A stretch of DNA of 64,000 nt from a virus. The position numbers and the translations under genes are program-made. This document shows positions 1 through 64,000 of the stretch, one piece after another. Under the pieces are notes generated by a model. The model ran no database searches. It was not told the DNA's origin and was given only the letters and a program-made list of their open reading frames with translations. The stretch is taken from positions 1 to 64,000 of IMG/VR virus record IMGVR_UViG_3300035698_014711; one strand, 5' to 3'. How positions within the stretch are numbered: position 1 is the stretch's first letter; every line of letters begins with the position of its first letter.

Positions 1-3000
1 CCCTTAAGAACTTCACTTGAAGAAGGATATCCGTTAACCATCGGTCTGATTTGGCACTCAACAGGAATAATAGCATCTTTACTCTGGAAGAATGCTCTAA
101 TCTTTGTGATATAAACCCCAGTTGAGTTATCAACATAGAATGACTGAGCAATTGGGTCCCAATCAACACCACGAACACCATCAGGCGGCGGCCAATCAAA
201 CCCATCGTCGGTTTGTAGTGTAGGTGGTGCCGGCGGAGGCGGCGGAGGCGTAACTCTTACTTCCTGAGTTCCATTAGCAAAATAATAAGTCACACCTCTT
301 GAAGCTGAATTGTTTCTATTCTCAACAGTAATATCATAAAGACTGAATCTTCTTACACCAGTTGAGAATCTCAATGCATCAGTATTAGGAATAAAGAACG
401 AACCTTCAATAATGCCATTTGCATTGGAGATAAGAGCAGTAGGCCCTTCAGGGTGCTGAGTAAGATTTGAAGCACCAATCTGAGGATTAGTGTTTACTGC
501 AGCAAGTCTTGTGAATGTTTCTTCTCTTACCCAATCATCAATTCTTCTGCCGTCAAAGAATGCCCAATGTTGTGAATTAGGCAAAAGACCTTCAGCTCTA
601 AATGAGATTCTTCTTGAACGGATGAACGGGATAAAGATGCTATTGGCTGTTCTGCCGTTTGGAGCTCCTCTCTCCTGAATACCAAGGGTCTGAGTGATGT
701 TCCCTTGGTCATCAGGCTCGGTACCGAACCAGCCCCAGTTCACGCCGTCCCAGTTAAGATCAACTGTATCAAAGATTGAAGACACAATTTGGGCATCTCT
801 AGGTCTTAGAGTAGCTATAAGTTCGGCAAGAGTACCGCCGCCTGTAAAGCCTTCTGCATCAGTTAAGTCTGGTGAAGCAGCAATTGATCTTTCAATATCA
901 GAAACACCAAGAACAAACTCAGGGCCCCCTGTGATTGCTACTGGAGAAGTGATTACATCTCTCCATTCATCAGTACTCGGAGATAGCTCAATGTTGCCAC
1001 GATGATCAATCACAGAAAACGGGTTAATATTCTGAAGTCTAGAAGCTTTTGGTTGATCTAGAAATAGTTCTTCTGTATACTTAAGGAAGACTTTATCTCC
1101 TTTCAGAACAATGTTAGTAGAGAGATCAGAATCATAAAACATTCTTACATTTTTCTCACGGAAAGAAGGTCTTAATAACCCAACAGTAGGATCAATAGAA
1201 GCTCTATATTCTAGATTGTTTACATCTGAAGCCTGATGTGATTTAAAGTCATCAGTAAGGAAGCCAGCCTTTGTTCTAGAGAAGCCAGAGGAATCGAGTA
1301 CCTCGATACTTGCTGCAGATAGATCTAGCAAACTTAAGACTGCTAATTCTTCTACCTTATCAATTTTCTTATCTAGTTTGGCAATATCTCTCATAGTATA
1401 TCTTCTATTGTCGATATAGGACATAGAAAGGTCTTTAGTATTGAGAGTATTTGGGCCTAATTGGATGTTATATAGATCCATTGATCTAGCAGGAGTTACA
1501 GGATATTTAGGATCAAGACTTGGAGTACCTTTGAGATATACAATTGAACCAGACTGATTCAGAATAAGCTTATCTTTTCTTCTGTTGTAGTAAGTAATAT
1601 CAGCAGTAACAAGATCTGTATTCTGAGGCAGTTCATTTACTCTTGCTGAGCCAGCGCTAAAGCCAGCAGCATCATCAGAAACTCTTGAACGGAAGTCAAA
1701 TACATCTCTAAGTTCAACCTTTTCACCATTCTGCATTCTATAAGATGGGATATCTTTATACTCAACTTGACCAGTATATGAGTTAACAGCAAAGAAGTTG
1801 CCATTTGTTCCGTGTTGAAAGTATCTGAACCGAACAAAAACATTACCTGTTGGAACATTACCGCCGCTGGTAAGCATCATTTTGCCTATACCATAGAAAT
1901 TATCTCTCTGACCATTGTCAAGGAAATAACATCCACATGTATCTTCACCATCAGAATCAACTAGAGTGATTCTAGACACGTCATAAATATCAGCCTTAGC
2001 AAGATCTAGATAAGCTTGGCCATCACCATCTGAGTCAATAGCAACTGTCACAGTTGTTTCAGTTAATGTTTTTGTTCTGAATGAACCAGAAGCTCCACCT
2101 TTATTGACAAGAGCAATTACTTTAACAGCTGAATTGAAAGGCATTGCAGTCAGTACTGCTGAAGCAGTGCCTGCCCCAGTAATTGCTGGAGAAACTACAT
2201 CACCAGATGAATCAACAGCTACAATCCACTCAGTTGTAGAGCCAAAAGTTTCGCCAGATGATGAAAGAGAAAGATTAAGCTCACCAGCACCATTAGTAGT
2301 ACCAGTAAATGATCTTTCAACATTAAGACTTACATCAGATATTGAGGAAGGCCTTGAGAGAGGGAGAGTAAAGAAAGCATCATTATTATTTGTTTCTTTA
2401 AGAACTGCAACACTATTTTCTAGAATTAAAGTACCATATTCAACATTACTAGCACCAATACTTCTTACAGTACGGAAATTCAATCCTGTATTCATACTTA
2501 TATCAAAGAGATAGATTCTGTAGGTAGCTCCATCAGCTTCAATGCCTCGTACTCTTGCTGTGCCGATAATCGAGCCGCCAGCAGTATCAGCATTATATAG
2601 ATTCCATTTCTCAAAAGATGATAGATCAGGTAGACCCTTCAGAAGAGAAACTTTAACATAATTGCCATAGTTGGCTGCAATAACTTCATTTTCTACTAGA
2701 GAAGTTGTGATTGGCTTAAGAACCTCAAGAGTAGAAGCTCCTGGATCAATTCTATAACCTTCAACATATCCGACACCTGGAGCAATATTTAAATTAAGTT
2801 TAGTGAGATCAGAATCATGATCTTCGAATTTAGAAATAAAAGGTTTTACAACATAATTACCTGATTCTTCTTTAGTACGTGTAGCCAATACGTCAAGTAA
2901 TACATTATAAGTACTATCTGATTTATTGATATTTACAATTTCACCATTGGTTATTTTAGCTATATAAACAAAGTTTTCATCAGAAGCAATATCAGCTTCA

Positions 3001-3764
3001 TCAATCAGAGTTAAAGTAATTCTATATCTGTCTGCACCTGGAGCTGATAGATTAGGAGTTTCACCAGAATTATCATAAAGAGACACATCATCAGTAGCAG
3101 TAACAATATCTTCTGTTACCTGAAAGCCTACTACACCAGAAGGAGTTGTGGTGTATTTACTGAAGACAATAGACTGAGCCTTTGCAAATACAAAGTGTCC
3201 TTGAATATAGAACTCTCCTGAACCAACACTGACTTTAGTGCCCTTACCAAAAGCAGGATTGCTTACTGTATTTGTAGTCTGAACAGTTAGAATTGTACCA
3301 GTTGTATCACCAACAATATTCTCAGCAGCTGTAAATGTCACAGCTGAAGTACCTGCAGAAGCTGCATTAGAATCAGTATATTGGACATAGATTGTAGCCG
3401 GATCAGAACCAGCAGGCACAATTTCAAGGATTCTAGCTTTCACACCAGAAGTTGATCCTTCAAACGTTTCACCAACAATTGATGTCAGATCAGAAGGAAG
3501 AGTATTAGCGCTTGTATTCAGTTTAACAAATCTATGAGAAATGTCAATACCAACATTAGCAGCTGGATTAACTGAAGCTCCATCTTTGAAGATATTATCT
3601 CCAAATCTTTTCATTTCCTGATTAATAATAGTCTGCATCTGTGTAAGTTCGCGAGATTGCACATACCTACCATTATTGAAGAGTATCTGATAGAAATTAT
3701 CACTATCAGTATAATCGTCATTGTAATTTTGTTCGAAGAAGGCTTTTGTTAATTTTTGAGTCAT
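1..3764 (-). CDS. DUF4815-like large virion protein (C-terminus off window)
   Basis: The frame is open to the left edge, so about 1,254 codons are visible and the C-terminus is missing. The N-terminus (FNNGRYVQSRELTQMQTI, then an IFKDGASV segment, about residues 28-65) resembles the start of DUF4815 proteins, giant virion proteins of cyanophages and other T4-superfamily phages. The rest is beta-rich and repetitive, with a proline run (PPPPPPAPP) near residue 1175 that looks like a linker. It follows gp8 with a 9-nt gap at the end of the baseplate operon, where T4 encodes gp9-gp12. A role at the baseplate rim or in tail-fibre attachment is inferred from position. The ATG at 3764 is the natural start. 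Confidence 0.8.
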   Translation of the reverse strand, partial: MTQKLTKAFFEQNYNDDYTDSDNFYQILFNNGRYVQSRELTQMQTIINQEMKRFGDNIFKDGASVNPAANVGIDISHRFVKLNTSANTLPSDLTSIVGETFEGSTSGVKARILEIVPAGSDPATIYVQYTDSNAASAGTSAVTFTAAENIVGDTTGTILTVQTTNTVSNPAFGKGTKVSVGSGEFYIQGHFVFAKAQSIVFSKYTTTPSGVVGFQVTEDIVTATDDVSLYDNSGETPNLSAPGADRYRITLTLIDEADIASDENFVYIAKITNGEIVNINKSDSTYNVLLDVLATRTKEESGNYVVKPFISKFEDHDSDLTKLNLNIAPGVGYVEGYRIDPGASTLEVLKPITTSLVENEVIAANYGNYVKVSLLKGLPDLSSFEKWNLYNADTAGGSIIGTARVRGIEADGATYRIYLFDISMNTGLNFRTVRSIGASNVEYGTLILENSVAVLKETNNNDAFFTLPLSRPSSISDVSLNVERSFTGTTNGAGELNLSLSSSGETFGSTTEWIVAVDSSGDVVSPAITGAGTASAVLTAMPFNSAVKVIALVNKGGASGSFRTKTLTETTVTVAIDSDGDGQAYLDLAKADIYDVSRITLVDSDGEDTCGCYFLDNGQRDNFYGIGKMMLTSGGNVPTGNVFVRFRYFQHGTNGNFFAVNSYTGQVEYKDIPSYRMQNGEKVELRDVFDFRSRVSDDAAGFSAGSARVNELPQNTDLVTADITYYNRRKDKLILNQSGSIVYLKGTPSLDPKYPVTPARSMDLYNIQLGPNTLNTKDLSMSYIDNRRYTMRDIAKLDKKIDKVEELAVLSLLDLSAASIEVLDSSGFSRTKAGFLTDDFKSHQASDVNNLEYRASIDPTVGLLRPSFREKNVRMFYDSDLSTNIVLKGDKVFLKYTEELFLDQPKASRLQNINPFSVIDHRGNIELSPSTDEWRDVITSPVAITGGPEFVLGVSDIERSIAASPDLTDAEGFTGGGTLAELIATLRPRDAQIVSSIFDTVDLNWDGVNWGWFGTEPDDQGNITQTLGIQERGAPNGRTANSIFIPFIRSRRISFRAEGLLPNSQHWAFFDGRRIDDWVREETFTRLAAVNTNPQIGASNLTQHPEGPTALISNANGIIEGSFFIPNTDALRFSTGVRRFSLYDITVENRNNSASRGVTYYFANGTQEVRVTPPPPPPAPPTLQTDDGFDWPPPDGVRGVDWDPIAQSFYVDNSTGVYITKIRAFFQSKDAIIPVECQIRPMVNGYPSSSEVLK

Positions 3765-3773
3765 TTTAAACCG

Positions 3774-5117
3774 TTATAGTTGAATTACTAATTTAATATC
3801 TTCAGTCTGTGAAGCAGACCTAGTGATCGGCGCAGCATTACCAAGATAAAGAACTTCACCTGAGAAAGGGTTGATGTCTGCAGAGTCCAGACTTAAGACG
3901 GAGCCAGAAGCACCGCCTGATGCAGTAATAACAGTACCCACATCAGAATCAAATTTGCCATAGCCAGTAGTATATGTTTGATGATAATAGATAATATCTG
4001 AATCTATGTAATCAATAATAGCTTGTGAGCTCGAATTGTTTCCAGTAAAGATTTGATTAGCAGTAAAAGAACCAGCCTGTGCAGCTGTAGCTACAATGAT
4101 GCTTTTTAAAGCAATACCTGTACCAGTTTCATATAAGATACCAGCATTTGTTTTAATGTTTTTAATAATCATAGTCTGACGAAAATCATTATCAACAATG
4201 AATTTACCTGCCTCAGTACCAGTAGGTTTTGTGTTGAACATCACAGCAGTTGCTCTAAGATCAACAATAGGATTTGCTCCCATTCCTGAATCTAGGTCTG
4301 CATAGATTGGCTTAACTGAGGCTCCAGAGCCACCGCCGCCTGTCAGAACTAATCTGGCATTTAGATAATCGGCTCCATGTAAAATAGTAGTATCAGAATC
4401 ACTCAATTCAATTTTTACTACTTGACCGGAAGAAACAAATGCAACTGCTGATGCATTAGTACCGCTTCCTTCAATAGTAATGCTTGGGGCTGATGAGTAT
4501 CCTGTGCCTCCTGAGATAACTTCAGCACCTATAATCTGGCCAGACACTGCTGCATCTTGAACATTTTTCTGAACAGTATCAAAAACAGTATCAGCTGAAT
4601 CAATATATTTGACAGGCATAAAGTTACCGGAAAGCCATAATGCTGCATCAATAGCTGAGATAGTATAGAGGAATTTCCAAACATAACCATCAGCTGTTTT
4701 GAATGAGCTATTAGATTCACCACTGGGAAGAATAGTTGAGACAACAGCTACACCGGCAGCATTTTTACCTTGTTGTAAACAGATATAAACGTTTCTTGTG
4801 CTAGTTAAAACATAATAAGCAGGTGTTGTGTGACCTTCAGCATTATCGGAGAAGGCAGAATAGATAGTACCGGCAGACCAATCAACTCTAGGAACAACAT
4901 ACGAAAAGTCTTCTGCTGATTTAATAGATTGCATGGATTCTCTTGCTTCACGAATTGCTCTACCTGAATTTAAGGGAGCAACTACTGCATCTGAATCACC
5001 CCAGATTTCAGATTTACCGATAGCAATATAATAACGTTCTGTAGTAGCTGCTAAATCAGTACTCAGCATATAAAGTAGATTTTTCTTAAGAGTATTAGTG
5101 ATGATTGTATTAGCCAT
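3774..5117 (-). CDS. 8: Baseplate wedge protein gp8
   Basis: This is a baseplate wedge subunit, 447 aa against about 334 in T4. T4 gp8 landmarks are present in order: RYYIAIGKSEIW near residue 29 (T4 has ITFGRSEPW), VPRVDW near 76 (T4 IPRRDW), an arginine-to-cysteine strand ending VYICLQ, DGYVWKFLYTIS near 143 (T4 DGYVWEYLFEI), and a C-terminus GEVLYLGNAAPI...EDIKLVIQL that mirrors the T4 end. The extra length is a glycine/serine-rich insertion around residues 200-300. The gene lies 9 nt from each neighbour in the baseplate operon. Confidence 0.85.
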   Translation of the reverse strand: MANTIITNTLKKNLLYMLSTDLAATTERYYIAIGKSEIWGDSDAVVAPLNSGRAIREARESMQSIKSAEDFSYVVPRVDWSAGTIYSAFSDNAEGHTTPAYYVLTSTRNVYICLQQGKNAAGVAVVSTILPSGESNSSFKTADGYVWKFLYTISAIDAALWLSGNFMPVKYIDSADTVFDTVQKNVQDAAVSGQIIGAEVISGGTGYSSAPSITIEGSGTNASAVAFVSSGQVVKIELSDSDTTILHGADYLNARLVLTGGGGSGASVKPIYADLDSGMGANPIVDLRATAVMFNTKPTGTEAGKFIVDNDFRQTMIIKNIKTNAGILYETGTGIALKSIIVATAAQAGSFTANQIFTGNNSSSQAIIDYIDSDIIYYHQTYTTGYGKFDSDVGTVITASGGASGSVLSLDSADINPFSGEVLYLGNAAPITRSASQTEDIKLVIQL

Positions 5118-5126
5118 TTATATGCC

Positions 5127-6122
5127 TTACGTTATTGATTTGTATTGATCTGAATCACCGTGAAGAAACCAATTAGTACCTTCCCAGATAAATTCAGCAA
5201 GGCCGTATTGCTTTAGACCTAAAGAAGTACCGTTAGCAAAATTCACTGGTGTGATTGTTGCAATACCTGCGCCTTTATTCAATACCTTTTTCATTTCGCC
5301 TACGGCTGTACCGTCAGCTAAAGTCATACTGATGGCTGTGCCGGAATTCATAATGCTTAACGGCACAGAAAGAGAGATTGCACCTGATGAAGCATTAGTT
5401 AAAGATTTCAGAGCAAGTTTAGACTCAACAATTAATGCACCAATGCCTTTTGTTCCTATCTTTAGATCAACATTAGTATTGGTGCCTGTAGAAGTAATAG
5501 AAGGGCCGTTACCAGTAGCACCATTAGTTATATTTATTCCATTTACAGCTGATGCTGTAGCAGTGAATTGAATCATTCCAGCGCCATTAACATCATTCAA
5601 AGAACCGCTGATATTAGCATCAACTAGAACTGCACTTTGAAGAGTTTTATTTACCAAAGTCTGAGCAACCCCTAGAAACACAAATGTGTCAGAATCAGCT
5701 AGGGCTGGAATTCTAATATTTGTGTCAGAATCAATAGATCCATTGGGTGTCACAATAAAGTTAGCTGAACCTGAAACTAATTGAGGTAAAGACATAATTG
5801 GTTCTATTAATGTCTTTTTAAGTAAAGTCTGCGCAGTAGTGGTGAGAATCAATTCGCCTGATGAATCTGGAATTGTTACTATATTATCAGCTGTTGGATC
5901 AACAGCCATAAGGCTTGTTTCAAATGTATTAGCCGAAACGCCCTCAAAGACAAGAGCATCAGCTTCAATTCTAATTTCATTGGAGATTACATTAGAATCA
6001 CCACCAAGAAAAAGCCACAGTGCAGCAAAGTTAGAGTTAACTTTTGTTCCAGTCTGGTAGAGATTATCTCCAGTTCCGTCATTTCTGACAACACCTGTAT
6101 TAATTATTGCTCTTGAAGACAT
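5127..6122 (-). CDS. Tail-fibre-like structural protein between gp7-like and gp8
   Basis: The N-terminus (GVVRNDGTGDNLYQTGTKVN, then FAALW) is the short module seen at the start of many phage fibre and baseplate-attached proteins (typically NDGTGD...G.KIN.NF..L). The middle has degenerate repeats built on QTLLKKTLIEP and QTLVNKTLQSA, suggesting a repetitive beta shaft. A late box TATAAATA lies at 6141-6148, 19 nt upstream of the ATG, so this gene starts its own late transcript. It sits where T4 has gp10-gp12, but full-length similarity to one of those is not visible. Confidence 0.55.
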   Translation of the reverse strand: MSSRAIINTGVVRNDGTGDNLYQTGTKVNSNFAALWLFLGGDSNVISNEIRIEADALVFEGVSANTFETSLMAVDPTADNIVTIPDSSGELILTTTAQTLLKKTLIEPIMSLPQLVSGSANFIVTPNGSIDSDTNIRIPALADSDTFVFLGVAQTLVNKTLQSAVLVDANISGSLNDVNGAGMIQFTATASAVNGINITNGATGNGPSITSTGTNTNVDLKIGTKGIGALIVESKLALKSLTNASSGAISLSVPLSIMNSGTAISMTLADGTAVGEMKKVLNKGAGIATITPVNFANGTSLGLKQYGLAEFIWEGTNWFLHGDSDQYKSIT

Positions 6123-6140
6123 TTCTGTTCCTATATTCCA

Positions 6141-6148
6141 TATTTATA
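6141..6148 (-). promoter_or_regulatory. Late promoter box (fibre-like gene)
   Basis: TATAAATA on the minus strand, 19 nt before the ATG at 6122. Confidence 0.75.
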
Positions 6149-6170
6149 TTTATTAAAACTATTGATCAAA

Positions 6171-7079
6171 TTAAGAAAGATCGTTATTAGAATCATATCT
6201 TGCCATATCAAATGTTTCATACGTGTTAGACATATCAGGAGCTCCAGCAGAATCAGCATCCATTGTAATACTGTTAGCTCCACCGAATAGACTGATTGAG
6301 CCATACTGATTGGAGATATCTTCTATTGATGAAGAATCAAAGTAACTAATTGTTTTCAGAGCACTCATTCTTGTCATTATTGTATCACTATCTACAGGGT
6401 AACTGCTATCAGGTAACAATGTGATATCCACCATAGGTGACAATTGAGTAATTGTGCTAGTAGTTTCAACTGTGACAAAATCAACGCTCGCCTCAGAAAT
6501 AGGGCCAGTTAAGACAATCTGGCCTGTTCGTTCAATCAGAACTTCTGAGCCTACCCAGAATCCTGCAGGATGAACAAAAATTCTATAAAGATCAGCCCAT
6601 TCTTTTTGCTGAACATCAGACTTGATAAGTACTGAATGAATTTGCCATCTATCATTATTGATAATTCTAAAGCCGTACTCAGGGCCTACAAGAGAAACAC
6701 CAACTGTGAAGATTTCTTCTTTAGGATATGAAATAGTAGGTTCTGTATTGAAGAAACTTCTGAAAAACAGCTGAGCAGAAAGAGGAGTACCTTTTGATCT
6801 AACTACAAGAGAAATAATCTTAGCAATAAGAACTGGATCAGAGAAGATATTACCTCTGATTGAATTACCTACCTCAAAAAAGATATTATCAATTCTGTCC
6901 AAACTAGTTTCATCTAAAAGTCTTAAAGAAAGAATATCTGAGTGGGTATTATGTAAACCGCCTGGTGCTTCATAATACTTTTCTAGGAACTCAACAAGAT
7001 TGGGATAATCCTCTGAGAACCTAGAAGGCAAAATATTTCTGACTTGTGGCTGAGATATAACCAGATTAGTTGCTTGCAT
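6171..7079 (-). CDS. Baseplate structural protein, gp7-like
   Basis: A 302-residue protein lies directly downstream of gp6 (the start overlaps the gp6 stop by one base), the T4 position of gp7. The region NLVEFLEKYYE near residue 27 and SKGTPLSAQLFFRSFFN near 105 match a conserved virion protein next to gp6 and gp8 in cyanophages. T4 gp7 is over 1,000 aa, so this is either a much reduced gp7 or an unrelated replacement. The structural role is inferred from position and family; the gp7 equivalence is tentative. Confidence 0.55.
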   Translation of the reverse strand: MQATNLVISQPQVRNILPSRFSEDYPNLVEFLEKYYEAPGGLHNTHSDILSLRLLDETSLDRIDNIFFEVGNSIRGNIFSDPVLIAKIISLVVRSKGTPLSAQLFFRSFFNTEPTISYPKEEIFTVGVSLVGPEYGFRIINNDRWQIHSVLIKSDVQQKEWADLYRIFVHPAGFWVGSEVLIERTGQIVLTGPISEASVDFVTVETTSTITQLSPMVDITLLPDSSYPVDSDTIMTRMSALKTISYFDSSSIEDISNQYGSISLFGGANSITMDADSAGAPDMSNTYETFDMARYDSNNDLS

Positions 7080-8917
7080 TATAGAATGTTTCTTCTATTT
7101 TCATAATCGACATAAGTAATTACTTCAGATAGATCATCATCATATTTGATTATATAATTACGCAAAGGTTTTATTAGAGACTGATTTGCCGGGACAGCAT
7201 TTAGCTTAATGTAATCAACTGCCGCTAGAATCTTTGAAGTTTTAAATGCAGTAAGATTTACTTCGCCTGTTGATGAAGTAAATGATCCTATGTTATCTAC
7301 TACAACAGTTTCAGAGTTATCAAGAATCTGTAATTTATTTGTTCCAAGTTTATTTTTAATAGTACAGATCTTTGTGTCATAAGTGAATTGTGAAGAAGTC
7401 AGTACATGATTAACATCATCAGGTACTGTTATAGTAGTAGGAAAAATAAGCGTATATGATTTTTGTACATTCAAAGTAGGAGTAAATCTTTGTTGCATTT
7501 TTACAGTAAGATCTGAGCTCAAGTTAGCAGGGCTATAATCATCAATAAGATTCAACAGAATAGATTTTCTAAATGTCTTATTAAATGCATTCAAGTTATA
7601 TGTGAAGTAAGATATAATTACATTATTGATATTATTCTTCATCAGTTGTGCTGTAATTGAAGAAAGATTAGGATTAAAATAGAAAGAAGTAGACAGAACC
7701 AAATGAGTATCAATAGGATCTACAAACTTTGGAGTTATAGATAATACAGAAAGCGGATCAAGAAGATCTGCTTTAATCTCACTTTTTATTGAGGTTTTGC
7801 TATTATCAGATGTGTTATCAGGAAAGACAAGAGAAATATAGGCAGAACCAAAGTCAACTGGATCATTATCCTCTCCGCCCCAAGAAGCAACATCATTAAC
7901 ATATTCACTATATTGAGAAAGTATTTGGCTTTTATAATCTTGAGCTGTAACTATTCTTTTCTGAGAATTATAATTAAGAGGTGCAATTTGTCTAATTTTA
8001 TCAATTGCTTTTTTATCAGCACCACCTGATGATTGACTCACAGTCAGAACACTAACTGGATGTTCATTTCCATCAACAGTAATTGAATTATTCATCGAAA
8101 AGACTTTTGCATTATTACCAGCAATTCCTGATGATCTCAGATAGAAACAGACAATAGAATTGCCAGCAGTAGGCTTGAGGCCTAAGCTAATACCTGAACC
8201 GAATATAAGTTCGAAGTTACCATTAGCTGCTTCTTTAAGAATGTAGTTTTTACTACTTGAGTCAATAGCAATAACTGAAGAAATATTCTTATAAATATCG
8301 TAATTAGTAGCTTGAGGAGAAGGATAAACTCTTACTGAAGCACTTGTCATATCCATATTTTGATCTTGAATCACATATACTTGAGACTCTGCTGAGTTTT
8401 CAACATAGAATGTTTTGGATAATAATGTGCCTTCTTTAATTGATATTTCATTCTCGCCTTTAGAATTCTTAAATTGGAAAAATCCATATCCGTCATCAGT
8501 AGCCGAACATGTCTCAACAGTCTGAAATGTATAAGAAATATCATCAATTGAAGTTGTGAATAATTCACCAGCTAGAAGAGTTATACTGACAGGTCTACCT
8601 GACTCAGAACTCAAGTCTACAGACATTGAGATCTTTGCTTGCGCTGAATTTCTTGAAGTCTGGTAATACCCAAGTGAAGCTGCATGCGAAACAACTGAGC
8701 CTCTGATCTGTGCGGTTTCGAGAAACGCTTCATTCAAAGAGACGTTGTTAATTAAAGCATTATAATGAGTATTATAAGCTAAGACATCTAGAATATTAGC
8801 AAGAGCAGAACCTTCAAAATCATAATCCGTAAACTCATCACTTCCGCTGAAGAAAGTTTTCAGAGAGGTTCTGATCTGATCGAAATCTAAGTCGGTTGAG
8901 TGAACATTTGTTGTCAT
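7079..8917 (-). CDS. 6: Baseplate wedge protein gp6
   Basis: This 612-aa protein has the gp6/J-like baseplate wedge signature. Its start (DLDFDQIRTSLKTFF, then FEGSALANILDVLAYNTHYN at about 38-57) is followed by SLNEAFLETAQIRGSVVSHA and LGYYQTS, the diagnostic N-terminal block of gp6. The length is close to T4 gp6 (660 aa). gp6 dimers form the ring that links wedges to the hub. Order gp25-gp6-gp7-like with 2-nt or 1-nt junctions indicates translational coupling. Confidence 0.9.
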   Translation of the reverse strand: MTTNVHSTDLDFDQIRTSLKTFFSGSDEFTDYDFEGSALANILDVLAYNTHYNALINNVSLNEAFLETAQIRGSVVSHAASLGYYQTSRNSAQAKISMSVDLSSESGRPVSITLLAGELFTTSIDDISYTFQTVETCSATDDGYGFFQFKNSKGENEISIKEGTLLSKTFYVENSAESQVYVIQDQNMDMTSASVRVYPSPQATNYDIYKNISSVIAIDSSSKNYILKEAANGNFELIFGSGISLGLKPTAGNSIVCFYLRSSGIAGNNAKVFSMNNSITVDGNEHPVSVLTVSQSSGGADKKAIDKIRQIAPLNYNSQKRIVTAQDYKSQILSQYSEYVNDVASWGGEDNDPVDFGSAYISLVFPDNTSDNSKTSIKSEIKADLLDPLSVLSITPKFVDPIDTHLVLSTSFYFNPNLSSITAQLMKNNINNVIISYFTYNLNAFNKTFRKSILLNLIDDYSPANLSSDLTVKMQQRFTPTLNVQKSYTLIFPTTITVPDDVNHVLTSSQFTYDTKICTIKNKLGTNKLQILDNSETVVVDNIGSFTSSTGEVNLTAFKTSKILAAVDYIKLNAVPANQSLIKPLRNYIIKYDDDLSEVITYVDYENRRNIL

Positions 8918-8919
8918 TA

Positions 8920-9366
8920 TTATCTTAACCTTGAAATGTATGTCTGCACAGTTAACTCTGTAGTGGAATTTTTGATATTAAAGACTAATTTAACAGATAC
9001 TTCATTACTGTCTTGACGAGCATTAACTTCTATATCAATAATATTTACTCTTGGTTCATAATTCTTAATAGCAGTTCTGATAATGTTCTTAATAATAGTA
9101 TTGCTATTCTGATCATTGAGCTCAAAGAGTTGAGCTCTAATATTTGATCCGAAGAAAGGTCTAAATGGCTTCTCATAAAAATTAGTAAGAACAATATTGA
9201 GTACAGATTGTTTTACAGCTGCTGCGTCAGTCTTCTTATAAATGTCACCACTCGGTTTCGGTTTAAACAACAGATCTATATCCTTAAAGTCTCGAGACCT
9301 CGAGTTAATAATAGATCTGTTCTGTAGATTGCCGTCTTCAAGAGACAGTGATTTACGTATTGCCAT
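8920..9366 (-). CDS. 25: Baseplate wedge protein gp25
   Basis: A 148-aa member of the gp25/TssE family (sometimes called gp25-like lysozyme, though it is structural). The core YEPRV at about residue 107 is the conserved EPR motif, preceded by FRPFFGSNIRAQLFEL, typical of the family. gp25 binds gp53 and gp6 and nucleates sheath contraction. No Shine-Dalgarno sequence precedes the ATG. Instead TATAAATA at 9372-9379 ends 5 nt before it, which would put the late transcription start on the A of the ATG. The upstream gp5-like gene ends 8 nt away. Confidence 0.9.
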   Translation of the reverse strand: MAIRKSLSLEDGNLQNRSIINSRSRDFKDIDLLFKPKPSGDIYKKTDAAAVKQSVLNIVLTNFYEKPFRPFFGSNIRAQLFELNDQNSNTIIKNIIRTAIKNYEPRVNIIDIEVNARQDSNEVSVKLVFNIKNSTTELTVQTYISRLR

Positions 9367-9371
9367 TTATA

Positions 9372-9379
9372 TATTTATA
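9372..9379 (-). promoter_or_regulatory. Late promoter box abutting gp25
   Basis: TATAAATA then TATAA then ATG on the minus strand; the predicted start coincides with the start codon. Confidence 0.6.
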
Positions 9380-11210
9380 ACATTATTTCAACTAATTCCG
9401 AAGCTTGGAGACTGCCATTATAATAAGTTTCAAGAGATCTATTAAAGGATCCAGCATAACTATCATCCAACTCAGGAAGCTCAATATAAACTCTTGCTCT
9501 GATAATACCGTCTGGGTCATAAGTATGATAGTCAAGTCTCAATTTATCAAAGTAAGCAAATTGGCTCCACTGGCGAGCCAAATCAAAAACCTTTGAGTTA
9601 TCAACTGTGCCGTTTTGATTTATGACTGTGTAAGAAATAGCTCTACCGTTTCTACCGAGATCAGCAAGAGAACCAGTTGCTACAGCTTCACCCTTTTCAG
9701 GTCTATAAATTCCTTCATCAATAATGATTCTATGTTTCTTGAATAGTGCTGAATCGGCAAAATATGCTTGGACATGAAGATATTTTGCTACTTCAAGTCT
9801 TTCACCTCTTTGCATGTGGTCAAGTGAAGTCCGTTCAGTTGAGCTTCCGAGAAATTTACCCAGAGAAGAACGAGCTGAAACTTTAGTTGATCCGTCTAAT
9901 GTAAGATCATCCTGTAAAGCAATAGGATCATATGCAATCTGTCCTGTAAACGATTTCTTCGGCGCAGTATTAGAAGTGAATCTTCTTTTCTTAGAATCAG
10001 AACCAATAAGATCTTCACCTCTAATAGTCCCAGAGAATGTTCTACCCAATGCCTGAGGTATAACTCGAACAATAGAGCTATTTAATTTTCCCTCAGCAAT
10101 TTGAGTTTTCAAAAAATCAGCATTTGAAGAGTGATTAGTATTTCTCAATTTGGAAATTACTTGAGCCGAGGTTAGTGTTTTTGATGTAGCGTTTCCGTTA
10201 TCTGATGATCTATCTATAGAGTTCTTAATAGAATTATCAGGATCAATCTTTACCTTTGAAACACCAATTGAAGACTTATTAACAGCATCAGAAACAATGC
10301 CTGAAGTAGGCAGAACAGTAGCTGTATCAGTTCTAGCTGGAACAGAACCTCCCACAACAGCAAGAGGTGCGCCTAAAGCTCTATGAGACAGTTCAGCATA
10401 TTCTGCAACGCCAGTAAGGTCGCCGTGAAAGGTAGAAGCATAGGCTACCATTCCTGCTCCACCAATAGTTCCAACTGAACCTATAATAGTCATTGAAGGG
10501 GCACTCATGTTGAGAGACTGTGAAGAGAAACTCATACTGGACTCAGAACTCTGCTTAAGCACACCCGAAGCTGTTATGGATGCACTACCGTCAACGGCAA
10601 TAACGGTATCACCCTTAGAGAACAGCTTATACGAGCTTAGGTGTGTTTGCACAGTAGGACCTGCAACAATCATATTACGTGAGCCCTTCACAACTTCATT
10701 GCTATTTCCCATGATATAAGTCTGAGTAGAAAAAGCAATTGTTTCAGATTTAGATCCGCCAACAGTCACATTGTAATTTCCACCCACATCAACTTCATAA
10801 TCTCCATCAACTTTTAGCTTAAGAGATCCTTTGTAGTTCATTTCACCATTGCCTTCAACAATTAGCTTATGTGATCCTGCCACAATTTCTACTTTATTAC
10901 CTCCTGCAACAACAAGAATAGATCCATCGGGCCTAAATTCAATTCCAGCACCTGAGGAATGCTTAATAAGAATTCTCTCATTTCCAAGTGTATCATCATA
11001 CTCAGTTACATGCCCACCTGGAGTCTCGTTAGTTCTCACATTTGGATAAACTGAACCAGAACCCGGCTGTAATTCAAGATCAAGACCTTCAACAGAACCT
11101 CCAGTCTCTAATTCATGTCTGAAACCTCCCTGCGCGGATAAATTAAGAGAACTTTCACCTCGATAATCATCTCGAGGAAATTCACCATTTATATCTCTAT
11201 GATCGCTCAT
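9375..11210 (-). CDS. 5: Tail spike protein, gp5 C-terminal beta-helix part
   Basis: This protein corresponds to the C-terminal part of T4 gp5. Residues about 75-240 contain glycine-rich octad-like repeats (IEFRPDGSILVVAGGNKVEIV, LKVDGDYEVDVGGNYNVTVG) typical of the triple-stranded beta-helix needle of gp5/VgrG proteins. The OB-fold and lysozyme domains that precede this helix in T4 gp5 are absent here and are encoded by separate upstream genes (13039-13848 and probably 11207-13042). The remaining C-terminal 300 residues are not recognised. The start overlaps the upstream gene by 4 nt (ATGA). Confidence 0.75.
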   Translation of the reverse strand: MSDHRDINGEFPRDDYRGESSLNLSAQGGFRHELETGGSVEGLDLELQPGSGSVYPNVRTNETPGGHVTEYDDTLGNERILIKHSSGAGIEFRPDGSILVVAGGNKVEIVAGSHKLIVEGNGEMNYKGSLKLKVDGDYEVDVGGNYNVTVGGSKSETIAFSTQTYIMGNSNEVVKGSRNMIVAGPTVQTHLSSYKLFSKGDTVIAVDGSASITASGVLKQSSESSMSFSSQSLNMSAPSMTIIGSVGTIGGAGMVAYASTFHGDLTGVAEYAELSHRALGAPLAVVGGSVPARTDTATVLPTSGIVSDAVNKSSIGVSKVKIDPDNSIKNSIDRSSDNGNATSKTLTSAQVISKLRNTNHSSNADFLKTQIAEGKLNSSIVRVIPQALGRTFSGTIRGEDLIGSDSKKRRFTSNTAPKKSFTGQIAYDPIALQDDLTLDGSTKVSARSSLGKFLGSSTERTSLDHMQRGERLEVAKYLHVQAYFADSALFKKHRIIIDEGIYRPEKGEAVATGSLADLGRNGRAISYTVINQNGTVDNSKVFDLARQWSQFAYFDKLRLDYHTYDPDGIIRARVYIELPELDDSYAGSFNRSLETYYNGSLQASELVEIML

Positions 11211-13042
11211 TGCATAATCCTTCTAAGCCAGGCGGGAGCATATCTCGCCCGCGCAGCTCTGCCGCCCCAATATTTAGCTGCTCCAACTCCAGGCTGTCCG
11301 TAAGCAATATCTACATGAATTCCTAAGTTCTGCATATATCCGCCGCCAGCACCAATTGCTGAAATACCATTTGATTTCGCATTTCTACAGAAGCTTTCTA
11401 TTTTCGGTAAATCTGCTTCAACAGCAGAACTTAATCTTCTGCCGCCTGAATAGATCCATATGTCTGCTGCATAACCATTGTCATGTCTTCTTGATCCTGT
11501 TCTTCTACCCGATGGCGCTTGGCCGCCAGAATAGATAACAGCACTGAGACCTGCCGAGCGCGCTGCAGACTCAATCATTTCAAAAAGTGATCTCTGAATG
11601 GGCTGATTTCTAATTTTATTTGAAAACCCTGCCACATAAGAAAGAGTATCAGTTGAATTAGATTGTCTGCCTTCAATTAGTGAAGCATTTCTATCAGCAG
11701 TTTCAGTACTAAGTGTAGAGTTTCTATGAGAGCTTGGATTAAAGCCTGGACTTGAGCTATTCTGATTAATTTCGTTTCTACCGAGAACAGAAGTTCCAGG
11801 ATAAACTCTAAAGAAGCTTCGTGAAACCATGCGATAAGTATTCATTTGAGCTGGAGTTAATGAAGCAAGAGAAAGAGTACGGTCTTCAGCATGTGCGCCT
11901 GTCATGGCAGCATACCCGCCTACAAATCCTACTATTATATTTGTTCCATCAATTACAACATCAATTGGCACCATTCTCTGAAGATTTCCATTTCTTAATA
12001 TCAGATAATGAAAATCATATTGATTTAGTCTCAGAAGGTCTTGTGCTTTAAGATCTTCATCCATAAATGTTTCAGTCCAATCGAGAATAATAGCATCAAC
12101 ATTTCTATGTGATGTCCTTAAGTCTGCTTCAAATTCCTGAGAAGTATTGACAAAGGTGAAGATATTGTCTACTGAGTTTTGAGAAGTAATAGGAGTAGTT
12201 ATAACTCCATCAAGAACACTCCACAAGTTTGTATTTGACCCAAGTCTTAGTACATCTTCAATTGAATTAATATTAGAAATAGCATCAATTGAAAGAGTAA
12301 TAGAAGAAACAACTCCCTCTATCTCAGCAATAGTCATATTTGATGTAGCTTTAAGAAGACTTACTGATTCCTGTATATTTCCCACCATCAAAAGATTCAC
12401 TACCTTATCAGCAGTAACTGAATCAATTGGGGAAGTTAAAACAGAATTGAGTTGGTCTAAAATGCTTGAATTTGTAGGCAGAAGAATACTATTCAGAATT
12501 CCATTGGATGCATTGGGAATTAGACCTGTGAGCTTTCCGACAAGATCAGTAAGACGAGAAGTAAAAATATCTGCTGTACTTAGAATAGTAGAGATATCTC
12601 TTACAAGAGGAAAGGAGGAAAATTTACCCAATGTTGCTTGAATTTCTCTAGTACTTATTGAGCCTGTGTTTGTTAATAATCCATTAACACCACGAGGTGT
12701 CATAGAACCGATACTGTTATTCAGAAAATCAGCCGTAACTATATCACCAGTTAGACTTGATAATTCTGAAGCAAAAGAACTCTGATTCTGTAAAGATGCA
12801 TCAACTCCGGTCACAGCTGGAGTTAATTGCCCAATTGGAATTCTCGCAAATAAATCATTTGTCTGGGAATCTGCATCAAGAAAAACCGAAATGGCTTCAA
12901 TACCGTCTACAATAGTTCCAGCAGAGATAATATTTGTATCAATTGTGCTTAAAAACTCTTGTGAAGAAACTTCAAGCTCAGACATAAATGAACTGAAGCC
13001 TGCTGATCTGCTTACTTGATTAAGTTGGGTAAAATCTATCAT
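11207..13042 (-). CDS. Baseplate hub protein with degenerate amidase-like domain and M15 peptidase domain
   Basis: A 611-aa protein inserted between the hub and the needle genes. Residues 1-300 are helical and unrecognised. Residues about 313-435 follow the layout of PGRP/T7-lysozyme-type amidases (AIILDWTETFMDEDL, then FHYLILRNGNLQRMVPID, VGFVGG, LTPAQM, VLGRNE, SPGF), but the three zinc ligands appear replaced: the His after the first strand is Asp321, the His of GHRD is Arg422 and the Cys of CPGF is Ser431. Residues about 485-611 look like an intact M15 D,D-carboxypeptidase-type domain: RRHDNGYAADI (His520, Asp527) and IHVDI (His576). Peptidoglycan digestion during DNA entry is the likely role. 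Confidence 0.7.
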   Translation of the reverse strand: MIDFTQLNQVSRSAGFSSFMSELEVSSQEFLSTIDTNIISAGTIVDGIEAISVFLDADSQTNDLFARIPIGQLTPAVTGVDASLQNQSSFASELSSLTGDIVTADFLNNSIGSMTPRGVNGLLTNTGSISTREIQATLGKFSSFPLVRDISTILSTADIFTSRLTDLVGKLTGLIPNASNGILNSILLPTNSSILDQLNSVLTSPIDSVTADKVVNLLMVGNIQESVSLLKATSNMTIAEIEGVVSSITLSIDAISNINSIEDVLRLGSNTNLWSVLDGVITTPITSQNSVDNIFTFVNTSQEFEADLRTSHRNVDAIILDWTETFMDEDLKAQDLLRLNQYDFHYLILRNGNLQRMVPIDVVIDGTNIIVGFVGGYAAMTGAHAEDRTLSLASLTPAQMNTYRMVSRSFFRVYPGTSVLGRNEINQNSSSPGFNPSSHRNSTLSTETADRNASLIEGRQSNSTDTLSYVAGFSNKIRNQPIQRSLFEMIESAARSAGLSAVIYSGGQAPSGRRTGSRRHDNGYAADIWIYSGGRRLSSAVEADLPKIESFCRNAKSNGISAIGAGGGYMQNLGIHVDIAYGQPGVGAAKYWGGRAARARYAPAWLRRIMQ

Positions 13043-13848
13043 TCAAATTGTCCAAATACTATTTCAGCATTTCTTATTCGTGTTTCAGTTGCTGCATAAG
13101 CAGCGTTAGGTCTTTCAAACTTATCTTGAAAAACAATTGTAGCTTCTCTAATTGTATCTGTAGCTTTTAATTCACTCAGGCCAAGATAAGGTTTTGTATT
13201 CAATTCAAATATAATAAAGTCCAATTGTGTTTCAAGTGATAGATGAGATCTTCTTGTTCTTGAAGCAAAATCCTTTAAAGCATCTAATCTTCCTGCAGCA
13301 GGATTCCATTGAGCAATTCCTAAAGAACCTTCACCAGCTGCAACAATGGTTGGGTTTATATTTATTCCAGACTCTTGCATTAGATTACCAACAATACCTG
13401 CAGCTTGTTCAGGGCTGAATCCTTTATCAATAAAGTAATTAAATGCCTTCTCAGTATTATCAGCACCTGTTAAGTCTGCTTGCTCTAGAGGAGTATCAAA
13501 CATGTAGTCCGAAAATGCTGGCCCAGTACTTCCTCTAATAGATGCGGAGACTGTTTCTTCAATCTTAGGTATTGTTCCCCAGATAATTGGAGACTGTGAA
13601 GCATTACCGTCTATAAAGTATCCTATAACTGTAGCTCCGGGTAGCACATTGGGATTCAAACCGAGGCCCGAGACTCCAGGCTCAGTAGTAGGAAGAATTA
13701 CTGCAGCCCAGGGAAGTTTACTATTGGGTATCTGGGCTGCAGTACCGTGCAACCCTCTGATTCTAATTAAGATTCTCCCAAGCTTTAATGGATCTCTATT
13801 ATCAATTGCTGTTCCGACAAACCAACGGAATTTATCACCGTAGAACAT
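13039..13848 (-). CDS. Baseplate hub protein: gp5-type OB fold plus tail lysozyme domain
   Basis: The N-terminus (about 1-100) has the gp5/VgrG OB-fold pattern: DRNPLKLGRILIRIRGLHG-like block, LPWAAVILP, PGATVIGYFIDG and SPIIWGTIP. Residues about 130-265 match phage tail lysozyme domains: FIDKGFSPEQAAGIVGNLMQ, ESGI with the catalytic-type Glu, and SLGIAQWNPAAGRLDAL. In T4 gp5 an OB fold, a lysozyme and a needle are one chain cut by proteolysis; here the parts are separate genes. It probably sits on the gp27-like trimer and digests the cell wall. ATGA-type overlaps join it to both neighbours. The first motif is given loosely; the sequence at residues 17-35 should be consulted. Confidence 0.75.
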   Translation of the reverse strand: MFYGDKFRWFVGTAIDNRDPLKLGRILIRIRGLHGTAAQIPNSKLPWAAVILPTTEPGVSGLGLNPNVLPGATVIGYFIDGNASQSPIIWGTIPKIEETVSASIRGSTGPAFSDYMFDTPLEQADLTGADNTEKAFNYFIDKGFSPEQAAGIVGNLMQESGININPTIVAAGEGSLGIAQWNPAAGRLDALKDFASRTRRSHLSLETQLDFIIFELNTKPYLGLSELKATDTIREATIVFQDKFERPNAAYAATETRIRNAEIVFGQFE

Positions 13849-15176
13849 TAATTATTTCCTTCAGTATTCATAAGTTTTGTCCCAGTAACATTAACTGAGT
13901 ACTTAGTTCTAGAAAAGGTATGTTGTGCCGCGTAGATAAGATACAGACCTGATTTCTTTGAGTCATATATGTCATACTCAGAGATATTATCCCCAAGAGG
14001 AACAATGTTCTTCGAGAATCTCATGTGCATCATATTACCCACACAGACTTTATCAGTATCAGTTATAAATTTTCTGCCAGGTACTTCAATAGTAATTGGA
14101 GATTTCATAATAAGATCACGTAGGTTTTCAGCAAATCTTATCTTAGAAAAATCACCCTCAAACTCTTGATCATGAATAGAGTTAATATGGTCACTGTATT
14201 GTTGAGAAAAGAATAGACGAGAATCATTAACTGAATTAAAGTTATGTAATCCTCCCATAAACTTATCATCATAAAGCTTATTATAGCTATTGGGAAACAT
14301 TTCAGCAATAGTAACATACTGCTGAAGAAGATTCATTCTGAATGTGATTTCTCTCTGATTAGTTAAATTAGTATAGTTCTGAATAGAACCAATAGAACCA
14401 TTCAGAACCTGCTTGAGGGTATTATCTACTTTTGATTCAGAAAATGCAGAGATATTATAGGACTGTATTTCAATATTCAAAGATTCACTCTTCTGTGCAA
14501 GAAGATGGGAATAAGTAAAGGCTTGATCAACTGTATTAATAGGCTCATCAAGAATCATTTGTGCTAAAGAAAGAAAATTCATCCTTTTTCTTGGCGATAG
14601 TGATGAAAAGAAAAAATAAGGAGTACCAATTGTATCTGTTGATTTATCTCTGATTACTCTAGCTGCATCAAATGCATTTATAGAAGGCACAAGATATCTC
14701 ATTGTTGATTGTGAGCTAATTGTTGAATTAAGTTCTCTATCAATTTCAGCTTCAGCCAGAAGCTTACTCATAATAGCTTCTGGCTTGCCATCAAATGACT
14801 TAGTAATAATACTTTTTGCCTGCTGAAAATATATGTCTTCAACTATAGCAAAGAATATTAATTCAGAATTATCATTAACCTTTTCTGATACAATTCTTTC
14901 TGTGATAACAAATCTCTTCTCGATGATTACATCAGTCTTATCTTGAAGACAATAACCCACCTCAAAGAACTCAGTACCTGAAAAATCAATAGTGTTCAAA
15001 AAATCAACTGTATCTATTATGGCTAGAGTCCCAGTCAAGTACGGCTTATCAATATGTTCATGAATGTTGAGTTCAGAAATAGCTTCTGTGATATCATAAA
15101 CATCATCAAATCTATCTGCTGATATTTCAGCCTTAGTGAAGTAATATGAATATGGTGAGGAGAAATTATCTGCCAT
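13848..15176 (-). CDS. 27: Baseplate hub protein, gp27-like
   Basis: A 442-aa protein between gp53 and the OB/lysozyme protein. The C-terminus (VCVGNMMHMRF, GLYLIYAAQHTFSRTKYSV, VTGTKLMN) has the layout of hub proteins of the gp27/gpD/VgrG class, where this last barrel domain carries the GxYLI...H.f....Y pattern. The N-terminal part (ISADRFDDVYDITEAISELN, LTGTLAIID) also fits a hub barrel. It likely forms the trimeric ring that holds the gp5-type needle. The assignment rests on motif layout and gene position; overall identity to T4 gp27 is low. Confidence 0.7.
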   Translation of the reverse strand: MADNFSSPYSYYFTKAEISADRFDDVYDITEAISELNIHEHIDKPYLTGTLAIIDTVDFLNTIDFSGTEFFEVGYCLQDKTDVIIEKRFVITERIVSEKVNDNSELIFFAIVEDIYFQQAKSIITKSFDGKPEAIMSKLLAEAEIDRELNSTISSQSTMRYLVPSINAFDAARVIRDKSTDTIGTPYFFFSSLSPRKRMNFLSLAQMILDEPINTVDQAFTYSHLLAQKSESLNIEIQSYNISAFSESKVDNTLKQVLNGSIGSIQNYTNLTNQREITFRMNLLQQYVTIAEMFPNSYNKLYDDKFMGGLHNFNSVNDSRLFFSQQYSDHINSIHDQEFEGDFSKIRFAENLRDLIMKSPITIEVPGRKFITDTDKVCVGNMMHMRFSKNIVPLGDNISEYDIYDSKKSGLYLIYAAQHTFSRTKYSVNVTGTKLMNTEGNN

Positions 15177-15885
15177 TTGAGCTCATTACTGATTGGAATT
15201 CTTTCACAATGCTTGAAACAGTAGACTTCTTAGGTACTTTAATTTCCTTTAAAGCATCATTAACAGTATGATAATAGTCTGTATTTGAAATAGGAGTATA
15301 TGTTCCAGGTTCTACAGAAAATGGATCTATATCAACAGCATTCAGATCTGCATCAACATAATACTTAGTTGCATCTTCTTCATATGAAGAAGTTACGAGC
15401 TGAATTGAATTAGATCCAGATATGAGAACTTCACCTTCAGAGAAGACATGTCTTCCTTCTACTGTGATTAAACCAAGCTCTAAATTTCTTGAAACAACTG
15501 TAGTAGAAACACCAGAAGTGCTTCCGGCAAGAGTATCGCCAATGAGAAAGATAATTGAAATATCATCATAAGTACGAATTACAGTATTAGTAAAGTCCTG
15601 AGCTATCTTTTTATTGAGCTCAAACCTAGTTAAAGGCCAGCCTGATTCTTTTATATGATCATTCATAAAGTATAATAGCCAATGATAATCAGGTGATTGA
15701 TAAAACTTCTGAGACAATTGGTCAGCTCTTTCACCTTCCATTATTGTATATGTAGTATAGTAATTAAGTTCATCTTTGATTAAATCAACAATTTCGGCAT
15801 AAGCAGACAAATCTTGTGTTTTAGAAACAATGCCGTCCCCAAAAGAATATTCAGTCTTCGGAAAATATTGAAAGAATTTAGCCAT
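15166..15885 (-). CDS. 53: Baseplate wedge protein gp53
   Basis: A 239-aa gp53-like wedge protein. The N-terminal half matches the family: FFQYFPKTEYSFGDG, then YYTTYTIMEGERADQLSQKF and YQSPDYHWLLYFMND, a LysM-like fold that clamps wedges to each other. T4 gp53 is 196 aa; the extra C-terminal residues carry several short beta strands. The gene overlaps the hub gene by 11 nt and starts one base after the gp48 stop, as expected for an operon that makes baseplate parts together. Confidence 0.85.
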   Translation of the reverse strand: MAKFFQYFPKTEYSFGDGIVSKTQDLSAYAEIVDLIKDELNYYTTYTIMEGERADQLSQKFYQSPDYHWLLYFMNDHIKESGWPLTRFELNKKIAQDFTNTVIRTYDDISIIFLIGDTLAGSTSGVSTTVVSRNLELGLITVEGRHVFSEGEVLISGSNSIQLVTSSYEEDATKYYVDADLNAVDIDPFSVEPGTYTPISNTDYYHTVNDALKEIKVPKKSTVSSIVKEFQSVMSSNGR

Positions 15886-16703
15886 TAGAATCCACCTTCT
15901 TCTACATCTGCTCGAGTTAACGTCTCGATTTCTTTAAAACTCATAGACAGGTTAATTTGAGCTGGATTTCCGTCTTCATGTAGAGCCGCAGCAGTTGGAT
16001 TGTAAGTTGAGTTAACATTTGTCAGATAGCAATCTTTTATCTTATGAGCAAATGTTGTTCCGTTTGCTTCCATCGAGATTCTAAACTTGTTGGGAAACCT
16101 TAAACCAAGAGGAATACTAAAACTTCCAATTTGAACATCATCAAAATTAATATTACCTAAAATAGTTTCAGGATAGAGTTCTGTTCTAAATAACTTTATA
16201 ATTTGTCTAATCTGTTCTGCTTCTTGAGCTGAATCTGGAATTAAAGTAAACTCAAATGTAAACTCTCGAATATTAATTCTCTCAAAGATTGCTCTAGTAT
16301 GAGGATTAACAGAAACACCCAGAGCAGCTCTAATACCACCTCGAACACCTGCTCCAGAACCGGTCAACTGCACTGCAGCTAATTTAGCTGCTTCAGAACC
16401 AAAGTTATTAAGGATGGCATCTTTAATATTGGTCATAGAATTAGATATAGAATTAACTGCTGCTCCTGTAATACTAGCACCATTATTGATACCAGTCATT
16501 GTTGCAAATCCCGCTTTACCGAGATCTGTGTTATCAAATGCAACTCCATCTTGGAATTGAATAGCAGGCGGCATATACAATGTTACAATTGGGCCCGATG
16601 GGTCTTCAATTACTGTATCACCTTCTTCAACATTTTTAATCACCTGAAAGATGATAGTTGAATTAAAGCCTTTTTGGTTTAAAGGGTATCTGAGATTTGC
16701 CAT
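15885..16703 (-). CDS. 48: Baseplate tail-tube cap protein gp48
   Basis: A 272-aa protein, first in the minus-strand baseplate operon. It has a tail-tube-like fold signature: YPLNQKGFNSTIIFQVI, VTLYMPPAIQFQDGVAF, FTFEFTLIPDS and GLRFPNKFRI, matching gp48/gp54 proteins that cap the baseplate and start tube polymerisation. gp48 is preferred over gp54 because of the MPPAI and RFPNKF motifs. A late box at 16734-16741 drives it; the gap to the divergent gp4 gene is only 47 nt. Confidence 0.75.
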   Translation of the reverse strand: MANLRYPLNQKGFNSTIIFQVIKNVEEGDTVIEDPSGPIVTLYMPPAIQFQDGVAFDNTDLGKAGFATMTGINNGASITGAAVNSISNSMTNIKDAILNNFGSEAAKLAAVQLTGSGAGVRGGIRAALGVSVNPHTRAIFERINIREFTFEFTLIPDSAQEAEQIRQIIKLFRTELYPETILGNINFDDVQIGSFSIPLGLRFPNKFRISMEANGTTFAHKIKDCYLTNVNSTYNPTAAALHEDGNPAQINLSMSFKEIETLTRADVEEGGF

Positions 16704-16711
16704 CTAAATCC

Positions 16712-16719
16712 TATAAATA
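16712..16719 (+). promoter_or_regulatory. Late promoter box for gp4 operon
   Basis: TATAAATA on the plus strand, 31 nt before the GTG at 16751; predicted start near 16725. Confidence 0.75.
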
Positions 16720-16733
16720 AATTTAAGTATAAT

Positions 16734-16741
16734 TATTTATA
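16734..16741 (-). promoter_or_regulatory. Late promoter box for gp48 operon
   Basis: TATAAATA on the minus strand, 30 nt before the ATG at 16703; predicted start near 16728, so the two divergent polymerases face each other. Confidence 0.75.
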
Positions 16742-16750
16742 GGTTCTACC

Positions 16751-17233
16751 GTGGCTAAATCTGGCATTTACAAAGTTAAAAATAGAGAAAAGTATCGAGG
16801 TGATGCTGGAAATATTGTCTACCGAAGCTCTTGGGAAAAGAGAGCATTTGAGTGGTGTGATAGAAATGAAAATGTTATCAAGTTTTCTTCTGAAGAAGTG
16901 ATTGTTCCATATTGGTTTGCCGGTGATAAGAAATGGCACAGATATTTTGTTGATCTTAAGATTGTAATGAAAGACGGAACAATAAGACTCATTGAAATAA
17001 AACCCAAAGCTCAAACTATGAAGCCGAAGTTTCCAGGGAGAAAGACAAAGAGATATCTGACTGAAGCATTAGGCTTTGTTAAGAATCAGAACAAATGGGA
17101 AGCTGCAGAAAAGTATGCAAAAGACAGAAATTGGACTTGGGAAATATGGACAGAGGATACATTAACTGCTATGAATATTCTCCCCAAAAGACTTAAAGCT
17201 CTACCAAAACTAAGAGGACCGAAGAAGAAATGA
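16751..17233 (+). CDS. 4: Head completion protein gp4 (GTG start)
   Basis: A 160-aa basic protein matching T4 gp4 (also called gp50), which completes the DNA-filled head before tail joining. Diagnostic blocks are SGIYKVKNREKYRGDAGNIV, YRSSWEKRAFEWCDRN and FSSEEVIVPYW, with a predicted nuclease-like core (FVDLKIVMKDGTIRLIEIKP). The start is GTG at 16751; the downstream SGIYK aligns with the family start. The late box TATAAATA at 16712-16719 lies 31 nt upstream. It overlaps the next gene by 4 nt. Confidence 0.85.
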   Translation: MAKSGIYKVKNREKYRGDAGNIVYRSSWEKRAFEWCDRNENVIKFSSEEVIVPYWFAGDKKWHRYFVDLKIVMKDGTIRLIEIKPKAQTMKPKFPGRKTKRYLTEALGFVKNQNKWEAAEKYAKDRNWTWEIWTEDTLTAMNILPKRLKALPKLRGPKKK

Positions 17234-17841
17234 TTTCTCTATTTGATAAACTGAAATTAGCAGCATCACAAAAAGGCTTACAGCCTAGATCAAAAGAGTC
17301 TGTAAAATGGTTTCGACAGAGAATCTCAAGTATGAGAGGAAAAGAACTTCGCCGAATTAAAGGTGGAGATCTAATGAAACAAGATGACATAACAATTAAG
17401 TCTGGCCCTCTACCACGCGTCGGATCAATGGCTATGTTTTTCTATGATCCGAAGCATAAGAAAACACTTCCCTACTATGATGCATTTCCGATGATCATTC
17501 CTGTTGGGCCTGCTAAGGATGGATTCTATGGGCTTAATGTTCACTATCTTCCTCCTCTCCTGAGAGCAAAGTTTCTTGATGCTTTGCTTGATGTCACAAA
17601 CAATAAAAAGTTTGATGACAGTACAAAGTTTCAGATTTCTTACGGAATGCTTAAGGCTGCTGAAAAGCTAAAGTATTTTAAACCGTGTTTTAAGCATTAT
17701 CTATTTAAGCATGTCAGAAGCAAATTCGGCATTGTATCGCCTGAGGATTGGGAGATTGCTATATTTTTACCATCTGCTGATTGGCAGAAAGGATCTGGTT
17801 CTCAGGTCTATAGAGATTCTAGGAAGATTATCAATGGTTAA
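17230..17841 (+). CDS. Conserved T4-superfamily protein beside gp4 (gp2 position)
   Basis: A 203-aa basic protein. The core LPRVGSMAMFFYDPKHKKTL, YYDAFPMIIPVG and GLNVHYLPPLLRAKFLDAL is conserved in cyanophage-like T4 relatives, but I do not know a proven function. In T4 the gene next to gp4 is gp2, which protects DNA ends in the packaged head, so a DNA-end or neck role is possible. It starts inside the gp4 stop (ATGA) and overlaps the next gene by 8 nt. Confidence 0.6.
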   Translation: MISLFDKLKLAASQKGLQPRSKESVKWFRQRISSMRGKELRRIKGGDLMKQDDITIKSGPLPRVGSMAMFFYDPKHKKTLPYYDAFPMIIPVGPAKDGFYGLNVHYLPPLLRAKFLDALLDVTNNKKFDDSTKFQISYGMLKAAEKLKYFKPCFKHYLFKHVRSKFGIVSPEDWEIAIFLPSADWQKGSGSQVYRDSRKIING

Positions 17842-18364
17842 TTTCTCTGTAAATTCCTTCAAGGCTGCAGCTCATAATGGGCTGCTTCCTACCAATAAAT
17901 ACCAGGTCATATTACCCGGTGATGTAAGTCCTATCTTTTCCGGGCCTAATTTTTCTGCTACTTGTAAGAATGCATCACTGCCTGGCAAACAGATTATGAC
18001 TTCTGAGAGAATAATAGGCTCGAATGTTCAGAAAATGGCATACGGATTTGCTGTTGAAGATGTAAGTCTTGTTTTTCATATCACAAACGATATGGGAATT
18101 AAGTCATATTTTGAAGATTGGACTAGATTAGCTATTAATACTGATACAGATCCTATCAAAATAGGATATAAAGAAAATTATGCTAGAGATATTACCATTA
18201 AGCAATATAATAAGGAAAATCTTCTCGTCTATACTTGTATTCTTGAAGATGCATTTCCTATTACTATAAATGGTATTGATCTAGCCAATGACGCAAATGC
18301 AACTGCTGAATTAACTATTCAGATTGCATATACAAAATGGAGATCTGAATTTGACCCTGCCTAA
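17834..18364 (+). CDS. Tail-tube-like structural protein (gp19/gp54 family)
   Basis: The ATG at 17834 gives 176 aa; an earlier in-frame start at 17711 would lie deep inside the upstream gene and is rejected. The sequence has the T4 tube fold layout: NKYQVILPGDV, CKNASLPGKQI, DVSLVFHITNDMGIKSYFEDW, DITIKQYNKENLLVYTCILE, DAFPITINGIDLANDANATA and a final strand ending YTKWRSEF. It could be the tail tube or the tube initiator gp54; position before gp26 cannot decide. Confidence 0.6.
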   Translation: MVNFSVNSFKAAAHNGLLPTNKYQVILPGDVSPIFSGPNFSATCKNASLPGKQIMTSERIIGSNVQKMAYGFAVEDVSLVFHITNDMGIKSYFEDWTRLAINTDTDPIKIGYKENYARDITIKQYNKENLLVYTCILEDAFPITINGIDLANDANATAELTIQIAYTKWRSEFDPA

Positions 18365-19070
18365 ATTAAACGCTTCCCCAAAGTTTACTACCAAGATTCC
18401 TTCCACAGGTAAATCTGTGAGGTTCCGACCTTATTTAGTTAAAGAAGATAAGGTACTTATGATTGCTTATGAATCAGGAGATTCTGCTACTGTGCTGAGT
18501 ACTGTTCTCGATACAATTGAAGCTTGCTACGACGAGATTGATGCTCGGAATCTTACTCTTTTTGACTGCTTACATCTCTTCTCAATATTGAGGTCTAAAT
18601 CAGTTGGTGAAGTTGTTGAGCTCAACATTGAATGTGCAGAATGTAATGCACTTAATCCAGTTGATGTTGATCTTGAGAAGTCTGCTATGTATGAAATAGA
18701 AGGTACTATAGAGTCTGAAACAGCTATAGCTCTTCAGGAAGATATGGACCTTATTGTCGCATGGCCGACTATGAAAGATGTTATTCAGCACCCCGAGGTC
18801 TTTACGAGTAAATCTCAAACAGAGCTTGGCTTGATCATGCTTAAAATAGTTCTTAGAGAAATCAGAACAGAAGAAGAAATAAGTCTCTTCAAGGAAGCAA
18901 GTGATAATGATATTGAAGAGTTTATTGGTTCCTTAAATGCTCGTCAATTTGCCTCAGTAAATTCTTATATTAAGAATCTCCCTGTGATGAAATATAAGAT
19001 TGATTTTGAGTGCAGAGAATGTAAGCATAAGAATACTATGGAGCTGGAAGACCCACAAGATTTTTTTTAA
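18351..19070 (+). CDS. 26: Baseplate hub assembly protein gp26-like (TTG start)
   Basis: This 239-aa protein is in the T4 baseplate/gp26 family of assembly factors. Two CxxC knuckles are visible (ECAEC near residue 96 and ECREC near 226), likely binding one zinc. The start is TTG at 18351, placed 8 nt after GGAG (18339-18342); the alternative TTG at 18324 has no ribosome site. The frame ends GAT-TTT-TTT-TAA, a perfect T-TTT-TTT slippery heptamer at 19061-19067 immediately before the stop, so some ribosomes may shift to -1 and extend the protein. Confidence 0.7.
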   Translation: MTLPKLNASPKFTTKIPSTGKSVRFRPYLVKEDKVLMIAYESGDSATVLSTVLDTIEACYDEIDARNLTLFDCLHLFSILRSKSVGEVVELNIECAECNALNPVDVDLEKSAMYEIEGTIESETAIALQEDMDLIVAWPTMKDVIQHPEVFTSKSQTELGLIMLKIVLREIRTEEEISLFKEASDNDIEEFIGSLNARQFASVNSYIKNLPVMKYKIDFECRECKHKNTMELEDPQDFF

Positions 19071-19243
19071 TATGGGCATCTCATGATTCTCTGATGAATC
19101 ATTTTAAGACCAATGAGATGTTAGTGGCCGAGCATAACTATTCTCTGACTGAGTTGGGAGACATGATGCCTTGGGAAAGAGAAGTCTACGTTATTATGAT
19201 AACGCAACGTAAAGAAGAAGAGGCCAAAAGATGGCAGCAATAA
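19061..19243 (+). CDS. 51: gp51-like C-terminal extension made by -1 frameshift
   Basis: In the -1 frame after the slippery site the reading continues about 58 codons (LIWASHDSLMNHFKTNEM, then ELGDMMPWEREVYVIMI and a basic end) to TAA at 19241-19243, overlapping the tape-measure start by 13 nt. PWERE followed by a hydrophobic strand is typical of gp51 and of C-terminal parts of tail assembly chaperones. An internal ATG at 19094 could give a 49-aa free product, but no ribosome site precedes it. Position between gp26 and the tape measure is the classic place for a frameshifted chaperone pair. Confidence 0.65.
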   Translation, partial: FFLIWASHDSLMNHFKTNEMLVAEHNYSLTELGDMMPWEREVYVIMITQRKEEEAKRWQQ

Positions 19244-20769
19244 AAGATATCACCAAAGCTCTAAAGGCTAATAATAAGGTTAGTGCTAAGGCTTCAAAAA
19301 AGAATGCTAAAGGTATTGAAAAGCTTACTGATGCTATCGGCCAAATGACTTCTAGACTTGAGATGATTGCAGAAAATCAGACCATCATTGCAACTCGACA
19401 GAACAAATGGTTCAAGCCTCTATCCAAGATCATGAATACTCCTAAGCTTATCAAATCAGCTATAAGTATGATAAAAGATAATCCAATTACAAGACTTACA
19501 AGTGCTATTGTAGAAGCTGTGGTGTTTCCATTCAAGACAGTAACTAAAGTGATGAAAAGTATCTTCGGTATGTTTAAGAAAACTTTTTCAATCTTTACTG
19601 CTCCATTCAAATGGCTATTTGGGAGAAATAAAGAGGGTAAAGAAAATAAGCTCGCTGCTGATATCCAGAATAAGATTCTCGCAGAAGTTAAAAAGCTAAA
19701 TGCTCTAATGAGTAAAGCTTTTAGTGAGGATACTAAAGAACAGAAGAAAAAGAAACGAAATAAGAAGCAAGATGATCTTGAGGCAACTGAAACTGAAAGA
19801 GAAAATAAGAGAAAGCCAAGAGTAACTAATAACCCAAGTCTTCCTATCTTACCTATTGTTCCTGCAACAAATGGGGACGGCGAGACTAATACAATTAATA
19901 GTGCTATATCAGGTGCTGTTGCTGGATCTGTTGTTGGAATTGCTGGTCAAATAGCAAAGAAACTAGGTAAAGGTTTAGCTGGTCTTATTGGTTCAGCAGG
20001 CCTCGGCCTCGGGAGTCTTATTGGTTCAGCAGGCCGAGGCCTCGGGAGTCTTATTGGTTCAGCAGGCCGAGGCCTCGGGAGTCTTATCTCTACAGCACCT
20101 GCTGCAGCACGTGCTGGGTTTGGAAATACTATTAAGACCGCGGCAAGATCACTATCTCCTGGTGGTATTTTAGCCAAACTACTCGGTAAACTTGCTCTTC
20201 CTTTAGCATTAATAGTACCTGATGACCTTGGTGATGGTTCTCTCCAAGAAGGAAATATGACTCCTCGCCAGTTATCAGATCTTGAAGAACAAAGAAGATT
20301 TAGTGGTGCAGAGGCCGCTGCCGAACGTGCCAGGTCTCTGGCCGCTCGTGAAACTGCTTATGATGATTTTGGTTCTGTGATGGATAAATTCAATAGAAAT
20401 GGTGCTCAGTTTGATGAAAGACCACCTGTGATTATACCGCAGGAGCCTGCAGCCCGCGAAGCACAAAGAATGCTCCAGAGAAAATCAGCTGTACGTAGAA
20501 GAAGTATAGCTGACCCTCAGCACAATATACCTTCAGCTATGCTTGCTCCTTCATCATTTACTGGAAGAAATTCTATCAGAATGACTTCAGCCTTAGAAGA
20601 TCTCAATAAGACAATGGCAGACCTTAAGGCTTATCTAGCAAATCCGTCTGTGAATGTTGTTGATACGAGTAGCTCACAGGTTGTAAATAACAGCGGTTCA
20701 ACTGTGAATGTAGGAAAAAGTACCACATCTGGTGACCCATTCAACGGTGGAATTGGTCTTAGGCAGTGA
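19231..20769 (+). CDS. Probable tape measure protein (gp29 position)
   Basis: A 512-aa protein directly after the chaperone frameshift cassette. It has an alpha-helical N-terminus, hydrophobic segments around residues 75-135 and 225-330, a lysine-rich linker near 170-195, and three tandem copies of GLGSLIGSAGR/L near residue 253. These features and the position fit a tape measure; T4 gp29 is 590 aa, so a tail of somewhat shorter length is expected. No recognised enzyme domain. The gene ends before a strong hairpin terminator. Confidence 0.55.
   Translation: MAAIKDITKALKANNKVSAKASKKNAKGIEKLTDAIGQMTSRLEMIAENQTIIATRQNKWFKPLSKIMNTPKLIKSAISMIKDNPITRLTSAIVEAVVFPFKTVTKVMKSIFGMFKKTFSIFTAPFKWLFGRNKEGKENKLAADIQNKILAEVKKLNALMSKAFSEDTKEQKKKKRNKKQDDLEATETERENKRKPRVTNNPSLPILPIVPATNGDGETNTINSAISGAVAGSVVGIAGQIAKKLGKGLAGLIGSAGLGLGSLIGSAGRGLGSLIGSAGRGLGSLISTAPAAARAGFGNTIKTAARSLSPGGILAKLLGKLALPLALIVPDDLGDGSLQEGNMTPRQLSDLEEQRRFSGAEAAAERARSLAARETAYDDFGSVMDKFNRNGAQFDERPPVIIPQEPAAREAQRMLQRKSAVRRRSIADPQHNIPSAMLAPSSFTGRNSIRMTSALEDLNKTMADLKAYLANPSVNVVDTSSSQVVNNSGSTVNVGKSTTSGDPFNGGIGLRQ
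19982..20080 (+). repeat. Three 33-bp tandem repeats in tape measure gene
   Basis: Three units of 33 bp begin at 19982, 20015 and 20048 with GTCTTATTGGTTCAGCAGGC, followed by a partial fourth at 20081. Units 2 and 3 are identical; unit 1 differs only where GGCCTC replaces GGCCGAG-type bases around a GAGGCCTC palindrome. Each unit adds 11 residues. Confidence 0.9.
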
Positions 20770-20826
20770 GTAGCTGTGTTCTAAGCAGCCTTCTTATATA
20801 GATCCATAACCATACATACTAAAAAA

Positions 20827-20855
20827 GGAGCCCGCTAAGGCTCCCTTTTCTTTTT
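20827..20855. terminator. Bidirectional hairpin terminator
   Basis: GGAGCC (20827-20832) pairs with GGCTCC (20839-20844) around CGCTAA. A T-rich run follows on the plus strand and AAAAAA precedes it, giving a U run on the minus strand, so the hairpin can stop both the plus-strand tail operon and minus-strand readthrough from gp32. Confidence 0.85.
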
Positions 20856-20869
20856 AGTGAGATGATAAT

Positions 20870-21784
20870 TTAGTCTTCGTCAGCAAGACTCGAGAAGAAT
20901 GATACTGTATCAGCATCCTCTTCATCAATGATAGAATCAATGATTGTTTCATCAGCCTCGCCTTCATCGTAGGAAGACTTTTCTTCCTTACCTAAGGATT
21001 TCACATTTGCCATAGTTGGGGAGCCACCGCCAACCATTTCATCGCCTAGAACAAAGACGAGACGTGCCTTAAGCTCATTATAGGATTTGAATTTGGATTC
21101 GTCAGTAAAGTCCTTCAACGAGTGGAGTTTACCATAGGCTTCTTCTGCCTGGGCTTCATTGACTTCTGATGGTTTGTCAAATTCAGCCTTATCATAGTTT
21201 GGCCATCCAGCAACCTTCTGCTGGCGAAGCTTAAAGTTAGCTCCTGTCCAAAGATCAAAGACATCAACTGCCAAAACTTCTTCAAGTTCATCTGCAGCTG
21301 GGTTCATTGTGTCCATGATCTTTTCAAAGATCTTTGCACCAAAGCGGTAAAGGAAAACCTTGCCGTTATTCTCTGGTTTTGCAGGATCATTAATCACAAG
21401 AATGTTAGTTACATAATTAGTCTTACGCTTGTGATTTCTCGCCAACTCCTTGTCAGCATCATTACCGGCATTCCAAAGACGGGAGTTGAGTTCACCAACT
21501 GGATCTTCTTTGCCGATAGTTGTGAGGGAGTTTTCATAATACGTACGATTAGCTCTTTCGCCGTATCCTTTAAAGTAGTGATTCCAGTATTTTGCCCAAG
21601 GTAAATCTTCGCCTTCTGGAGCAGGCATGAAACGAATAACTGCGGCACCAATACCTTCGCCGTTTACAGTTAGTTTCCAATAGCGGTCATCGCCACCTTT
21701 ACCACCACTTACAGCCGCTTCTGCGGCCTTTTGGAGATGGGAGAGGTTATTAGAACGGTTCTTTTTTAGAGAAGCAAATGACAT
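20870..21784 (-). CDS. 32: Single-stranded DNA binding protein gp32
   Basis: A 304-aa gp32. The N-terminal LKKNRSNN is a basic LAST-like element for cooperative binding. The OB core shows YWKLTVNGEGIGAAVIRFMP, KTNYVTNILVINDPAKPENN and GKVFLYRFGAKIFEKIMD, and an acidic tail ends the protein as in T4. The zinc ligands of T4 gp32 are missing: there is no cysteine in the whole protein, and the region is YYENSLTTIGKEDPVGELN, as in cyanophage-type gp32. A late box at 21858-21865 gives a leader of about 68 nt. Confidence 0.92.
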   Translation of the reverse strand: MSFASLKKNRSNNLSHLQKAAEAAVSGGKGGDDRYWKLTVNGEGIGAAVIRFMPAPEGEDLPWAKYWNHYFKGYGERANRTYYENSLTTIGKEDPVGELNSRLWNAGNDADKELARNHKRKTNYVTNILVINDPAKPENNGKVFLYRFGAKIFEKIMDTMNPAADELEEVLAVDVFDLWTGANFKLRQQKVAGWPNYDKAEFDKPSEVNEAQAEEAYGKLHSLKDFTDESKFKSYNELKARLVFVLGDEMVGGGSPTMANVKSLGKEEKSSYDEGEADETIIDSIIDEEDADTVSFFSSLADED

Positions 21785-21857
21785 TTAGTAATCCTTTTAG
21801 TACGATTTTGTTCGATTGATTTTTGATTAGTTGGATCATAATATGTATTTCACTTAC

Positions 21858-21865
21858 TATTTATA
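21858..21865 (-). promoter_or_regulatory. Late promoter box for gp32
   Basis: TATAAATA on the minus strand, giving a leader of about 68 nt with AAGGAT before the ATG. Confidence 0.7.
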
Positions 21866-21868
21866 CAG

Positions 21869-22096
21869 TTAAACAGGTAACTGGTTCTCTTTTGGCAAAT
21901 AGTTCAAATCTTTTGCCTCGCATTCAATCCTTTCTTTTACTTTGTTTGATAGGAATTTTCGTGAGTTCTCCAATTCAATTTCATGATGCTTACATAAATC
22001 AATTACAGCATCCATGAAGGTTGAACGAGTTTTGAGAACCCTTGCTAATACGAGATCAGAAAAGGCTCTCTTTGTCATAAATTTATCTTCAATCAT
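21869..22096 (-). CDS. 33: Late-transcription coactivator gp33
   Basis: A 75-aa protein with the short gp33 pattern of cyanophage-like T4 relatives: KFMTKRAFSDLVLARV, TFMDAVIDLCKHHEIELEN, LSNKVKERIECEAKDLNYLP and a final LPV. gp33 tethers RNA polymerase to the sliding clamp at late promoters. It sits between gp32 and the conserved 379-aa gene, overlapping the latter by 4 nt. T4 gp33 is longer (112 aa); assignment is from motif recall. Confidence 0.7.
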   Translation of the reverse strand: MIEDKFMTKRAFSDLVLARVLKTRSTFMDAVIDLCKHHEIELENSRKFLSNKVKERIECEAKDLNYLPKENQLPV

Positions 22097-23232
22097 TTAA
22101 GCGATACTTTCAAAATTATAGTCTGATCGTTGGTTCTCCCGTTAGGAACCTGAGGCTTTGTAGTCAATCCTGCAATTTCTTTCATGACACGAGGATATGC
22201 ATTCTTCAATATGACTGATAAGAATTCTTCAGGCTTTCGAAGTCTGATGCTCATTGATTCTTCGGCATTCACCCCTTGAATTGTTGTTCCTCGAATCTCA
22301 AATTTATCGTCCGTTGATAGAATAGTAAGCATTCTGTTCTTCGTATTGAAAAGATAAACTCTCTTGTTCTGCAGAATGTGAGAAGGATCAATGGAAGTGA
22401 CCTTAAACTCTACTGAAGACTTGAGATATTTGAGAGTCTTTGTTTGCTGAGTAACAGATTTGACTTTAACCATACGAGGCTTTCGGACAGCCTGTTTTGA
22501 CAACACAAACTTTTCAGCATCAGATACAAGAGCAGCAAAGTATTCAGCCCGACGCTTCCGATGAATAGGTTTAGTCATATCAGTAAACCCACCTTGAATT
22601 TCCTTATCATCAGTACTGACAAGGTAAGCATATTCTGCAGCAATTGGTTTATAATAGTTTAAGACAGCATTAGCCATTTGCTGTGAAGCATCGTGCTTAA
22701 GAAGCTCATCAAATAGAGAGAACTCCATGGCTGATTTATGTTCTGGAAGTGACCCTGGGTTGTGACCATCAATTCGAGTCTCTAACTCAGAGATAAACTT
22801 GTCAGTCTTACGCTTGATGATCTCAGCTGGAGAAGGTCCGGATCGCAGAACTTCTTTCTTGCCTTCCTTAAGAGTCTTCTCGCCGATCTGGTTGAGTTCA
22901 AAGAAGCCCTTCTTCAAGGCTTTATTAAAGTCCCAACTGGATGGGAAGGCTCTACCTTCTTCTTTCCAATGGATTGTAGCAGCAAGACCTGAACGAAAAG
23001 CAATGAAGGGATCAGGAGCTGAACAGATGTTCTTTTTGCTGGTGCCCTTGAAATTGCTTCGAGTATAGCTTTTGATCTTGTCAATGATTTCCTTTGCAGC
23101 CAACTCATTTCTAACATAGAACAAGAAGTTGCCCCAGTTATCAGAAGGTGCTGCATCAAATCCACCCCGGAGTTTCCGAGAGAAGACTTTCTTTGCTTTG
23201 ATTTTTTTCTTTGAAATGCTTCTTACAGACAT
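22093..23232 (-). CDS. Conserved phage protein of unknown function upstream of gp33
   Basis: The start at 23232 has AAGGAG 6 nt upstream and yields 379 aa. The ATG at 23253 lies inside the -10 box of the promoter at 23253-23281 and is rejected. The N-terminus is very basic (ISKKKIKAKKVFSRKLRGG). The middle is helical, with KPIHRKRRAEYFAALVSDAE, and the C-terminus is beta-rich. I cannot assign a function; its position before gp33 suggests replication or late transcription. Both an early-type promoter and a TATAAATA box (23286-23293) precede it. Confidence 0.75.
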   Translation of the reverse strand: MSVRSISKKKIKAKKVFSRKLRGGFDAAPSDNWGNFLFYVRNELAAKEIIDKIKSYTRSNFKGTSKKNICSAPDPFIAFRSGLAATIHWKEEGRAFPSSWDFNKALKKGFFELNQIGEKTLKEGKKEVLRSGPSPAEIIKRKTDKFISELETRIDGHNPGSLPEHKSAMEFSLFDELLKHDASQQMANAVLNYYKPIAAEYAYLVSTDDKEIQGGFTDMTKPIHRKRRAEYFAALVSDAEKFVLSKQAVRKPRMVKVKSVTQQTKTLKYLKSSVEFKVTSIDPSHILQNKRVYLFNTKNRMLTILSTDDKFEIRGTTIQGVNAEESMSIRLRKPEEFLSVILKNAYPRVMKEIAGLTTKPQVPNGRTNDQTIILKVSLK

Positions 23233-23252
23233 AGAAATCTCCTTAAAGATCA

Positions 23253-23293
23253 ATTATAACATAAACTGATACCGAGGTAAACAACTATTTATA
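23253..23293 (-). promoter_or_regulatory. Early-type promoter plus late box upstream of 379-aa gene
   Basis: TTTACC (23276-23281), 17 bp, TATAAT (23253-23258); a TATAAATA late box at 23286-23293 lies just upstream, so the gene has both classes of signal. Confidence 0.75.
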
Positions 23294-23348
23294 CATCATT
23301 TAATTGGAATAAAATCTACATCTGAGAATATGTCTTTATCGTTGTTCA

Positions 23349-23885
23349 TTATTTGTTTCTCTCCCAACGTAGAAAGGAATAAGCACTGATAAGCTTACCG
23401 ATATTGATATTGTACTTGACTGCTAGCTTTGCAACCCGCGCTGGTGACATACCGGTTTTATCTGCACCAATATTGCATACCATATCAGCCATCTTTACCT
23501 CAACAGTAGTTACATCACCTGTTGCAATAATGGCTTCAATGAACTCGTCATAGCTCATGCCTTCATACTGAGGAGAGTTTTTCGAGACATTTGCTACTGC
23601 TGTTGCTACCTTTTCACCAAAGAGATGAGAAATAAACTTTCGGTCATATGAGGTATCCTCAATGATATCATGACAAAGAGCTGCAATATATGAATCAGCA
23701 TAGCTTTCCAAAGTATTGTGATCAGCTCGATTGATATGTGAAGCAACCGCTAAGGGATGAGTCCAGTAAGGTTGGTTGCCATACATCTGAGACCCGTGAG
23801 CATTCATCATCCATTTGACAGCTTCTTTCATCCGACGATTCTGATGGTAGGTCTGCAGTGCTTTAAACTGAATATCTTTCATCAT
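23349..23885 (-). CDS. HD-domain protein resembling (p)ppGpp hydrolases
   Basis: About 178 aa from the ATG at 23885 (or 23882). The layout follows the SpoT/MESH1 hydrolase domain: WMMNAHGSQMYGNQPYWTHP, then ALCHDIIEDTSYDRKFISHL with the HD-ED motif, FGEKVATAVANVSKN, and EVKMADMVCNIGA matching the KlADrLhN block. Those residues hold Mn and the alarmone phosphate in the family. It probably removes alarmones or related nucleotides during infection, but substrate is inferred. The start overlaps the kinase-like gene upstream by a few bases. Confidence 0.7.
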   Translation of the reverse strand: MMKDIQFKALQTYHQNRRMKEAVKWMMNAHGSQMYGNQPYWTHPLAVASHINRADHNTLESYADSYIAALCHDIIEDTSYDRKFISHLFGEKVATAVANVSKNSPQYEGMSYDEFIEAIIATGDVTTVEVKMADMVCNIGADKTGMSPARVAKLAVKYNINIGKLISAYSFLRWERNK

Positions 23886-23889
23886 TTTG

Positions 23890-24624
23890 CTACCTATTAT
23901 CAATTAAAATTACTCGATCAGATTTGGCAGCATAGTGCCGAATACAATCATACATATTGTCAATGTGTTCTTCGCCGCAGGTTCCGAGAGGATCAGTGAT
24001 TACAGGCTGATCTCCGCGCCACATGATGTTACTTTCATGGATATCAAACATCATAGGAAGGTTGAATTTTTGGAATGTCTCAGAAAGAAAATCGAATACT
24101 AACTGAGCATAGACTTTATCTTGAACTTCTTCGTAAGCATCAAAAGCCCTGCACTCAGAAAACACTTGAACTCGATGAAAAGTCTGACCGTAGAATTCAG
24201 TAAGGTCTTCCACTTTCTGACTATCAGTATTCATATTGATAAGACCGCCATGGTCGCTCTCAGTCTGCCTGTGAATATTATTTTTCAATGGTGACAATTC
24301 TTCAATCACGGTCCAAGCTTCCTTGGTCTCAAGATTGATATACATAGCATCAAAATTTGGCATCCAGGCCTGGATATCTTTCTCATCAGCAGAGATAACT
24401 GCAAGAGCATAGAGAATCCACATATCATTGATATGTTCTTTCCGGTTTGTGCAGAACTTCTTGATGACTTTTTTCTCAACATTCGACTTATAAACGTGAG
24501 AATGGACCCCACCGCCAATTATTTTGATATAGTCTTCTGAGGCTTTTTGGTCGGGATTCTCAATAAGACAGACTGGGTTGGTTGAAAGCTTTGAGAGTAG
24601 ATCTTGCATGGTCACATTCTCCAT
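23890..24624 (-). CDS. Kinase-fold protein 1 (APH-like)
   Basis: A 244-aa protein with kinase landmarks: a glycine loop IIGGGVHSHVYKS near residue 35 with a following KKVIKKF lysine; MFDIHESNIMWRG near 195, where D-x-H-x-x-N equals the catalytic loop of aminoglycoside-phosphotransferase-like kinases; and VITDPLG near 209 for the metal-binding Asp. All key residues are present, so it may be active. A paralogous-looking gene lies at 29915-30634. It starts an early unit behind a promoter at 24638-24666. Confidence 0.6.
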   Translation of the reverse strand: MENVTMQDLLSKLSTNPVCLIENPDQKASEDYIKIIGGGVHSHVYKSNVEKKVIKKFCTNRKEHINDMWILYALAVISADEKDIQAWMPNFDAMYINLETKEAWTVIEELSPLKNNIHRQTESDHGGLINMNTDSQKVEDLTEFYGQTFHRVQVFSECRAFDAYEEVQDKVYAQLVFDFLSETFQKFNLPMMFDIHESNIMWRGDQPVITDPLGTCGEEHIDNMYDCIRHYAAKSDRVILIDNR

Positions 24625-24637
24625 AATGTATATGAAG

Positions 24638-24666
24638 ACTATAACACATGCAAGGTCTTATGTAAA
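24638..24666 (-). promoter_or_regulatory. Early-type promoter for kinase-fold gene 1
   Basis: TTTACA, 17 bp, TATAGT on the minus strand. Confidence 0.75.
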
Positions 24667-25305
24667 TGGCTTTATTTCACCAAATTCAAATGTTTTCTCA
24701 TCAAATTCGATGGTGCTAAGCTCGTTGAGACAGATGAAACGAGTCCCGTTGATGACCTTATCAACATCATGATGCCAGTGCCCAAAGACCCAAGTACCGG
24801 GTCTATGAAGTTCAAACATTGATTGAAATGCCTTTCTTGTCCGAGAGTCAAAATCTCTTCTATAGAAAGGAAAGAGAGCAACTGCCACTTCTTCAGGACA
24901 TTCATGAGTAACCATCACTCGTGGCTTTGCTTCCTCATAGATATCATTTAGATTGAAGAGTTCATCATAGGAAAGCTCTTCATCTTCCCACCAGTTCCAG
25001 CCTTGCAACCGAGCATAAGCATCAATAGAAAGTGCTCCGCCAATATACATCACATTATTTTCAATTGTGCCGTCAGAAATCCAAGACTTCATTGCTTTGC
25101 AAGCTTCGGGATTATCATGATTTCCGCGAATGAATCTACCTCCTGAGGCTATGCATGCTTCATCAAGACCTTCAGTAACGTTCTTATGCCAGTCACCAAA
25201 CCCTACACCAAAATCTCCTATTTGTACAGTCTTATTAGAATTCAATGACCTGATGAGATCAATGTAGTTCCTATGCTTTCCGTGGACATCACCAATAAAG
25301 TGCAT
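24658..25305 (-). CDS. Calcineurin-like metallophosphoesterase
   Basis: A 215-aa enzyme with the full metal-binding set: MHFIGDVHGKHRNY at the start, QIGDFGVGF, RGNHDNPE near residue 69, VMVTHECPEE near 130 and FGHWHHD near 174. The family cleaves phosphomonoesters or diesters; related phage and bacterial enzymes include PrpE/ApaH-type phosphatases and nucleotidases. The substrate cannot be told from sequence. It ends about 34 nt after the kinase-like gene start region in the same direction. Confidence 0.85.
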   Translation of the reverse strand: MHFIGDVHGKHRNYIDLIRSLNSNKTVQIGDFGVGFGDWHKNVTEGLDEACIASGGRFIRGNHDNPEACKAMKSWISDGTIENNVMYIGGALSIDAYARLQGWNWWEDEELSYDELFNLNDIYEEAKPRVMVTHECPEEVAVALFPFYRRDFDSRTRKAFQSMFELHRPGTWVFGHWHHDVDKVINGTRFICLNELSTIEFDEKTFEFGEIKPFT

Positions 25306-25322
25306 TATTTAAACTCCAGTTT

Positions 25323-25724
25323 CTAAGGGAAGAGAATGAAATTAGTTCTCAACATCTTTTTAATATTAGGTCTAACCACAGTATCATACTCGATAGTCGG
25401 AATAAAAACATAACCGCAAGTTAACATAGGGGTGACATAAGGTTTACCAAAGATAGGTTTAATTGGATAGGACTTATCAACCACAATGCCTCCATAATCA
25501 GCACCATAAGCACCAACTGTTACAGAATAAACTTCTTCAATGGCTTTTTCTGTACCGAGCAAAGTAATAGTTGTGCCGAAGCCCGGGCCTTCTGCAAGCC
25601 AAGTATTGTAATCATCAAAATCTACAAGTTTTTCAGCGGCCATGGACTGAGCGTGCGCGCCCTGGGCAATAGCCTTGCCTGCATTTAAATCAGGAATATC
25701 TTCACGCATTAGAATATATAGCAT
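25323..25724 (-). CDS. Pth2-like peptidyl-tRNA hydrolase fold protein
   Basis: A 133-aa protein that follows the Pth2 pattern: MREDIPDLNAGKAIAQGAHA with the GK..AQ..HA block, a central strand TITLLGTEKAIEEV, and GIVVDKSYPI...GKPYVTPMLTCGYV in place of the VxDAGxTxxxxGTxTvLaIGP end. Pth2 frees tRNA from stalled peptidyl-tRNA, which would fit a phage carrying its own tRNA set. The C-terminus deviates from the consensus, so activity is uncertain. A promoter lies at 25762-25790. Confidence 0.65.
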   Translation of the reverse strand: MLYILMREDIPDLNAGKAIAQGAHAQSMAAEKLVDFDDYNTWLAEGPGFGTTITLLGTEKAIEEVYSVTVGAYGADYGGIVVDKSYPIKPIFGKPYVTPMLTCGYVFIPTIEYDTVVRPNIKKMLRTNFILFP

Positions 25725-25761
25725 TTAATCATTTTAACTCCATGATATGTTTCGTAATGAT

Positions 25762-25790
25762 ACACTAACACAACTAGAGGTTGCTGTAAA
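25762..25790 (-). promoter_or_regulatory. Early-type promoter for Pth2-like gene
   Basis: TTTACA, 17 bp, TAGTGT on the minus strand. Confidence 0.65.
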
Positions 25791-25823
25791 CCCTAGTCTG
25801 TTATAAACCAAATTTATGTTAGA

Positions 25824-25994
25824 TCATTCATTATCTAGCTCCTCCAGAGCAGCTCTAACTGCTTTGATAACTGGATCAATATAGCTATCAAAAACTGGAA
25901 TCCAATCAGGATGAACAAGACCGTTTGCAATCTTTGGTTGTAGGTTTGTAAGATTCCTATCTGCCAGCATTAATGCTTCATATGTTGTTTTCAT
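25824..25994 (-). CDS. Small hypothetical protein (56 aa)
   Basis: Reads MKTTYEALMLADRNL, then KIANGLVHPDWIPVFDSYID and an acidic helical end EELDNE. Mostly helical by composition. Codon use is like the neighbours. No family recognised; the short spacing to neighbours and absence of another frame support it. Confidence 0.55.
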   Translation of the reverse strand: MKTTYEALMLADRNLTNLQPKIANGLVHPDWIPVFDSYIDPVIKAVRAALEELDNE

Positions 25995-26088
25995 TGTCTA
26001 CTCTTTCTAGACTAATTAATATGCTGTTACGGCTTAATGATGACATAACACCTAAAGCTCTATCACGGTCTGCGGCCAGTACTTCATT

Positions 26089-26649
26089 TTACCCTCTTTG
26101 ATGAAAACCTCGGCCGACGCCATCAGCACCAAAGCTAGCAGCAAAAGCATCAGGCTTGAGCTTAATCTTCTCTTTAGATAGACCTGTCATACCTAGAACA
26201 TAACCTGCAGCTTCAACTGCAGCACAAGAAGAACCGTGTTTAGGGTCGGTTGCAATATCAAGGTGAACTTCCACATCAAACTCACGAATCACAAGATTGC
26301 CTTTTTTATCTTCAACAATCTCTGCCAGTTCTTCAATGAATGGAATAAGCTGGTTGTATGCAGCACACACTTTCATGCTTTCATTCATCATTCGAGTCTT
26401 TGGACGATTCTTTTTCACATCGTAATCTGGTTCTACAGATGTATGGCTAAATAGCTTACAGCCATTCTTACCATTTCTGTGGATGATTACAACAGTAGCA
26501 TACCGAGCGAACCAACGATTGTCTTTTCTGAATTTTACAGAATCACAACCGAAATAGATCTTAGTATCAGACCCAAGATCTTGTAGCATACTTACAATTT
26601 CACTAATTTGTTCTTTACTAAACACTTCTTCATTTCCTTCTTGTTTCAT
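26089..26649 (-). CDS. RNase H-like protein of the YkuK/DUF458 family
   Basis: A 186-aa protein with the RNase H-like layout of the YkuK family: TKIYFGCDSVKFRKDN near residue 29 (first Asp), a paired strand RYATVVIIHRNG, VEVHLDIATDPKHGSSCAAV near 135 (second acidic cluster), and KPDAFAASFGADGVGRG at the end. Members are predicted nucleases; no target is established. Its ATG overlaps the stop of an 11-codon leader ORF with a strong ribosome site, and it has no clear site of its own, so it is probably translated by coupling. Confidence 0.7.
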   Translation of the reverse strand: MKQEGNEEVFSKEQISEIVSMLQDLGSDTKIYFGCDSVKFRKDNRWFARYATVVIIHRNGKNGCKLFSHTSVEPDYDVKKNRPKTRMMNESMKVCAAYNQLIPFIEELAEIVEDKKGNLVIREFDVEVHLDIATDPKHGSSCAAVEAAGYVLGMTGLSKEKIKLKPDAFAASFGADGVGRGFHQRG

Positions 26650-26681
26650 TGTATTCTAGGTTTGTTTATATGACAAGTCAT
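26646..26681 (-). CDS. Leader peptide MTCHINKPRIQ upstream of YkuK-like gene
   Basis: AAAGGAG precedes an ATG at 26681. The 11-codon frame ends in TGA that overlaps the next ATG as ATGA. The leader region further upstream contains an ACGCTC...GAGCGT hairpin, and a TATAAATA box sits at 26784-26791. This looks like a translational coupling or attenuation device. Confidence 0.5.
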   Translation of the reverse strand: MTCHINKPRIQ

Positions 26682-26783
26682 TTCTCCTTTAAAGATATAC
26701 TTGGTAGAAGATAGAGGTTACGCTCCCCTGCCCGAAACGTTATGAGCGTTTTGTGCTACTATTACACCAATCTTCCGTTATGG

Positions 26784-26791
26784 TATTTATA
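26784..26791 (-). promoter_or_regulatory. Late promoter box for leader peptide and YkuK-like gene
   Basis: TATAAATA on the minus strand, about 100 nt before the leader ATG at 26681. Confidence 0.65.
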
Positions 26792-27047
26792 CAGCTTTCA
26801 ATTTTTTCCAGTCAGCAACAGCAACAGTTTCAGTAATAGACTGTGAGTTAAAATCAAAGTCAAAAGTGTGAACTTCTGAATTGACTCCCTCATAGAATCT
26901 ATCTCTATTGTTTGTGATATGGCAAGTTACAGCACTTCTACTATCCCAAAAATGAGGATGATCTCTCCATTTCAAAGAATGAAGGCCGTTCTGAGCACCA
27001 GAGCTAAATTTACCTGTGTCTTTATCTCGGATTACAAAGAGCTTCAT
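26787..27047 (-). CDS. Hypothetical protein (86 aa)
   Basis: The ATG at 27047 has AGGAAA 7 nt upstream and overlaps the preceding stop by 4 nt; the TTG two codons earlier is rejected. The protein begins MKLFVIRDKDTGKFSSG and carries NGLHSLKWRDHPHFWDSR, a layout seen in short phage proteins of unknown function. Confidence 0.6.
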   Translation of the reverse strand: MKLFVIRDKDTGKFSSGAQNGLHSLKWRDHPHFWDSRSAVTCHITNNRDRFYEGVNSEVHTFDFDFNSQSITETVAVADWKKLKAV

Positions 27048-27550
27048 GCCCAATTTCCTATAATTGATTTGGCGTGCAGCATATGTTTATACAGCAGGCC
27101 GTCAGTTCCACTTGTTTGAACGAGTCTTTTAACTCCAAGAATCTCATCAAATCCGAAGTCAATATCATCAAAGATAATAAAGTCTCCGTAAGGATGCTCT
27201 GCCAAGTAATCCTTGATCTCATGAGCCCTTCCATTATACAGCCCTTGATACATTGGAGTTGCAATGTCTTCGGCAAATTTTCCTGTGAATCCTGCGTTTC
27301 GGAATGCTGCCTCAATCCACATCTTTTCCATTTCTCCAATGATCATATAATCCTTCCAAGTAGAAGAGATCACAAACTCCACCGGAGAACGGTAAAAGTT
27401 AATAGCAGTTTTAGACATCTCAGGAATAGTATTGAGAAACTTAATAGCTATTGGATCAAAGGTAGTCATAGAATCAAGGTGGCTAGGTTCTCCCATCCAT
27501 ACTCTATTAGAAGTAAAAACTCCATCAATATCTAAAAATACATAATTCAT
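27044..27550 (-). CDS. HAD-like phosphatase
   Basis: A 168-aa protein starting MNYVFLDIDGVFTSNRVW, the DxDG motif I of HAD hydrolases. VEFVISSTWKDY near residue 58 supplies the motif II Ser/Thr and Lys region, and DFIIFDDIDFGF near 120 supplies the acidic motif IV. HAD domains of this short type occur in phage RNA-repair and nucleotide enzymes; the substrate is unknown. It overlaps both neighbours by 4 nt. Confidence 0.75.
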   Translation of the reverse strand: MNYVFLDIDGVFTSNRVWMGEPSHLDSMTTFDPIAIKFLNTIPEMSKTAINFYRSPVEFVISSTWKDYMIIGEMEKMWIEAAFRNAGFTGKFAEDIATPMYQGLYNGRAHEIKDYLAEHPYGDFIIFDDIDFGFDEILGVKRLVQTSGTDGLLYKHMLHAKSIIGNWA

Positions 27551-28473
27551 TTGTAATAGCTTCCGTCCTTAAAGAATGATTCATCAAAATCAGAATTAGT
27601 TACTTCCATATGTTCACTTGCCAGATATGCAGTACCAGACATTGGCCCTTTGTGCTCAGGATCATAAGATCTGTCAACAATAACTTTATCATACTGACCC
27701 TTATATTTACCGTGGACAACAGAGCATGCTTTCTTACCTTTCAGCTCTTCACAGCCATTAATTTTACCTTCATAGAGGCTGCCATAGACATGCTTTGCTA
27801 CTCGAGTGCTAATAAGAACTATTGGCTGATCTGGATGTGTAACATATGTATACCGCATCTGTCTTTCTCTATAGACATAAGTTACCATTCGGTCGGAAAA
27901 TGGGTTGACATAAAGTTCTGCAGTATGTTCTGGGTGATATACTCTGACAAACCTCTTGCCGAGATATACATATTTGCCAAGGGTATTCTCAATGATATCT
28001 CCTGGCGAATGACTCAGTCTACTCTTTGCTGGGTCTTTACCTGTTGCAGGAATATCCACCAGTCCAGTTAAACGAGGGCTGGTCTCAGAAACAAGCCAAT
28101 TGTTAGCTCCATCACGAAGCCAGACCAGATGATCCAAAATTGTCCCACAAGAAATAGTAGTTTCTTTGATGAGTTCTACAACATTTGCAATTGATACTTC
28201 AACCTGTAGACCAGTTGGGTCTAAGAGAACCACAAACTTATTGTCTGTTCTGTAACGGTCAGCAAAGGTGTCAAAGATATAATTATTCTTGGAAGTATTG
28301 TCAACAATCTTGCCTGGCTTGTCAAGAGGTTGTACTTGGCCATATGCATAGCCCCGAGCCCAACGTTCAGCAGTCTCAATCCGCTTTTTACCTGCTGACG
28401 TAGTATCATAAGGCACTACAAAAGCTTTGCCTGCTCTATTGGCAATCACAAATAGTTTTTCATACTTAATCAT
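27547..28473 (-). CDS. Hypothetical protein (308 aa)
   Basis: No family recognised. The protein begins MIKYEKLFVIANRAGKAFVV. It has mixed alpha/beta composition, with a tyrosine/arginine-rich middle (TYVYRERQMRYTYVTHPDQP) and an acidic C-terminus. It is translationally coupled to the HAD gene and to the SLOG gene, so the three may work together. Confidence 0.65.
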   Translation of the reverse strand: MIKYEKLFVIANRAGKAFVVPYDTTSAGKKRIETAERWARGYAYGQVQPLDKPGKIVDNTSKNNYIFDTFADRYRTDNKFVVLLDPTGLQVEVSIANVVELIKETTISCGTILDHLVWLRDGANNWLVSETSPRLTGLVDIPATGKDPAKSRLSHSPGDIIENTLGKYVYLGKRFVRVYHPEHTAELYVNPFSDRMVTYVYRERQMRYTYVTHPDQPIVLISTRVAKHVYGSLYEGKINGCEELKGKKACSVVHGKYKGQYDKVIVDRSYDPEHKGPMSGTAYLASEHMEVTNSDFDESFFKDGSYYK

Positions 28474-28841
28474 TATAAATCCTTTTCAATCATCATAGGT
28501 TCAAAGCCTGCGGCGCGGGCTTGCTTTACCATATTAGCAGTACCAGAACCGCCTGGAAAGGCAATCACAATATCAATGGGATAGTCGTCGAGCATTTTCT
28601 TATTACGCACAGGCCCAGCACTTTTCTTGTATTTATCCCAGTCAGCAGGCTCAGGTTTTACCTCGAACCCATATTGTTTAGCTACAAATCCAGCCACAGT
28701 ATCGAGACCTGCCGCGTCACCATGGACTAAGACAATCTTTAGATTTGGGTCCTTGGGAATAAACTGTCCTAGAACCTTCTCTACTTTATCAAAGTCAAAA
28801 TAGTCTCTACCGCCTGTGACCAGAATTGTATATTCTTTCAT
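28473..28841 (-). CDS. SLOG-domain protein (YspA/DUF2493-like)
   Basis: A 122-aa single-domain protein: ILVTGGRDYFDF at the start, VLVHGDAAGLDTVAG near residue 37, PADWDKYKKSAGPVRNKKML near 64, and VIAFPGGSGTANMVKQA near 91. This is the SLOG fold of the YspA/LOG-related class, which binds nucleotides or their sugar derivatives. Phage copies are common and mostly uncharacterised; some SLOG proteins sense NAD- or ADP-ribose-type molecules. Confidence 0.8.
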   Translation of the reverse strand: MKEYTILVTGGRDYFDFDKVEKVLGQFIPKDPNLKIVLVHGDAAGLDTVAGFVAKQYGFEVKPEPADWDKYKKSAGPVRNKKMLDDYPIDIVIAFPGGSGTANMVKQARAAGFEPMMIEKDL

Positions 28842-29434
28842 TAGATCAGGCCAAGCTGAACATTCAGAATTGCAATCTGTACTACCGGAAGCTTTACTTC
28901 TGCCTTTTGAATTGGGTAAAATTTCATCACCTCTGGCCAGCCTTCTTCAAGCTGCTTGCTTGTATTGAATTTTTCCAAAGCATTCATAACCAAAGCAAAA
29001 TCAGTATCGCAATCATCTCGGAATGTAATCAATTCTTCATTTAACTCAGTCACAGCAAGTCCGATCTTGCTTAGTGATGCAAACTTATCATTCAAAATGG
29101 TAAACGGCATCGGCAGGAAAATACCCCGGTCAGATGACCACGGTCGGTCACCCCAAACATTTGCCGAACGGAGCCTGTAAGAGTCTCCGGAGAAAGATAG
29201 ACTGTGGTGTTCCCCTCCAACATAAACACTGATAGAAGGAGACTTTCTAAACCAATGCTTTGGTGCCGATAGAAAACTCAGACGTTCGGAAGCCGAAAAC
29301 ACAGTTTCATATGCTTGATTTGCAATTAGCTTGGATTTAGCATAGAGAGCTACACGTTTCCAGCTGTACTTGTTCTTAACCAACGTTTGAGCAATTTGCT
29401 TTTTAGTATGATTAGTCAGACGTTCAGATTTCAT
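28841..29434 (-). CDS. Hypothetical protein (197 aa), possibly Nmad5-like
   Basis: Starts MKSERLTNHTKKQIAQTLVK, a layout reminiscent of the phage Nmad5 family (putative nucleotide-modification-associated proteins). I cannot confirm it. The middle contains ISVYVGGEHHSLSFSGDSYR and the C-terminus is helical. Single-base overlap with the SLOG gene. Confidence 0.5.
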   Translation of the reverse strand: MKSERLTNHTKKQIAQTLVKNKYSWKRVALYAKSKLIANQAYETVFSASERLSFLSAPKHWFRKSPSISVYVGGEHHSLSFSGDSYRLRSANVWGDRPWSSDRGIFLPMPFTILNDKFASLSKIGLAVTELNEELITFRDDCDTDFALVMNALEKFNTSKQLEEGWPEVMKFYPIQKAEVKLPVVQIAILNVQLGLI

Positions 29435-29466
29435 TTCAAAGCTCCGCTTCTATTTTGTCACATAGG

Positions 29467-29925
29467 TTAGTCACTAACCGATATATACTCCCATTCAAGA
29501 ATAGGAGTAGGTATTGATACATCCGCAAGCTTTGAAAAGACCGTAAACTTTTTCTGACAATCAGCACTGATCTCTTTTGTGATAAAGATCTCTGCTTTAC
29601 ACAGATCAAGAAGGGGAGTGCATAGGCCGTTCCTACTGTTCATAACAATTACATTATATTCATTGCCGGGTTCTACTTTAGGTTCATTCGAGGCAACAAC
29701 AAGCAGGAAGTTAGATGCTTTCATAGCACCTCCGCCGCCTGAGACTGTGATCAAGACATTCCTGCTGGATGTGATCACATCCGTTACCTTATAAGTTTTG
29801 CCGGCATTAACATTCTGGTACCGGCCTGATTGGCGGCGATACGATGACGAGACTTTCGGCCGGTCAATGAGTTTTACTGTGTCGCCAATCTTTGGTAATT
29901 GACCTGACGAGTATTTAAGTGACAT
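29467..29925 (-). CDS. Hypothetical protein with KOW/SH3-like N-terminus
   Basis: A 152-aa protein. Residues 10-75 (PKIGDTVKLIDRP, GKTYKVTDVITSSRNVLITV, AMKASNFLLV) look like a small beta-barrel of the KOW/SH3 kind found in phage proteins. The rest is unrecognised. It overlaps the kinase-like gene upstream by 11 nt. Confidence 0.55.
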   Translation of the reverse strand: MSLKYSSGQLPKIGDTVKLIDRPKVSSSYRRQSGRYQNVNAGKTYKVTDVITSSRNVLITVSGGGGAMKASNFLLVVASNEPKVEPGNEYNVIVMNSRNGLCTPLLDLCKAEIFITKEISADCQKKFTVFSKLADVSIPTPILEWEYISVSD

Positions 29926-30634
29926 TTGGTTCTCCTGTTATAGTTACAAAGTTTAGTGTTTCTGCCAGTGCGTAGAGCTTCTCAATATTGAAGCCCTTGA
30001 TAATATGGAATGGATCAATCAATACAATTTCACCATTCTTCCGATACATCCAGTTCTCATCATGCGCGTCGAGAAAGAAGCCGTTGTTAGCTGGGTACTT
30101 AGTGCTTGTGTTAGTATGATCAGTCGGCTTTGGCCCAAAAATATCAGGATCATGCTTATCTATTATGATATCATGCAAAAAGTTCCTGAAGTTTTTATGA
30201 GTAACTGTTTCTATTGGGTCTCTGCAATTATCTTTCTTCAGAAATTCTGGACGAAGATACTGTTTATATGAGAAGTTCTCAACATCTTCTTCATTTTCAA
30301 ACCGCTTGTGGAATCTGATTTTTGTTGACATTTCAGTATCAATAGTATCAAGAGCTTTACATTGAGTCAATAGATCTTCCATGAGAACATAAAGCTCTTC
30401 TTTATCAACATCAATATGGACAGCAAAGATCTTGGGAAATAGACGGTTGGGCTGCGATGTAAGCACCTTGTAAAGAAAATAGGTATAACCATCGCACTTA
30501 AAATCATTTGTTACTTTTAGAACAGTGCCCTTAACCTGACCCTCATAGACCGTGGAATGCATACCTTTACCAGATTGACTATCTGATCCGTGCGAGCCAA
30601 TCGGGTCTTTACTAAAGTTTCCAATATCTAACAT
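29915..30634 (-). CDS. Kinase-fold protein 2 (APH-like)
   Basis: The start is ATG at 30634; the ATG at 30679 lies inside the promoter at 30666-30694. About 239 aa. Kinase landmarks: SGKGMHSTVYEGQVKGTVLK at the start (G-loop and lysine), FFLDAHDENWMYRK near residue 192 (D-x-H-x-x-N catalytic loop) and EIVLIDPFH near 209. The G-loop HSxVY and the DxHxxN loop match the protein at 23890-24624, so the two appear to be divergent members of one phage kinase family. Substrate unknown. Confidence 0.6.
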   Translation of the reverse strand: MLDIGNFSKDPIGSHGSDSQSGKGMHSTVYEGQVKGTVLKVTNDFKCDGYTYFLYKVLTSQPNRLFPKIFAVHIDVDKEELYVLMEDLLTQCKALDTIDTEMSTKIRFHKRFENEEDVENFSYKQYLRPEFLKKDNCRDPIETVTHKNFRNFLHDIIIDKHDPDIFGPKPTDHTNTSTKYPANNGFFLDAHDENWMYRKNGEIVLIDPFHIIKGFNIEKLYALAETLNFVTITGEPNVT

Positions 30635-30665
30635 TTTCACTGTCCCATAATAAAGTATAGAAATA

Positions 30666-30694
30666 CTTATACCATACAACTGTGATCATGTAAA
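30666..30694 (-). promoter_or_regulatory. Early-type promoter for kinase-fold gene 2
   Basis: TTTACA, 17 bp, TATAAG on the minus strand; fixes the start codon at 30634. Confidence 0.75.
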
Positions 30695-30700
30695 CAAAAA

Positions 30701-30720
30701 AGTCCTGGTTTCCCAAGACT
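30701..30720 (-). terminator. Rho-independent terminator
   Basis: On the minus strand AGTCTTGG-GAAA-CCAGGACT forms an 8-bp stem with a GNRA-like loop, followed by TTTTTTG. It ends the 31.0-32.6 kb transcripts just before the promoter for kinase-fold protein 2. Confidence 0.85.
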
Positions 30721-30732
30721 TTTTCTTAGTTG

Positions 30733-31026
30733 TTATTTATCAAACCTGACTGAGGCTTTGTTGCTTGGTCCTGTTGGAACCTCAGGTGACGCAACAAGCT
30801 TAAAGTAAGGTTTCATGTTTTCTATATTCATATTGTCTTGGAACCAGTCTAAAATTTCAACCGGATCATCTTTAGCTTCAGCAATTTCTTCAGCAAAGAC
30901 TTTATTGTAATCTCCACCGTGTTTTTTAGCTAAGCTTGCATAGTAGTCAGCTCGGTTCAGGACAATAGGCATAGTTGGGATAGACCAAATATAACCCAAT
31001 TCTTCAATATATAGAATTTTAGCCAA
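30733..31026 (-). CDS. Hypothetical protein (97 aa)
   Basis: Starts MAKILYIEELGYIWSIPTMP; a helical middle (NRADYYASLAKKHGGDYNKV) and DDPVEILDWFQDNM. Not recognised. It overlaps the next upstream gene by 8 nt and precedes a terminator. Confidence 0.55.
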   Translation of the reverse strand: MAKILYIEELGYIWSIPTMPIVLNRADYYASLAKKHGGDYNKVFAEEIAEAKDDPVEILDWFQDNMNIENMKPYFKLVASPEVPTGPSNKASVRFDK

Positions 31027-31432
31027 TTGCTTCCCTTTCTATCAAAGAATTTATAAGCTTAGGCCGGATCATACCTAGAACCTCAGCAGCATAAGAAATT
31101 GCCTCATATTGCTTGAACCACCGAGACTTTAGCAATGAATAAGCGTCAAGAGTTTCTTTAGTACCATCAGTCTTTAGTTTCTTGTCATACATAAAGTGAA
31201 AGCCCGAACGTTCAAACTTGCTGCCATAAAGATAGTTGATGGCAATCTCAAGACCATAAATCTTGCAGGACAAATTGTACTTCTTTTGATCTGCAGCTGA
31301 TTGCTCATCTGGTGAATGATGCGAAGGATATAGTCGGCCTTCCTTCTGGGTTGCTACCTTACTGGCAAGAATTGACTTTAAGACTAAGATTTGAGCCTTG
31401 TTGGGGTTATTAGTAACTGCATCGAGTTTCAT
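31019..31432 (-). CDS. Hypothetical protein (137 aa)
   Basis: Basic, mostly helical; contains IYGLEIAINYLYGSKFERSG and SRWFKQYEAISYAAEVLGMI. No family recognised. The codon use and tight overlap with the downstream gene support coding. Confidence 0.55.
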   Translation of the reverse strand: MKLDAVTNNPNKAQILVLKSILASKVATQKEGRLYPSHHSPDEQSAADQKKYNLSCKIYGLEIAINYLYGSKFERSGFHFMYDKKLKTDGTKETLDAYSLLKSRWFKQYEAISYAAEVLGMIRPKLINSLIEREAIG

Positions 31433-31509
31433 TTTTAATTCCTAAAATAAGTTGCATTGTGAAAAGATCGAGATGGATTTTAGGGAGGCTTTTGAATCTA
31501 GAACATAGT

Positions 31510-31755
31510 CTAATATCCCTCTACGAGGCTGTACTCATGCTGCTGAGGTGCACCATAGATTGCCCGGTCTACCTTTTCAGTCTCTGCTATTGCTGCAATT
31601 CTTGTGTCATATTTCTTTGCAAAAGCATCAGCATACCTAAAGCAATCATCTGTCAGTTCAGAAATAGAACCATCCCAAGAACCTGTAGCACTGCCGGCAG
31701 CTAAAACACCAACCGCAAACTTTACAGCAATATCTAATTTTTCTTTTTCTGTCAT
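31510..31755 (-). CDS. Hypothetical protein (81 aa)
   Basis: Starts MTEKEKLDIAVKFAVGVLAA; one helical hydrophobic stretch followed by an acidic middle. No family recognised. Confidence 0.5.
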   Translation of the reverse strand: MTEKEKLDIAVKFAVGVLAAGSATGSWDGSISELTDDCFRYADAFAKKYDTRIAAIAETEKVDRAIYGAPQQHEYSLVEGY

Positions 31756-31771
31756 TATATCCTCTTATATT

Positions 31772-31840
31772 TGGTGCAGCTGATGAGAGTTCAACTCTCA
31801 TCATGGATTTTAGAGATCCCTGCATATCCTGCTGAGCTAC
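31772..31840 (-). other. tRNA-like cloverleaf, probably degenerate
   Basis: On the minus strand GTAGC pairs with GCTGC followed by ACCA, and encloses three hairpins: GCA-GGATA-TGC, GGAT-CTCTAAA-ATCC and TGATGAG...CTCATCA. The second has a 7-nt loop whose central bases read CTA, which would decode UAG. The acceptor is only 5 bp, and the T-arm stem is too long with an altered loop (TTGAA), so it is more likely a decayed or unusual tRNA than a standard one. A short similar stretch (CTAAAATCCAT) recurs near 31475. Confidence 0.35.
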
Positions 31841-31856
31841 GGGGTGATGTTAGATG

Positions 31857-32288
31857 TTAGCCTAGTCCTTTTTTGCCGGCACGAATATCATTCATACATT
31901 CAGCAACAAAGAGAGAATGGCCTCCTTTGAGAAGCACTGTGACACCAAGTTCTGCTTTAACCCAATCGGGATAAAAGGCCACAATTGAAGTCACGTCAAC
32001 ATCAACTGGAGCGTTCTCAGGGGGGAGAGTGAGAGTGATCATATTTGGAAACAAGTGTTTACGTTCCGACGCCTTAGCTGCAGCCTCATCTTCCATGGCT
32101 AATACCGCCGAAGCCTCATTGAGCCACTCGGCCCGCGCATCATCACCCCTGCCCATCTTGCGCTTGATGATTGGAGCAGTAATAGAGTCTGCAGTCTCGA
32201 TAAACCGCTGCCGAGCCGCATGTTCGAACATACGCCAATCATCGGTTGAGCTTGCAAGCAACATCTGTGTTTCGGTCATGACATACAT
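31857..32288 (-). CDS. Hypothetical protein (143 aa)
   Basis: Starts MYVMTETQMLLASSTDDWRM; alanine- and glutamate-rich helix near residues 50-80, then strand ITLTLPPENAPVDVDVTSIV. Not recognised. The ribosome site is AAGGAGTGA and the promoter at 32310-32338 lies immediately upstream. Confidence 0.6.
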   Translation of the reverse strand: MYVMTETQMLLASSTDDWRMFEHAARQRFIETADSITAPIIKRKMGRGDDARAEWLNEASAVLAMEDEAAAKASERKHLFPNMITLTLPPENAPVDVDVTSIVAFYPDWVKAELGVTVLLKGGHSLFVAECMNDIRAGKKGLG

Positions 32289-32309
32289 AATTCACTCCTT
32301 GGTTGATTA

Positions 32310-32338
32310 TTTATACCATAACCAAGGAGTGATGTAAA
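32310..32338 (-). promoter_or_regulatory. Early-type promoter with 13-bp inverted repeat to the ribosome site
   Basis: TTTACA, 17 bp, TATAAA (part of a TATAAATA). The spacer TCACTCCTTGGTT is the exact reverse complement of AACCAAGGAGTGA, which contains the ribosome site of the downstream gene. Confidence 0.8.
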
Positions 32339-32341
32339 CCC

Positions 32342-32620
32342 TTAATCTGCAATCTTTTGAACTTTGTCCCGAAGGACCATCACCTGAACAAGCCGACGCT
32401 TTTCTGTGAGTTCTAATACAACTTCTTCAGCCAACTCTTCCCAGATCTCGTTGTGCAATTTGATATCACAAACCTTTGAGATCTGAAAATAAGACTCAAG
32501 ACACCGGCGAGGAGAAATAAGACCGGGAAGTTCAACAGCAGACTTATTTGAGACCATATTCATCACTCGATGATAAGCTACTGCAAGACGGGCTGCATTC
32601 AGTGTTGATACATTAGACAT
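32342..32620 (-). CDS. Hypothetical protein (92 aa)
   Basis: Helical protein ending TEKRRLVQVMVLRDKVQKIA. Its AAGGAGTGAATT-ATG start and promoter (32643-32671) mirror those of the 143-aa gene downstream. No function visible. Confidence 0.6.
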   Translation of the reverse strand: MSNVSTLNAARLAVAYHRVMNMVSNKSAVELPGLISPRRCLESYFQISKVCDIKLHNEIWEELAEEVVLELTEKRRLVQVMVLRDKVQKIAD

Positions 32621-32642
32621 AATTCACTCCTTGGTTAAGTTA

Positions 32643-32671
32643 AGTATAACCTATCCAAGGAGCAGTGTAAA
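32643..32671 (-). promoter_or_regulatory. Early-type promoter for 92-aa gene
   Basis: TTTACA, 17 bp, TATACT; spacer CTCCTTGG complements CCAAGGAG of the ribosome site. Confidence 0.8.
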
Positions 32672-32679
32672 CACCTAAG

Positions 32680-34119
32680 TTACTTTCTTTTCTTAAGCCA
32701 TGGCTTGTCAATCTCACCAGCCATCATAGAACCCAAAGGAAGGATTTCATCTACAATGTTAGCAAGCTTATAGTCTTCAATTTGACGGCGGACTTCTGCT
32801 GCAGACTTATAGGCGCCGGGAAGTTCAGAAGGATCTGGCATCCCAGTATAGAACCTAGCATCAATATGACCAGCCTGTTCCTCCATAATCTGAGCAGTAG
32901 TCTTATGAGCATTCAATTTCTTGAATTTAGTCCGAGACATATTCCGTCCAGCCCCATGAGGAGCAAACCCGAACTCATTCTTTTCATGATCTTTTACAAT
33001 CAAGATAGGCTCGCCCATGTTTAAGGGAATAATAGTTCTTCCGTGGATATCTGCGTCGTGAGCGTGTTGACCGAACACAGGTGTAGAACCCTTGGCATGG
33101 TAGAAGTTTTCTCCTTGCTTAAAGACAAAGTTATGCTCATTCCAGAAACGGTCGATAATGTTTGGAGTATCCATATTCATTGCACGCATCACAGCATCAT
33201 GGATCACAGTATGGTTCCACTTTGTCCATTCTCGAATGATTTGCAAAGCTTCCCAATATTCCTTACCTTCTTCGGTATCATATGGAATCCAAGCATTGTG
33301 CTTTGGAATGTCTGGAGCAATTTCTCTCCGAACAAGTTCAGCTGCAATCATGCCATTCTTATATAACAAAGCTCCAGGCTTACGAGACCCGTGATGAGTA
33401 ATGAAAACAAGCTTTCCGTCAGACTTTGCTTTGCCTACATAGAAGAAGTGGTTTCCATCACCCTGAGTTCCAAGATGATCAGACATTGCTTTAAGCATTT
33501 GAACTGATGCAAGGAAACGGTTATCTTTTGCTCGGTTGGTGATAGGACCAGAATGTTCCATCGACAGGTCTTTTCTTCCCCCAGGCCCAAAATGAGACTG
33601 AGCTTGGACATGATCAAGAATATCAGCCACATCAAATTCGTCTGCATCAAAATCAAACTTTGTCAAAAACATTGAGCAGCAAATATCAGCAGAGTGCATT
33701 CCTGGATGGATAGCATTCTTAGCTACTGCTACAGCCCCAACAGGAATAGTTCCTAATGTGCCCCCAGCTGGACAAGCATCAGGGAGTATAGCAGCATCTA
33801 CAATGGTGGGAATTCTCATCAATTCAGCCATATGCTCATGGACTGCAGACATGTTTTCTTTTTCATACTCATTGTTGCCAGCATCAGCAAAGACATGGTA
33901 GGGCTTCTTAAATTTCTCATCCAAAAAGACCATGTTCTCTGCTCGGTCACGGCGAATAGTTTCCTCCATATCATTATGCTCTTGAATCATCTCAAACATT
34001 GCTTCTTCGATGATAGTTTCTTCAATATCATTCTCATGCAAGGCTGCAGCAACTGCTAACATGTCTGCAAAATGTGGCCCGGGTTTACACCCGAGCTCTA
34101 TTAGTCTGTTTCCGTCCAT
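32680..34119 (-). CDS. rtcB: RtcB-type RNA-splicing ligase
   Basis: The start at 34119 (AGGAAA 6 nt upstream) gives 479 aa; 34173 would overlap the neighbour. RtcB motifs are complete: PDACPAGGTLGTIPVG, HPGMHSADICCSM with the metal-binding Cys, GTQGDGNHFFYVG, FITHHGSRKPG and FAPHGAGRNMSR with the guanylated His. RtcB joins 2',3'-cyclic-phosphate or 3'-phosphate RNA ends to 5'-OH ends using GTP and Mn. In a phage with many tRNAs it most likely heals tRNAs cut by host anticodon nucleases, which is inference. Confidence 0.88.
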   Translation of the reverse strand: MDGNRLIELGCKPGPHFADMLAVAAALHENDIEETIIEEAMFEMIQEHNDMEETIRRDRAENMVFLDEKFKKPYHVFADAGNNEYEKENMSAVHEHMAELMRIPTIVDAAILPDACPAGGTLGTIPVGAVAVAKNAIHPGMHSADICCSMFLTKFDFDADEFDVADILDHVQAQSHFGPGGRKDLSMEHSGPITNRAKDNRFLASVQMLKAMSDHLGTQGDGNHFFYVGKAKSDGKLVFITHHGSRKPGALLYKNGMIAAELVRREIAPDIPKHNAWIPYDTEEGKEYWEALQIIREWTKWNHTVIHDAVMRAMNMDTPNIIDRFWNEHNFVFKQGENFYHAKGSTPVFGQHAHDADIHGRTIIPLNMGEPILIVKDHEKNEFGFAPHGAGRNMSRTKFKKLNAHKTTAQIMEEQAGHIDARFYTGMPDPSELPGAYKSAAEVRRQIEDYKLANIVDEILPLGSMMAGEIDKPWLKKRK

Positions 34120-34130
34120 AACTTTTCCTA

Positions 34131-34784
34131 TTATGTTTTTGGTCGCTTGACCAAGGCATCCTTTGACGGACAATTATTCCCTGGCTTGTAAGAGCTCATG
34201 AAGTTTACCCGTGCTTCATCTCCACCATTTTCAATCCAGATACCCTCTGTTTTTCCACCCCAGGCCTGATACGTTGGTTTTGCTTCATAGATAAAGGCAT
34301 CACCATCACCGTCTACTGCCAAATATTGGAACTTAGGATCAATTTGGCTCCAGTCAATAGAAGGCTTTACAACTGGCTTTGTCACGAGACGATAGACTCG
34401 GTTGGGGAGCAATTTAAAGACAGAGCCTTGCTTCCAGATTCCATCACCACCTATACGGTGCCCCGCATATGTCTTTACTACTTCAGTCCATGCACCAAGT
34501 TTCGTATAGACTTCAATTGGTCCTGCAGATTCAGCAAAGGCATCCTGCATCTCTTTTGACAATAGCCCGTAAGCAGTTGTGTTCTCAACAAGCTGCTTAG
34601 TGCATCGCGGGACAAGTTCAAAATAGCCCGCGGTGCTGCTCCACTGATTGATAACCTCAATTGCGCCGGCATATGGTACGTCTAGAACTACGTACTCAGT
34701 ACCGACAATACCGAAGCGGCTGGGATCATGTGACTCTACAGTCCTGATAACCGTATCACCTACATTAAAATTATGCTTATTCAT
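34131..34784 (-). CDS. Hypothetical protein (217 aa)
   Basis: Starts with a small barrel-like segment (FNVGDTVIRTVESHDPSRFG, GTEYVVLDVPYAG) and has a repeated beta-rich layout with aromatic C-terminus (WGGKTEGIWIENGGDEARVN). No family recognised. Confidence 0.55.
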   Translation of the reverse strand: MNKHNFNVGDTVIRTVESHDPSRFGIVGTEYVVLDVPYAGAIEVINQWSSTAGYFELVPRCTKQLVENTTAYGLLSKEMQDAFAESAGPIEVYTKLGAWTEVVKTYAGHRIGGDGIWKQGSVFKLLPNRVYRLVTKPVVKPSIDWSQIDPKFQYLAVDGDGDAFIYEAKPTYQAWGGKTEGIWIENGGDEARVNFMSSYKPGNNCPSKDALVKRPKT

Positions 34785-34794
34785 AGCAAATCTC

Positions 34795-34938
34795 CTAGAT
34801 TTTTACATATTTTCTAACAAAGAGAGCAAATCTCTTAATTAGTTTGGATCGAATTCGTTGCCTAATGAATGCCATGAAGCCTCTTTTCCATAAGGCTTTA
34901 ATAGGCCACCAGTAAGAAAGAACTTTATAGAAAAACAT
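34795..34938 (-). CDS. Small basic peptide (47 aa)
   Basis: MFFYKVLSYWWPIKALWKRG followed by a very basic helix (FIRQRIRSKLIKRFALFVRK). GGAG sits 7 nt before the ATG. The aromatic N-terminus plus basic amphipathic helix suggests membrane association, but no function is known. Confidence 0.6.
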   Translation of the reverse strand: MFFYKVLSYWWPIKALWKRGFMAFIRQRIRSKLIKRFALFVRKYVKI

Positions 34939-34965
34939 TAAGTATCTCCAGATTTCAATATCTCG

Positions 34966-35322
34966 TTAGAGAATTGCTTTCCAATGTTTATTAAACTCTG
35001 TCATATATGACTGAATATTTTCTGCTCCAACCGGATTAGCACTATGCACATGCCAGCTAAAGTCAGGGTCATATTTTACTTTTTGGTCTAGAATATAATC
35101 ACAGATCCATTTTGCAAAGGTGAAGCCGGTCTTTTCTTCGTAGAATTTGCCGACATCAGCCAGATCGTGATCAAAGCTAACAAAGCTTGGAAGTCCGTAT
35201 TGCGTGACTGCCCAAACAGCATCATTCATTGACCGGCAGATTACTAGCTCTTTAAGAGGAGCATAGTCATATTTTACTTGAGATGGAAAGCGGATATCAT
35301 CTAAGAAAAGTTTCCAGTTCAT
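34966..35322 (-). CDS. Receiver-like domain protein (cyclic-phosphate-processing type)
   Basis: A 118-aa protein beginning MNWKLFLDDIRFPSQ. It has FVSFDHDLADVG near residue 48 and WHVHSANPVGAENIQ near 89, the LFLDDxR / SFDHDL / HSANPvGaxNI pattern of the cREC receiver-like family predicted to process cyclic-phosphate RNA ends. That would fit with RtcB nearby. The biochemical role of the family is a prediction. Promoter at 35347-35375, ribosome site AAGGAG. Confidence 0.72.
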   Translation of the reverse strand: MNWKLFLDDIRFPSQVKYDYAPLKELVICRSMNDAVWAVTQYGLPSFVSFDHDLADVGKFYEEKTGFTFAKWICDYILDQKVKYDPDFSWHVHSANPVGAENIQSYMTEFNKHWKAIL

Positions 35323-35346
35323 TCTGTTTCACTCCTTGTTGAGACC

Positions 35347-35375
35347 ATACTATACTAAAATGGGCACAAAGTAAA
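35347..35375 (-). promoter_or_regulatory. Early-type promoter for receiver-like gene
   Basis: TTTACT, 17 bp, TAGTAT on the minus strand. Confidence 0.7.
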
Positions 35376-35390
35376 CACTTCATGCCCATT
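35359..35390 (-). terminator. Hairpin overlapping the next promoter
   Basis: AATGGGCA and TGCCCATT pair around a 16-nt loop. On the minus strand it follows the 158-aa gene and ends in TTTTAG, so it may terminate that transcript. Its loop contains the -35 box of the promoter at 35347-35375, so terminator and promoter share sequence. Confidence 0.5.
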
Positions 35391-35394
35391 CTTT

Positions 35395-35871
35395 TTACCA
35401 AAAGTCGTAATAAAATTGCTTGCTAGAGCGGCGGGTAGGAAGAGGAATTTTCTCCCACTCATCTTTAATAACTTTGTTGCAAAACTCTTTATTTTCACGC
35501 CGAAGAAGCTTCTTGCCAGCATTCTTATAGCCAGTCTTTCTTCCAGTCTCAGTGACACCATCACGGGTGTACTTATCTCTAAATGCCTTCCTATCAGAAA
35601 GCTGCTCTTCAAAAGAATATGGAACAGTAACCATTTTCCATTGGGAGACATGAGCCTTGTGAAACCAATTGAAAAGACGTTCAATAAGAGTTGCATTTTT
35701 CAAAGCAATGGCATAATCAAGATCTGCTTTCTTGATAAGAATCTCAATTTCATCAGCAGTCCGACGTTTGCGCCCGCACCGAGTCTCATCCTCATGAAAG
35801 TAGCAGTCATTGAGATAGTTGATTTCACTTTCCCGCTCAATAAAGTGGGTCTTTCTGTAAGTTCTAGACAT
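35395..35871 (-). CDS. Hypothetical basic protein (158 aa)
   Basis: Starts MSRTYRKTHFIERESEIN and is arginine/lysine rich (KTGYKNAGKKLLRRENKEFC). The MSRTYRKT start is shared by short basic phage proteins of unknown role. Another frame (35355-35696) overlaps it and is rejected. Confidence 0.55.
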   Translation of the reverse strand: MSRTYRKTHFIERESEINYLNDCYFHEDETRCGRKRRTADEIEILIKKADLDYAIALKNATLIERLFNWFHKAHVSQWKMVTVPYSFEEQLSDRKAFRDKYTRDGVTETGRKTGYKNAGKKLLRRENKEFCNKVIKDEWEKIPLPTRRSSKQFYYDFW

Positions 35872-35950
35872 TCTTTTCTCCTAAGCTAAATAGCTTAAGC
35901 GTTGATGTCATTCTCATAGTAGTTCATTTTGTTTCCTTATCTGTAAATAA

Positions 35951-36091
35951 CTAAATGTTACCTTTAACCCAATCAATCTTTTGATGCCAACCGATCTTTT
36001 GGGCTTCTGTATAATCATTATTCCAATCGCCGGCGTTGACGCGCAGTGCTAACTTTTTAGCTAAGTTTTTAGTATGATCAGAGAATTTCAT
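35951..36091 (-). CDS. Small hypothetical protein (46 aa)
   Basis: The ATG at 36091 has AGGAGC 4-5 nt upstream, overlapping the end of tRNA-Gln; the longer frame would run through the tRNA and is rejected. Sequence begins MKFSDHTKNLAKKLALRVNA and ends WHQKIDWVKGNI. Confidence 0.55.
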   Translation of the reverse strand: MKFSDHTKNLAKKLALRVNAGDWNNDYTEAQKIGWHQKIDWVKGNI

Positions 36092-36100
36092 AGTTGCTCC

Positions 36101-36174
36101 TGGATACCCGGGCTGGACTCGAACCAGCATTAACAGATTCAGAGCCTGCTTTCCTGCCATTAGAAGACCGGGTA
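36101..36174 (-). tRNA. tRNA-Gln(CTG)
   Basis: Acceptor TACCCGG/CCGGGTA, discriminator T, CCA encoded. Anticodon loop CTCTGAA reads CTG. The U1-A72 pair is typical of tRNA-Gln. Confidence 0.9.
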
Positions 36175-36177
36175 ATG

Positions 36178-36420
36178 TTATGCTTCAATATCAGTATTAC
36201 CTGAACGTAGAAACTCCATTCTTTCTATAGTTTCTTCTTGTGTCATACAATAAAAGCCTTCCAGAACTACACCTGTGGGTAATACAAAGTCTGTAGCTTC
36301 TAATGAAGCAACCGTTGCTTCGCATTGCTCCATACTTACTTGAGGGTGAGGCAATACCTGAGGGTGAAAAGATGCTTGTCCGTTAATGAAGAAGATAGTA
36401 ACTAAGAATAAAGTTTTCAT
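36178..36420 (-). CDS. Small secreted protein (80 aa)
   Basis: MKTLFLVTIFFINGQASFHP looks like a signal peptide. The mature part has two cysteines (MEQCEATV and GFYCMTQ) that could form a disulfide. Located between two tRNA genes. Function unknown. Confidence 0.6.
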   Translation of the reverse strand: MKTLFLVTIFFINGQASFHPQVLPHPQVSMEQCEATVASLEATDFVLPTGVVLEGFYCMTQEETIERMEFLRSGNTDIEA

Positions 36421-36435
36421 TTAAGTTTCCTTTTT

Positions 36436-36527
36436 TGGCAGAAGCAGGGAGAATCGAACTCCATACGCCGAGAGACGCACGATAAGATTAGCAATCCCTC
36501 CTAGGAACCATCCTAGTTCTTACTTCC
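36436..36527 (-). tRNA. tRNA-Ser(GCT)
   Basis: Acceptor GGAAGTA/TGCTTCT, discriminator G, CCA encoded, long variable arm as expected for Ser. Anticodon loop TTGCTAA. The D-arm region is longer than usual and the anticodon stem is weak. Confidence 0.7.
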
Positions 36528-36530
36528 ATT

Positions 36531-36606
36531 TGGAGTTAGTGCCCGGACTCGAACCGGGGCCTCAAGGATTTGCAATCCTGCGCATTAACCGCTTTGCTAC
36601 ACCAAC
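36531..36606 (-). tRNA. tRNA-Cys(GCA)
   Basis: Acceptor GTTGGTG/CACTAAC, discriminator T, CCA encoded; anticodon loop TTGCAAA; T-arm GGTTCGAGTCC. Confidence 0.85.
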
Positions 36607-36618
36607 ATATTTCTTAAG

Positions 36619-36626
36619 TATTTATA
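36619..36626 (-). promoter_or_regulatory. Late promoter box within tRNA array
   Basis: TATAAATA on the minus strand between tRNA-Thr and tRNA-Cys; it would start a late transcript carrying tRNA-Cys, tRNA-Ser and the genes beyond. Confidence 0.6.
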
Positions 36627-36627
36627 A

Positions 36628-36702
36628 TGGTGCTTCCAGCAAGAATCGAACTTGCGGCTGACCCTTACCAAAGGTCTGTTTTACCATTGAAACTATGGAA
36701 GC
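36628..36702 (-). tRNA. tRNA-Thr(GGT)
   Basis: Acceptor GCTTCCA/TGGAAGC, discriminator A, CCA encoded; anticodon loop TTGGTAA with a GACCT/GGGTC stem. Confidence 0.9.
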
Positions 36703-36705
36703 GTA

Positions 36706-36793
36706 TGGAGGAGAGACAGGGAATCGAACCCTGGAGACACTCGCATGCCTTACTGATTTCCAACCAGCTGCCTTACCGCTCGGCCACCTCTCC
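36706..36793 (-). tRNA. tRNA-Ser(GGA)
   Basis: Acceptor GGAGAGG/CTCTCCT-type pairing with CCA encoded; long variable arm; anticodon loop TTGGAAA; D-arm GGCCGAGCGG typical of Ser. Confidence 0.88.
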
Positions 36794-36797
36794 GTAT

Positions 36798-36925
36798 TGG
36801 CCCTTGCTGCGGGAATCGAACCCTAGTAAATAACTGCTTCATGTAGAGCTCGAGTTAACATGAAACATCTATCTACAACTTCCATCCGCTTTCACACGGC
36901 TACTCTACCATTGAGCTAAACAAGG
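36798..36925 (-). tRNA. tRNA-like gene with ~55-nt extra segment
   Basis: The ends are tRNA: acceptor CCTTGTT/AGCAAGG, D-arm TAGCTCAATGGTAGAG, T-arm GGTTCGATTCC, CCA encoded. The anticodon arm CCG-TGTGAAAG-CGG is irregular; GTG (His) or GAA (Phe) can be read. Between it and the T-arm lies an extra segment with its own hairpin TTCATGT...ACATGAA. It could be a tRNA with an insertion or a pseudo-tRNA. Confidence 0.5.
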
Positions 36926-36935
36926 ATATTAAGTT

Positions 36936-37002
36936 AAGTTACAGGTCGAGCCGACAAAGTCATATTACTACCTTTCACGAGTGAGCTGATAGCCCGTAAC
37001 TT
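36936..37002 (-). other. tRNA-sized fold closed by a 7-bp stem
   Basis: AAGTTAC (minus strand, from 37002) pairs perfectly with GTAACTT ending at 36936, enclosing 53 nt with GGCTCGACC near the 3' side. It has tRNA dimensions but no clear anticodon or T-loop. It may be a tRNA remnant or a structured spacer. Confidence 0.35.
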
Positions 37003-37004
37003 AT

Positions 37005-37078
37005 TGGTGGACCGGGTGGGGATTGAACCCACGTCCTGGGATTAAGAGTCCCGTGCTATACCACTCAGCTACCGGTCC
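37005..37078 (-). tRNA. tRNA-Lys(CTT)
   Basis: Acceptor GGACCGG/CCGGTCC, discriminator A, CCA encoded; anticodon loop CTCTTAA in a GGGA/TCCC stem. Confidence 0.9.
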
Positions 37079-37084
37079 GTATTC

Positions 37085-37174
37085 TTATGCACCGTCATCA
37101 TCACGAAGATCATCTTCATCATCTGTCTGGATTGTGCCATCTTCATCATAAAACCAAAAATCATCCATCATCAT
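37085..37174 (-). CDS. Very acidic small protein (29 aa)
   Basis: Begins MMMDDFWFYDEDGTIQ and continues with DDEDDLRDDDGA; about half the residues are Asp or Glu. It fills the space between two tRNAs. The ribosome site is weak, so support is composition and open frame only. Acidic phage peptides can act as DNA mimics, which is speculation here. Confidence 0.4.
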   Translation of the reverse strand: MMMDDFWFYDEDGTIQTDDEDDLRDDDGA

Positions 37175-37188
37175 TCCATTCTATAAGT

Positions 37189-37280
37189 TGGTAGAAGTGC
37201 CAGGAGTTGAACCTGGTCGAGAACGGTAATCTGCCGCTGAAAGACTTATAAGATCTCCCTGTGTACCAACACCCACTTCC
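37189..37280 (-). tRNA. Type II tRNA with UAU anticodon
   Basis: Acceptor GGAAGTG/CACTTCT, discriminator A, CCA encoded. Anticodon loop CTTATAA in a 7-bp stem reads TAT, which would decode AUA (Ile). The variable arm is long (CGG-CAGATTA-CCG), which is normal for Leu, Ser or Tyr, not Ile. The isotype is therefore uncertain. Confidence 0.6.
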
Positions 37281-37286
37281 GTTATT

Positions 37287-37373
37287 TGGTATAAGCGTGA
37301 AGGTATTGAACCTTGGAATACCGCTTTACTAGCTCGCAAATATTCCAGCAGACCACACTGCCATACGCCCTCA
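37287..37373 (-). tRNA. tRNA-like gene, isotype unclear
   Basis: CCA-ended, with D-arm GCAG/CTGC, T-arm AAGG-TTCAATA-CCTT and an acceptor of mostly wobble pairs. Where the anticodon arm should be, GGAATA/TATTCC encloses an extended hairpin, so no anticodon can be assigned. Possibly a decayed tRNA. Confidence 0.35.
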
Positions 37374-37377
37374 GTTA

Positions 37378-37647
37378 TTACATTTTATGTGATCTCTCAC
37401 ATTGTTCTGTAATTGCAGCATCAGACAAATCGAGATTAGGACGTGTCAGACCCTCATAGCAAATCAGGTCCTGTTTAAACCCAAAGTCATTTTCTGAGTT
37501 AACATACATTTGGATGAACCGTCCAGCACCATTAGGATAGCTCAATAGAAACCTTGCAGAAAGTATACCTAAGGCAATCTCCTGTGAGATAAACTTACCG
37601 GTGAAGTGTCCTCGAAGACAGTTCCCTAGGGTATATGACTTTTCCAT
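37378..37647 (-). CDS. Hypothetical protein (89 aa)
   Basis: Starts MEKSYTLGNCLRGHFTGKFI; mixed composition, no family recognised. It begins one base before the end of the upstream gene's spacer and has normal codon use. Confidence 0.5.
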   Translation of the reverse strand: MEKSYTLGNCLRGHFTGKFISQEIALGILSARFLLSYPNGAGRFIQMYVNSENDFGFKQDLICYEGLTRPNLDLSDAAITEQCERSHKM

Positions 37648-37648
37648 A

Positions 37649-37849
37649 TCAAGTAGTCTCTACTGTCTCCATGACAGCCTGCAAAAGTTTGTCATAATCA
37701 CCTGACATTGCTTTAGTCTCAAACTCTGCAATATCATCTGCAGAACAACCACCGCGGCGCATTGCTTTCGCGGTGCGTCCGATGACAGAGAAAGCATTAC
37801 CGTCTTCGCCTACAAGACACACGATAACATTTGGAAATTTAACAGTCAT
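37649..37849 (-). CDS. Conserved small phage protein (66 aa)
   Basis: The ATG at 37849 has GAGGAT upstream; the longer frame to 37903 overlaps the promoter at 37881-37909. The sequence VKFPNVIVCLVGEDGNAFSV, then AMRRGGCSADDIAEFETKAM and SGDYDKLLQAVM, follows a small protein family common in many phages; function unknown. Confidence 0.7.
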   Translation of the reverse strand: MTVKFPNVIVCLVGEDGNAFSVIGRTAKAMRRGGCSADDIAEFETKAMSGDYDKLLQAVMETVETT

Positions 37850-37880
37850 GATCATATCCTCATTGTGTTTTGTTAAGACT

Positions 37881-37909
37881 AAACTAACATACAACAGGGC
37901 CAATGTAAA
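37881..37909 (-). promoter_or_regulatory. Early-type promoter for 66-aa gene
   Basis: TTTACA, 17 bp, TAGTTT on the minus strand. Confidence 0.7.
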
Positions 37910-37912
37910 CCA

Positions 37913-38572
37913 TTATTTTGATTTTTCTTTACGGAAGCTTTTCACATAGTCAAAGCCTGCTTTTTGGATCTTATCTTTATCAGCCAGAGGTTTGATGTCA
38001 GGATTATTTGCAATGATACCCGAGACATATTGAAAGATCTCTTGGTGACAGGAGAATGCATCTAGGATAGAAGGAAGCCCTAAGGAGACAAGCCCATCGC
38101 AGTTGATAGTATGGATCCATTTACCTTTCTCACGTTTAGCAAAAGAGACTGAGGTCACAATCCTATTGTCAATCAAAAACTTCTGGTAGGTTTCTCTATT
38201 AATTCCAAGAAATTCATCGATAGCAGGAATGATTTGCTTTCTCTTGTAGCGTGAGAGAATCTTTGTTAGCTTCTTATCACGAGTATAATGAAAGCCATGG
38301 TGTGTTTCAACAAAGGGATAGCACTTAGTAGCTACTGTCACATACCCAAACCGGATATGAAAGGTATGACTACCGCACCAGAGACCTTGGTCTTTTTTGT
38401 CAAAGGTGTATGAAAGATTGGGGACATAACCGGGCCTACCAAAGCCGACACTCGGTAGAGCAAATGGGAGCTTAGCATTATCTACTTCAGTATTTGTTCT
38501 TTTAAACACATAAGCTTTATCAATACCATAGCCACATCCATCATAGTAATCGTGGCCTCGAATAATAAGCAT
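37913..38572 (-). CDS. Conserved phage protein (219 aa), function unknown
   Basis: Begins MLIIRGHDYYDGCGYGIDKA, a start shared by unnamed phage proteins. The middle has FHIRFGYVTVATKCYPFVET and HHGFHYTRDKKLTKIL. Three histidines and several cysteines could bind metal, but no motif proves it. Confidence 0.6.
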   Translation of the reverse strand: MLIIRGHDYYDGCGYGIDKAYVFKRTNTEVDNAKLPFALPSVGFGRPGYVPNLSYTFDKKDQGLWCGSHTFHIRFGYVTVATKCYPFVETHHGFHYTRDKKLTKILSRYKRKQIIPAIDEFLGINRETYQKFLIDNRIVTSVSFAKREKGKWIHTINCDGLVSLGLPSILDAFSCHQEIFQYVSGIIANNPDIKPLADKDKIQKAGFDYVKSFRKEKSK

Positions 38573-38584
38573 ATCACTTCTCCA

Positions 38585-38770
38585 TTATAAAGAGCATATA
38601 CTGGCAAACATCTCATATTCTTCTATTATCAATTCTATAGTTTTGTGTGTATCTCTTGATTGTCTGTAAGCTCTATGTAAATGGACCCATTCAACAGGAA
38701 AATTAGATTCATAGAGTGCCCAATTCAAAAGATCATTGGGAAGATTTTCTCTTATAAGCAATTCATCCAT
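38585..38770 (-). CDS. Small hypothetical protein (61 aa)
   Basis: Helical, tryptophan- and glutamate-rich (LLNWALYESNFPVEWVHLHR). It lies between the 219-aa gene and tRNA-Gly. Not recognised. Confidence 0.5.
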   Translation of the reverse strand: MDELLIRENLPNDLLNWALYESNFPVEWVHLHRAYRQSRDTHKTIELIIEEYEMFASICSL

Positions 38771-38784
38771 AATACACCTGTAAT

Positions 38785-38856
38785 TGGAGCGGACAGAGGG
38801 AATCTAACCCTCTCCTTAAGTTTGGAAAACTATTTGGCTAACATAGCCCTGCCCGC
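38785..38856 (-). tRNA. tRNA-Gly(TCC)
   Basis: Acceptor GCGGGCA/TGTCCGC, discriminator T, CCA encoded. Anticodon loop TTTCCAA. The T-loop is TTAGATT instead of TTCGATT, a change at the universally conserved C56. A structured element sits 5 nt upstream of its 5' end. Confidence 0.75.
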
Positions 38857-38860
38857 ATAA

Positions 38861-38911
38861 CCGTGGAGTGTTGAGTTTTTATGCAATAAAATTAAGGAAC
38901 ACTCTTTACGG
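38861..38911 (-). repeat. TCCTTA hairpin element, copy 1
   Basis: Minus strand: CCGT-AAA-GAGTGT-TCCTTA, 21-nt loop, ACACTC-C-ACGG. The two helices are separated by AAA on one side and C on the other. It begins about 3 nt after the expected start of a late transcript (box at 38920-38927) and ends 5 nt before tRNA-Gly. Confidence 0.8.
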
Positions 38912-38919
38912 TAGAATAG

Positions 38920-38927
38920 TATTTATA
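38920..38927 (-). promoter_or_regulatory. Late promoter box before hairpin copy 1 and tRNA-Gly
   Basis: TATAAATA on the minus strand; predicted start near 38914, so hairpin copy 1 would be the 5' end of the RNA. Confidence 0.65.
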
Positions 38928-38930
38928 AGA

Positions 38931-39158
38931 TTAACATCGCATTTTTGGATCAGAATGAAAAGGACTCATTCCAGTTTTACCTGCATGAGCTTCATTAAGC
39001 TTTTCTTGTTGATCAGCTGGATAGCTTGGATCAATTTCATGAAGAAAAACCATATTCAAGTGTCTCTTGATTAGATCCACTTGCTGAGAGTTAATATTAA
39101 CAGGCTCGGCTACTTCAAAGAAGCCCTGTAGCCAATAGCAAAATTCTGTAGATTTCAT
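38931..39158 (-). CDS. Conserved small phage protein (75 aa)
   Basis: The ATG at 39158 has AAGGATAC 5-6 nt upstream. Sequence MKSTEFCYWLQGFFEVAEPV, then IKRHLNMVFLHEIDPSYPAD resembles a short protein found in many phages (YCYWLQGFFE...HL..VF.H.IDPS); role unknown. A longer frame from 39296 runs through two hairpin elements and is less likely. Confidence 0.65.
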   Translation of the reverse strand: MKSTEFCYWLQGFFEVAEPVNINSQQVDLIKRHLNMVFLHEIDPSYPADQQEKLNEAHAGKTGMSPFHSDPKMRC

Positions 39159-39174
39159 GTCAGTATCCTTAAAT

Positions 39175-39234
39175 GGCGAGTTGTAATTTGGTGGCACGCA
39201 AGGGCCTTGCTTGATGTAAGGAACAACTTGTGCC
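39175..39234 (-). repeat. TCCTTA hairpin element, copy 2
   Basis: Minus strand: GGC-ACA-AGTTGT-TCCTTA, about 32-nt loop, ACAACT-C-GCC. Same architecture as the other copies with a different 6-bp stem and a 3-bp outer stem. Confidence 0.75.
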
Positions 39235-39245
39235 GATGTGAATAT

Positions 39246-39294
39246 GCCGGAGTGTAAGGTTTCTAAAATGAATGAATAAGGAACACTCTTTGGC
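39246..39294 (-). repeat. TCCTTA hairpin element, copy 3
   Basis: Minus strand: TGCC-AAA-GAGTGT-TCCTTA, 21-nt loop, ACACTC-C-GGCA. The inner stem equals copy 1 but the outer stem differs on both sides, keeping pairing. Confidence 0.8.
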
Positions 39295-39305
39295 AATATG
39301 TTAAT

Positions 39306-39361
39306 GATGAGCTGTTAAAAATCGGAGGTTGGTCCGACCACGAGTAAGGAACAGCTTTTAT
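39306..39361 (-). repeat. TCCTTA hairpin element, copy 4
   Basis: Minus strand: TGAT-AAA-AGCTGT-TCCTTA, 29-nt loop, ACAGCT-C-ATCA. Both helices differ from copies 1-3 yet still pair. Confidence 0.8.
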
Positions 39362-39369
39362 CAAATTTC

Positions 39370-41109
39370 TTAAAGAGACAACAAAGCCTCCAATTTATCA
39401 TAGCTGAATGATGAATAAGTCAGATCGTAATCATACTCAACACCAGGTACAGCTACTTTATCATAGCCTACGCCAATCAGGCCAAGAACTTCTTGAAGAG
39501 TAAAGACAGAGTTAAGACCTTTTTCAATCAGAGGGTTCTTTCCGTTTGATGAAACATGCCTATTTCCCGTCCGTCCTGTAAACACAGTAAAGGTTGTGCC
39601 CTTGACAAAGCCAAGGATAACTTCCTTAGACTGCATAGTGAATTCTTCCTGAATGATTGGGTTCTGAATCCACTCCCCTTTGGTCTTTTGACCTACAATC
39701 AATGAAGCCTTACAGCCAATTTCACCAGAGTAAATATTAACATTAAGACCATATTCAGAACCAGAAGAGGAGGTCATGAATTCCATAGCATCAGGGGTAG
39801 GTGTAACAACATCACCAGAATAGATAATCTGTCCGTCAGTATATCCACCAGTGCCGCCCCAGCCTATACGATTTCCATCTTTATCAATAGAAGATAAGTC
39901 AAGATCTCGAGCTCCACCGTCTTTATGCCAATAGATACCAGAAGAGATAGATTCTGCAGCAACGTGGATCTTTGTGCCAAAAGGTAGATTACCCAGAGTC
40001 TGCTTCTGAGAGATTGGAAGACCATAGTCAACATTAGTATCCAGAAGGATTTTCTTATCTTTCAGGTATTCTAGATCAACTTTAATAGAAGAAATAATAG
40101 TATTCTGAAGCTGACCTAATACTTTCAGATCATAGACTTTAACATCTGCAGTCTTTACAAAGAGCTTGCCATTCCGAATATTGAAAACATCTACATCTAG
40201 CTGCTTGCATTTATACTCAACCAGGTTAAGAAATTTGAACTTATCTCGCAGAGAAGCTTTAGATAATAGATCAAGGGGATCTGTAATCTTACCTGCAATA
40301 GCATCAGCAATGAAGGTCTTTGTCCATGACTGCTTGAGCGGAATATGAACTGTTTTGCTCAACCTAGAGATATAGTTAATCTGAGTTTTATTGCTCTTAT
40401 GCTTGACAGACATAATTACTGCTTTGTGTCGGTTAAAGACTTGAGCAAGAGCAAGAGCGTTACGGCTATAAAAGCTTGAAGGAATAAGAGCGGCTGACAT
40501 TTTGCAAGCCTGGAGAACTTCTTTTGATTTAATCAGAAGAGTATCACCTGTTGCTCGATAGATAATATAGCGGACTGCATCATCACCACAATCAAAAGTG
40601 TCATTGTTAGCATCAAAGAGCAATACTCTAAGCTCGTTATTCTCAACAAGATTGACATTGAACTGAATGAGATACCTATCAATGATAGCTTTCAGACCAA
40701 GGACATCCTTGACCGGAGCATTGCTATACATGAGCTTCCGAACTTTATCACCAAGTTCTTCTTCAGTAATGCCGATAACAAACTTTAGAGTAAAAGTAGG
40801 CTCTTGAGTCTCATTTATGATAGTAAAAGAACCACCAAGACCGTCAAGACCCATGCCATAAACTTCGAGATAATGGATGAACTGTGTGGTCAGAAGGTAA
40901 GGAAGTGAAGCCTTTTGTCGTTCTTCCACTGTAAAAAGAGTACGAACTGGGAGCCCACGATCATTATGCTTGAAAAACAATTGTTGCTCAGGAGATGGGT
41001 TAAAGTTTAAAACATAACCATGCGCAATCATAGTAGTAACAAATGCATCTCTTGAAACCTGATCAGCATCAATTACAGTAGCATTAAATAGGTCTAGAAC
41101 TTCTTTCAT
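39370..41109 (-). CDS. Large protein of unknown function (579 aa)
   Basis: The start at 41109 has GAGGA 6 nt upstream. No family is certain. The N-terminal 230 residues are alpha/beta; the middle is lysine-rich; residues about 390-580 are beta-rich with YWHKDGGARDLDLSSIDKDG, IGWGGTGGYTDGQIIYSGD and a glycine-rich end. The DxDLS segment recalls TerD-like domains, but the match is weak. It is by far the largest protein inside the tRNA array. Confidence 0.65.
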   Translation of the reverse strand: MKEVLDLFNATVIDADQVSRDAFVTTMIAHGYVLNFNPSPEQQLFFKHNDRGLPVRTLFTVEERQKASLPYLLTTQFIHYLEVYGMGLDGLGGSFTIINETQEPTFTLKFVIGITEEELGDKVRKLMYSNAPVKDVLGLKAIIDRYLIQFNVNLVENNELRVLLFDANNDTFDCGDDAVRYIIYRATGDTLLIKSKEVLQACKMSAALIPSSFYSRNALALAQVFNRHKAVIMSVKHKSNKTQINYISRLSKTVHIPLKQSWTKTFIADAIAGKITDPLDLLSKASLRDKFKFLNLVEYKCKQLDVDVFNIRNGKLFVKTADVKVYDLKVLGQLQNTIISSIKVDLEYLKDKKILLDTNVDYGLPISQKQTLGNLPFGTKIHVAAESISSGIYWHKDGGARDLDLSSIDKDGNRIGWGGTGGYTDGQIIYSGDVVTPTPDAMEFMTSSSGSEYGLNVNIYSGEIGCKASLIVGQKTKGEWIQNPIIQEEFTMQSKEVILGFVKGTTFTVFTGRTGNRHVSSNGKNPLIEKGLNSVFTLQEVLGLIGVGYDKVAVPGVEYDYDLTYSSFSYDKLEALLSL

Positions 41110-41128
41110 AATCATTCCTCTTTCAAAT

Positions 41129-41202
41129 TGGATGTGCGAGCTGGGATCGAACCAGCATTAACGGGGTCAAAGGCCGCTTTCCTGCCATTAGAAGATCGCA
41201 CA
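41129..41202 (-). tRNA. tRNA-Gln(TTG)
   Basis: Acceptor TGTGCGA/TCGCACA, discriminator T, CCA encoded. By position the anticodon loop is CTTTGAC (TTG), with one C-C mismatch at the top of the stem. D- and T-arms closely resemble tRNA-Gln(CTG) at 36101. Confidence 0.8.
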
Positions 41203-41206
41203 ATAA

Positions 41207-41341
41207 TCAATACTTAGTTTTCAGATCAATCTTATCCAGACGTCTCTGAGCTTTCTTTGTTTTTCCGTGAGCTCCACTCTTCCGAAAATGGGCATGGGCT
41301 GCAAACGGATTTCTGTTCTTTGGGCTTGGGCTCTTTTTCAT
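41207..41341 (-). CDS. Small basic phage protein (44 aa)
   Basis: MKKSPSPKNRNPFAAHAHFR, then KSGAHGKTKKAQRRLDKIDL. The RNP.A.HA....-AxxxxxRKKA layout is a short basic protein family widespread in phages, function unknown. GAGGAA lies 6 nt upstream; its promoter is at 41363-41391. Confidence 0.7.
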   Translation of the reverse strand: MKKSPSPKNRNPFAAHAHFRKSGAHGKTKKAQRRLDKIDLKTKY

Positions 41342-41362
41342 AATCATTTCCTCTGAATATTA

Positions 41363-41391
41363 ACTATAACATAAAGAGGGCATGATGTAAA
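41363..41391 (-). promoter_or_regulatory. Early-type promoter for 44-aa gene and tRNA-Gln
   Basis: TTTACA, 17 bp, TATAGT on the minus strand. Confidence 0.75.
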
Positions 41392-41392
41392 C

Positions 41393-41587
41393 CTATCTTT
41401 TTGTTTCTCGTGCCTTACATGCTTCATAAATAATCTGATTTCTGTCAGCGTCAGGCAATTTGCTACTTGTTACAAAACAAGAGACTCCCATGAAACCTTT
41501 GATAGTAATTGGAGTTATCTCACGCATCAAGTTATCGAGACTTGTACGGAGTAAGAGCTTCTCAACATCAAATGATTTAGCTGTCAT
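41393..41587 (-). CDS. Small hypothetical protein (64 aa)
   Basis: Begins MTAKSFDVEKLLLRTSLDNL and ends with a basic helix. It lies directly downstream of tRNA-Val and upstream of an early-type promoter. Not recognised. Confidence 0.5.
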   Translation of the reverse strand: MTAKSFDVEKLLLRTSLDNLMREITPITIKGFMGVSCFVTSSKLPDADRNQIIYEACKARETKR

Positions 41588-41606
41588 GTTCTATCCATTG
41601 TTAAAT

Positions 41607-41683
41607 TGGTACCCAAGGTGAGAATTGAACTCACAATATTCAATCTTGTAAGAATCGATGGTCCACCAGGACGCGGCTCGGGC
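41607..41683 (-). tRNA. tRNA-Val(TAC)
   Basis: Acceptor GCCCGAG/CTTGGGT (wobble pairs), discriminator A, CCA encoded; anticodon loop CTTACAA in CGATT/GATTG. Confidence 0.85.
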
Positions 41684-41692
41684 ATATAGTAT

Positions 41693-41776
41693 TGGTGCTG
41701 GCCATAGGATTCGAACCTATGACGTTGTTATAACGGATTACAAAACCGTTCCTTTCGGCCTCTCAGGCAGACCAGC
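41693..41776 (-). tRNA. Type II tRNA reading TGT (Thr) by position
   Basis: Acceptor GCTGGTC/GGCCAGC, discriminator A, CCA encoded. The symmetric anticodon stem gives loop TTTGTAA, hence TGT, with a T-T mismatch at the top. The D-arm (CCTGAGAGGCCGAAAGG) and a medium variable arm (CGTTATAACAACG) look like a Tyr-type tRNA, and GTA is present one base over. Isotype Thr or Tyr. Confidence 0.65.
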
Positions 41777-41780
41777 ATTA

Positions 41781-42059
41781 TTATTCAGGCAGTACCACGC
41801 AGGACAAACCTACAGGACCGGCGTCACCAAAGGCCATCACACAGAAAACATTGTCTGCAGTGGCAGCAGGGAATTCATAGACACGAACATCCCTGCCAAG
41901 TGCCTCAACTCGATAGCCTGTGCTTTCCTGTGTAGGAAGATCACCAACATCAGTTGAGAACCAACCCGCTCCTGCGGCACCAGACATTGAACTAACAGTT
42001 ATTAGAACAACACCAGCGGCAATAGCTAACAAACCTGATGGCTTAACAAAATTCAACAT
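41781..42059 (-). CDS. Small membrane-anchored or secreted protein (92 aa)
   Basis: MLNFVKPSGLLAIAAGVVLI followed by small residues (SGAAGAGWF) looks like a signal peptide or single membrane anchor. The exported part has two cysteines (FCVMAF and LSCVVL). Ribosome site GGAGTGA. Unknown function. Confidence 0.6.
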   Translation of the reverse strand: MLNFVKPSGLLAIAAGVVLITVSSMSGAAGAGWFSTDVGDLPTQESTGYRVEALGRDVRVYEFPAATADNVFCVMAFGDAGPVGLSCVVLPE

Positions 42060-42084
42060 AGATTCACTCCGTTTAATTTAGATA

Positions 42085-42171
42085 TGGAGGACAGGGTGGG
42101 ATTCGAACCCACGATGGATGTTACTCAACGAATTAAAAGCCCGCTCCTTCGGCCGCTCAGGTCACCTGTCC
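42085..42171 (-). tRNA. Type II tRNA reading TTT (Lys) by position
   Basis: Acceptor GGACAGG/CCTGTCC, discriminator T, CCA encoded. Anticodon loop CTTTTAA in GCGGG/TTCGT gives TTT. The D-arm (CTGAGCGGCCGAAGG) and long variable arm are of the Ser/Leu kind, and TAA (Leu) is present two bases over. Confidence 0.65.
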
Positions 42172-42233
42172 ATATGATGTTGGCAATGTTCCGCAGAACT
42201 TCTTAGCTACTCTCCGCTCGTAGCACCATTAGT

Positions 42234-42365
42234 CTAGTTAATTTCTTTTTCTTTTTCTTGTAGCATTGCTTTTAAAATAGCAATCAGGAAAGCCTGGCCT
42301 GCACTTTCAGATTTACCTTCGGCATAAGTAGTGCCGGGTCCGCCGGAGAAAGCATTGGTGAGCAG
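42234..42365 (-). other. Open frame without good start, 43 aa
   Basis: The frame reads GGPGTTYAEGKSESAGQAFL then IAILKAMLQEKEKEIN and stops at 42234. No ATG, GTG or TTG with a ribosome site is present; CTG at 42365 is possible. A GGTGAGC...GCTCACC hairpin overlaps its start. It may be the remnant of a gene. Confidence 0.3.
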
Positions 42366-42389
42366 ATCTAGGTTTGCTCACCTTATAGT

Positions 42390-42613
42390 TTAGAAAGTAT
42401 ATTTTACTTCAAGACCTGCCTGTGTGTTGTCTGAAGCTGTATCAAAGGACCGTCGGAGGTAGGAATGACTGTCACTTTATTTATGACCGCCACATCAAGT
42501 CCGAGTTCAACATACCCGCCTGCTCTTGCAAACTGATTGCTTGCATTGAAGCTATAACCTGCTTCAGAGAAGGCAGTTACTTCACCAGAGAAGGCATAAG
42601 CATGGTTAGGCAA
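42390..42613 (-). pseudogene. Frameshifted C-terminal fragment of an outer-membrane beta-barrel protein
   Basis: One frame reads AFSEAGYSFNASNQFARAGG and YVELGLDVAVINKVTVIP. Another then continues SFDTASDNTQAGLEVKYTF and stops. Alternating aromatic strands and the terminal Phe are hallmarks of outer-membrane barrels. The frame changes near 42445-42455, and the 5' end is lost against tRNA-Met, so it is probably a remnant of a captured bacterial gene. Confidence 0.5.
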
Positions 42614-42614
42614 T

Positions 42615-42686
42615 TGGTAGTGTCACCGGGTATCGAACCCAGCCTATTCAGATATGAACCAAACGTCTGAACCTATCAGTGACACC
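42615..42686 (-). tRNA. tRNA-Met(CAT), copy 1
   Basis: Acceptor GGTGTCA/TGACACT, discriminator A, CCA encoded; anticodon loop TTCATAT. Could be elongator Met or Ile2 with a modified C. Confidence 0.8.
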
Positions 42687-42695
42687 ATATTAACT

Positions 42696-42766
42696 TGGAA
42701 CCCCCGGGGAGAATCGAACTCCCCGTCATCGGCTTCGAAAGCCTAGGCCGTCCCAGCGGCGGAGGT
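42696..42766 (-). tRNA. tRNA-Arg(TCG)
   Basis: Acceptor ACCTCCG/CGGGGGT, discriminator T, CCA encoded; anticodon loop TTTCGAA in TAGGC/GCCGA. Confidence 0.85.
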
Positions 42767-42772
42767 ATAAAT

Positions 42773-42854
42773 TGGCACAGATCTGAGGAATCGAACCCCT
42801 TGTCAGATGGTTTGGAAGCATCCGTCTACCCAGTAGACATTAGACTAGACCTAT
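42773..42854 (-). tRNA. tRNA-Trp(CCA) with 7-nt insertion
   Basis: Acceptor ATAGGTC/GATCTGT, discriminator G, CCA encoded; D-stem GTCT/AGAC; anticodon loop TTCCAAA. Nine bases (TAGTCTAAT) instead of two lie between acceptor and D-stem, apparently from duplication of TAGTCTA. Confidence 0.65.
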
Positions 42855-42859
42855 ATTGT

Positions 42860-42947
42860 CTATAATATTTGTAGTTTTGTAGATGGTATAGAACATGGTT
42901 TGTACTCATAGTTTTATTGTCACTACTATTTATACAAACCATGCTCT
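42860..42947 (-). repeat. 15-bp inverted-repeat element A after CCA-less tRNA-Ala
   Basis: Minus strand: AGAGCATGGTTTGTA (42947-42933) pairs with TACAAACCATGTTCT (42904-42890). The 28-nt loop contains an inner ATAGT/ACTAT stem; CTACAAAACTAC follows. It starts 5 nt after the last base of tRNA-Ala. Element B at 44760 shares everything except the 15-bp stem sequence. Confidence 0.8.
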
Positions 42948-42952
42948 CTAAG

Positions 42953-43024
42953 TGGACCGCCGGGGAATCGAACCCCGTGACAGCAATCTTGCAAGGATCG
43001 CCCGCTACCCCATAGACGCAGCCC
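42953..43024 (-). tRNA. tRNA-Ala(TGC), CCA not encoded
   Basis: Acceptor GGGCTGC/GCGGTCC, discriminator A; the genome continues CTTAG, not CCA. Anticodon loop CTTGCAA. Element A follows directly. Confidence 0.82.
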
Positions 43025-43032
43025 ATATTCTT

Positions 43033-43109
43033 TGGTACCCAAGGAGGGACTCGAACCCTCAAGACCTTCCGTTTGGGGAAGTATGCTATTCCTCTTACGT
43101 TGCCTGGGC
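43033..43109 (-). tRNA. tRNA-like gene with 6-nt anticodon loop
   Basis: Acceptor GCCCAGG/CTTGGGT, discriminator A, CCA encoded, T-arm GAGGG/CCCTC. The anticodon stem CTTCC/GGAAG encloses only CCAAAC, so no anticodon can be assigned. It is a paralogue of tRNA-Leu(TAG) at 44460, sharing D-arm and T-arm sequence. Confidence 0.5.
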
Positions 43110-43254
43110 ATATTATTGCTACCTACTCCATAGCTTTCCGATACTCTCTCCTTACGAGTATGACCTCGGAACACGGTGCTCGCGCAGACCTAAGAAGTTA
43201 CCTTCTTCTCATATTTAAAGACCCTCAGGCTGAAACAGGGTCGTAGAAAACTTC
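43110..43254 (-). other. Spacer with three hairpins
   Basis: No gene is visible. It holds ATACTC/GAGTAT around TCTCCTTAC (about 43153-43172), the palindrome AAGAAG-TTAC-CTTCTT (about 43192-43207), and GACCCT/AGGGTC (about 43220-43242), the last directly downstream of the tRNA at 43255 and possibly a processing or termination signal. Confidence 0.4.
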
Positions 43255-43329
43255 TGGTGTTGTGCCGGGGAATCGAACCACCGTTGGACCGACCTATACG
43301 GCCGCGCATTAACATTATGCTAGCACAAC
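43255..43329 (-). tRNA. tRNA, anticodon unclear (TAT?)
   Basis: Acceptor GTTGTGC/GCACAAC, discriminator A, CCA encoded, D-stem GCAT/ATGC. The best anticodon stem CGGCC/GGTCG leaves only GTATA; opening one pair gives loop CGTATAG, reading TAT, with G instead of U at position 33. Isotype not assigned. Confidence 0.55.
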
Positions 43330-43333
43330 ATAT

Positions 43334-43423
43334 TGGCGGATGGAGAGGGAGTCGAACCCTCACGGCGCTTAAAGCCCTAACTGCTTTCAAAACAGCGGCC
43401 ACCCCCAATTGGCTTGCCCATCC
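43334..43423 (-). tRNA. tRNA-Ser(TGA)
   Basis: Acceptor GGATGGG/TCCATCC, discriminator G (Ser identity), CCA encoded, long variable arm, anticodon loop TTTGAAA. Confidence 0.88.
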
Positions 43424-43434
43424 GTATCTTATAA

Positions 43435-43836
43435 TCAATCGAAGTATGTTGGATCATCATGAGGATTACGCTTTTTTGGAGCTCTAGTTGTCTTCTTCTT
43501 TTTCCTCAGTTCATCTGATATTTCATAGTCTATACCAATACCATCATATTCGTCTTCTTCAGCAAAGTTATATGAAATTGCAATGACACCTCTAATACTA
43601 GGAGTCTCAAAAGATTCGTAATCGCCGTTTTTCTTATATGTCCACTTGGAATCACTTTTAAGAGTGGCAATTAATTTCTTAAGCTTCTTACGGTCGGCTT
43701 CATATACATCCGTGAAATTCTTGTCTGCTTTTTCAGTTGTCCCGCCAGTTATTTTCACGGCCATTTTAATAACAGTAGCTAAATCTTCTGTATTAGCTTC
43801 ATTAAGAGAATGCATCAATTCTTTAAAGGTTTTCAT
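43435..43836 (-). CDS. Hypothetical protein (133 aa)
   Basis: The ATG at 43836 has AGGATAT upstream and the late box at 43863-43870. Sequence MKTFKELMHSLNEANTEDLA, then a lysine-rich middle and a basic end (KKKKTTRAPKKRNP). Phage proteins starting MKTFKEL..LNEA are common structural or unknown late products; function not known. Confidence 0.6.
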   Translation of the reverse strand: MKTFKELMHSLNEANTEDLATVIKMAVKITGGTTEKADKNFTDVYEADRKKLKKLIATLKSDSKWTYKKNGDYESFETPSIRGVIAISYNFAEEDEYDGIGIDYEISDELRKKKKTTRAPKKRNPHDDPTYFD

Positions 43837-43862
43837 ACGATATCCTATTCTATGATTTAAAG

Positions 43863-43870
43863 TATTTATA
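43863..43870 (-). promoter_or_regulatory. Late promoter box for the 133-aa gene
   Basis: TATAAATA on the minus strand, 27 nt upstream of the ATG at 43836. Confidence 0.7.
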
Positions 43871-43890
43871 CATTCATACATTCAAAGAAT

Positions 43891-43971
43891 TGGTACTAGG
43901 TGGTAGGTGGTAGAATTGAACTACGCATCAACATCCTTCACAGGGATGAGACCTCACCAGAGGAACCTAGC
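43891..43971 (-). tRNA. tRNA-His(GTG) with 7-nt duplication near 3' end
   Basis: Acceptor GCTAGGT/ACCTAGT, D-stem CCTC/GAGG, anticodon loop CTGTGAA in CATCC/GGATG, CCA encoded. Between the T-stem and the 3' acceptor strand lies an extra ACCTACC, a near copy of ACCTAGT. Confidence 0.65.
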
Positions 43972-44001
43972 ATGATAAACTTGTGGGTCTTATACATTCG
44001 G

Positions 44002-44127
44002 TTAACCCTTCAGCTGATTGAGTTTCAACACCAGCGAGTAAAGCGCGTTGCGAACATCACGCGGCATGGTAGAAATTGGACCGATACAATGTCCTAAGCG
44101 TCTTTCGATAATCTGTCGGGCAGTCAT
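44002..44127 (-). CDS. Small hypothetical protein (41 aa)
   Basis: MTARQIIERRLGHCIGPIST, then RDVRNALYSLVLKLNQL. Its ATG overlaps the upstream stop as ATGA, which supports coupled translation. No family known. Confidence 0.5.
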   Translation of the reverse strand: MTARQIIERRLGHCIGPISTMPRDVRNALYSLVLKLNQLKG

Positions 44128-44381
44128 TCGCAGGCCCCCATAAGCATTTCATCTGATGGGCCATTAATGTAATTTTGTGTTTCCAGTAAATCACCGGCAG
44201 TACCAAAGTAAAGCATTAATGAATTGTCATGGTATTCATCAAATGCTGGGCCACCTACGAGGTTAGGGCCACTTTCAGCATTACCATTGTCATGATAATC
44301 TTCATTATAGGCAGTGTGCGTGAAGCCTGCTTCAATCAAGAAAGCGTGGGACGTGCTAAACGGTGTTCTATTATCAGACAT
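44124..44381 (-). CDS. Small hypothetical protein (85 aa)
   Basis: Acidic protein with HTAYNEDYHDNGNAESGPNL and AFDEYHDNSLMLYFGTAGDL. Promoter at 44413-44441. Not recognised. Confidence 0.55.
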   Translation of the reverse strand: MSDNRTPFSTSHAFLIEAGFTHTAYNEDYHDNGNAESGPNLVGGPAFDEYHDNSLMLYFGTAGDLLETQNYINGPSDEMLMGACE

Positions 44382-44412
44382 TTGGTTAATCCTTTGGTTT
44401 GGTTATAAGTTA

Positions 44413-44441
44413 ACCATAACATAACCAGAGACATATGTAAA
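44413..44441 (-). promoter_or_regulatory. Early-type promoter for 85-aa gene
   Basis: TTTACA, 17 bp, TATGGT on the minus strand. Confidence 0.65.
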
Positions 44442-44459
44442 CAACTAAATGATATATTT

Positions 44460-44537
44460 TGGTACCCAAGGAGGGACTCGAACCCTCAGACCTCACCTTC
44501 TAAGGGTGATATGCTATTCCACTTACATCGCAGGGGC
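44460..44537 (-). tRNA. tRNA-Leu(TAG), short variable loop
   Basis: Anticodon loop CTTAGAA in TCACC/GGTGA reads TAG (CUA codons). The acceptor GCCCCTG/CTTGGGT has two mismatches, and the variable loop is short, unlike normal tRNA-Leu. It is a paralogue of the tRNA at 43033. Confidence 0.6.
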
Positions 44538-44547
44538 ATGATAAACT

Positions 44548-44623
44548 TGGTACCTGAGGAGGGAATTGAACTCTCTCATAAACACTAATCAGGTGCTCGT
44601 CTTTCCATTAGACAGTCTCAGGC
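44548..44623 (-). tRNA. tRNA-Ile(GAT)
   Basis: Acceptor GCCTGAG/CTCAGGT, discriminator A, CCA encoded; D-stem GTCT/AGAC; anticodon loop CTGATTA. Confidence 0.88.
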
Positions 44624-44627
44624 ATAT

Positions 44628-44702
44628 TGGTAGCGGGGTCAGGAATTTAACCTGAAGGAAGACGTGGTAATGAGCCAGTCTTGAGAAACATCTCTCCCCG
44701 CA
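44628..44702 (-). tRNA. tRNA-Met(CAT), copy 2
   Basis: Acceptor GCGGGG/CCCCGC, D-stem GAGA/TCTC, anticodon loop CTCATTA. The T-loop is TTAAATT instead of TTCRANT. Initiator, elongator or Ile2 identity cannot be decided. Confidence 0.7.
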
Positions 44703-44759
44703 CAAACTTTATAAGGTTCTTCCAGGGTGCCAGCCCTATGTAAATCATACCATTGATTA

Positions 44760-44842
44760 TATTAGTAGTTTTGTAAATTGTGTAGTGCAAGAGAAGTACC
44801 TATAGTTTTACCATATAGTACTATCTATACTTCTCTTGCACT
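44760..44842 (-). repeat. 15-bp inverted-repeat element B after CCA-less tRNA-Glu
   Basis: Minus strand: AGTGCAAGAGAAGTA (44842-44828) pairs perfectly with TACTTCTCTTGCACT (44798-44784). The 29-nt loop holds the same inner ATAGT/ACTAT stem as element A, and TTTACAAAACTAC follows. It begins 5 nt after the last base of tRNA-Glu. Confidence 0.82.
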
Positions 44843-44847
44843 CTATT

Positions 44848-44918
44848 AAAGCATACGGGATTCGAACCCGTGTTCACCGGGTGAAAACCGGCGCGTCCTT
44901 TCCAATAGACGAATGCTT
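44848..44918 (-). tRNA. tRNA-Glu(TTC), CCA not encoded
   Basis: Acceptor AAGCAT/ATGCTT; anticodon loop TTTTCAC in GCCGG/CCGGT; T-arm ACGGG/CCCGT. After the discriminator the genome reads AATAG and then element B. Confidence 0.82.
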
Positions 44919-44934
44919 CATAATGATGAAATTT

Positions 44935-44963
44935 ATTATAACATAATCTAATGCCTATGTAAA
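44935..44963 (-). promoter_or_regulatory. Early-type promoter inside tRNA array
   Basis: TTTACA, 17 bp, TATAAT on the minus strand, upstream of tRNA-Glu. Confidence 0.8.
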
Positions 44964-44972
44964 CAAAAGATT

Positions 44973-45067
44973 TGGTAGGCGCGGTGGGCATCGAACCCAC
45001 GGTGTGATCATTAATCTGTAGCAGATTTTAAGTCTGCCGCGTTTCAGCCAAACTTCGCCACGCGCCC
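44973..45067 (-). tRNA. tRNA-Leu(TAA)
   Basis: Acceptor GGGCGCG/CGCGCCT, discriminator A, CCA encoded, long variable arm, anticodon loop CTTAAAA in GCAGA/TCTGC. Confidence 0.92.
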
Positions 45068-45075
45068 GTTGTAAT

Positions 45076-45149
45076 TGGTGCTCCCGGAAGGAATCGAACC
45101 TTCGTGCGTCGGCTTAGAAGACCTTGCTTGGTAAACCACCAGCGGGAGC
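45076..45149 (-). tRNA. tRNA-Arg(TCT)
   Basis: Acceptor GCTCCCG/CGGGAGC, discriminator A, CCA encoded; D-stem region GGTGG; anticodon loop CTTCTAA with only three good stem pairs. Confidence 0.8.
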
Positions 45150-45156
45150 AATTAGT

Positions 45157-45232
45157 TGGTGCTGCCCCACAGAATTGAACTGTGGTTTTCGGCTCTTCAG
45201 ACCGACGTGAGCACCAGCCTCACCAGAGCAGC
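45157..45232 (-). tRNA. tRNA-Phe(GAA)
   Basis: Acceptor GCTGCTC/GGGCAGC, discriminator A, CCA encoded; anticodon loop CTGAAGA in TCGGT/GCCGA. Confidence 0.88.
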
Positions 45233-45238
45233 ATATTT

Positions 45239-45314
45239 TGGTCACTGTGGTAGGTCTCGAACCTACGATCTCCTAGTTCCAAACCAGGCGACTTACCTAC
45301 TAGCCTACACAGAG
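45239..45314 (-). tRNA. tRNA-Pro(TGG)
   Basis: Acceptor CTCTGTG/CACAGTG with one mismatch, CCA encoded; anticodon loop TTTGGAA in CCTGG/CTAGG. Confidence 0.85.
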
Positions 45315-45321
45315 ATAATCT

Positions 45322-45406
45322 TGGTGGGAGAGTGAGAAGTTGAATCTCTCGCTTTTACACTCAGGGTTTACAGTCCGTCTGTGGATACCCTCCACTGAAC
45401 CCTCCC
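45322..45406 (-). tRNA. tRNA-Tyr(GTA)
   Basis: Acceptor GGGAGGG/CTCTCCC, discriminator A, CCA encoded; type II variable arm; anticodon loop CTGTAAA. The T-loop is ATTCAAC-like. Confidence 0.82.
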
Positions 45407-45420
45407 AGGTTCTTAGTTAT

Positions 45421-45494
45421 TGGCGGCCCTGTGGGTAATCGAAACCCAATCTTCTCGCAGACAACGAGTAATAATACCTTTATACGACAGGGCC
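45421..45494 (-). tRNA. tRNA-Asp(GTC)
   Basis: Acceptor GGCCCTG/CAGGGCC, discriminator G (Asp identity), CCA encoded; anticodon loop TTGTCTG in ACTCG/CGAGA. Confidence 0.88.
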
Positions 45495-45546
45495 AAATGT
45501 CAGCCGGGAAATTCTTTATTGCCGCCGGATCGGTCAAATTGCAATT

Positions 45547-45617
45547 TGGAGCGGGTAGAGGGAATCGAACCCTCTCCTTGAGTGTGGCACACTTGTTGGC
45601 TCCATAGCCTTACCCGC
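45547..45617 (-). tRNA. tRNA-Gly(GCC)
   Basis: Acceptor GCGGGTA/TACCCGC, discriminator T, CCA encoded; D-stem GGCT/AGCC; anticodon loop GTGCCAC. Confidence 0.9.
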
Positions 45618-45630
45618 ATTTAAACTACAT

Positions 45631-45722
45631 TGCTCTCCACCTTGGAATCGAACCAAGCATCGGATCTCTCACGTCAACTGATTAACAGTCAGCTCGCCCA
45701 CCTTGAGCGCTGTAGAGAGCAA
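45631..45722 (-). tRNA. tRNA-Asn(GTT) with long variable region
   Basis: Acceptor TTGCTCTC/GAGAGCAA, anticodon loop CTGTTAA in CTGA/TCAG, T-arm CTTGG/CCAAG. CCA is not encoded. About 19 nt lie between the anticodon and T arms, far longer than normal for Asn. Confidence 0.7.
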
Positions 45723-45901
45723 TATAGTTTATTGTATTACCATTAGTCTTCCACGGGCATTACAGCCGGTGTTCCTGTCCTCTCAACGGATATCCTCACG
45801 GGCCGAAGTAGAGTTAGAAGGGTCACTCCCGAGGTGGTTAGTCCTCATTATGACGAGCTGATGTGGAACTTATTGTTCCGACCCTGTGTTTCCTTAATTA
45901 T
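45723..45901 (-). other. Leader of the tRNA operon, no clear gene
   Basis: Between the promoter at 45902-45930 and tRNA-Asn. A GGAAC-AATAA-GTTCC hairpin lies near its start. A 21-codon frame (MRTNHLGSDPSNSTSAREDI) has no ribosome site. I see no convincing gene. Confidence 0.4.
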
Positions 45902-45930
45902 TGTATAACATAACCTTTTGTCACTGTAAA
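45902..45930 (-). promoter_or_regulatory. Early-type promoter for the tRNA array
   Basis: TTTACA, 17 bp, TATACA on the minus strand, just after the NAD-operon terminator. Confidence 0.78.
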
Positions 45931-45944
45931 CCACTAAATGCAAA

Positions 45945-45973
45945 AACCTCAGTCTTTTTAGAAGACTGAGGTT
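45945..45973 (-). terminator. Rho-independent terminator downstream of the NAD operon
   Basis: On the minus strand AACCTCAGTCTT-CTAAA-type loop-AAGACTGAGGTT forms a 12-bp stem followed by TTTGC. It separates the NAMPT transcript from the tRNA promoter. Confidence 0.85.
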
Positions 45974-46000
45974 GCAAAATTACTTTATGTAAATTTGATC

Positions 46001-46087
46001 TCAGCAGCAGTATACCTCAATATCTCTCCCAAAGGAGAGGCGTGTCGGTAAGCCTGAATAATTTGATTTTTGCCAATGGGCTGTCAT
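46001..46087 (-). CDS. Small ORF behind a late promoter (28 aa)
   Basis: MTAHWQKSNYSGLPTRLSFG, then RDIEVYCC. AGGAAC precedes the ATG by 4-5 nt, and TATAAATA at 46133-46140 lies 46 nt upstream. The leader carries ATTCCCTGC/GCAGGGAAT pairing. The two terminal cysteines are unusual. Coding is plausible, not proven. Confidence 0.4.
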   Translation of the reverse strand: MTAHWQKSNYSGLPTRLSFGRDIEVYCC

Positions 46088-46132
46088 AATAGTTCCTGTT
46101 GGGAGGAATAATTCCCTGCCCTTTTATATACT

Positions 46133-46140
46133 TATTTATA
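46133..46140 (-). promoter_or_regulatory. Late promoter box downstream of NAMPT
   Basis: TATAAATA on the minus strand, followed by a second TATATAAAA. It would drive the 28-aa ORF and could read to the terminator at 45945. Confidence 0.6.
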
Positions 46141-46184
46141 CAACTAGAGCAGGGAATGTGTCTTTTTCTTATCTTTTTTGCAAC

Positions 46185-47564
46185 TTAAATTGCTGCATTT
46201 TTCCGAACTGTTGAGAAGGAAGTATCACGTAGAAGCTTTCCATCAAGAAAGACATCCTCAAGAAGATTTACTTCCCCAGCCTTGAGATCACTTTCACGGA
46301 ATGTTTCCTTACCATTGTAGGCGAGACGGCCTCTCTTGGAAGTTTTACCTCCGTGGATAGGATCTTTCCAAGTATCAATCCAAGCTTCGCCTTTATGAAT
46401 TGCAGAAGCTTTCATTGCATAGCCAAGAGTGTCTCGGCTTACATTCTGGAGAAGTCCTCCACCCATTCCGAAGGCAATATTCTCAGTTGAGATTCCTTGA
46501 ATTTCAAGATTATCAAGGATTTTTGGAAGTGATGTAGAATCAATGCCGTCACCTTGAATGACTCGAATATAAGGAGGAAGTACTTTATAGCCTTTTGAAT
46601 TGGTAGTATATCCGAACTCTTCCATTAGAATTTTAATGACTTCAATCGGAACAACGGTTGGAGAGCCTGAGTCTGGACGGATAACAAGAGTGCCGCCTGA
46701 GTTGATAATCATATCTTTAAACTCTCGGCCTACAATGTTCCTTGCCATATTGTAGATATCATAGGAATCAGACACCATGGCCAGGAGTTTTCCCTCACCA
46801 GAGAAAAGTGTCATCATATTTTTAAGAGCTTCTGCTTCGCCTTCACGGCCCCATGAAGTCACGGTGGAGTGTTCTGAGGCGGGAATAGAGAATCCTGCCA
46901 TATCTTCACCATAGTAGTGACGAGCTCCAAGAAGACCGGCAACTGTGTCGGTTCCCATAAAGTTCACAAGGTGAGCGGTTCCACCAAGCATTGCTTGTTC
47001 AAGACAAGTAGCACCACGAGCACCAAAGTCATGCAATTTGAAAGCAATCTGATCAGCAACTGGCACATCAGACGTAATTTCAAGTGCATTGGCGATGTGT
47101 AGCTTCATGTTTCTCGATACTGTTGCAACTGTTGACGGATACCACACAGCTCGAAGCAAGGCAGTTTCAATAAAGCTTGGCAACCAAGAGCAATTTTCAT
47201 CAGTATTGATAATCTGGACTTGCACATTTGAAGATTCCATAACAGTTCCTTCTGGAACAGCCTGGATTCTCAGGGGTAAATAGCCACTGTGTTCTAGCAA
47301 AATGTATTCCCAATCTTCCCGATAGAAAGGGAGACCGTGAGCTAGGATAATCATTTCCGCTTCATTGATATCAGCTTGGGTGAAAGGTTCTAGAAGATAT
47401 TCTTTAATGAACATCTGCAATCCAAAGAACACAGTCACCTTATCAGCCTTGCGAGCTTCAATATATGAGTTTACAAACTTGATGTCTGGAGCCCATTGCC
47501 GGGGTTGGCTATACTTATAGCTATCAGAATTGAGAATTAGATTGGCGATTAGATTATTTCTCAT
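46185..47564 (-). CDS. nadV: Nicotinamide phosphoribosyltransferase (NAMPT)
   Basis: A 459-aa enzyme that joins nicotinamide and PRPP to make NMN. Family motifs are clear: NSDSYKYSQPRQWAP at the start, KLHDFGARGATCLEQA near residue 173 (substrate Asp), GFSIPASEHSTVTSWGREGE near 225 with the catalytic His, LVIRPDSGSPTVV near 290 (phosphate and Asp contacts) and RVIQGDGID. Length is normal. It lies 29 nt after the NMNAT-Nudix gene, so both steps from nicotinamide to NAD are made together. Confidence 0.93.
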   Translation of the reverse strand: MRNNLIANLILNSDSYKYSQPRQWAPDIKFVNSYIEARKADKVTVFFGLQMFIKEYLLEPFTQADINEAEMIILAHGLPFYREDWEYILLEHSGYLPLRIQAVPEGTVMESSNVQVQIINTDENCSWLPSFIETALLRAVWYPSTVATVSRNMKLHIANALEITSDVPVADQIAFKLHDFGARGATCLEQAMLGGTAHLVNFMGTDTVAGLLGARHYYGEDMAGFSIPASEHSTVTSWGREGEAEALKNMMTLFSGEGKLLAMVSDSYDIYNMARNIVGREFKDMIINSGGTLVIRPDSGSPTVVPIEVIKILMEEFGYTTNSKGYKVLPPYIRVIQGDGIDSTSLPKILDNLEIQGISTENIAFGMGGGLLQNVSRDTLGYAMKASAIHKGEAWIDTWKDPIHGGKTSKRGRLAYNGKETFRESDLKAGEVNLLEDVFLDGKLLRDTSFSTVRKNAAI

Positions 47565-47593
47565 GTTACAAAACTTCCTTTTGTATCTTTAAC

Positions 47594-48619
47594 TTAACTG
47601 ATGCTTGTGAACCAGTCGATGATATGAAAATGGTCTTCAGATAGTTGGGTTGGATCGATATTACTTAGAGACATCCAAAATGCCTTCTTTGCATCATCAC
47701 CACCTTTTACCTTGGGCAACTTCTTTTGGAAGCCAAGGTCAATGTGATATGCTGTAGTGATGGTCCGTCCTCGAGTTGATCTTTGAGGATAATCGAAAGT
47801 CTTAATAGATTTGATACTTCCGTCCAGAACCTTTTTGGGAACTTTCAGACATGTCTCTTCTTCAAGCTCACGGAGTGCTGCATTTCTGAGAGTCTCATAC
47901 TCATTGATGAAACCTCCTGGAAGAGCAAGAAGGCCTTTACCTGGGTTATTCGCCCGTTCAACCATCAAGACACAGCCGGAGCAAGTCACAACTGAATCTG
48001 CAGTCTGAAAGATTGGAGGGTATTTACCTGTAGAAGTTGTCTGCTTATAGATCCGAGTTTCTTCATATTCATCTCGAAGAAGAGACCAGAAAGGCTGCTG
48101 AGTCTGAGTCTTGAAAATCTGAAAAGCAGCATCAGGCATCAGACTCGTGACTTCATCAGATCGATCACTTAGATAATGAGTATAAGCAAAGTTTCGGATG
48201 TCGGTAGCATTGACATCACCAAACGAATCTACTTCAATCTTGTCCCAGAAGGGAAACATATCCAGATAGAAAGTGGTCTCGTCTTTGCCGTGCCCAAGAA
48301 TTGCAATCTTAAGAGGCAGATTTTGCCAGTTGATCTCAATAGATTCATGGACTGCAGTCTGAACTCGGGCTACCCATTTGTGATCATCATAAGGACAATC
48401 TTGGACAGCAGCGGTCTGTACTGAATACTCAGGAAAAACTGCTTTGAGCTGAGCTCTTCGTTCATTATATGTGAGGGGATTGCGTAAGTCTCTAGCTTGG
48501 TTAGTGGATCCATAGACCCAAATAACATGTTTGCCTTTTTCTTTGGCACATTTAACTAGATGCTCATGTGCCTTTGAGAACGGCGAGGCACGGCCGATAA
48601 TTACTATTACGTCATACAT
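47594..48619 (-). CDS. nadM: Bifunctional NMN adenylyltransferase / Nudix hydrolase
   Basis: A 341-aa two-domain protein. Residues 1-170 are a nucleotidyltransferase: VIIGRASPFSKAHEHLV (the GRxxPxHxGH region), GSTNQARDLRNPLTYNER and VNATDIRNFAY. Residues about 200-341 are a Nudix domain with the box GGFINEYETLRNAALRELEE plus ET. NadM-Nudt fusions make NAD from NMN and ATP, and the Nudix part cleaves ADP-ribose-type molecules in relatives. With NAMPT it completes a two-step NAD salvage route. Confidence 0.9.
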   Translation of the reverse strand: MYDVIVIIGRASPFSKAHEHLVKCAKEKGKHVIWVYGSTNQARDLRNPLTYNERRAQLKAVFPEYSVQTAAVQDCPYDDHKWVARVQTAVHESIEINWQNLPLKIAILGHGKDETTFYLDMFPFWDKIEVDSFGDVNATDIRNFAYTHYLSDRSDEVTSLMPDAAFQIFKTQTQQPFWSLLRDEYEETRIYKQTTSTGKYPPIFQTADSVVTCSGCVLMVERANNPGKGLLALPGGFINEYETLRNAALRELEEETCLKVPKKVLDGSIKSIKTFDYPQRSTRGRTITTAYHIDLGFQKKLPKVKGGDDAKKAFWMSLSNIDPTQLSEDHFHIIDWFTSIS

Positions 48620-48736
48620 GCAAAACTTCCTTTTGCTTCATTTGTATAGTTATTTATCAAGATAGACACCTTCTTTGAGTATATCTAAGATTTGTTTTCG
48701 AGTTGAATCTGGGATTGCATCACTACTTGTCAGATA

Positions 48737-48765
48737 CTTATAACATACTCAAGGAGTGATGTAAA
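48737..48765 (-). promoter_or_regulatory. Early-type promoter for NAD salvage operon
   Basis: TTTACA, 17 bp (TCACTCCTTGAGTATGT), TATAAG on the minus strand, 118 nt before the NMNAT start. A short frame with no start codon (SDAIPDSTRKQILDILKEGV) fills the leader. Confidence 0.75.
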
Positions 48766-48767
48766 CC

Positions 48768-49001
48768 TTACTTTACAGCACTAATAGGATATTCCATCTG
48801 AATGGCTTTCATATCAATTTCCTTAAGTTGTAGCTCAAGGGCAGTTTCATATGTGTAGCCCTTCTTTTCAATACGCTTTTTAGCAACACTGTGCTGGTGA
48901 CGGAGATATGCCAACTCAACAATTGCATCACCAGCACCCTTCTTAAAGACAGATGAAAGATTATATCCGCAGATCTGAGCAAGTATTTTAGTCTTAGCCA
49001 T
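48768..49001 (-). CDS. Small hypothetical protein (77 aa)
   Basis: Starts MAKTKILAQICGYNLSSVFK; basic helical middle. It overlaps the macro-like gene by 8 nt, so it probably belongs to the same transcript. Not recognised. Confidence 0.55.
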   Translation of the reverse strand: MAKTKILAQICGYNLSSVFKKGAGDAIVELAYLRHQHSVAKKRIEKKGYTYETALELQLKEIDMKAIQMEYPISAVK

Positions 49002-49386
49002 TGTACTGATCCTTTATAAGTTGCAACATTTTCTGTAGAAAGTTATAAGTCTTGGGTGATTTTTCTTCCATCATAGATAATCCGGTGCCAATGCCGTCAC
49101 TTGGTAGAACAATAATCTTACCGAGCTTTAGATTATTCAGAACTCTCTCGAAGTCTGTTGTCATATGTTTTACATTCTGATGGAAGTGCTCATCATCAAA
49201 GAATGCATCCTCATCCATGCTTGGGCTTTTCTTTGTAGCAATGCCTATTGCGTTCGGTTCACCTCGCATCTCTTTGGCTTGGCCGCCATAACCTCGGCGC
49301 TCCAGATTGTCTCCAAAGATGTAGAGCTTGTCTTTGTTCTCTCGAACATCAGCTCTGGTGATAAATTTTTGATAGATAATAGGCAT
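48994..49386 (-). CDS. Macro-like conserved phage protein
   Basis: A 130-aa protein with KLYIFGDNLERRGYGGQAKE, EPNAIGIATKKSPSMDEDAF and KIIVLPSDGIGTGLSM. The FGDNL...GGQA and DGIGTG segments match a conserved phage family with macro-domain-like nucleotide-binding loops. ADP-ribose or a derivative is a plausible ligand, which would fit the adjacent NAD genes. The fold call is from pattern only. Confidence 0.6.
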   Translation of the reverse strand: MPIIYQKFITRADVRENKDKLYIFGDNLERRGYGGQAKEMRGEPNAIGIATKKSPSMDEDAFFDDEHFHQNVKHMTTDFERVLNNLKLGKIIVLPSDGIGTGLSMMEEKSPKTYNFLQKMLQLIKDQYNG

Positions 49387-49394
49387 TGAATTCC

Positions 49395-49568
49395 TTATTT
49401 AAACTCCCATGGGTCACTGTTATCAACAATCTTATAGTCTTCGCCATTCTTTTCAATATATGCATAATTAGATTCAGTTGTAACCATAATCTTACTTATC
49501 ACATAAACAATACCAAAGACAGTAAGAGCAATGATCATAAGAATTGTAAGCAAAGCAATATATTCCAT
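49395..49568 (-). CDS. Single-pass membrane protein (57 aa)
   Basis: MEYIALLTILMIIALTVFGI continues to VYVISK, one membrane helix, with a soluble tail ending DNSDPWEFK. The ATG overlaps the upstream stop as TAATG. The plus-strand frame in the same place is rejected because the minus-strand genes are contiguous. Confidence 0.65.
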   Translation of the reverse strand: MEYIALLTILMIIALTVFGIVYVISKIMVTTESNYAYIEKNGEDYKIVDNSDPWEFK

Positions 49569-50035
49569 TAGATGTATTCTCCACGTTTTGCAATTTCATT
49601 TAAGTCCTGACCGAAGAAGATAATCTTATTCAGATCATAGTCTTCTGTTGCACCTTCTTTTTGACCGAGTCTATACAAAGCCTTGAAGATATCTGATCTT
49701 GATTTACCCATTGCTGAGTAGCTAATCAGATGCCTAAGTTCACACGTATGCTCCGGTATTGCAGCCTTCTCGTAATCAACTCTAGGAAATGTATAAAATG
49801 GCTCAATAGTCTCAGCGTTTGGGCTTTTAATCAATTGGCTCAAGTAGTAAATAGAGGCCAAGGTCTGACGCTTTACCATATATTCCTCACAGAAAGAATA
49901 CAGATAGCATAAACAGAATAGATCTAAGCGGGCACCAGACATTCCCTTATATTCGCCTACTTCTTGAATTGTCTTGAACTCTGTAGGGATCTCATAGTAT
50001 GATGAAGAACCTCCATCAGATTTAAATTTAGTCAT
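49568..50035 (-). CDS. Hypothetical protein (155 aa)
   Basis: Helical, with ARLDLFCLCYLYSFCEEYMV and HTCELRHLISYSAMGKSRSD. Six cysteines in total. No family recognised. Confidence 0.6.
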   Translation of the reverse strand: MTKFKSDGGSSSYYEIPTEFKTIQEVGEYKGMSGARLDLFCLCYLYSFCEEYMVKRQTLASIYYLSQLIKSPNAETIEPFYTFPRVDYEKAAIPEHTCELRHLISYSAMGKSRSDIFKALYRLGQKEGATEDYDLNKIIFFGQDLNEIAKRGEYI

Positions 50036-50231
50036 TAATCATCCTATTTTTCTTAACATTAACTTCAGCAGTGCCCATGTCTTGATCAAACTTAATCTCA
50101 AGCAATACCGTGACAGAATTGTCTTTCATAGCACTATCGCGCCATTGGGGAAGATGGATAAGAGATTGGGCATAAGTGCCACCACGACCTAATGCAACCC
50201 AATAAGTTTCGGTTGACATACTATTTATCAT
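50028..50231 (-). CDS. Small hypothetical protein (67 aa)
   Basis: STETYWVALGRGGTYAQSLI followed by LLEIKFDQDMGTAEVNVKK. No good ribosome site; ATG at 50219 is an alternative start. Overlaps the next gene by 8 nt. Confidence 0.5.
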   Translation of the reverse strand: MINSMSTETYWVALGRGGTYAQSLIHLPQWRDSAMKDNSVTVLLEIKFDQDMGTAEVNVKKNRMIND

Positions 50232-50237
50232 ATAAAT

Positions 50238-50411
50238 TCATATGTTATTCAATTCTTCCTGGATAGAAACTGCAGCATACAGTTCCTTTCCGGACTCAAC
50301 ATGTTCTAACATTAGCAAGATTTCATCAACGGATACACCATTGAAGATTGCATCACACAGAGCTGCTCGAGTCCAAGCAAAATCATTGTTCGGATCTATA
50401 TACTCAGACAC
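50238..50411 (-). CDS. Small hypothetical protein with GTG start (57 aa)
   Basis: GTG at 50411 lies 7 nt after GGAG and overlaps the stop of the secreted protein gene. Sequence (M)SEYIDPNNDFAWTRAALCD, then EILLMLEHVESGKELYAAVS is a well-formed helical protein. Not recognised. Confidence 0.6.
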   Translation of the reverse strand: MSEYIDPNNDFAWTRAALCDAIFNGVSVDEILLMLEHVESGKELYAAVSIQEELNNI

Positions 50412-50682
50412 CAGTATCTCCCATCTCGATGCACCAGAGCTGCTTGCTCATGTCCCAGATATAATAGACAGGACCGTAGTAGTCCGTGTGAAGAAAGAAA
50501 GAAGTATCTGTGATCTTTTCAACACGGTCAGGAAATAGTGACAGGAAGTTCTCAAAAAGAGCTACCTCCTCGAAACACATCTCTGCCGCGGAAAATGGGA
50601 TGTGTACTTCTTGAGCATATGCTGGAGCTGAACTACAGGTAGCGAGAGCTCCAAGAAGAGCCATTGCAAAATAATTTTTCAT
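50404..50682 (-). CDS. Secreted or periplasmic protein (92 aa)
   Basis: MKNYFAMALLGALATCSSAP then AYA is a clear signal peptide with an AxA cleavage site after residue 23. The mature 69 residues have two cysteines (MCFEEV, LWCIEM). Function unknown; periplasmic action is likely. Confidence 0.7.
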   Translation of the reverse strand: MKNYFAMALLGALATCSSAPAYAQEVHIPFSAAEMCFEEVALFENFLSLFPDRVEKITDTSFFLHTDYYGPVYYIWDMSKQLWCIEMGDTGV

Positions 50683-50683
50683 A

Positions 50684-50998
50684 TTACAGACCTCGGTTCA
50701 AAAATGCAGTAACAGTTATATGGCCGTTGTGCCAGGAAGTTGCAAACAGATGTTCAAGAGCGCCGCTGAGATTGGATGAAACTATCTCTTCTTTCCAGGT
50801 CTGTCCTGAGATTCGACTTTTTGCTTCATAAGCATCATTATAGGTGGCGGTGCCTCTAAAGAAATTTGCGATGATCTTAAAATCAGGCCGATATTTTGTG
50901 AAGCGTGCCCGCGATGCATACAGAGCAATGTCTACAAAGGCAGCCTTGCGCTCGGCTCGGAATTTAGCTTCATCAGCTTGTGTCATATACATAGGCAT
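50684..50998 (-). CDS. Hypothetical protein (104 aa)
   Basis: ATG at 50998 has AAGGAG 8 nt upstream; the GTG three codons earlier is rejected. Begins MPMYMTQADEAKFRAERKAA; helical and basic. Not recognised. Confidence 0.55.
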   Translation of the reverse strand: MPMYMTQADEAKFRAERKAAFVDIALYASRARFTKYRPDFKIIANFFRGTATYNDAYEAKSRISGQTWKEEIVSSNLSGALEHLFATSWHNGHITVTAFLNRGL

Positions 50999-51003
50999 TT
51001 GAT

Positions 51004-51258
51004 TCACTCCTTACCGTGGGGGGCGTTTACGATAAGAGTATCTAGAATTTGACCCGGAGTTTGGTAGCCGTCAGATGCCTCAAGAACCCGGCCCAAATAA
51101 CCCAAAGTTATTGTACGCTTGATGCCGTCTCCACAAATTACCTCAATTGTATGAGTCTCAACATGGGGAATAATATCAAACATAGAAGCTGGTACATTGG
51201 GCTGATATGTAGTGAGATTGAATGATGTAGTGAGGGTCATTTTAGTTGAATGTTTCAT
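51004..51258 (-). CDS. Hypothetical protein (84 aa)
   Basis: ATG at 51258 with AAGGAG 8 nt upstream and a promoter at 51283-51311. Sequence MKHSTKMTLTTSFNLTTYQP; beta-rich. Unknown. Confidence 0.55.
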   Translation of the reverse strand: MKHSTKMTLTTSFNLTTYQPNVPASMFDIIPHVETHTIEVICGDGIKRTITLGYLGRVLEASDGYQTPGQILDTLIVNAPHGKE

Positions 51259-51282
51259 TTGGTTCACTCCTTGGTTAAGTAT

Positions 51283-51311
51283 ACTTTAACACAACCAAGG
51301 AGCAATGTAAA
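51283..51311 (-). promoter_or_regulatory. Early-type promoter for 84-aa gene
   Basis: TTTACA, 17 bp, TAAAGT; spacer CTCCTTGGTT complements AACCAAGGAG at the ribosome site. Confidence 0.75.
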
Positions 51312-51376
51312 CCATTATTTTAATTATTTTTAGATAGAAGGGCTTGTGGCACCTACAAAAGAAGTCCTTTCAGACT

Positions 51377-51466
51377 TTAGTCTCGCAGATCATGAGTTTT
51401 CTCTCCAGACCTAATAGCCTGGAAAAAATGATTCCACGATTTTACTGTGTGTACAGTAGGTTCCAT
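51377..51466 (-). pseudogene. Truncated ASCH-like (DUF3850-type) protein, 29 aa
   Basis: MEPTVHTVKSWNHFFQAIRS then GEKTHDLRD matches the N-terminal block of ASCH/DUF3850 proteins (H.lK....F.ai..G.KT.elR). The frame stops just where the family continues; a +1 frame goes on with KSERTSFVGATSPSI. The ATG overlaps the MazG-like stop as TAATG, so it is still translated, probably as a remnant. Confidence 0.5.
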
Positions 51467-51864
51467 TAGTACTTCTTTCCGCCTTCGGCTTTACGGTTGG
51501 CGAGCTTATGGTCAGCTCGGCTCTTATTAAACCGGTTCTTCTCGATGAAGGAACCTGCAATATCAAGAGCATTTGCTCCTGCTGTATCCATCATACGGAT
51601 CATACAATCAGCAAACTCTACTTCAGTTCCAGGACGGCCGGGGAGTTTATCATCCATAAGACCTTTTCGGTCAGCTTCAAGAGCTTCAGAAAGTTCGGAG
51701 TGCATCAGTGCTACAACTTCACCAAAGTTCCGTTCAACCAATCCACCTGTTACAGGATCAACATACCATCCAGCATCGGTGGCAGTCTTATGTGCAAGCA
51801 TTTGAGCCATTATAAGACCGTCATAAGCAATCTTTTCTTCGTTAGTCATGTTCTCGGGAATCAT
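51466..51864 (-). CDS. MazG-like NTP pyrophosphohydrolase
   Basis: A 132-aa all-alpha NTP pyrophosphatase: NFGEVVALMHSELSEALEAD near residue 47 carries the ExxxE metal motif, and GTEVEFADCMIRMMD near 79 the second ExxxD motif. MazG-like phage enzymes act on (d)NTPs or on alarmones. With the HD protein it may help control nucleotide signals; this is inference. Confidence 0.8.
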   Translation of the reverse strand: MIPENMTNEEKIAYDGLIMAQMLAHKTATDAGWYVDPVTGGLVERNFGEVVALMHSELSEALEADRKGLMDDKLPGRPGTEVEFADCMIRMMDTAGANALDIAGSFIEKNRFNKSRADHKLANRKAEGGKKY

Positions 51865-52166
51865 TATTCTACCTTTTCATAAGTTGCTTCAAAAATATCA
51901 GGCTTGCAAGGATATAGTTCACCCTGAACTCCCTGAATAATATAGTCACCCCAAGTTACTCGATGAGTTCCTTCGAGAGTAACAATATCCAATTCATCTT
52001 CGCCCTTTGAGCTAGGATAATCAGAAGGCTCCAGAGACCCAGATGTGCCATGTTCAGTTTGCCATGCAGCGTGCATCCACTGCGGCCAATCTGCATTAGA
52101 TTTTCTTCGTTCCATTGTCATCTGAAAAGCTTCAATGACAATAGGCTTTTTACGGTACTTGTTCAT
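51864..52166 (-). CDS. Conserved phage protein with PCKPDIFEATY end (100 aa)
   Basis: Starts MNKYRKKPIVIEAFQMT and ends GVQGELYPCKPDIFEATYEK. This small protein is common in many phage genomes. Its function is unknown. Confidence 0.75.
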   Translation of the reverse strand: MNKYRKKPIVIEAFQMTMERRKSNADWPQWMHAAWQTEHGTSGSLEPSDYPSSKGEDELDIVTLEGTHRVTWGDYIIQGVQGELYPCKPDIFEATYEKVE

Positions 52167-53209
52167 CAGTCACCACCTTTTAGGAGAAATTTATTTGAGA
52201 TTACCTTGAAGCTTGTGTCAGTGAAGTTATTCTTCCACACAAGGCCTTCCCTGTATTTATGGGTCAGAGAGGCCCCATCTGCATATTCAAGTGCATTTTC
52301 TACGGAAGTTGGGTAGTAACCTTTACTATCTAGAATTGGAACTGTAACAAGTCCATTCTGGGAGATAAATGTCCAACGGGCATCAGGAAGTAGATAAGCT
52401 TGGTTCTGAATATCAAAGATATCAAAGATAAAGAACTCACATTCAGATAGTTTCTCACGGTTACCTTGAACTCCAGGGCCCATAATTTCACCTTGGAAAG
52501 CAAACCCTAGTTCTACTTTATCGCCATACTTTAGAGCTTGTTTGACATAGACATTTTCTTTGGTTGATTCTTCAATACGGATTTCCATGTTTCGGCCCGC
52601 AACATGCAGACCTTCATCATCACGCCAGATTGTGCAAGAAGTTCCATCGAGCTTAAGAGAGATTTCCCAGCTATCATGTGTATAATCTGAGAGTTTTTCA
52701 AAACAGTTCTGAATTCGTTCCTGATCTGTTTTAGGAATAAAGCTTGGAAATGTTCCCTTTGCGAGTCCTTGCATTTCAGCAGGGATAGCCTTTTCCCATT
52801 TCTGAATATTAAGAGCTTCGGTAACATCATCACCAGACTCGACAAAAACCATCATTCCACTTCCAGCCCCGTCTGTGTGATGGAAACCGACAACAAATCT
52901 TCGGTCGCGGACTCTCTCAACGATGTTCAGAATGAGACCTTGGCTGACCTGACCTCGAAGCTTAATTGTCCGAAGACGTTCACCAGCAACCCCATTATAT
53001 TCTCGAGGTGTATGCTCTCTTGAAAGAAAGGGAGCCAAATCATGAGGTACCCAACTATCAATCTCAAGATAAACTACTAGATCACCAATTGTAAATTCGC
53101 CCTTTTTGACAACTACTTTCCAGCCGTCTACTGTAGCCACTTCAATTGCATCTGCGCCTTCAATTGGATCAAGACCAATGATAGTTCTGACTGTTGCTAG
53201 TTGTCTCAT
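52166..53209 (-). CDS. RNA ligase (Rnl5/DraRnl-like)
   Basis: A 347-aa ligase with an N-terminal OB domain (RQLATVRTIIGLDPIEGADA) and a C-terminal nucleotidyltransferase: EISLKLDGTSCTI near residue 186 (motif I KxDG), HVAGRNMEI, FFIFDIFD (motif IIIa), REGLVWK (motif IV) and DTSFKVISN (motif V). This order is that of Deinococcus-type Rnl5, which seals 3'-OH/5'-phosphate nicks. It complements RtcB, which uses other ends. Confidence 0.85.
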   Translation of the reverse strand: MRQLATVRTIIGLDPIEGADAIEVATVDGWKVVVKKGEFTIGDLVVYLEIDSWVPHDLAPFLSREHTPREYNGVAGERLRTIKLRGQVSQGLILNIVERVRDRRFVVGFHHTDGAGSGMMVFVESGDDVTEALNIQKWEKAIPAEMQGLAKGTFPSFIPKTDQERIQNCFEKLSDYTHDSWEISLKLDGTSCTIWRDDEGLHVAGRNMEIRIEESTKENVYVKQALKYGDKVELGFAFQGEIMGPGVQGNREKLSECEFFIFDIFDIQNQAYLLPDARWTFISQNGLVTVPILDSKGYYPTSVENALEYADGASLTHKYREGLVWKNNFTDTSFKVISNKFLLKGGD

Positions 53210-53610
53210 AGTTCATCCGCTGCTTTTGTCAAAGCTTCTACTTTTTCCTTAAGTCTGTCCTTCATGCAAGAGGTTTGGTATGCTGAATTTACATATTCTG
53301 CTCTCGCTTTCCAAACATCAAGAATAAGACTATGCATGGGTGTTTTCTCAGGCTCTACTTCCTCAGGCTCTGCATTCATGGCAGACTCAATGTATGTATC
53401 AATATTAGCAAACATGACTGTATTCCATTTACGGTCTTCATCACCTACAAACGATACTGTTGAAGATGAGCATCCAACCTCAATAGAACTTACTGTGTAT
53501 TGCAGGCCGGGTTTAAATACCTTCTTCGCAGCTGCTAGTTGGAAATCATACCCATTTCTACCTAGAAAATAGACACTCTCTCCAGGCTTTGTATCTAGTC
53601 GCATTGTCAT
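53206..53610 (-). CDS. Hypothetical protein (134 aa)
   Basis: MTMRLDTKPGESVYFLGRNG, beta-rich first half, acidic linker and helical C-terminus. It overlaps the next upstream gene by 53 nt. Not recognised. Confidence 0.5.
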   Translation of the reverse strand: MTMRLDTKPGESVYFLGRNGYDFQLAAAKKVFKPGLQYTVSSIEVGCSSSTVSFVGDEDRKWNTVMFANIDTYIESAMNAEPEEVEPEKTPMHSLILDVWKARAEYVNSAYQTSCMKDRLKEKVEALTKAADEL

Positions 53611-53998
53611 TATTTTCCATTCTCTTTCTAAGCTCTGATGAGCTGAAGTTATGATACCTACTGTTGTAAAAGATCTTTGTGATATGCATACCGGTAAATG
53701 ATTTGTTCTTATATTCCATTCCGATAAAGCGGATATCAGGTCTAATCAGTCTCAACATATCAGTTAAATCTTGTTCAGTCTCATATGGGACAATCTCATC
53801 AATATATGATACTGCCTTGAGCTGAATATAGCGTTCAACTAATGATTGAATAGGCTTATTCTTTTCCGGTCTATCAATTGTTGGATCAGTTTGTAAACCG
53901 ACAATTAGTCGGTCACAGTTCTCTTTTGATTCTCTAAGCATAGCAATATGGCCAGCGTGGAGTAAATCAAAGGAGCTGAAGGTAATTCCTGTCTTCAT
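53558..53998 (-). CDS. Cytidylyltransferase-like protein
   Basis: A 146-aa nucleotidyltransferase of the TagD/glycerol-3-phosphate cytidylyltransferase type: GITFSSFDLLHAGHIAMLRE at the start (HxGH equivalent LHAGH), CDRLIVGLQTDP, and NFSSSELRKRM near residue 118 replacing the usual SSTxI/R loop. It likely activates a small alcohol or sugar phosphate with CTP. Confidence 0.75.
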   Translation of the reverse strand: MKTGITFSSFDLLHAGHIAMLRESKENCDRLIVGLQTDPTIDRPEKNKPIQSLVERYIQLKAVSYIDEIVPYETEQDLTDMLRLIRPDIRFIGMEYKNKSFTGMHITKIFYNSRYHNFSSSELRKRMENNDNATRYKAWRECLFSR

Positions 53999-54129
53999 CC
54001 ATTTTCACCAGTCATGAGAAAGAAAAGAAGTAAACCCGAAAAGATCACAAAGACCAAAGGAAACCCGATGATCATACCTAAGAGATACCAGAGCACAAAG
54101 CCCATGAAAAACATAAAGATAAAGCTCAT
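53995..54129 (-). CDS. Small membrane protein (44 aa)
   Basis: MSFIFMFFMGFVLWYLLGMI, then a second hydrophobic stretch FPLVFVIFSGLLLFFLM. Two membrane helices. ATGA overlaps on both sides. Function unknown. Confidence 0.65.
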   Translation of the reverse strand: MSFIFMFFMGFVLWYLLGMIIGFPLVFVIFSGLLLFFLMTGENG

Positions 54130-54476
54130 TCTTTTTCCTCCACAAACTTAACAGCTAGCGGACCAAGTATGTTTTCTCCGATACAATATCTACCATTGAG
54201 ATACCAAAGTACCCTTGGCTCGCGATATACTTCTATTGCTCGGAAGAATTTGATATTCGGCCAATCTGCATGCTGAGCTCGAGACCATCCAGGATGGCCG
54301 CCCTCGCCATCCTGAGACCAGAAATATTCTAAAATTGTTTCATCATGTATAGAATCAGGTTGGTAATCAGGTTCCACAGAGTCAGCTTTCCAAGGATGCC
54401 ATTCTCCATCATTAACATCAAGCTTTGGCTTCCGGGTGCACCGAGGCCATCCATTAAGTGAATTATCAGGTCCCAT
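54126..54476 (-). CDS. Hypothetical protein (116 aa)
   Basis: Tryptophan-rich (DGEWHPWKADSVEPDYQPDS, GGHPGWSRAQHADWPNIKFF). No family known. Confidence 0.55.
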   Translation of the reverse strand: MGPDNSLNGWPRCTRKPKLDVNDGEWHPWKADSVEPDYQPDSIHDETILEYFWSQDGEGGHPGWSRAQHADWPNIKFFRAIEVYREPRVLWYLNGRYCIGENILGPLAVKFVEEKE

Positions 54477-54883
54477 TATTTATCTCCAAATTTAAGGGCT
54501 AATTTGTCAAATGTTGCTCGTTCAGAAGCTTCAGCTCGGGCTGCTTTCTTTTCAGCAATGCCTACACGGAAGGTGCATTCCAAGTCTGTTTCCATACGAG
54601 TGCCATACAGTATCATTGATGCAGAACATAAGCAATCATGATGACAGCCGCAATCCATTTCTGCTCGGAAGTGGAGATTGTTATATTCTTTGCCGTACAA
54701 TTTATCAAGTTCAAACATTTTATCAATGATCTCGGTTGGGGATCGGCCGAAGTCAGCCGTCACGTAACCATGAGAATACACAAGCTTTTCACCATCTAAA
54801 ACATTCATAGATAGTTCTGCGCCAAAGACCTTCATAGCCTTAGCAACAGTCCCAACCTTGGTAGTGATAGGTTTATTGTCCAT
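54476..54883 (-). CDS. Hypothetical protein with Cys/His cluster (135 aa)
   Basis: MDCGCHHDCLCSAS near residue 76 packs four cysteines and two histidines and may bind zinc or an iron-sulfur centre. The rest is unrecognised. Promoter at 54907-54935. Confidence 0.55.
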   Translation of the reverse strand: MDNKPITTKVGTVAKAMKVFGAELSMNVLDGEKLVYSHGYVTADFGRSPTEIIDKMFELDKLYGKEYNNLHFRAEMDCGCHHDCLCSASMILYGTRMETDLECTFRVGIAEKKAARAEASERATFDKLALKFGDK

Positions 54884-54906
54884 ACTTTTTCCTAACCATT
54901 TTTATA

Positions 54907-54935
54907 ACCATAACACAGTGACTATGACTTGTAAA
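54907..54935 (-). promoter_or_regulatory. Early-type promoter for 135-aa gene
   Basis: TTTACA, 17 bp, TATGGT on the minus strand. Confidence 0.7.
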
Positions 54936-54943
54936 CCATTATT

Positions 54944-55123
54944 TTAAATAAATCTAAACGTAGTGTGTATTTCTTTTTCTTCTTTTGATAACCACCAGTA
55001 ATCACAAGAACACATTTCTCGTGTGTTACCGTTATTGTCTCTAACAGCAACTTCATTACACCCGTCAGGCATAGATTCTGTTGATAACCATTCCCATGGA
55101 GCATAATATTCAGGCTTAGTCAT
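54944..55123 (-). CDS. Small hypothetical protein (59 aa)
   Basis: MTKPEYYAPWEWLSTESMPD, then NEVAVRDNNGNTREMCSCDY and WWLSKEEK. Promoter at 55149-55177. A different minus frame in the same place (54922-55104) is rejected. Confidence 0.6.
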   Translation of the reverse strand: MTKPEYYAPWEWLSTESMPDGCNEVAVRDNNGNTREMCSCDYWWLSKEEKEIHTTFRFI

Positions 55124-55584
55124 TTAATAATCTAATTGATATTTTATAGTTATAACATAATGACTATGACTTGTAAACTATTATTTTTAAATTCTTTCTA
55201 CTTTACCTTCCAACCAACAACTATCATTGTTTTCTTAGAAGCACACACTTTGCCATCCGAAGAGACAAGTGTGTGCTTGAGTTTTGTTTACTCGTCGGCA
55301 TTCACACTCTGATATGAGCAACTCTTGCGAGGAAGGGCGGTCAGCCGAATACCTTTTAAGCTCAGTTTGCATACTGACGGCAATTTTCCCAAGCCTATCA
55401 GACGACAACAGGGAAAATTTGATGGTTGATGTGTTCATTGCCATCATCGTGACTATAATATTTAGACAGCATTTAGACTTGGCTGTATCATGGTGTAATT
55501 TGTGCCCTAACTGAGCCCAAGGACTATGTCCTTTCTTCAGGTTTGGCTACTCACTTGAGGCTATGCCTCTATGTTAGCAGAATA
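55124..55584 (-). other. Gene-poor stretch with one weak ORF and hairpins
   Basis: A 67-codon minus-strand frame (MNTSTIKFSLLSSDRLGKIA..., ATG at 55438) has no ribosome site. Its end overlaps a perfect 10-bp inverted repeat GCACACACTT/AAGTGTGTGC (55243-55278). Two mini-hairpins with ATA loops, GAGGC-ATA-GCCTC (near 55559) and AAGGAC-ATA-GTCCTT (near 55520), lie between it and the glycan gene. Promoter 55149-55177 sits at the left edge. Confidence 0.4.
55149..55177 (-). promoter_or_regulatory. Early-type promoter for 59-aa gene
   Basis: TTTACA, 17 bp, TATAAC; sequence nearly identical to the promoter at 54907. Confidence 0.72.
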
Positions 55585-56181
55585 TCAATGTTTGATATAT
55601 TCTACATTAGCTCCTGTCTTAATCTTTGGAGCTCCGTCTATGTGGTGAAACACAAACTGTGTCTCTGAAAACTCTTTAAACAGTCCTTCCCAAATAGGTC
55701 TCCAGTTACCTGTTAACCTTGCAGTTGCTTGCTGATCTCTTTGAGAATGCAGAATAAGATCAGTAGTACTCGTTAAATCAAAGCTAAAAAGAGAATCGAA
55801 TCCATAAAGATGAATTTCTTCTGCTTTGAGTTTATTTGCTACATAATGAGTAGCAACATGTCCACAATTGAAGTCTGTATGATTTGCAGCATAAGGTGGT
55901 AGGTCTGTATAGAAGGCCTTCACTTTTGGAGCAATCTTCATATAAAACTGAGGATGTTTTTCCAGCCAGATCTTTGGTCTCATACCTAAGATCCATTCTC
56001 CTGGAATAATAAGACTTCCTTCTGTGATAGCTTTCATCATCTTGAAATCAACAATTGTTGATGCGTAAGCATTATGAATATCGAAGGGAGCAAGATTGCA
56101 GGTCATTCTAAGACCTATAGTTCTGTTATCAAAAAGGGCACATGATTTGCCGTTGCCGATAATATGTGCTACTTTAGCCAT
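55585..56181 (-). CDS. Unrecognised protein at end of glycan cassette (198 aa)
   Basis: Begins MAKVAHIIGNGKSCALFDNR and reads RMTCNLAPFDIHNAYASTIV, then LYGFDSLFSFDLTSTTDLIL. The GNGxS start and RxTCNLAPF resemble sugar- or nucleotide-binding folds of glycan enzymes, but no family is certain. It overlaps the GT8-like gene by 8 nt. Confidence 0.55.
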   Translation of the reverse strand: MAKVAHIIGNGKSCALFDNRTIGLRMTCNLAPFDIHNAYASTIVDFKMMKAITEGSLIIPGEWILGMRPKIWLEKHPQFYMKIAPKVKAFYTDLPPYAANHTDFNCGHVATHYVANKLKAEEIHLYGFDSLFSFDLTSTTDLILHSQRDQQATARLTGNWRPIWEGLFKEFSETQFVFHHIDGAPKIKTGANVEYIKH

Positions 56182-56815
56182 TCATCATTTCTCTTATTTT
56201 GATTTTGCCTTTGGGACCAGTCCAATGCACAATTTTAGCATTCCTGTCAGTTAATCCATCCAAAAAATCCAATCTTAGAAAATTGTATTCGGATGAAACC
56301 TCGTTAATATATATAAGCTTCTGCAGAGGATCTGATAACATTTCTTGTAAAACCTCTTGATCTCCAACTTTATTTTGGCTAATGCATCTTTGGGACCAAA
56401 GCTTGAGAATGGGAGGGTTATGAATAACTCCAACAACCCCTGAGTTATACCAGAGCTCACCTCGGCGGCGACTCCAAGGTCTATCTTGGCACATACTCAA
56501 TTTGCTCTCAAGAAGAAGATCAAACATCTCGTTAAGATTACCCCGAACTTCACAATCAACATCAAGCCAGATCTTCTTATCAGCCTTAATGTCTAATATG
56601 GCTTTAGGCTTATAGAACCAAGCTTTAATGTTTGTATTAATCTTATCTGTAATCTTAATACCATATGCTGCAGCATGATCAATACCTTTTTGACTTAATC
56701 CAAAATCAACAACTTTAATATTAGCAGTAGGATTATGTTTAAAAAAGTTTGAAAGAAACCAAGGAAGCATCCATTCCTGCTGAGCATCACAACCTGTTAT
56801 GAATGTATTAAGCAT
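56174..56815 (-). CDS. GT8-like glycosyltransferase
   Basis: A 213-aa GT-A fold enzyme: KKIWLDVDCEVRGNLNEMF near residue 80 (DxD), RGELWYNSGVVGVI, VGDQEVLQEML and IVHWTGPKGKIK near 200 (the terminal H..G..K of GT8). It likely transfers a hexose or related sugar. Acceptor unknown. Confidence 0.7.
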   Translation of the reverse strand: MLNTFITGCDAQQEWMLPWFLSNFFKHNPTANIKVVDFGLSQKGIDHAAAYGIKITDKINTNIKAWFYKPKAILDIKADKKIWLDVDCEVRGNLNEMFDLLLESKLSMCQDRPWSRRRGELWYNSGVVGVIHNPPILKLWSQRCISQNKVGDQEVLQEMLSDPLQKLIYINEVSSEYNFLRLDFLDGLTDRNAKIVHWTGPKGKIKIREMMNG

Positions 56816-57008
56816 TTGTAAGCCTTGTGATCATACCTAAGATACTCTGGCATTCTTTTTTTCTGGTATTAGCATCATGTATGTCTGAAACAGAAGCACC
56901 ATGACCGAGACCGGAAAGTGTATATTTGTATTCTAAAAGTAAATCAAATCTATTAATTCTACTAGTAATGTCAGTTTTTATCTTAAGTAGAGTATCAGTA
57001 TCAGTCAT
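56808..57008 (-). CDS. Small hypothetical protein (66 aa)
   Basis: Helical, with YKYTLSGLGHGASVSDIHDA near the middle. Located inside the glycan cassette with overlaps on both sides. Not recognised. Confidence 0.5.
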   Translation of the reverse strand: MTDTDTLLKIKTDITSRINRFDLLLEYKYTLSGLGHGASVSDIHDANTRKKECQSILGMITRLTNA

Positions 57009-57658
57009 AGTATTTTAAACTCCGCATTATAGTTATGCTTAGCTAAACAGCCTCGTTTATGCTGGATTGAGCTAAAGTTATCTTTTACCTTTACAATCCA
57101 AGGATAGTACTCTTGAACATTAAAATCATTCTTATTAATGAACAGATCAGTTGGAACACCGCCGTCAGCTTGAGCTTTATCAAGAAGTTTTCTTGCACCC
57201 CGGGGTGTAATCATATAAGCATGAGCTCCAGGTAGATAAGTCTTCGAAGTAAGGGTATTAACACCTAAAAGAGAAGGAGTATTAAACTTACCGTAAGAAG
57301 GAGCTCCAATAGAACATATGTCTTTGAAGGGTATTCTATCATAATCTAAAGAACCAGTGAATATGGCATCATGTTCTAGAATTAGGATCTTTTTGTTTGA
57401 TTGGTATGCATACCACCAAAGAGAAACGTGAGAAGCAAATGCAGCAATGCATGGTTCTGTTCTCGAATAGATACTATCTGCTTCAAACTTACTTACTGAA
57501 ATACCATTTACAGCCAAATACTTTCTTGGGTTTTCAGCCGGCGTAAAACCCGGCCAGATTTCAGCAACAATCTTTCCAATGTCTTCAGCACTTTTTAGAC
57601 ATTTCTGCGCTGCAGTCTGAGATTCTTCTTTATCAATAGCAATTATATAAGCTTTCAT
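57005..57658 (-). CDS. GT25-like glycosyltransferase 1
   Basis: A 217-aa enzyme with the LPS-type GT25 layout: AYIIAIDKEESQTAAQKCLK, FASHVSLWWYAYQSNKKILI, LEHDAIF near residue 95, GAHAYMITPRGARKLLDKA and PTDLFINKNDF. Relatives add galactose or other sugars to LPS or collagen-like substrates. The donor cannot be told. Confidence 0.72.
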   Translation of the reverse strand: MKAYIIAIDKEESQTAAQKCLKSAEDIGKIVAEIWPGFTPAENPRKYLAVNGISVSKFEADSIYSRTEPCIAAFASHVSLWWYAYQSNKKILILEHDAIFTGSLDYDRIPFKDICSIGAPSYGKFNTPSLLGVNTLTSKTYLPGAHAYMITPRGARKLLDKAQADGGVPTDLFINKNDFNVQEYYPWIVKVKDNFSSIQHKRGCLAKHNYNAEFKIL

Positions 57659-58368
57659 GATGACGTTGTAGACCTCGTTCTTTGAACTTTTGTGTAATAA
57701 GTTGTAGTGATACCTAGATCTGAAAACATCTGTTGATTCAATAGAGCATCATTAGGCCAAACTCCATGTTCTTTAACAGCAGCAATAGCACTTTTTGCAA
57801 ATCTAGGTTTAATGATATAAGCAGAGTTACCGGCAAGACCTTGAGGAATCATATACTTATCCACAATAGGCGGCCTGATGAATTTCTTTCCTGAAGTCTT
57901 AGCATTTTTGACATGAGCATCATATATTGAGGCTCGTCTTGTAGCACCAATAGGAGAGTTTAGACCTATACATCCGTATTTAGAATCTAGGATCTCTTCA
58001 ATAGGAGGATTCTTAATAAAGAAGGCATCGTGCTCGAGAATCAAGATAGGCTCTTTACTGTCAACAGATACCTGCCAGAGAAAGTAATGGGAAAGGGCAC
58101 AAGCAATCCGAGCATTTAAGTTAACTGTAGGGTATGCTGAAAGTTTCAATCCAGTAGCAATATCAAGTCTTGATCCACTGCTTGGGTATGTCCATTTAAG
58201 CTTTTCTTGTTTCAGCATTGGTTGTGCTTCATCAGCAGTTACCGCGTTCACTGTCATAACAGGAGCTAATTTGGTATTTGATTTAGCAGAAGCAATACAG
58301 TTCTGTGATGCTGTAATAGATATACTATTGAGTGCCAGAGTTATTACGTAAGCTTTAAGAGATTGCAT
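57655..58368 (-). CDS. GT25-like glycosyltransferase 2
   Basis: A 237-aa paralogue of the gene downstream: AYVITLALNSISITASQNCI, ARIACALSHYFLWQVSV, PILILEHDAFFI and GNSAYIIKPRFAKSAI. The two enzymes probably act in series on one glycan. Confidence 0.72.
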   Translation of the reverse strand: MQSLKAYVITLALNSISITASQNCIASAKSNTKLAPVMTVNAVTADEAQPMLKQEKLKWTYPSSGSRLDIATGLKLSAYPTVNLNARIACALSHYFLWQVSVDSKEPILILEHDAFFIKNPPIEEILDSKYGCIGLNSPIGATRRASIYDAHVKNAKTSGKKFIRPPIVDKYMIPQGLAGNSAYIIKPRFAKSAIAAVKEHGVWPNDALLNQQMFSDLGITTTYYTKVQRTRSTTSS

Positions 58369-58972
58369 AAATCACACTATCTAATTCGCCAGTCTTATTT
58401 GTATTATCATGAATAGTAATATTTGTGTTCTGAATTGCATCATGGAATAAAGCAAACTCTTGTTTATTATAATCAGATGGCCGAGACTTAATCCATTTAT
58501 TCTGCCATTCTGCAAATCCGAATTTATCAATACGGAATACATCCTCAACAAAATATATCCCGTCCTTCTTAAGCATAGGCTTAAAATTCTCATAGGTCTG
58601 TCTATTTGCTTTAGGAGTGTGCTTTCCGTCATCAATTATGAAATCAAAAGAAGGCCATTTTTCATTCTTCATGACATCAGCCCAACCCTTTCTAGTGCTG
58701 TCACCTTTTATATAAGAGAATCTCTCATTGGTATTCAGATCACCAAGTTCTTCAGGCTGCAGTCTTGAGAAAATATCAATTCCATACATATTAGCATTCG
58801 GCATATAGTCTAGAAATGCTCTTGTTGAAGCTCCATGAAATACTCCAATCTCAAGAATGTTGAGCTTTTTATCTGCAACAGGTGCAAAATATTTACTGTA
58901 GATGGTATGATACTGATGCTTTTTAGCTTTATCACATCCATATTTATTAAACAGATCTTTTAGTTCACTCAT
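58355..58972 (-). CDS. SAM-dependent methyltransferase
   Basis: ATG at 58972 (AGGAAC upstream); the longer frame is rejected. 205 aa: LNILEIGVFHGASTRAFLDY (motif I), NMYGIDIF (motif II), SFDFIIDDGKHTPKANRQTY (the DDGxH active region of MycE/Mtase_24-like enzymes) and GIYFVEDV. These methylate sugar hydroxyls in antibiotic and glycan pathways, fitting the cassette. Confidence 0.72.
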   Translation of the reverse strand: MSELKDLFNKYGCDKAKKHQYHTIYSKYFAPVADKKLNILEIGVFHGASTRAFLDYMPNANMYGIDIFSRLQPEELGDLNTNERFSYIKGDSTRKGWADVMKNEKWPSFDFIIDDGKHTPKANRQTYENFKPMLKKDGIYFVEDVFRIDKFGFAEWQNKWIKSRPSDYNKQEFALFHDAIQNTNITIHDNTNKTGELDSVIYAIS

Positions 58973-59651
58973 TCCAATAGTTCCTCTTAGGTCCGCTATC
59001 AAAATCATAACCCCAGTAATCAATATCTTTCTGATACCAGTCTGCTACAATTTGGGTTGTTTCTGGAGTATATAAATCCATATAACTCCCTTTATTTAGG
59101 GCTGTTACATTTCTTGCTCTAGACATCTGAGGAATGTTAAAATATTTGCATATGTCCTCATTGTAATTTTCAAATCTGATAATCTTAGCCATACATTTTA
59201 GACCATTTTTATCAGAAACGTGATCCCAAGCTGGATACCATCCACGAATAGCTCTATGCCACATGAACTCGTTGGCTCCCCATTTATATCTTTCTTCTAG
59301 GAAGGCTTCAAATGATGAAACATCAGCATAAGAATTGGAAACTTTCTTCTCTACTTCTATTACCTTCTTGGCGAAAAAGTATCGAGAAACAACTCTGTCC
59401 CAAGGATTTCTTACAATTGCAAATGCATCATATTGTGATGTATACTGGGTATTTATATCTCTCCATCTGCTGTGTTCATTTCCGTGGTGATCACCAAGCA
59501 TAGTCATGACTGTATTGAGAGAGTTAGTGTAATCGGGGTTCTTATGTAAATGAGCTCCTGCAATAATTATTTTGTCTCTCAGAAATGGAGAATGCCGAAT
59601 AGTCATGCCGCCATTCTTTGGAATATGAATAAAGATCTTTTTATGCAGCAT
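58965..59651 (-). CDS. Sulfotransferase-like protein
   Basis: A 228-aa protein with IFIHIPKNGGMTI at the start (5'-PAPS-binding loop of family 2 sulfotransferases) and FAIVRNPWDRVVSRYFFAKK near residue 78 (3'-phosphate-binding motif with Arg and Ser). Sulfation of a glycan or polysaccharide is the likely reaction. Phage sulfotransferases are uncommon outside marine-type and large myoviruses. Confidence 0.75.
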   Translation of the reverse strand: MLHKKIFIHIPKNGGMTIRHSPFLRDKIIIAGAHLHKNPDYTNSLNTVMTMLGDHHGNEHSRWRDINTQYTSQYDAFAIVRNPWDRVVSRYFFAKKVIEVEKKVSNSYADVSSFEAFLEERYKWGANEFMWHRAIRGWYPAWDHVSDKNGLKCMAKIIRFENYNEDICKYFNIPQMSRARNVTALNKGSYMDLYTPETTQIVADWYQKDIDYWGYDFDSGPKRNYWNE

Positions 59652-59880
59652 GTTTTTGTTTCTCTATTTCATGATTAAAATGTTCTTCTGCGAAGATTCT
59701 GCTCAGTATATGTGATCCATCAGAAGCTCTTCTGATTTCTTTATAATTAAAGTATAATACCGCAGTATCAAATACTGTCCTCATACAGTAGTAATTGCCT
59801 ATTATAGTTTCAGCTGAGTAGCTATCCAATAGAGAATCTCTATGCCAATCAAGTTTCCATGATTTAGATTTTTCAGACAT
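59641..59880 (-). CDS. Small hypothetical protein (79 aa)
   Basis: KSWKLDWHRDSLLDSYSAET then FDTAVLYFNYKEIRRASDGS. Overlaps both neighbours in the cassette. Not recognised. Confidence 0.5.
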   Translation of the reverse strand: MSEKSKSWKLDWHRDSLLDSYSAETIIGNYYCMRTVFDTAVLYFNYKEIRRASDGSHILSRIFAEEHFNHEIEKQKHAA

Positions 59881-60664
59881 ATTTCATAAGCTCCTTTACG
59901 TTTTCACCTCTTTGGGGCAATTTATCCTTGAGAAAGAAATGCACAAAATGAGCCTTCTTCATCTGATCTTCTCTGATAGCACTATAAAGAGCATTGAATC
60001 TCCAGTCAAGATTCTTGATCTTCAGTCCGTTCTTTTCTTCTGATCTGATCCAAGTATTGAGAAGGGTCTGATCTGTTGACCATTTCCAATTTCCCACTCC
60101 ATCAATAAACGGTTTGAACTCAGGTCTTGAGAGAAATTGTATAGGTGTCTGTCCTCGTAGATAATCATCAACAAGCTTTTGATTCATTACCATAATACCC
60201 ATATTCATAAACTGGGCACCAAAGCTATTCCATTTCCAGTCTACATTTCTAATATTAGAATACTGCATTTTAGAATAGTTCTGAATTTTAGTTTTATATT
60301 GAGAGGTGATAGGCATTTCTCTCTCAACAACTCCTCCAAAGTGATATTCATCAGAAAGCTCATTAAAGATATTTGGAGCTCCAGGTTTAATAAAGACATC
60401 TGAGTCAACTACTGCAACCTGTTTTCTGGTCTTCAGATAAGTAAAGGCATTTTCTTTTTCATATATTGGAAGATATCCTAGTCTCTCCACAGCATCTTTA
60501 GACCTATTTGTAGTAAATGGGTCTGGCCTTACTTTAAGAATAGGAGTTTTTTGAACAGCGTGTTCAATGCCATGCAGCTTACAGTATTGAGCTACAGACT
60601 CTACACAATGATCATAAAGTTTAGATCTTTTTCCAACATAAACTTGATAGATTAGAGTTTTCAT
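59873..60664 (-). CDS. GT-A glycosyltransferase
   Basis: A 263-aa enzyme: LIYQVYVGKRSKLYDHCVES at the start, QVAVVDSDVFIKPGAPNIF near residue 82 (DxD), MNMGIMVMNQKLV, STDQTLLNTWI near 205 and FVHFFLKDKLP near the end. The layout is similar to GT8-like or phage-specific GT-A enzymes. Confidence 0.7.
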   Translation of the reverse strand: MKTLIYQVYVGKRSKLYDHCVESVAQYCKLHGIEHAVQKTPILKVRPDPFTTNRSKDAVERLGYLPIYEKENAFTYLKTRKQVAVVDSDVFIKPGAPNIFNELSDEYHFGGVVEREMPITSQYKTKIQNYSKMQYSNIRNVDWKWNSFGAQFMNMGIMVMNQKLVDDYLRGQTPIQFLSRPEFKPFIDGVGNWKWSTDQTLLNTWIRSEEKNGLKIKNLDWRFNALYSAIREDQMKKAHFVHFFLKDKLPQRGENVKELMKYV

Positions 60665-60666
60665 TA

Positions 60667-60984
60667 TTAATTCTCATCTTCTTCTTGCGTTTCTTCTGTT
60701 TCTCGATGCCCAGCAACACCACTAAGTTTTTCTTGGCCTCTTGACCAAGCTGTTACGCCAAGAATACCGCCCATTGAAACGTGGAATAACCCACCACTCG
60801 AAAGAGTAATAGGTTCCCATTGTTCAACAATAGAAGTATCGTTGGTGATATCTGGATTCTCGAGAAGATAAACTTGGAGTATAGGCCAAAAAATGGGTGC
60901 TATTAGGAAGTCAAACATAACAATAATCATGTAAACCCAACCCATCATAGGCCGCCATTTATTTTGAATCCATGTTTCTTTCAT
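60667..60984 (-). CDS. Holin, 3-TM GTA-type
   Basis: A 105-aa membrane protein: WIQNKWRPMMGWVYMIIVMF, DFLIAPIFWPILQVYL and LSSGGLFHVSMGGILGVTAW, the NKWRPxxGW...DF...P...GGLFHxxxGxILG layout of holins of gene transfer agents and myophages. It forms the late membrane lesion for lysis. The late box TATAAATA at 60990-60997 ends 5 nt before the ATG, so the mRNA may be leaderless. Confidence 0.78.
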   Translation of the reverse strand: MKETWIQNKWRPMMGWVYMIIVMFDFLIAPIFWPILQVYLLENPDITNDTSIVEQWEPITLSSGGLFHVSMGGILGVTAWSRGQEKLSGVAGHRETEETQEEDEN

Positions 60985-60989
60985 ATTTG

Positions 60990-60997
60990 TATTTATA
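60990..60997 (-). promoter_or_regulatory. Late promoter box abutting the holin gene
   Basis: TATAAATA then CAAAT then ATG on the minus strand. Confidence 0.7.
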
Positions 60998-61241
60998 GAG
61001 TTTGAGTGACAGTCTTACAAATTTCTGTGGCTTTATCAAACTCAGCTCTGAACCGATTTCGTTTCATTCCTGAACTCAAAAAGTATTTCATGTTCTGAAT
61101 AGTACCCTGATTCTTACCAGAAAGCTTATATGATCTTACAATCTCTTCAAATTCATTTCTGAGTTTTAAGTAATTAAAAATGTTCATCCGAATCCATATG
61201 CAGACATAATCTTCATAGTCTGTTCTTGCTTGCTTGTTCAA
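60993..61241 (-). CDS. Hypothetical protein (82 aa)
   Basis: Basic and helical (IFNYLKLRNEFEEIVRSYKL, MKYFLSSGMKRNRF). Not recognised. Lies directly upstream of the holin promoter. Confidence 0.5.
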   Translation of the reverse strand: MNKQARTDYEDYVCIWIRMNIFNYLKLRNEFEEIVRSYKLSGKNQGTIQNMKYFLSSGMKRNRFRAEFDKATEICKTVTQTL

Positions 61242-61587
61242 TTAAAAAGTTGACAGTAGGAGGAATAGGGTAGAAGTACTCGATGATAGAATCACTATTT
61301 ATCTTTGTGAATTTAATACATTTAGTTCCTTCTGGAATACCTGATTGTGCCATAGAATTTCCCATAATACACAAGCCCCAGTCTCGAGGCCAGCCGTCTT
61401 CTGCCTTTTCTTTCAATGAAAGATCCGGTAGAGTTCGAAAGGGCATTGCTCGCTGAATCCAATCATTTGGAGCACCCGCGCGGCTTTGATATCTCTGAAA
61501 TGGCGGCTCAGCCCCGAACTCATTGCCTGTTGCTTCGGCTGCTTCACCAGTACCGGCGCAGAGATCGCATGTATACTTATTAAACAT
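61213..61587 (-). CDS. Hypothetical protein with CxxCxGxG knuckle
   Basis: ATG at 61587 with GAGGAA upstream; 124 aa. MFNKYTCDLCAGTGEAAEAT carries one CxxCxGxG half-finger as in DnaJ-type domains; a second half is absent. Unknown function. Confidence 0.55.
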   Translation of the reverse strand: MFNKYTCDLCAGTGEAAEATGNEFGAEPPFQRYQSRAGAPNDWIQRAMPFRTLPDLSLKEKAEDGWPRDWGLCIMGNSMAQSGIPEGTKCIKFTKINSDSIIEYFYPIPPTVNFLIEQASKNRL

Positions 61588-62056
61588 CGTGATATTCCTC
61601 ATCAGCTAATACATGAAGGTGAGTTTTCATTGTCCAAATTGCATCAGACAGTGCATTGTGTTCTTTTTCATTTGCAAAAGGAGATTTATCAGCACCTACT
61701 TGATCCATAAATTGCTTTAGGTCTCGGCAATACATTGGCCAACCTTTAGGTAGATCCATCATTGTTCCAAAGAGCTGACGTAATACAACCCAATCATAGG
61801 ATGCATAGTAGGCCCAGAACTCTGGATTCGGACCAGCAAATTCAAGAACTTTCTGAGCAATCTCTTTCTTTGGAATTGCATCACCTGTCATAAAGGGAAT
61901 CACATTATCTGTGACCCACTGACTAGCAAGAGAATGATCACAGTCTGAATTTTCCAGATAGAGCTGAGCACCTTTATCATCAATCATACCTATTGAAAGA
62001 AGCTCAATGGTCTTACCATCTTCAATAAACTCTGTATCAAACCAAATTTTACTCAT
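61580..62056 (-). CDS. 3'-5' exoribonuclease, Rv2179c-like
   Basis: A 158-aa DnaQ-fold enzyme: MSKIWFDTEFIEDGKTIELL at the start (DTE), FWAYYASYDWVVLRQLFG near residue 78 (second Asp), MMDLPKGWPMYCRDLKQFMD, and KEHNALSDAIW near 132 (H...D). Relatives trim RNA 3' ends; tRNA maturation or turnover is possible. It overlaps both neighbours. Confidence 0.78.
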   Translation of the reverse strand: MSKIWFDTEFIEDGKTIELLSIGMIDDKGAQLYLENSDCDHSLASQWVTDNVIPFMTGDAIPKKEIAQKVLEFAGPNPEFWAYYASYDWVVLRQLFGTMMDLPKGWPMYCRDLKQFMDQVGADKSPFANEKEHNALSDAIWTMKTHLHVLADEEYHDV

Positions 62057-62643
62057 ATGATGTCCTCATAGATCTCTTTCCAATTTGCAACCCTTGTAAC
62101 CATTGGATGTTCATCATTCTTATTATGATCTCCATCCATCAGATAGCAATTCAGGCCAAGATCAACCCCTTGAATAGCATTACTCATATGATCTTCTACC
62201 CAGACACATCCTGTATCTTTATAAGCTTTAAGATAATGTGACTTATTAGCATTCTGATTTATACAAGTCATCTTTTCAAATGCAGTTTTACCAAACAGTC
62301 TTTCACAATTAAATTCTCGAAGCCTTATTGCCATAGGATCATCCCCGAGTTTAGTGATACAATGAAACACAAACCCGTGTTCTTCATGTAGTTTACGGAT
62401 ATATTTAACTGAGTCTCGAAGAGGGCTTAAATAAGCAATACCAGCTGATTCATTAAACATACCGACATAGGTCTGAATCTGTGTGTCAGAAATGTCATTG
62501 TATCTTTGCTCAATCCGATGACCAACATGATCAAAGTGATCTTGATTATAGCCATGCCGAGCTAGAAATTGGGTAAAACCGTAAACCCAATCAGCAAGAA
62601 CTCCATCATAGTCCGTGAGGATTACTTTTTCATTGATATTCAT
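62053..62643 (-). CDS. HAD-like hydrolase (5'-nucleotidase type)
   Basis: ATG at 62643 (AAGGA upstream); 196 aa. KVILTDYDGVLADWVYGFTQ gives motif I (DxDG), FHCITKLG motif II (Thr then Lys region), and VWVEDHMSNA motif IV (acidic pair). Close to phage/cyanobacterial HADs annotated as 5'-nucleotidases. Substrate unknown. Confidence 0.7.
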   Translation of the reverse strand: MNINEKVILTDYDGVLADWVYGFTQFLARHGYNQDHFDHVGHRIEQRYNDISDTQIQTYVGMFNESAGIAYLSPLRDSVKYIRKLHEEHGFVFHCITKLGDDPMAIRLREFNCERLFGKTAFEKMTCINQNANKSHYLKAYKDTGCVWVEDHMSNAIQGVDLGLNCYLMDGDHNKNDEHPMVTRVANWKEIYEDII

Positions 62644-62914
62644 CATAAATTCCTTCATAATTGATGTAAATTGGCTCAATTCCTTGAGCTTTATTTCTAA
62701 TACGCTTGGTGCTAATCCAAAAGCTCCAACATTCTTCACAGTGCTCAGAATCATTACAGATTATGTTAATAATCCAAACAAAGTTGATTCTCTGTTCTAT
62801 TTTCCACTGCCAATTTCTAGCAGAAAATGTTTGATTACTTGATCCACCAAGGATCACATTTATCAGAACAGAAATTGCAATTAGTATTCTATAGAGATAA
62901 TGCTTTAATATCAT
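62630..62914 (-). CDS. Conserved phage membrane or exported protein (94 aa)
   Basis: Hydrophobic N-terminus MILKHYLYRILIAISVLINV, then GGSSNQTFSARNWQWKIEQR, INFVWIINIICNDSEHCEEC and WSFWIS. The SNQTFSARNWxWK block with a following HC..CW stretch recurs in many phage proteins of unknown function. The 62053 gene overlaps its 3' end. Confidence 0.7.
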   Translation of the reverse strand: MILKHYLYRILIAISVLINVILGGSSNQTFSARNWQWKIEQRINFVWIINIICNDSEHCEECWSFWISTKRIRNKAQGIEPIYINYEGIYDEYQ

Positions 62915-63563
62915 CTTCGTAATCTCTTATTCTTGTGATGAGTTTATTCGCCCAATTATCTCTTTTTTCAATAAAGACGCGAGGCGCGTGGTAATCAACG
63001 TCCATAATTATAACAAGTTTGCTGATTGGTATTCCTGTTCTTTCTTCCCACATAATAGAGTATGCAGTCATCTGAAGAAAGTAGTCTTCAATCCATTCTT
63101 TTTTCTTAATCTTTCTGCTGGTCTTAAAATCAATAATAGCAACAGAACCGTTTAGCTCTGCAATTAAATCAACTCGCCCAGCAAGTCTTAGATAATTGGA
63201 ATAGAGAGGAACTTCTTGTGCCCAGATCTCTCCGAGATTTTTATCGAGATATCTGGAAATCTTATTAAAACCTGAACGAGCCATTGGCATCATTTTCGGA
63301 ACAGTCTCATTGTCTAGGTATTTTTCCAAACAATCATGGAGTTCTGTTCCACGGTTGGCAGCAAACCTGCTAATCTTATCAGCTTCTGCATGACCGACTC
63401 GATCACGCCACTCCTGCAGCCATTCCTTATTTCCGTGTCCTAGGACTGTGGTAATAGAAGGGTACTGTTTGCCTTCTGGAGTAGTATATTTTCTACCTTG
63501 AGGTGTAGTTGAGACTTCGAGGTTCTGAATACCAAAGTCTCGAGTGGAATGTATAAATGCCAT
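62889..63563 (-). CDS. PD-(D/E)XK exonuclease
   Basis: ATG at 63563; 224 aa. YPSITTVLGHGNKEWLQEWR at the start, RGTELHDCLEKYL near residue 70, LAGRVDLIAELNGSVAIIDF with KTS near 125 (D...(D/E)xK core), and DYFLQMTAYSIMWEE (motif QxxxY). This is the RecB/Cas4-type exonuclease layout common in T4-like phages; role in recombination or DNA processing. Confidence 0.8.
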   Translation of the reverse strand: MAFIHSTRDFGIQNLEVSTTPQGRKYTTPEGKQYPSITTVLGHGNKEWLQEWRDRVGHAEADKISRFAANRGTELHDCLEKYLDNETVPKMMPMARSGFNKISRYLDKNLGEIWAQEVPLYSNYLRLAGRVDLIAELNGSVAIIDFKTSRKIKKKEWIEDYFLQMTAYSIMWEERTGIPISKLVIIMDVDYHAPRVFIEKRDNWANKLITRIRDYEDDIKALSL

Positions 63564-63691
63564 TAAATGATTGTAAGAACAAATAATACAGTTGCAATAA
63601 CAGTAACAATAACAGTAATAACAAAAACCCAAGCAACAAACTTAAATACTTCCGCTGCTGCGAGTGCCGCCAGTGAATTTCCATTAATCAT
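63563..63691 (-). CDS. Small membrane protein (42 aa)
   Basis: MINGNSLAALAAAEVFKFVA then WVFVITVIVTVIATVLFVL, one long membrane helix. TAATG overlaps on both sides show coupled translation. Confidence 0.65.
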   Translation of the reverse strand: MINGNSLAALAAAEVFKFVAWVFVITVIVTVIATVLFVLTII

Positions 63692-63783
63692 TATATAACT
63701 CCTAAAATGCCAACCAGAACAAAATTACCCAAAATTGCAACAATAGCTACAATTACCGTTTCAACCTTTTCAAATTTACTCAT
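63691..63783 (-). CDS. Small membrane protein (30 aa)
   Basis: MSKFEKVETVIVAIVAILGN then FVLVGILGVI; one membrane helix. Overlaps both neighbours (ATGAGTAA and TAATG). Confidence 0.6.
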   Translation of the reverse strand: MSKFEKVETVIVAIVAILGNFVLVGILGVI

Positions 63784-63952
63784 TTTCTTCCTCATAATAC
63801 TTAGAGACAGCAGCTTCCTGCCAGCTCTTCTCATATTTTAGTCTACGAGTGTTTGAATCTACAGTATCTTTGATCCTGTGATCCTGTTGCTGGGCACTTC
63901 GTCGCTGATCTTTACGTCGGTTCTCAGCAGAGCCCCTTGAATATTTAGCCAT
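63776..63952 (-). CDS. Small basic protein (58 aa)
   Basis: MAKYSRGSAENRRKDQRRSA, then QQQDHRIKDTVDSNTRRLKY; strongly charged. AAGGAAG lies 4 nt before the ATG. Unknown. Confidence 0.6.
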   Translation of the reverse strand: MAKYSRGSAENRRKDQRRSAQQQDHRIKDTVDSNTRRLKYEKSWQEAAVSKYYEEENE

Positions 63953-64000
63953 AACTTCCTTCTTTTGACTAACCTTGATAAGTGCACCTTAACACATCAC

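Follow-up and report, generated by a model that had tools for sequence, protein, structure and literature searches.

Two hairpins behind CCA-less tRNA genes of a T4-like phage as probable remnants of SegB-type homing endonuclease genes

Site-specific DNA cleavage is known for SegB of phages T4 and T6 (PMC2988022, PMC13096335). The T6 enzyme cuts in tRNA genes with a preferred motif, RAWTSGAAC, that is the complement of the T-loop (PMC13096335), so that tRNA genes of any isotype can be targets, and SegB homologues are over-represented in phage genomes at distances of up to 1000 bp from tRNAs (PMC13096335). A late promoter and a hairpin of segB have been described in a review (PMC2988022). For segB, I-TevI and mobE of phage Aeh1, a block of translation by the hairpin on early or middle transcripts has been reported or predicted, and a late promoter inside the hairpin gives rise to transcripts without the 5' arm (PMC2988022, PMC3014915). 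I-TevI, I-TevII, I-TevIII and Aeh1 mobE follow the same hairpin logic, with a late (or middle) promoter inside (PMC2988022, PMC3014915), but these genes lie in introns or nrd genes with no tie to tRNA ends, and mobE is of the HNH type. T4 segB is situated right after a tRNA gene without CCA (tRNA-Ile), inside the T4 tRNA cluster; its hairpin starts with AGAACAT, contains a late-promoter-like sequence and carries the ATG in its 3' arm, and the protein begins with MFYxxYKITN.

The window analysed here, a stretch of 64,000 nucleotides, belongs to a 73,296-base IMG/VR virus record of T4-like type, its T4-like signs being baseplate genes nearest to those of T4-like myophages, T4-type promoters and a large tRNA array on the minus strand. 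Two elements of this array, A and B, lie directly 3' of a tRNA gene, the same placement as that of T4 segB, and by sequence and predicted folding both contain a late promoter within a start-codon-sequestering hairpin, that of B being one base off. The T4 late-promoter box as given in PMC3014915 was the reference for calling TATAAATA. We consider it very likely (probability about 0.93) that A and B derive by truncation from two SegB-type GIY-YIG homing endonuclease genes, of which they retain the 5' ends, and that these genes had inserted into the CCA of tRNA-Ala and tRNA-Glu of this T4-like phage. The features concerned are the following.

42953–43024, minus strand: tRNA-Ala gene, anticodon TGC, discriminator A at 42953 followed by CTTAG, without encoded CCA; host site of element A (sequence, T-arm/acceptor scan)
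42890–42947, minus strand: hairpin of element A, outer stem of 16 pairs (15 bp and, at its end, T-G), inner stem of 5 bp, start codon in the 3' arm
42927–42934, minus strand: TATAAATA, the T4-type late promoter of A, at the top of its 5' arm (consensus from PMC3014915)
42840–42896, minus strand: probable truncated GIY-YIG homing endonuclease start in A, MFYTIYKTTNIIDNIGLV and stop, running into the next tRNA; intact homologues begin with MFYTIYKITN
42776–42854, minus strand: CCA-bearing tRNA gene that follows A, anticodon TCC as read by eye, beginning inside the truncated reading frame
44847–44919, minus strand: tRNA-Glu gene (TTC), discriminator A at 44847 followed by ATAG, without encoded CCA; host site of element B
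44784–44842, minus strand: hairpin of element B, outer stem of 16 pairs (15 bp and, at its end, T-G) with an inner stem; the 3' arm holds a TTG start codon
44822–44829, minus strand: late-promoter-like TATAGATA in B, one base from TATAAATA
44647–44790, minus strand: probable truncated GIY-YIG homing endonuclease start in B, (TTG)HYTIYKTTNIINGMIYIG and then unrelated sequence; similarity to an intact protein over 44710–44787

An earlier note on this DNA had reported two hairpins with shared loop and tail. Both are present, with stems of 15–16 bp by sequence and RNA folding, and do directly follow tRNA-Ala and tRNA-Glu genes that encode no CCA; the coordinates hold, but all features of A and B sit on the minus strand. 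Read in this direction, element A consists of tRNA-Ala, CTTAG, AGAGCATGGTTTGTA-TAAATAGTAGTGACAATAAAACTATGAG-TACAAACCATGTTCT and then ATACCATCTACAAAACTACAAATATT, and element B of tRNA-Glu, ATAG, AGTGCAAGAGAAGTA-TAGATAGTACTATATGGTAAAACTATAGG-TACTTCTCTTGCACT and then ACACAATTTACAAAACTACTAATATAATC. The spacing of 5 nt after the discriminator, stated for both, applies to A (CTTAG), while B has 4 nt (ATAG). In each element the late promoter reaches from the top of the 5' arm into the loop. RNA folding gave −26.9 kcal/mol (z = −6.5) for A and −29.7 kcal/mol (z = −6.3) for B, with none of 200 shuffles being equally stable in either case, whereas an RNA of A starting at the late promoter folds at −6.2 kcal/mol compared with −26.9 kcal/mol at full length. 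The stems had been called unrelated, but both align with the family consensus AGAACATGAAATGTA, and their differences are compensated across the family: among 16 sequences, 98.5% of the pair cells were paired and 34 were changed on both sides, which none of 500 shuffles reached. Pairing therefore seems to be selected, the sequence being free except over the protein start. Rfam held no family matching A or B.

The tail, which had been taken for a separate motif, turned out to be protein-coding sequence. TTACAAAACTAC encodes (M/L)(F/H)YTIYKTTNI, as at the N terminus of a GIY-YIG homing endonuclease, and the translations MFYTIYKTTNIID of A and (TTG)HYTIYKTTNIINGMIYIG of B (longer translation (TTG)HYTIYKTTNIINGMIYIGLAPW...) are in the same register as the intact homologues, which argues that A and B are truncated genes. 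Over 26 amino acids, B shows 62% identity to an intact protein (E 8.7e-4, protein search of the phage's own record). From the GIY-YIG N-terminal region (Y-x-x-Y-K-x-T-N ... Y-I-G), YTIYKTTN is found in both elements, YIG in B and only IG in A; A stops within a few bases of the next tRNA, and B retains the YIG codons before unrelated sequence. As the reading frames comprise only 18 and 47 codons, with a complete frame including catalytic and C-terminal DNA-binding parts being absent, A and B would be remnants and not working members of the family. The homology of the stubs is short, 14–19 codons, and in a protein search of the whole record (73,296 bases) B was the only match and no intact copy was found. 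T4 segB, in contrast, is intact and active, and its stem and loop sequences differ from those of A and B.

Four tRNAs of the array lack CCA (discriminators at 42953, 44847, 43901 and 45633; T-arm/acceptor scan), one more than the three counted in the earlier note, compared with about 30 that have it. At 43901 (minus) the discriminator A is followed by CCTAG, and at 45633 (minus) G is followed by CAATG; neither has a hairpin, and the latter could be a full excision scar. Between the array and a nicotinamide phosphoribosyltransferase gene, a 12-bp hairpin with TATAAATA in its loop occupies 46111–46157 (minus); no tRNA stands immediately before it, and an endonuclease start was not noted. Next to the array, at 46185–48619 (minus), the nicotinamide phosphoribosyltransferase gene forms an NAD salvage pair with a gene predicted to encode an NMN adenylyltransferase-Nudix protein. 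Elsewhere in the window, repeated stem-loops at 32292–32340, 32624–32673 and 51264–51313 (minus) resemble T4-type promoter-early stem-loops in having a GTTTACA-type -35 and a TATA -10 in the loop; a palindrome at 16710–16743 with TATAAATA on both strands, between divergent genes, is apparently a double late promoter; and 55373–55481 (minus) matches Rfam RF01712 (Methylobacterium-1 RNA) with 47.2 bits against a gathering score of 40, here in a phage record.

Viral contigs were scanned for relatives with the loop pattern TATARATAGTAN{5,10}TAAAACTAT, which yielded 32 external copies with a hairpin of the A/B type; the combined loop and tail pattern gave no matches, and the exact tail pattern gave 75 in viral contigs, mostly by chance. 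In 31 of the 32 an endonuclease open reading frame of about 200–266 aa follows the hairpin, and in these 31 the start codon lies in the 3' arm or just past its end. The intact proteins begin with MFYTIYKITN...YIGKHQT...DGYMGSGK, match Pfam SegE_GIY-YIG and NUMOD3, the GIY-YIG match being weak, and can be aligned with T4 SegB. All 32 hairpins are located directly 3' of a tRNA, representing at least 10 isotypes, none with CCA; CATAG, CATAAGCG, CACAG or CATTG follow the discriminator instead. A generic scan for tRNA plus TATAAATA revealed a modest excess of hairpins, with stems of at least 11 bp in 10 of 82 sites compared with 1.35 in shuffles, and provided the first true homologue, L155. In L061 (about 353–485), one of the matches of the exact tail pattern, the acceptor 3' strand of a tRNA-His forms a 20-bp hairpin with downstream sequence, its loop containing TATAAATA.

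An independent search by protein alignment only, which avoids selecting on hairpin or tRNA, uncovered 74 distinct loci; in 69 of them a tRNA T-arm precedes the start by no more than 110 nt. On a quick tree of 70 proteins, 59 labelled copies require at least 42 isotype changes, which means that these genes moved between tRNA types many times. The complete mobile unit is a free-standing GIY-YIG homing endonuclease gene of about 0.68 kb together with its regulatory hairpin. In Rhizobium phage RHph_TM2_3B (L341, about 3001–3585), an unannotated SegB-type endonuclease gene stands just before a tRNA-Ala.

At the loci of the protein-only search with resolvable tRNA ends, CCA is missing in 50 of 53 adjacent tRNAs, covering 18 isotypes, compared with 42 of 518 other tRNAs of the same loci (Fisher p 2e-42, computed on related, non-independent sequences). 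Three adjacent tRNAs keep their CCA despite an endonuclease copy, and additional copies or stubs were present at some of the remaining tRNAs without CCA. The account of SegB homologues in PMC13096335 speaks of neither CCA nor a late promoter or stem-loop; the insertion after C74 and the CCA loss come from the present analysis. The searchable literature, whose reach did not include the original SegB paper, contained no statement of an insertion exactly after C74 that removes the encoded CCA. This absence is no proof that the rule is new; the association of SegB with tRNAs, its hairpin and its T-loop preference were already known.

The insertion point became visible when filled and empty tRNA 3' ends of family homologues were compared. 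For tRNA-Asp, the empty alleles of lake phages (L345–L351) read GTCG followed by CCAAA or by CCAACACAATTTAATGC, and the filled ones (L209, L211, L216, L224, L235, L241) GTCG followed by CATAAGCG...gene...CAACAATTTAATGC; homology ends at the first base after the discriminator, as in L235 and L348 (1,681 bp at 91%). For tRNA-Met of Klebsiella phages, the empty alleles read CGCCT followed by CCAAATAATTGG (CCAACAATTGGAC in KpV477, CCAAATAATTGGAC in Roth77), and the filled allele of phage KP182 CGCCT followed by CTTTTG...gene...AAATAATTGG (AAATAAATAATTGGAC). In both pairs the insertion lies just after C74, splitting the encoded CCA, and the endonuclease gene takes its stop codon or part of the C terminus from the downstream flank. 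A tRNA-Ile of 74 nt is identical in IME341, with CCA, and in T4 next to segB, without CCA; because the bases after the discriminator differ (TATTTTG), the T4 case shows CCA loss only. Presence/absence polymorphism was therefore found for the family at three tRNAs, none of them the site of A or B, and a second lake tRNA (Met) yielded no empty site. In phage IME341 (L353, about 800–870), a different endonuclease gene with its own start-codon hairpin is found about 40 nt after the tRNA-Ile, the CCA being kept. An intact gene at the same tRNA-Ala or tRNA-Glu was not found in any close relative, and nicotinamide phosphoribosyltransferase as a search route led to distant phages only; gene loss in this lineage is accordingly inferred from the homologues that other phages carry.

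Hairpins without an intact gene number at least six (A, B, L222, a second site in L229, L280 and L289). Five of them keep an essentially intact stem, and in L229, L280 and L289 the late promoter looks broken, with pairing persisting in two of the three. Such stubs would be expected if the hairpin were kept for its own sake, whether to release or protect the 3' end of a tRNA without CCA or to provide the tRNAs downstream with a late promoter. We regard this as unlikely: the stem changes of A and most of those of B also occur in the intact, translated copies L252, L253, L294 and L295, so that there is no sign of compensation after gene loss and recent truncation suffices for the intact stems. 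The stub of L229 is moreover already bulged, and L222 lies near a contig end. A non-autonomous miniature element of hairpin and flanks, copied between tRNA ends by endonucleases encoded elsewhere, would share the insertion point of full-length copies, as the stubs do, and for recombination repair a stub would be as easy to copy as a gene; no right end or body is common to any two stubs, so that each appears to have been truncated independently, and this explanation is very improbable. A hairpin-only mobile element with fixed ends and no linked gene was rejected, 31 of the 32 homologues continuing into the endonuclease gene.

The earlier note had offered a small mobile element at tRNA 3' ends or a dedicated 3'-processing structure for CCA-less phage tRNAs. 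Mobility and target of the former stand, but the unit is the whole endonuclease gene with its hairpin, A and B being its likely remnants. The latter, as a structure unrelated to mobile genes, fits the strict position after CCA-less tRNAs but hardly the 3' arm and tail that code for a homing endonuclease in 31 of 32 homologues, nor the CCA-less tRNAs of the same arrays that have no hairpin, and we give it very little credence. As an origin it does not agree with the use of the hairpin in intact copies as a late-promoter/start-codon switch, though a secondary processing role is still conceivable. T4-type phages also possess PeSL cassettes, in which a promoter and a stem-loop occupy an intergenic region, and early-promoter stem-loops occur in this window. 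These cassettes have early promoters and terminators and are noncoding, without a tie to tRNAs, unlike A and B, whose hairpins embed a start codon followed by conserved codons; the sequence after the stem is ATACCATCTAC in A and ACACAATTTAC in B, with no T-run, so that ordinary terminators or PeSL-like cassettes are the least probable explanation, close to negligible. A new ribozyme, a terminator, a MITE and a PeSL were all considered and dropped.

Truncated endonuclease genes thus remain our preferred reading, against which stand the non-consensus late promoter of B and the two array tRNAs with neither CCA nor hairpin. In read-through transcripts from upstream tRNAs, the hairpin would hide the start region, as known for T4 relatives; transcripts from the late promoter would, as in these relatives, be devoid of the 5' arm, and the endonuclease would therefore be made late. 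The enzyme would cut insert-free tRNA genes via the conserved T-loop, which, in view of the preference reported for SegB, may be the target of the A/B family too. The gene would then be copied into the cut tRNA gene by recombination, and CCA loss would protect the site from cutting. Insertion at the CCA end would explain why the tRNA genes at A and B have no encoded CCA. Both copies in this phage would later have lost everything after the first 14–19 codons, leaving behind the hairpin, the promoter and a CCA-less tRNA gene that would now depend on a CCA-adding enzyme. More speculatively, homing endonucleases might be a main source of CCA-less tRNA genes in T4-like phages by splitting CCA after C74, with the stub then kept as a cut-proof allele or functional 3' unit; we put this forward as a tentative suggestion.

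Read as truncated endonuclease genes, the hairpin pair becomes a readable history of a selfish gene family jumping among tRNA genes. Its target, the CCA end, is unique within a tRNA gene in that the cell can restore it template-free with the CCA-adding enzyme, so that insertion would be nearly harmless to the tRNA. This offers a simple, testable account of the scattered CCA-less tRNA genes in T4-like phages, the tRNA-Ile of T4 included, and gives annotators a rule for finding unannotated endonuclease copies and stubs.
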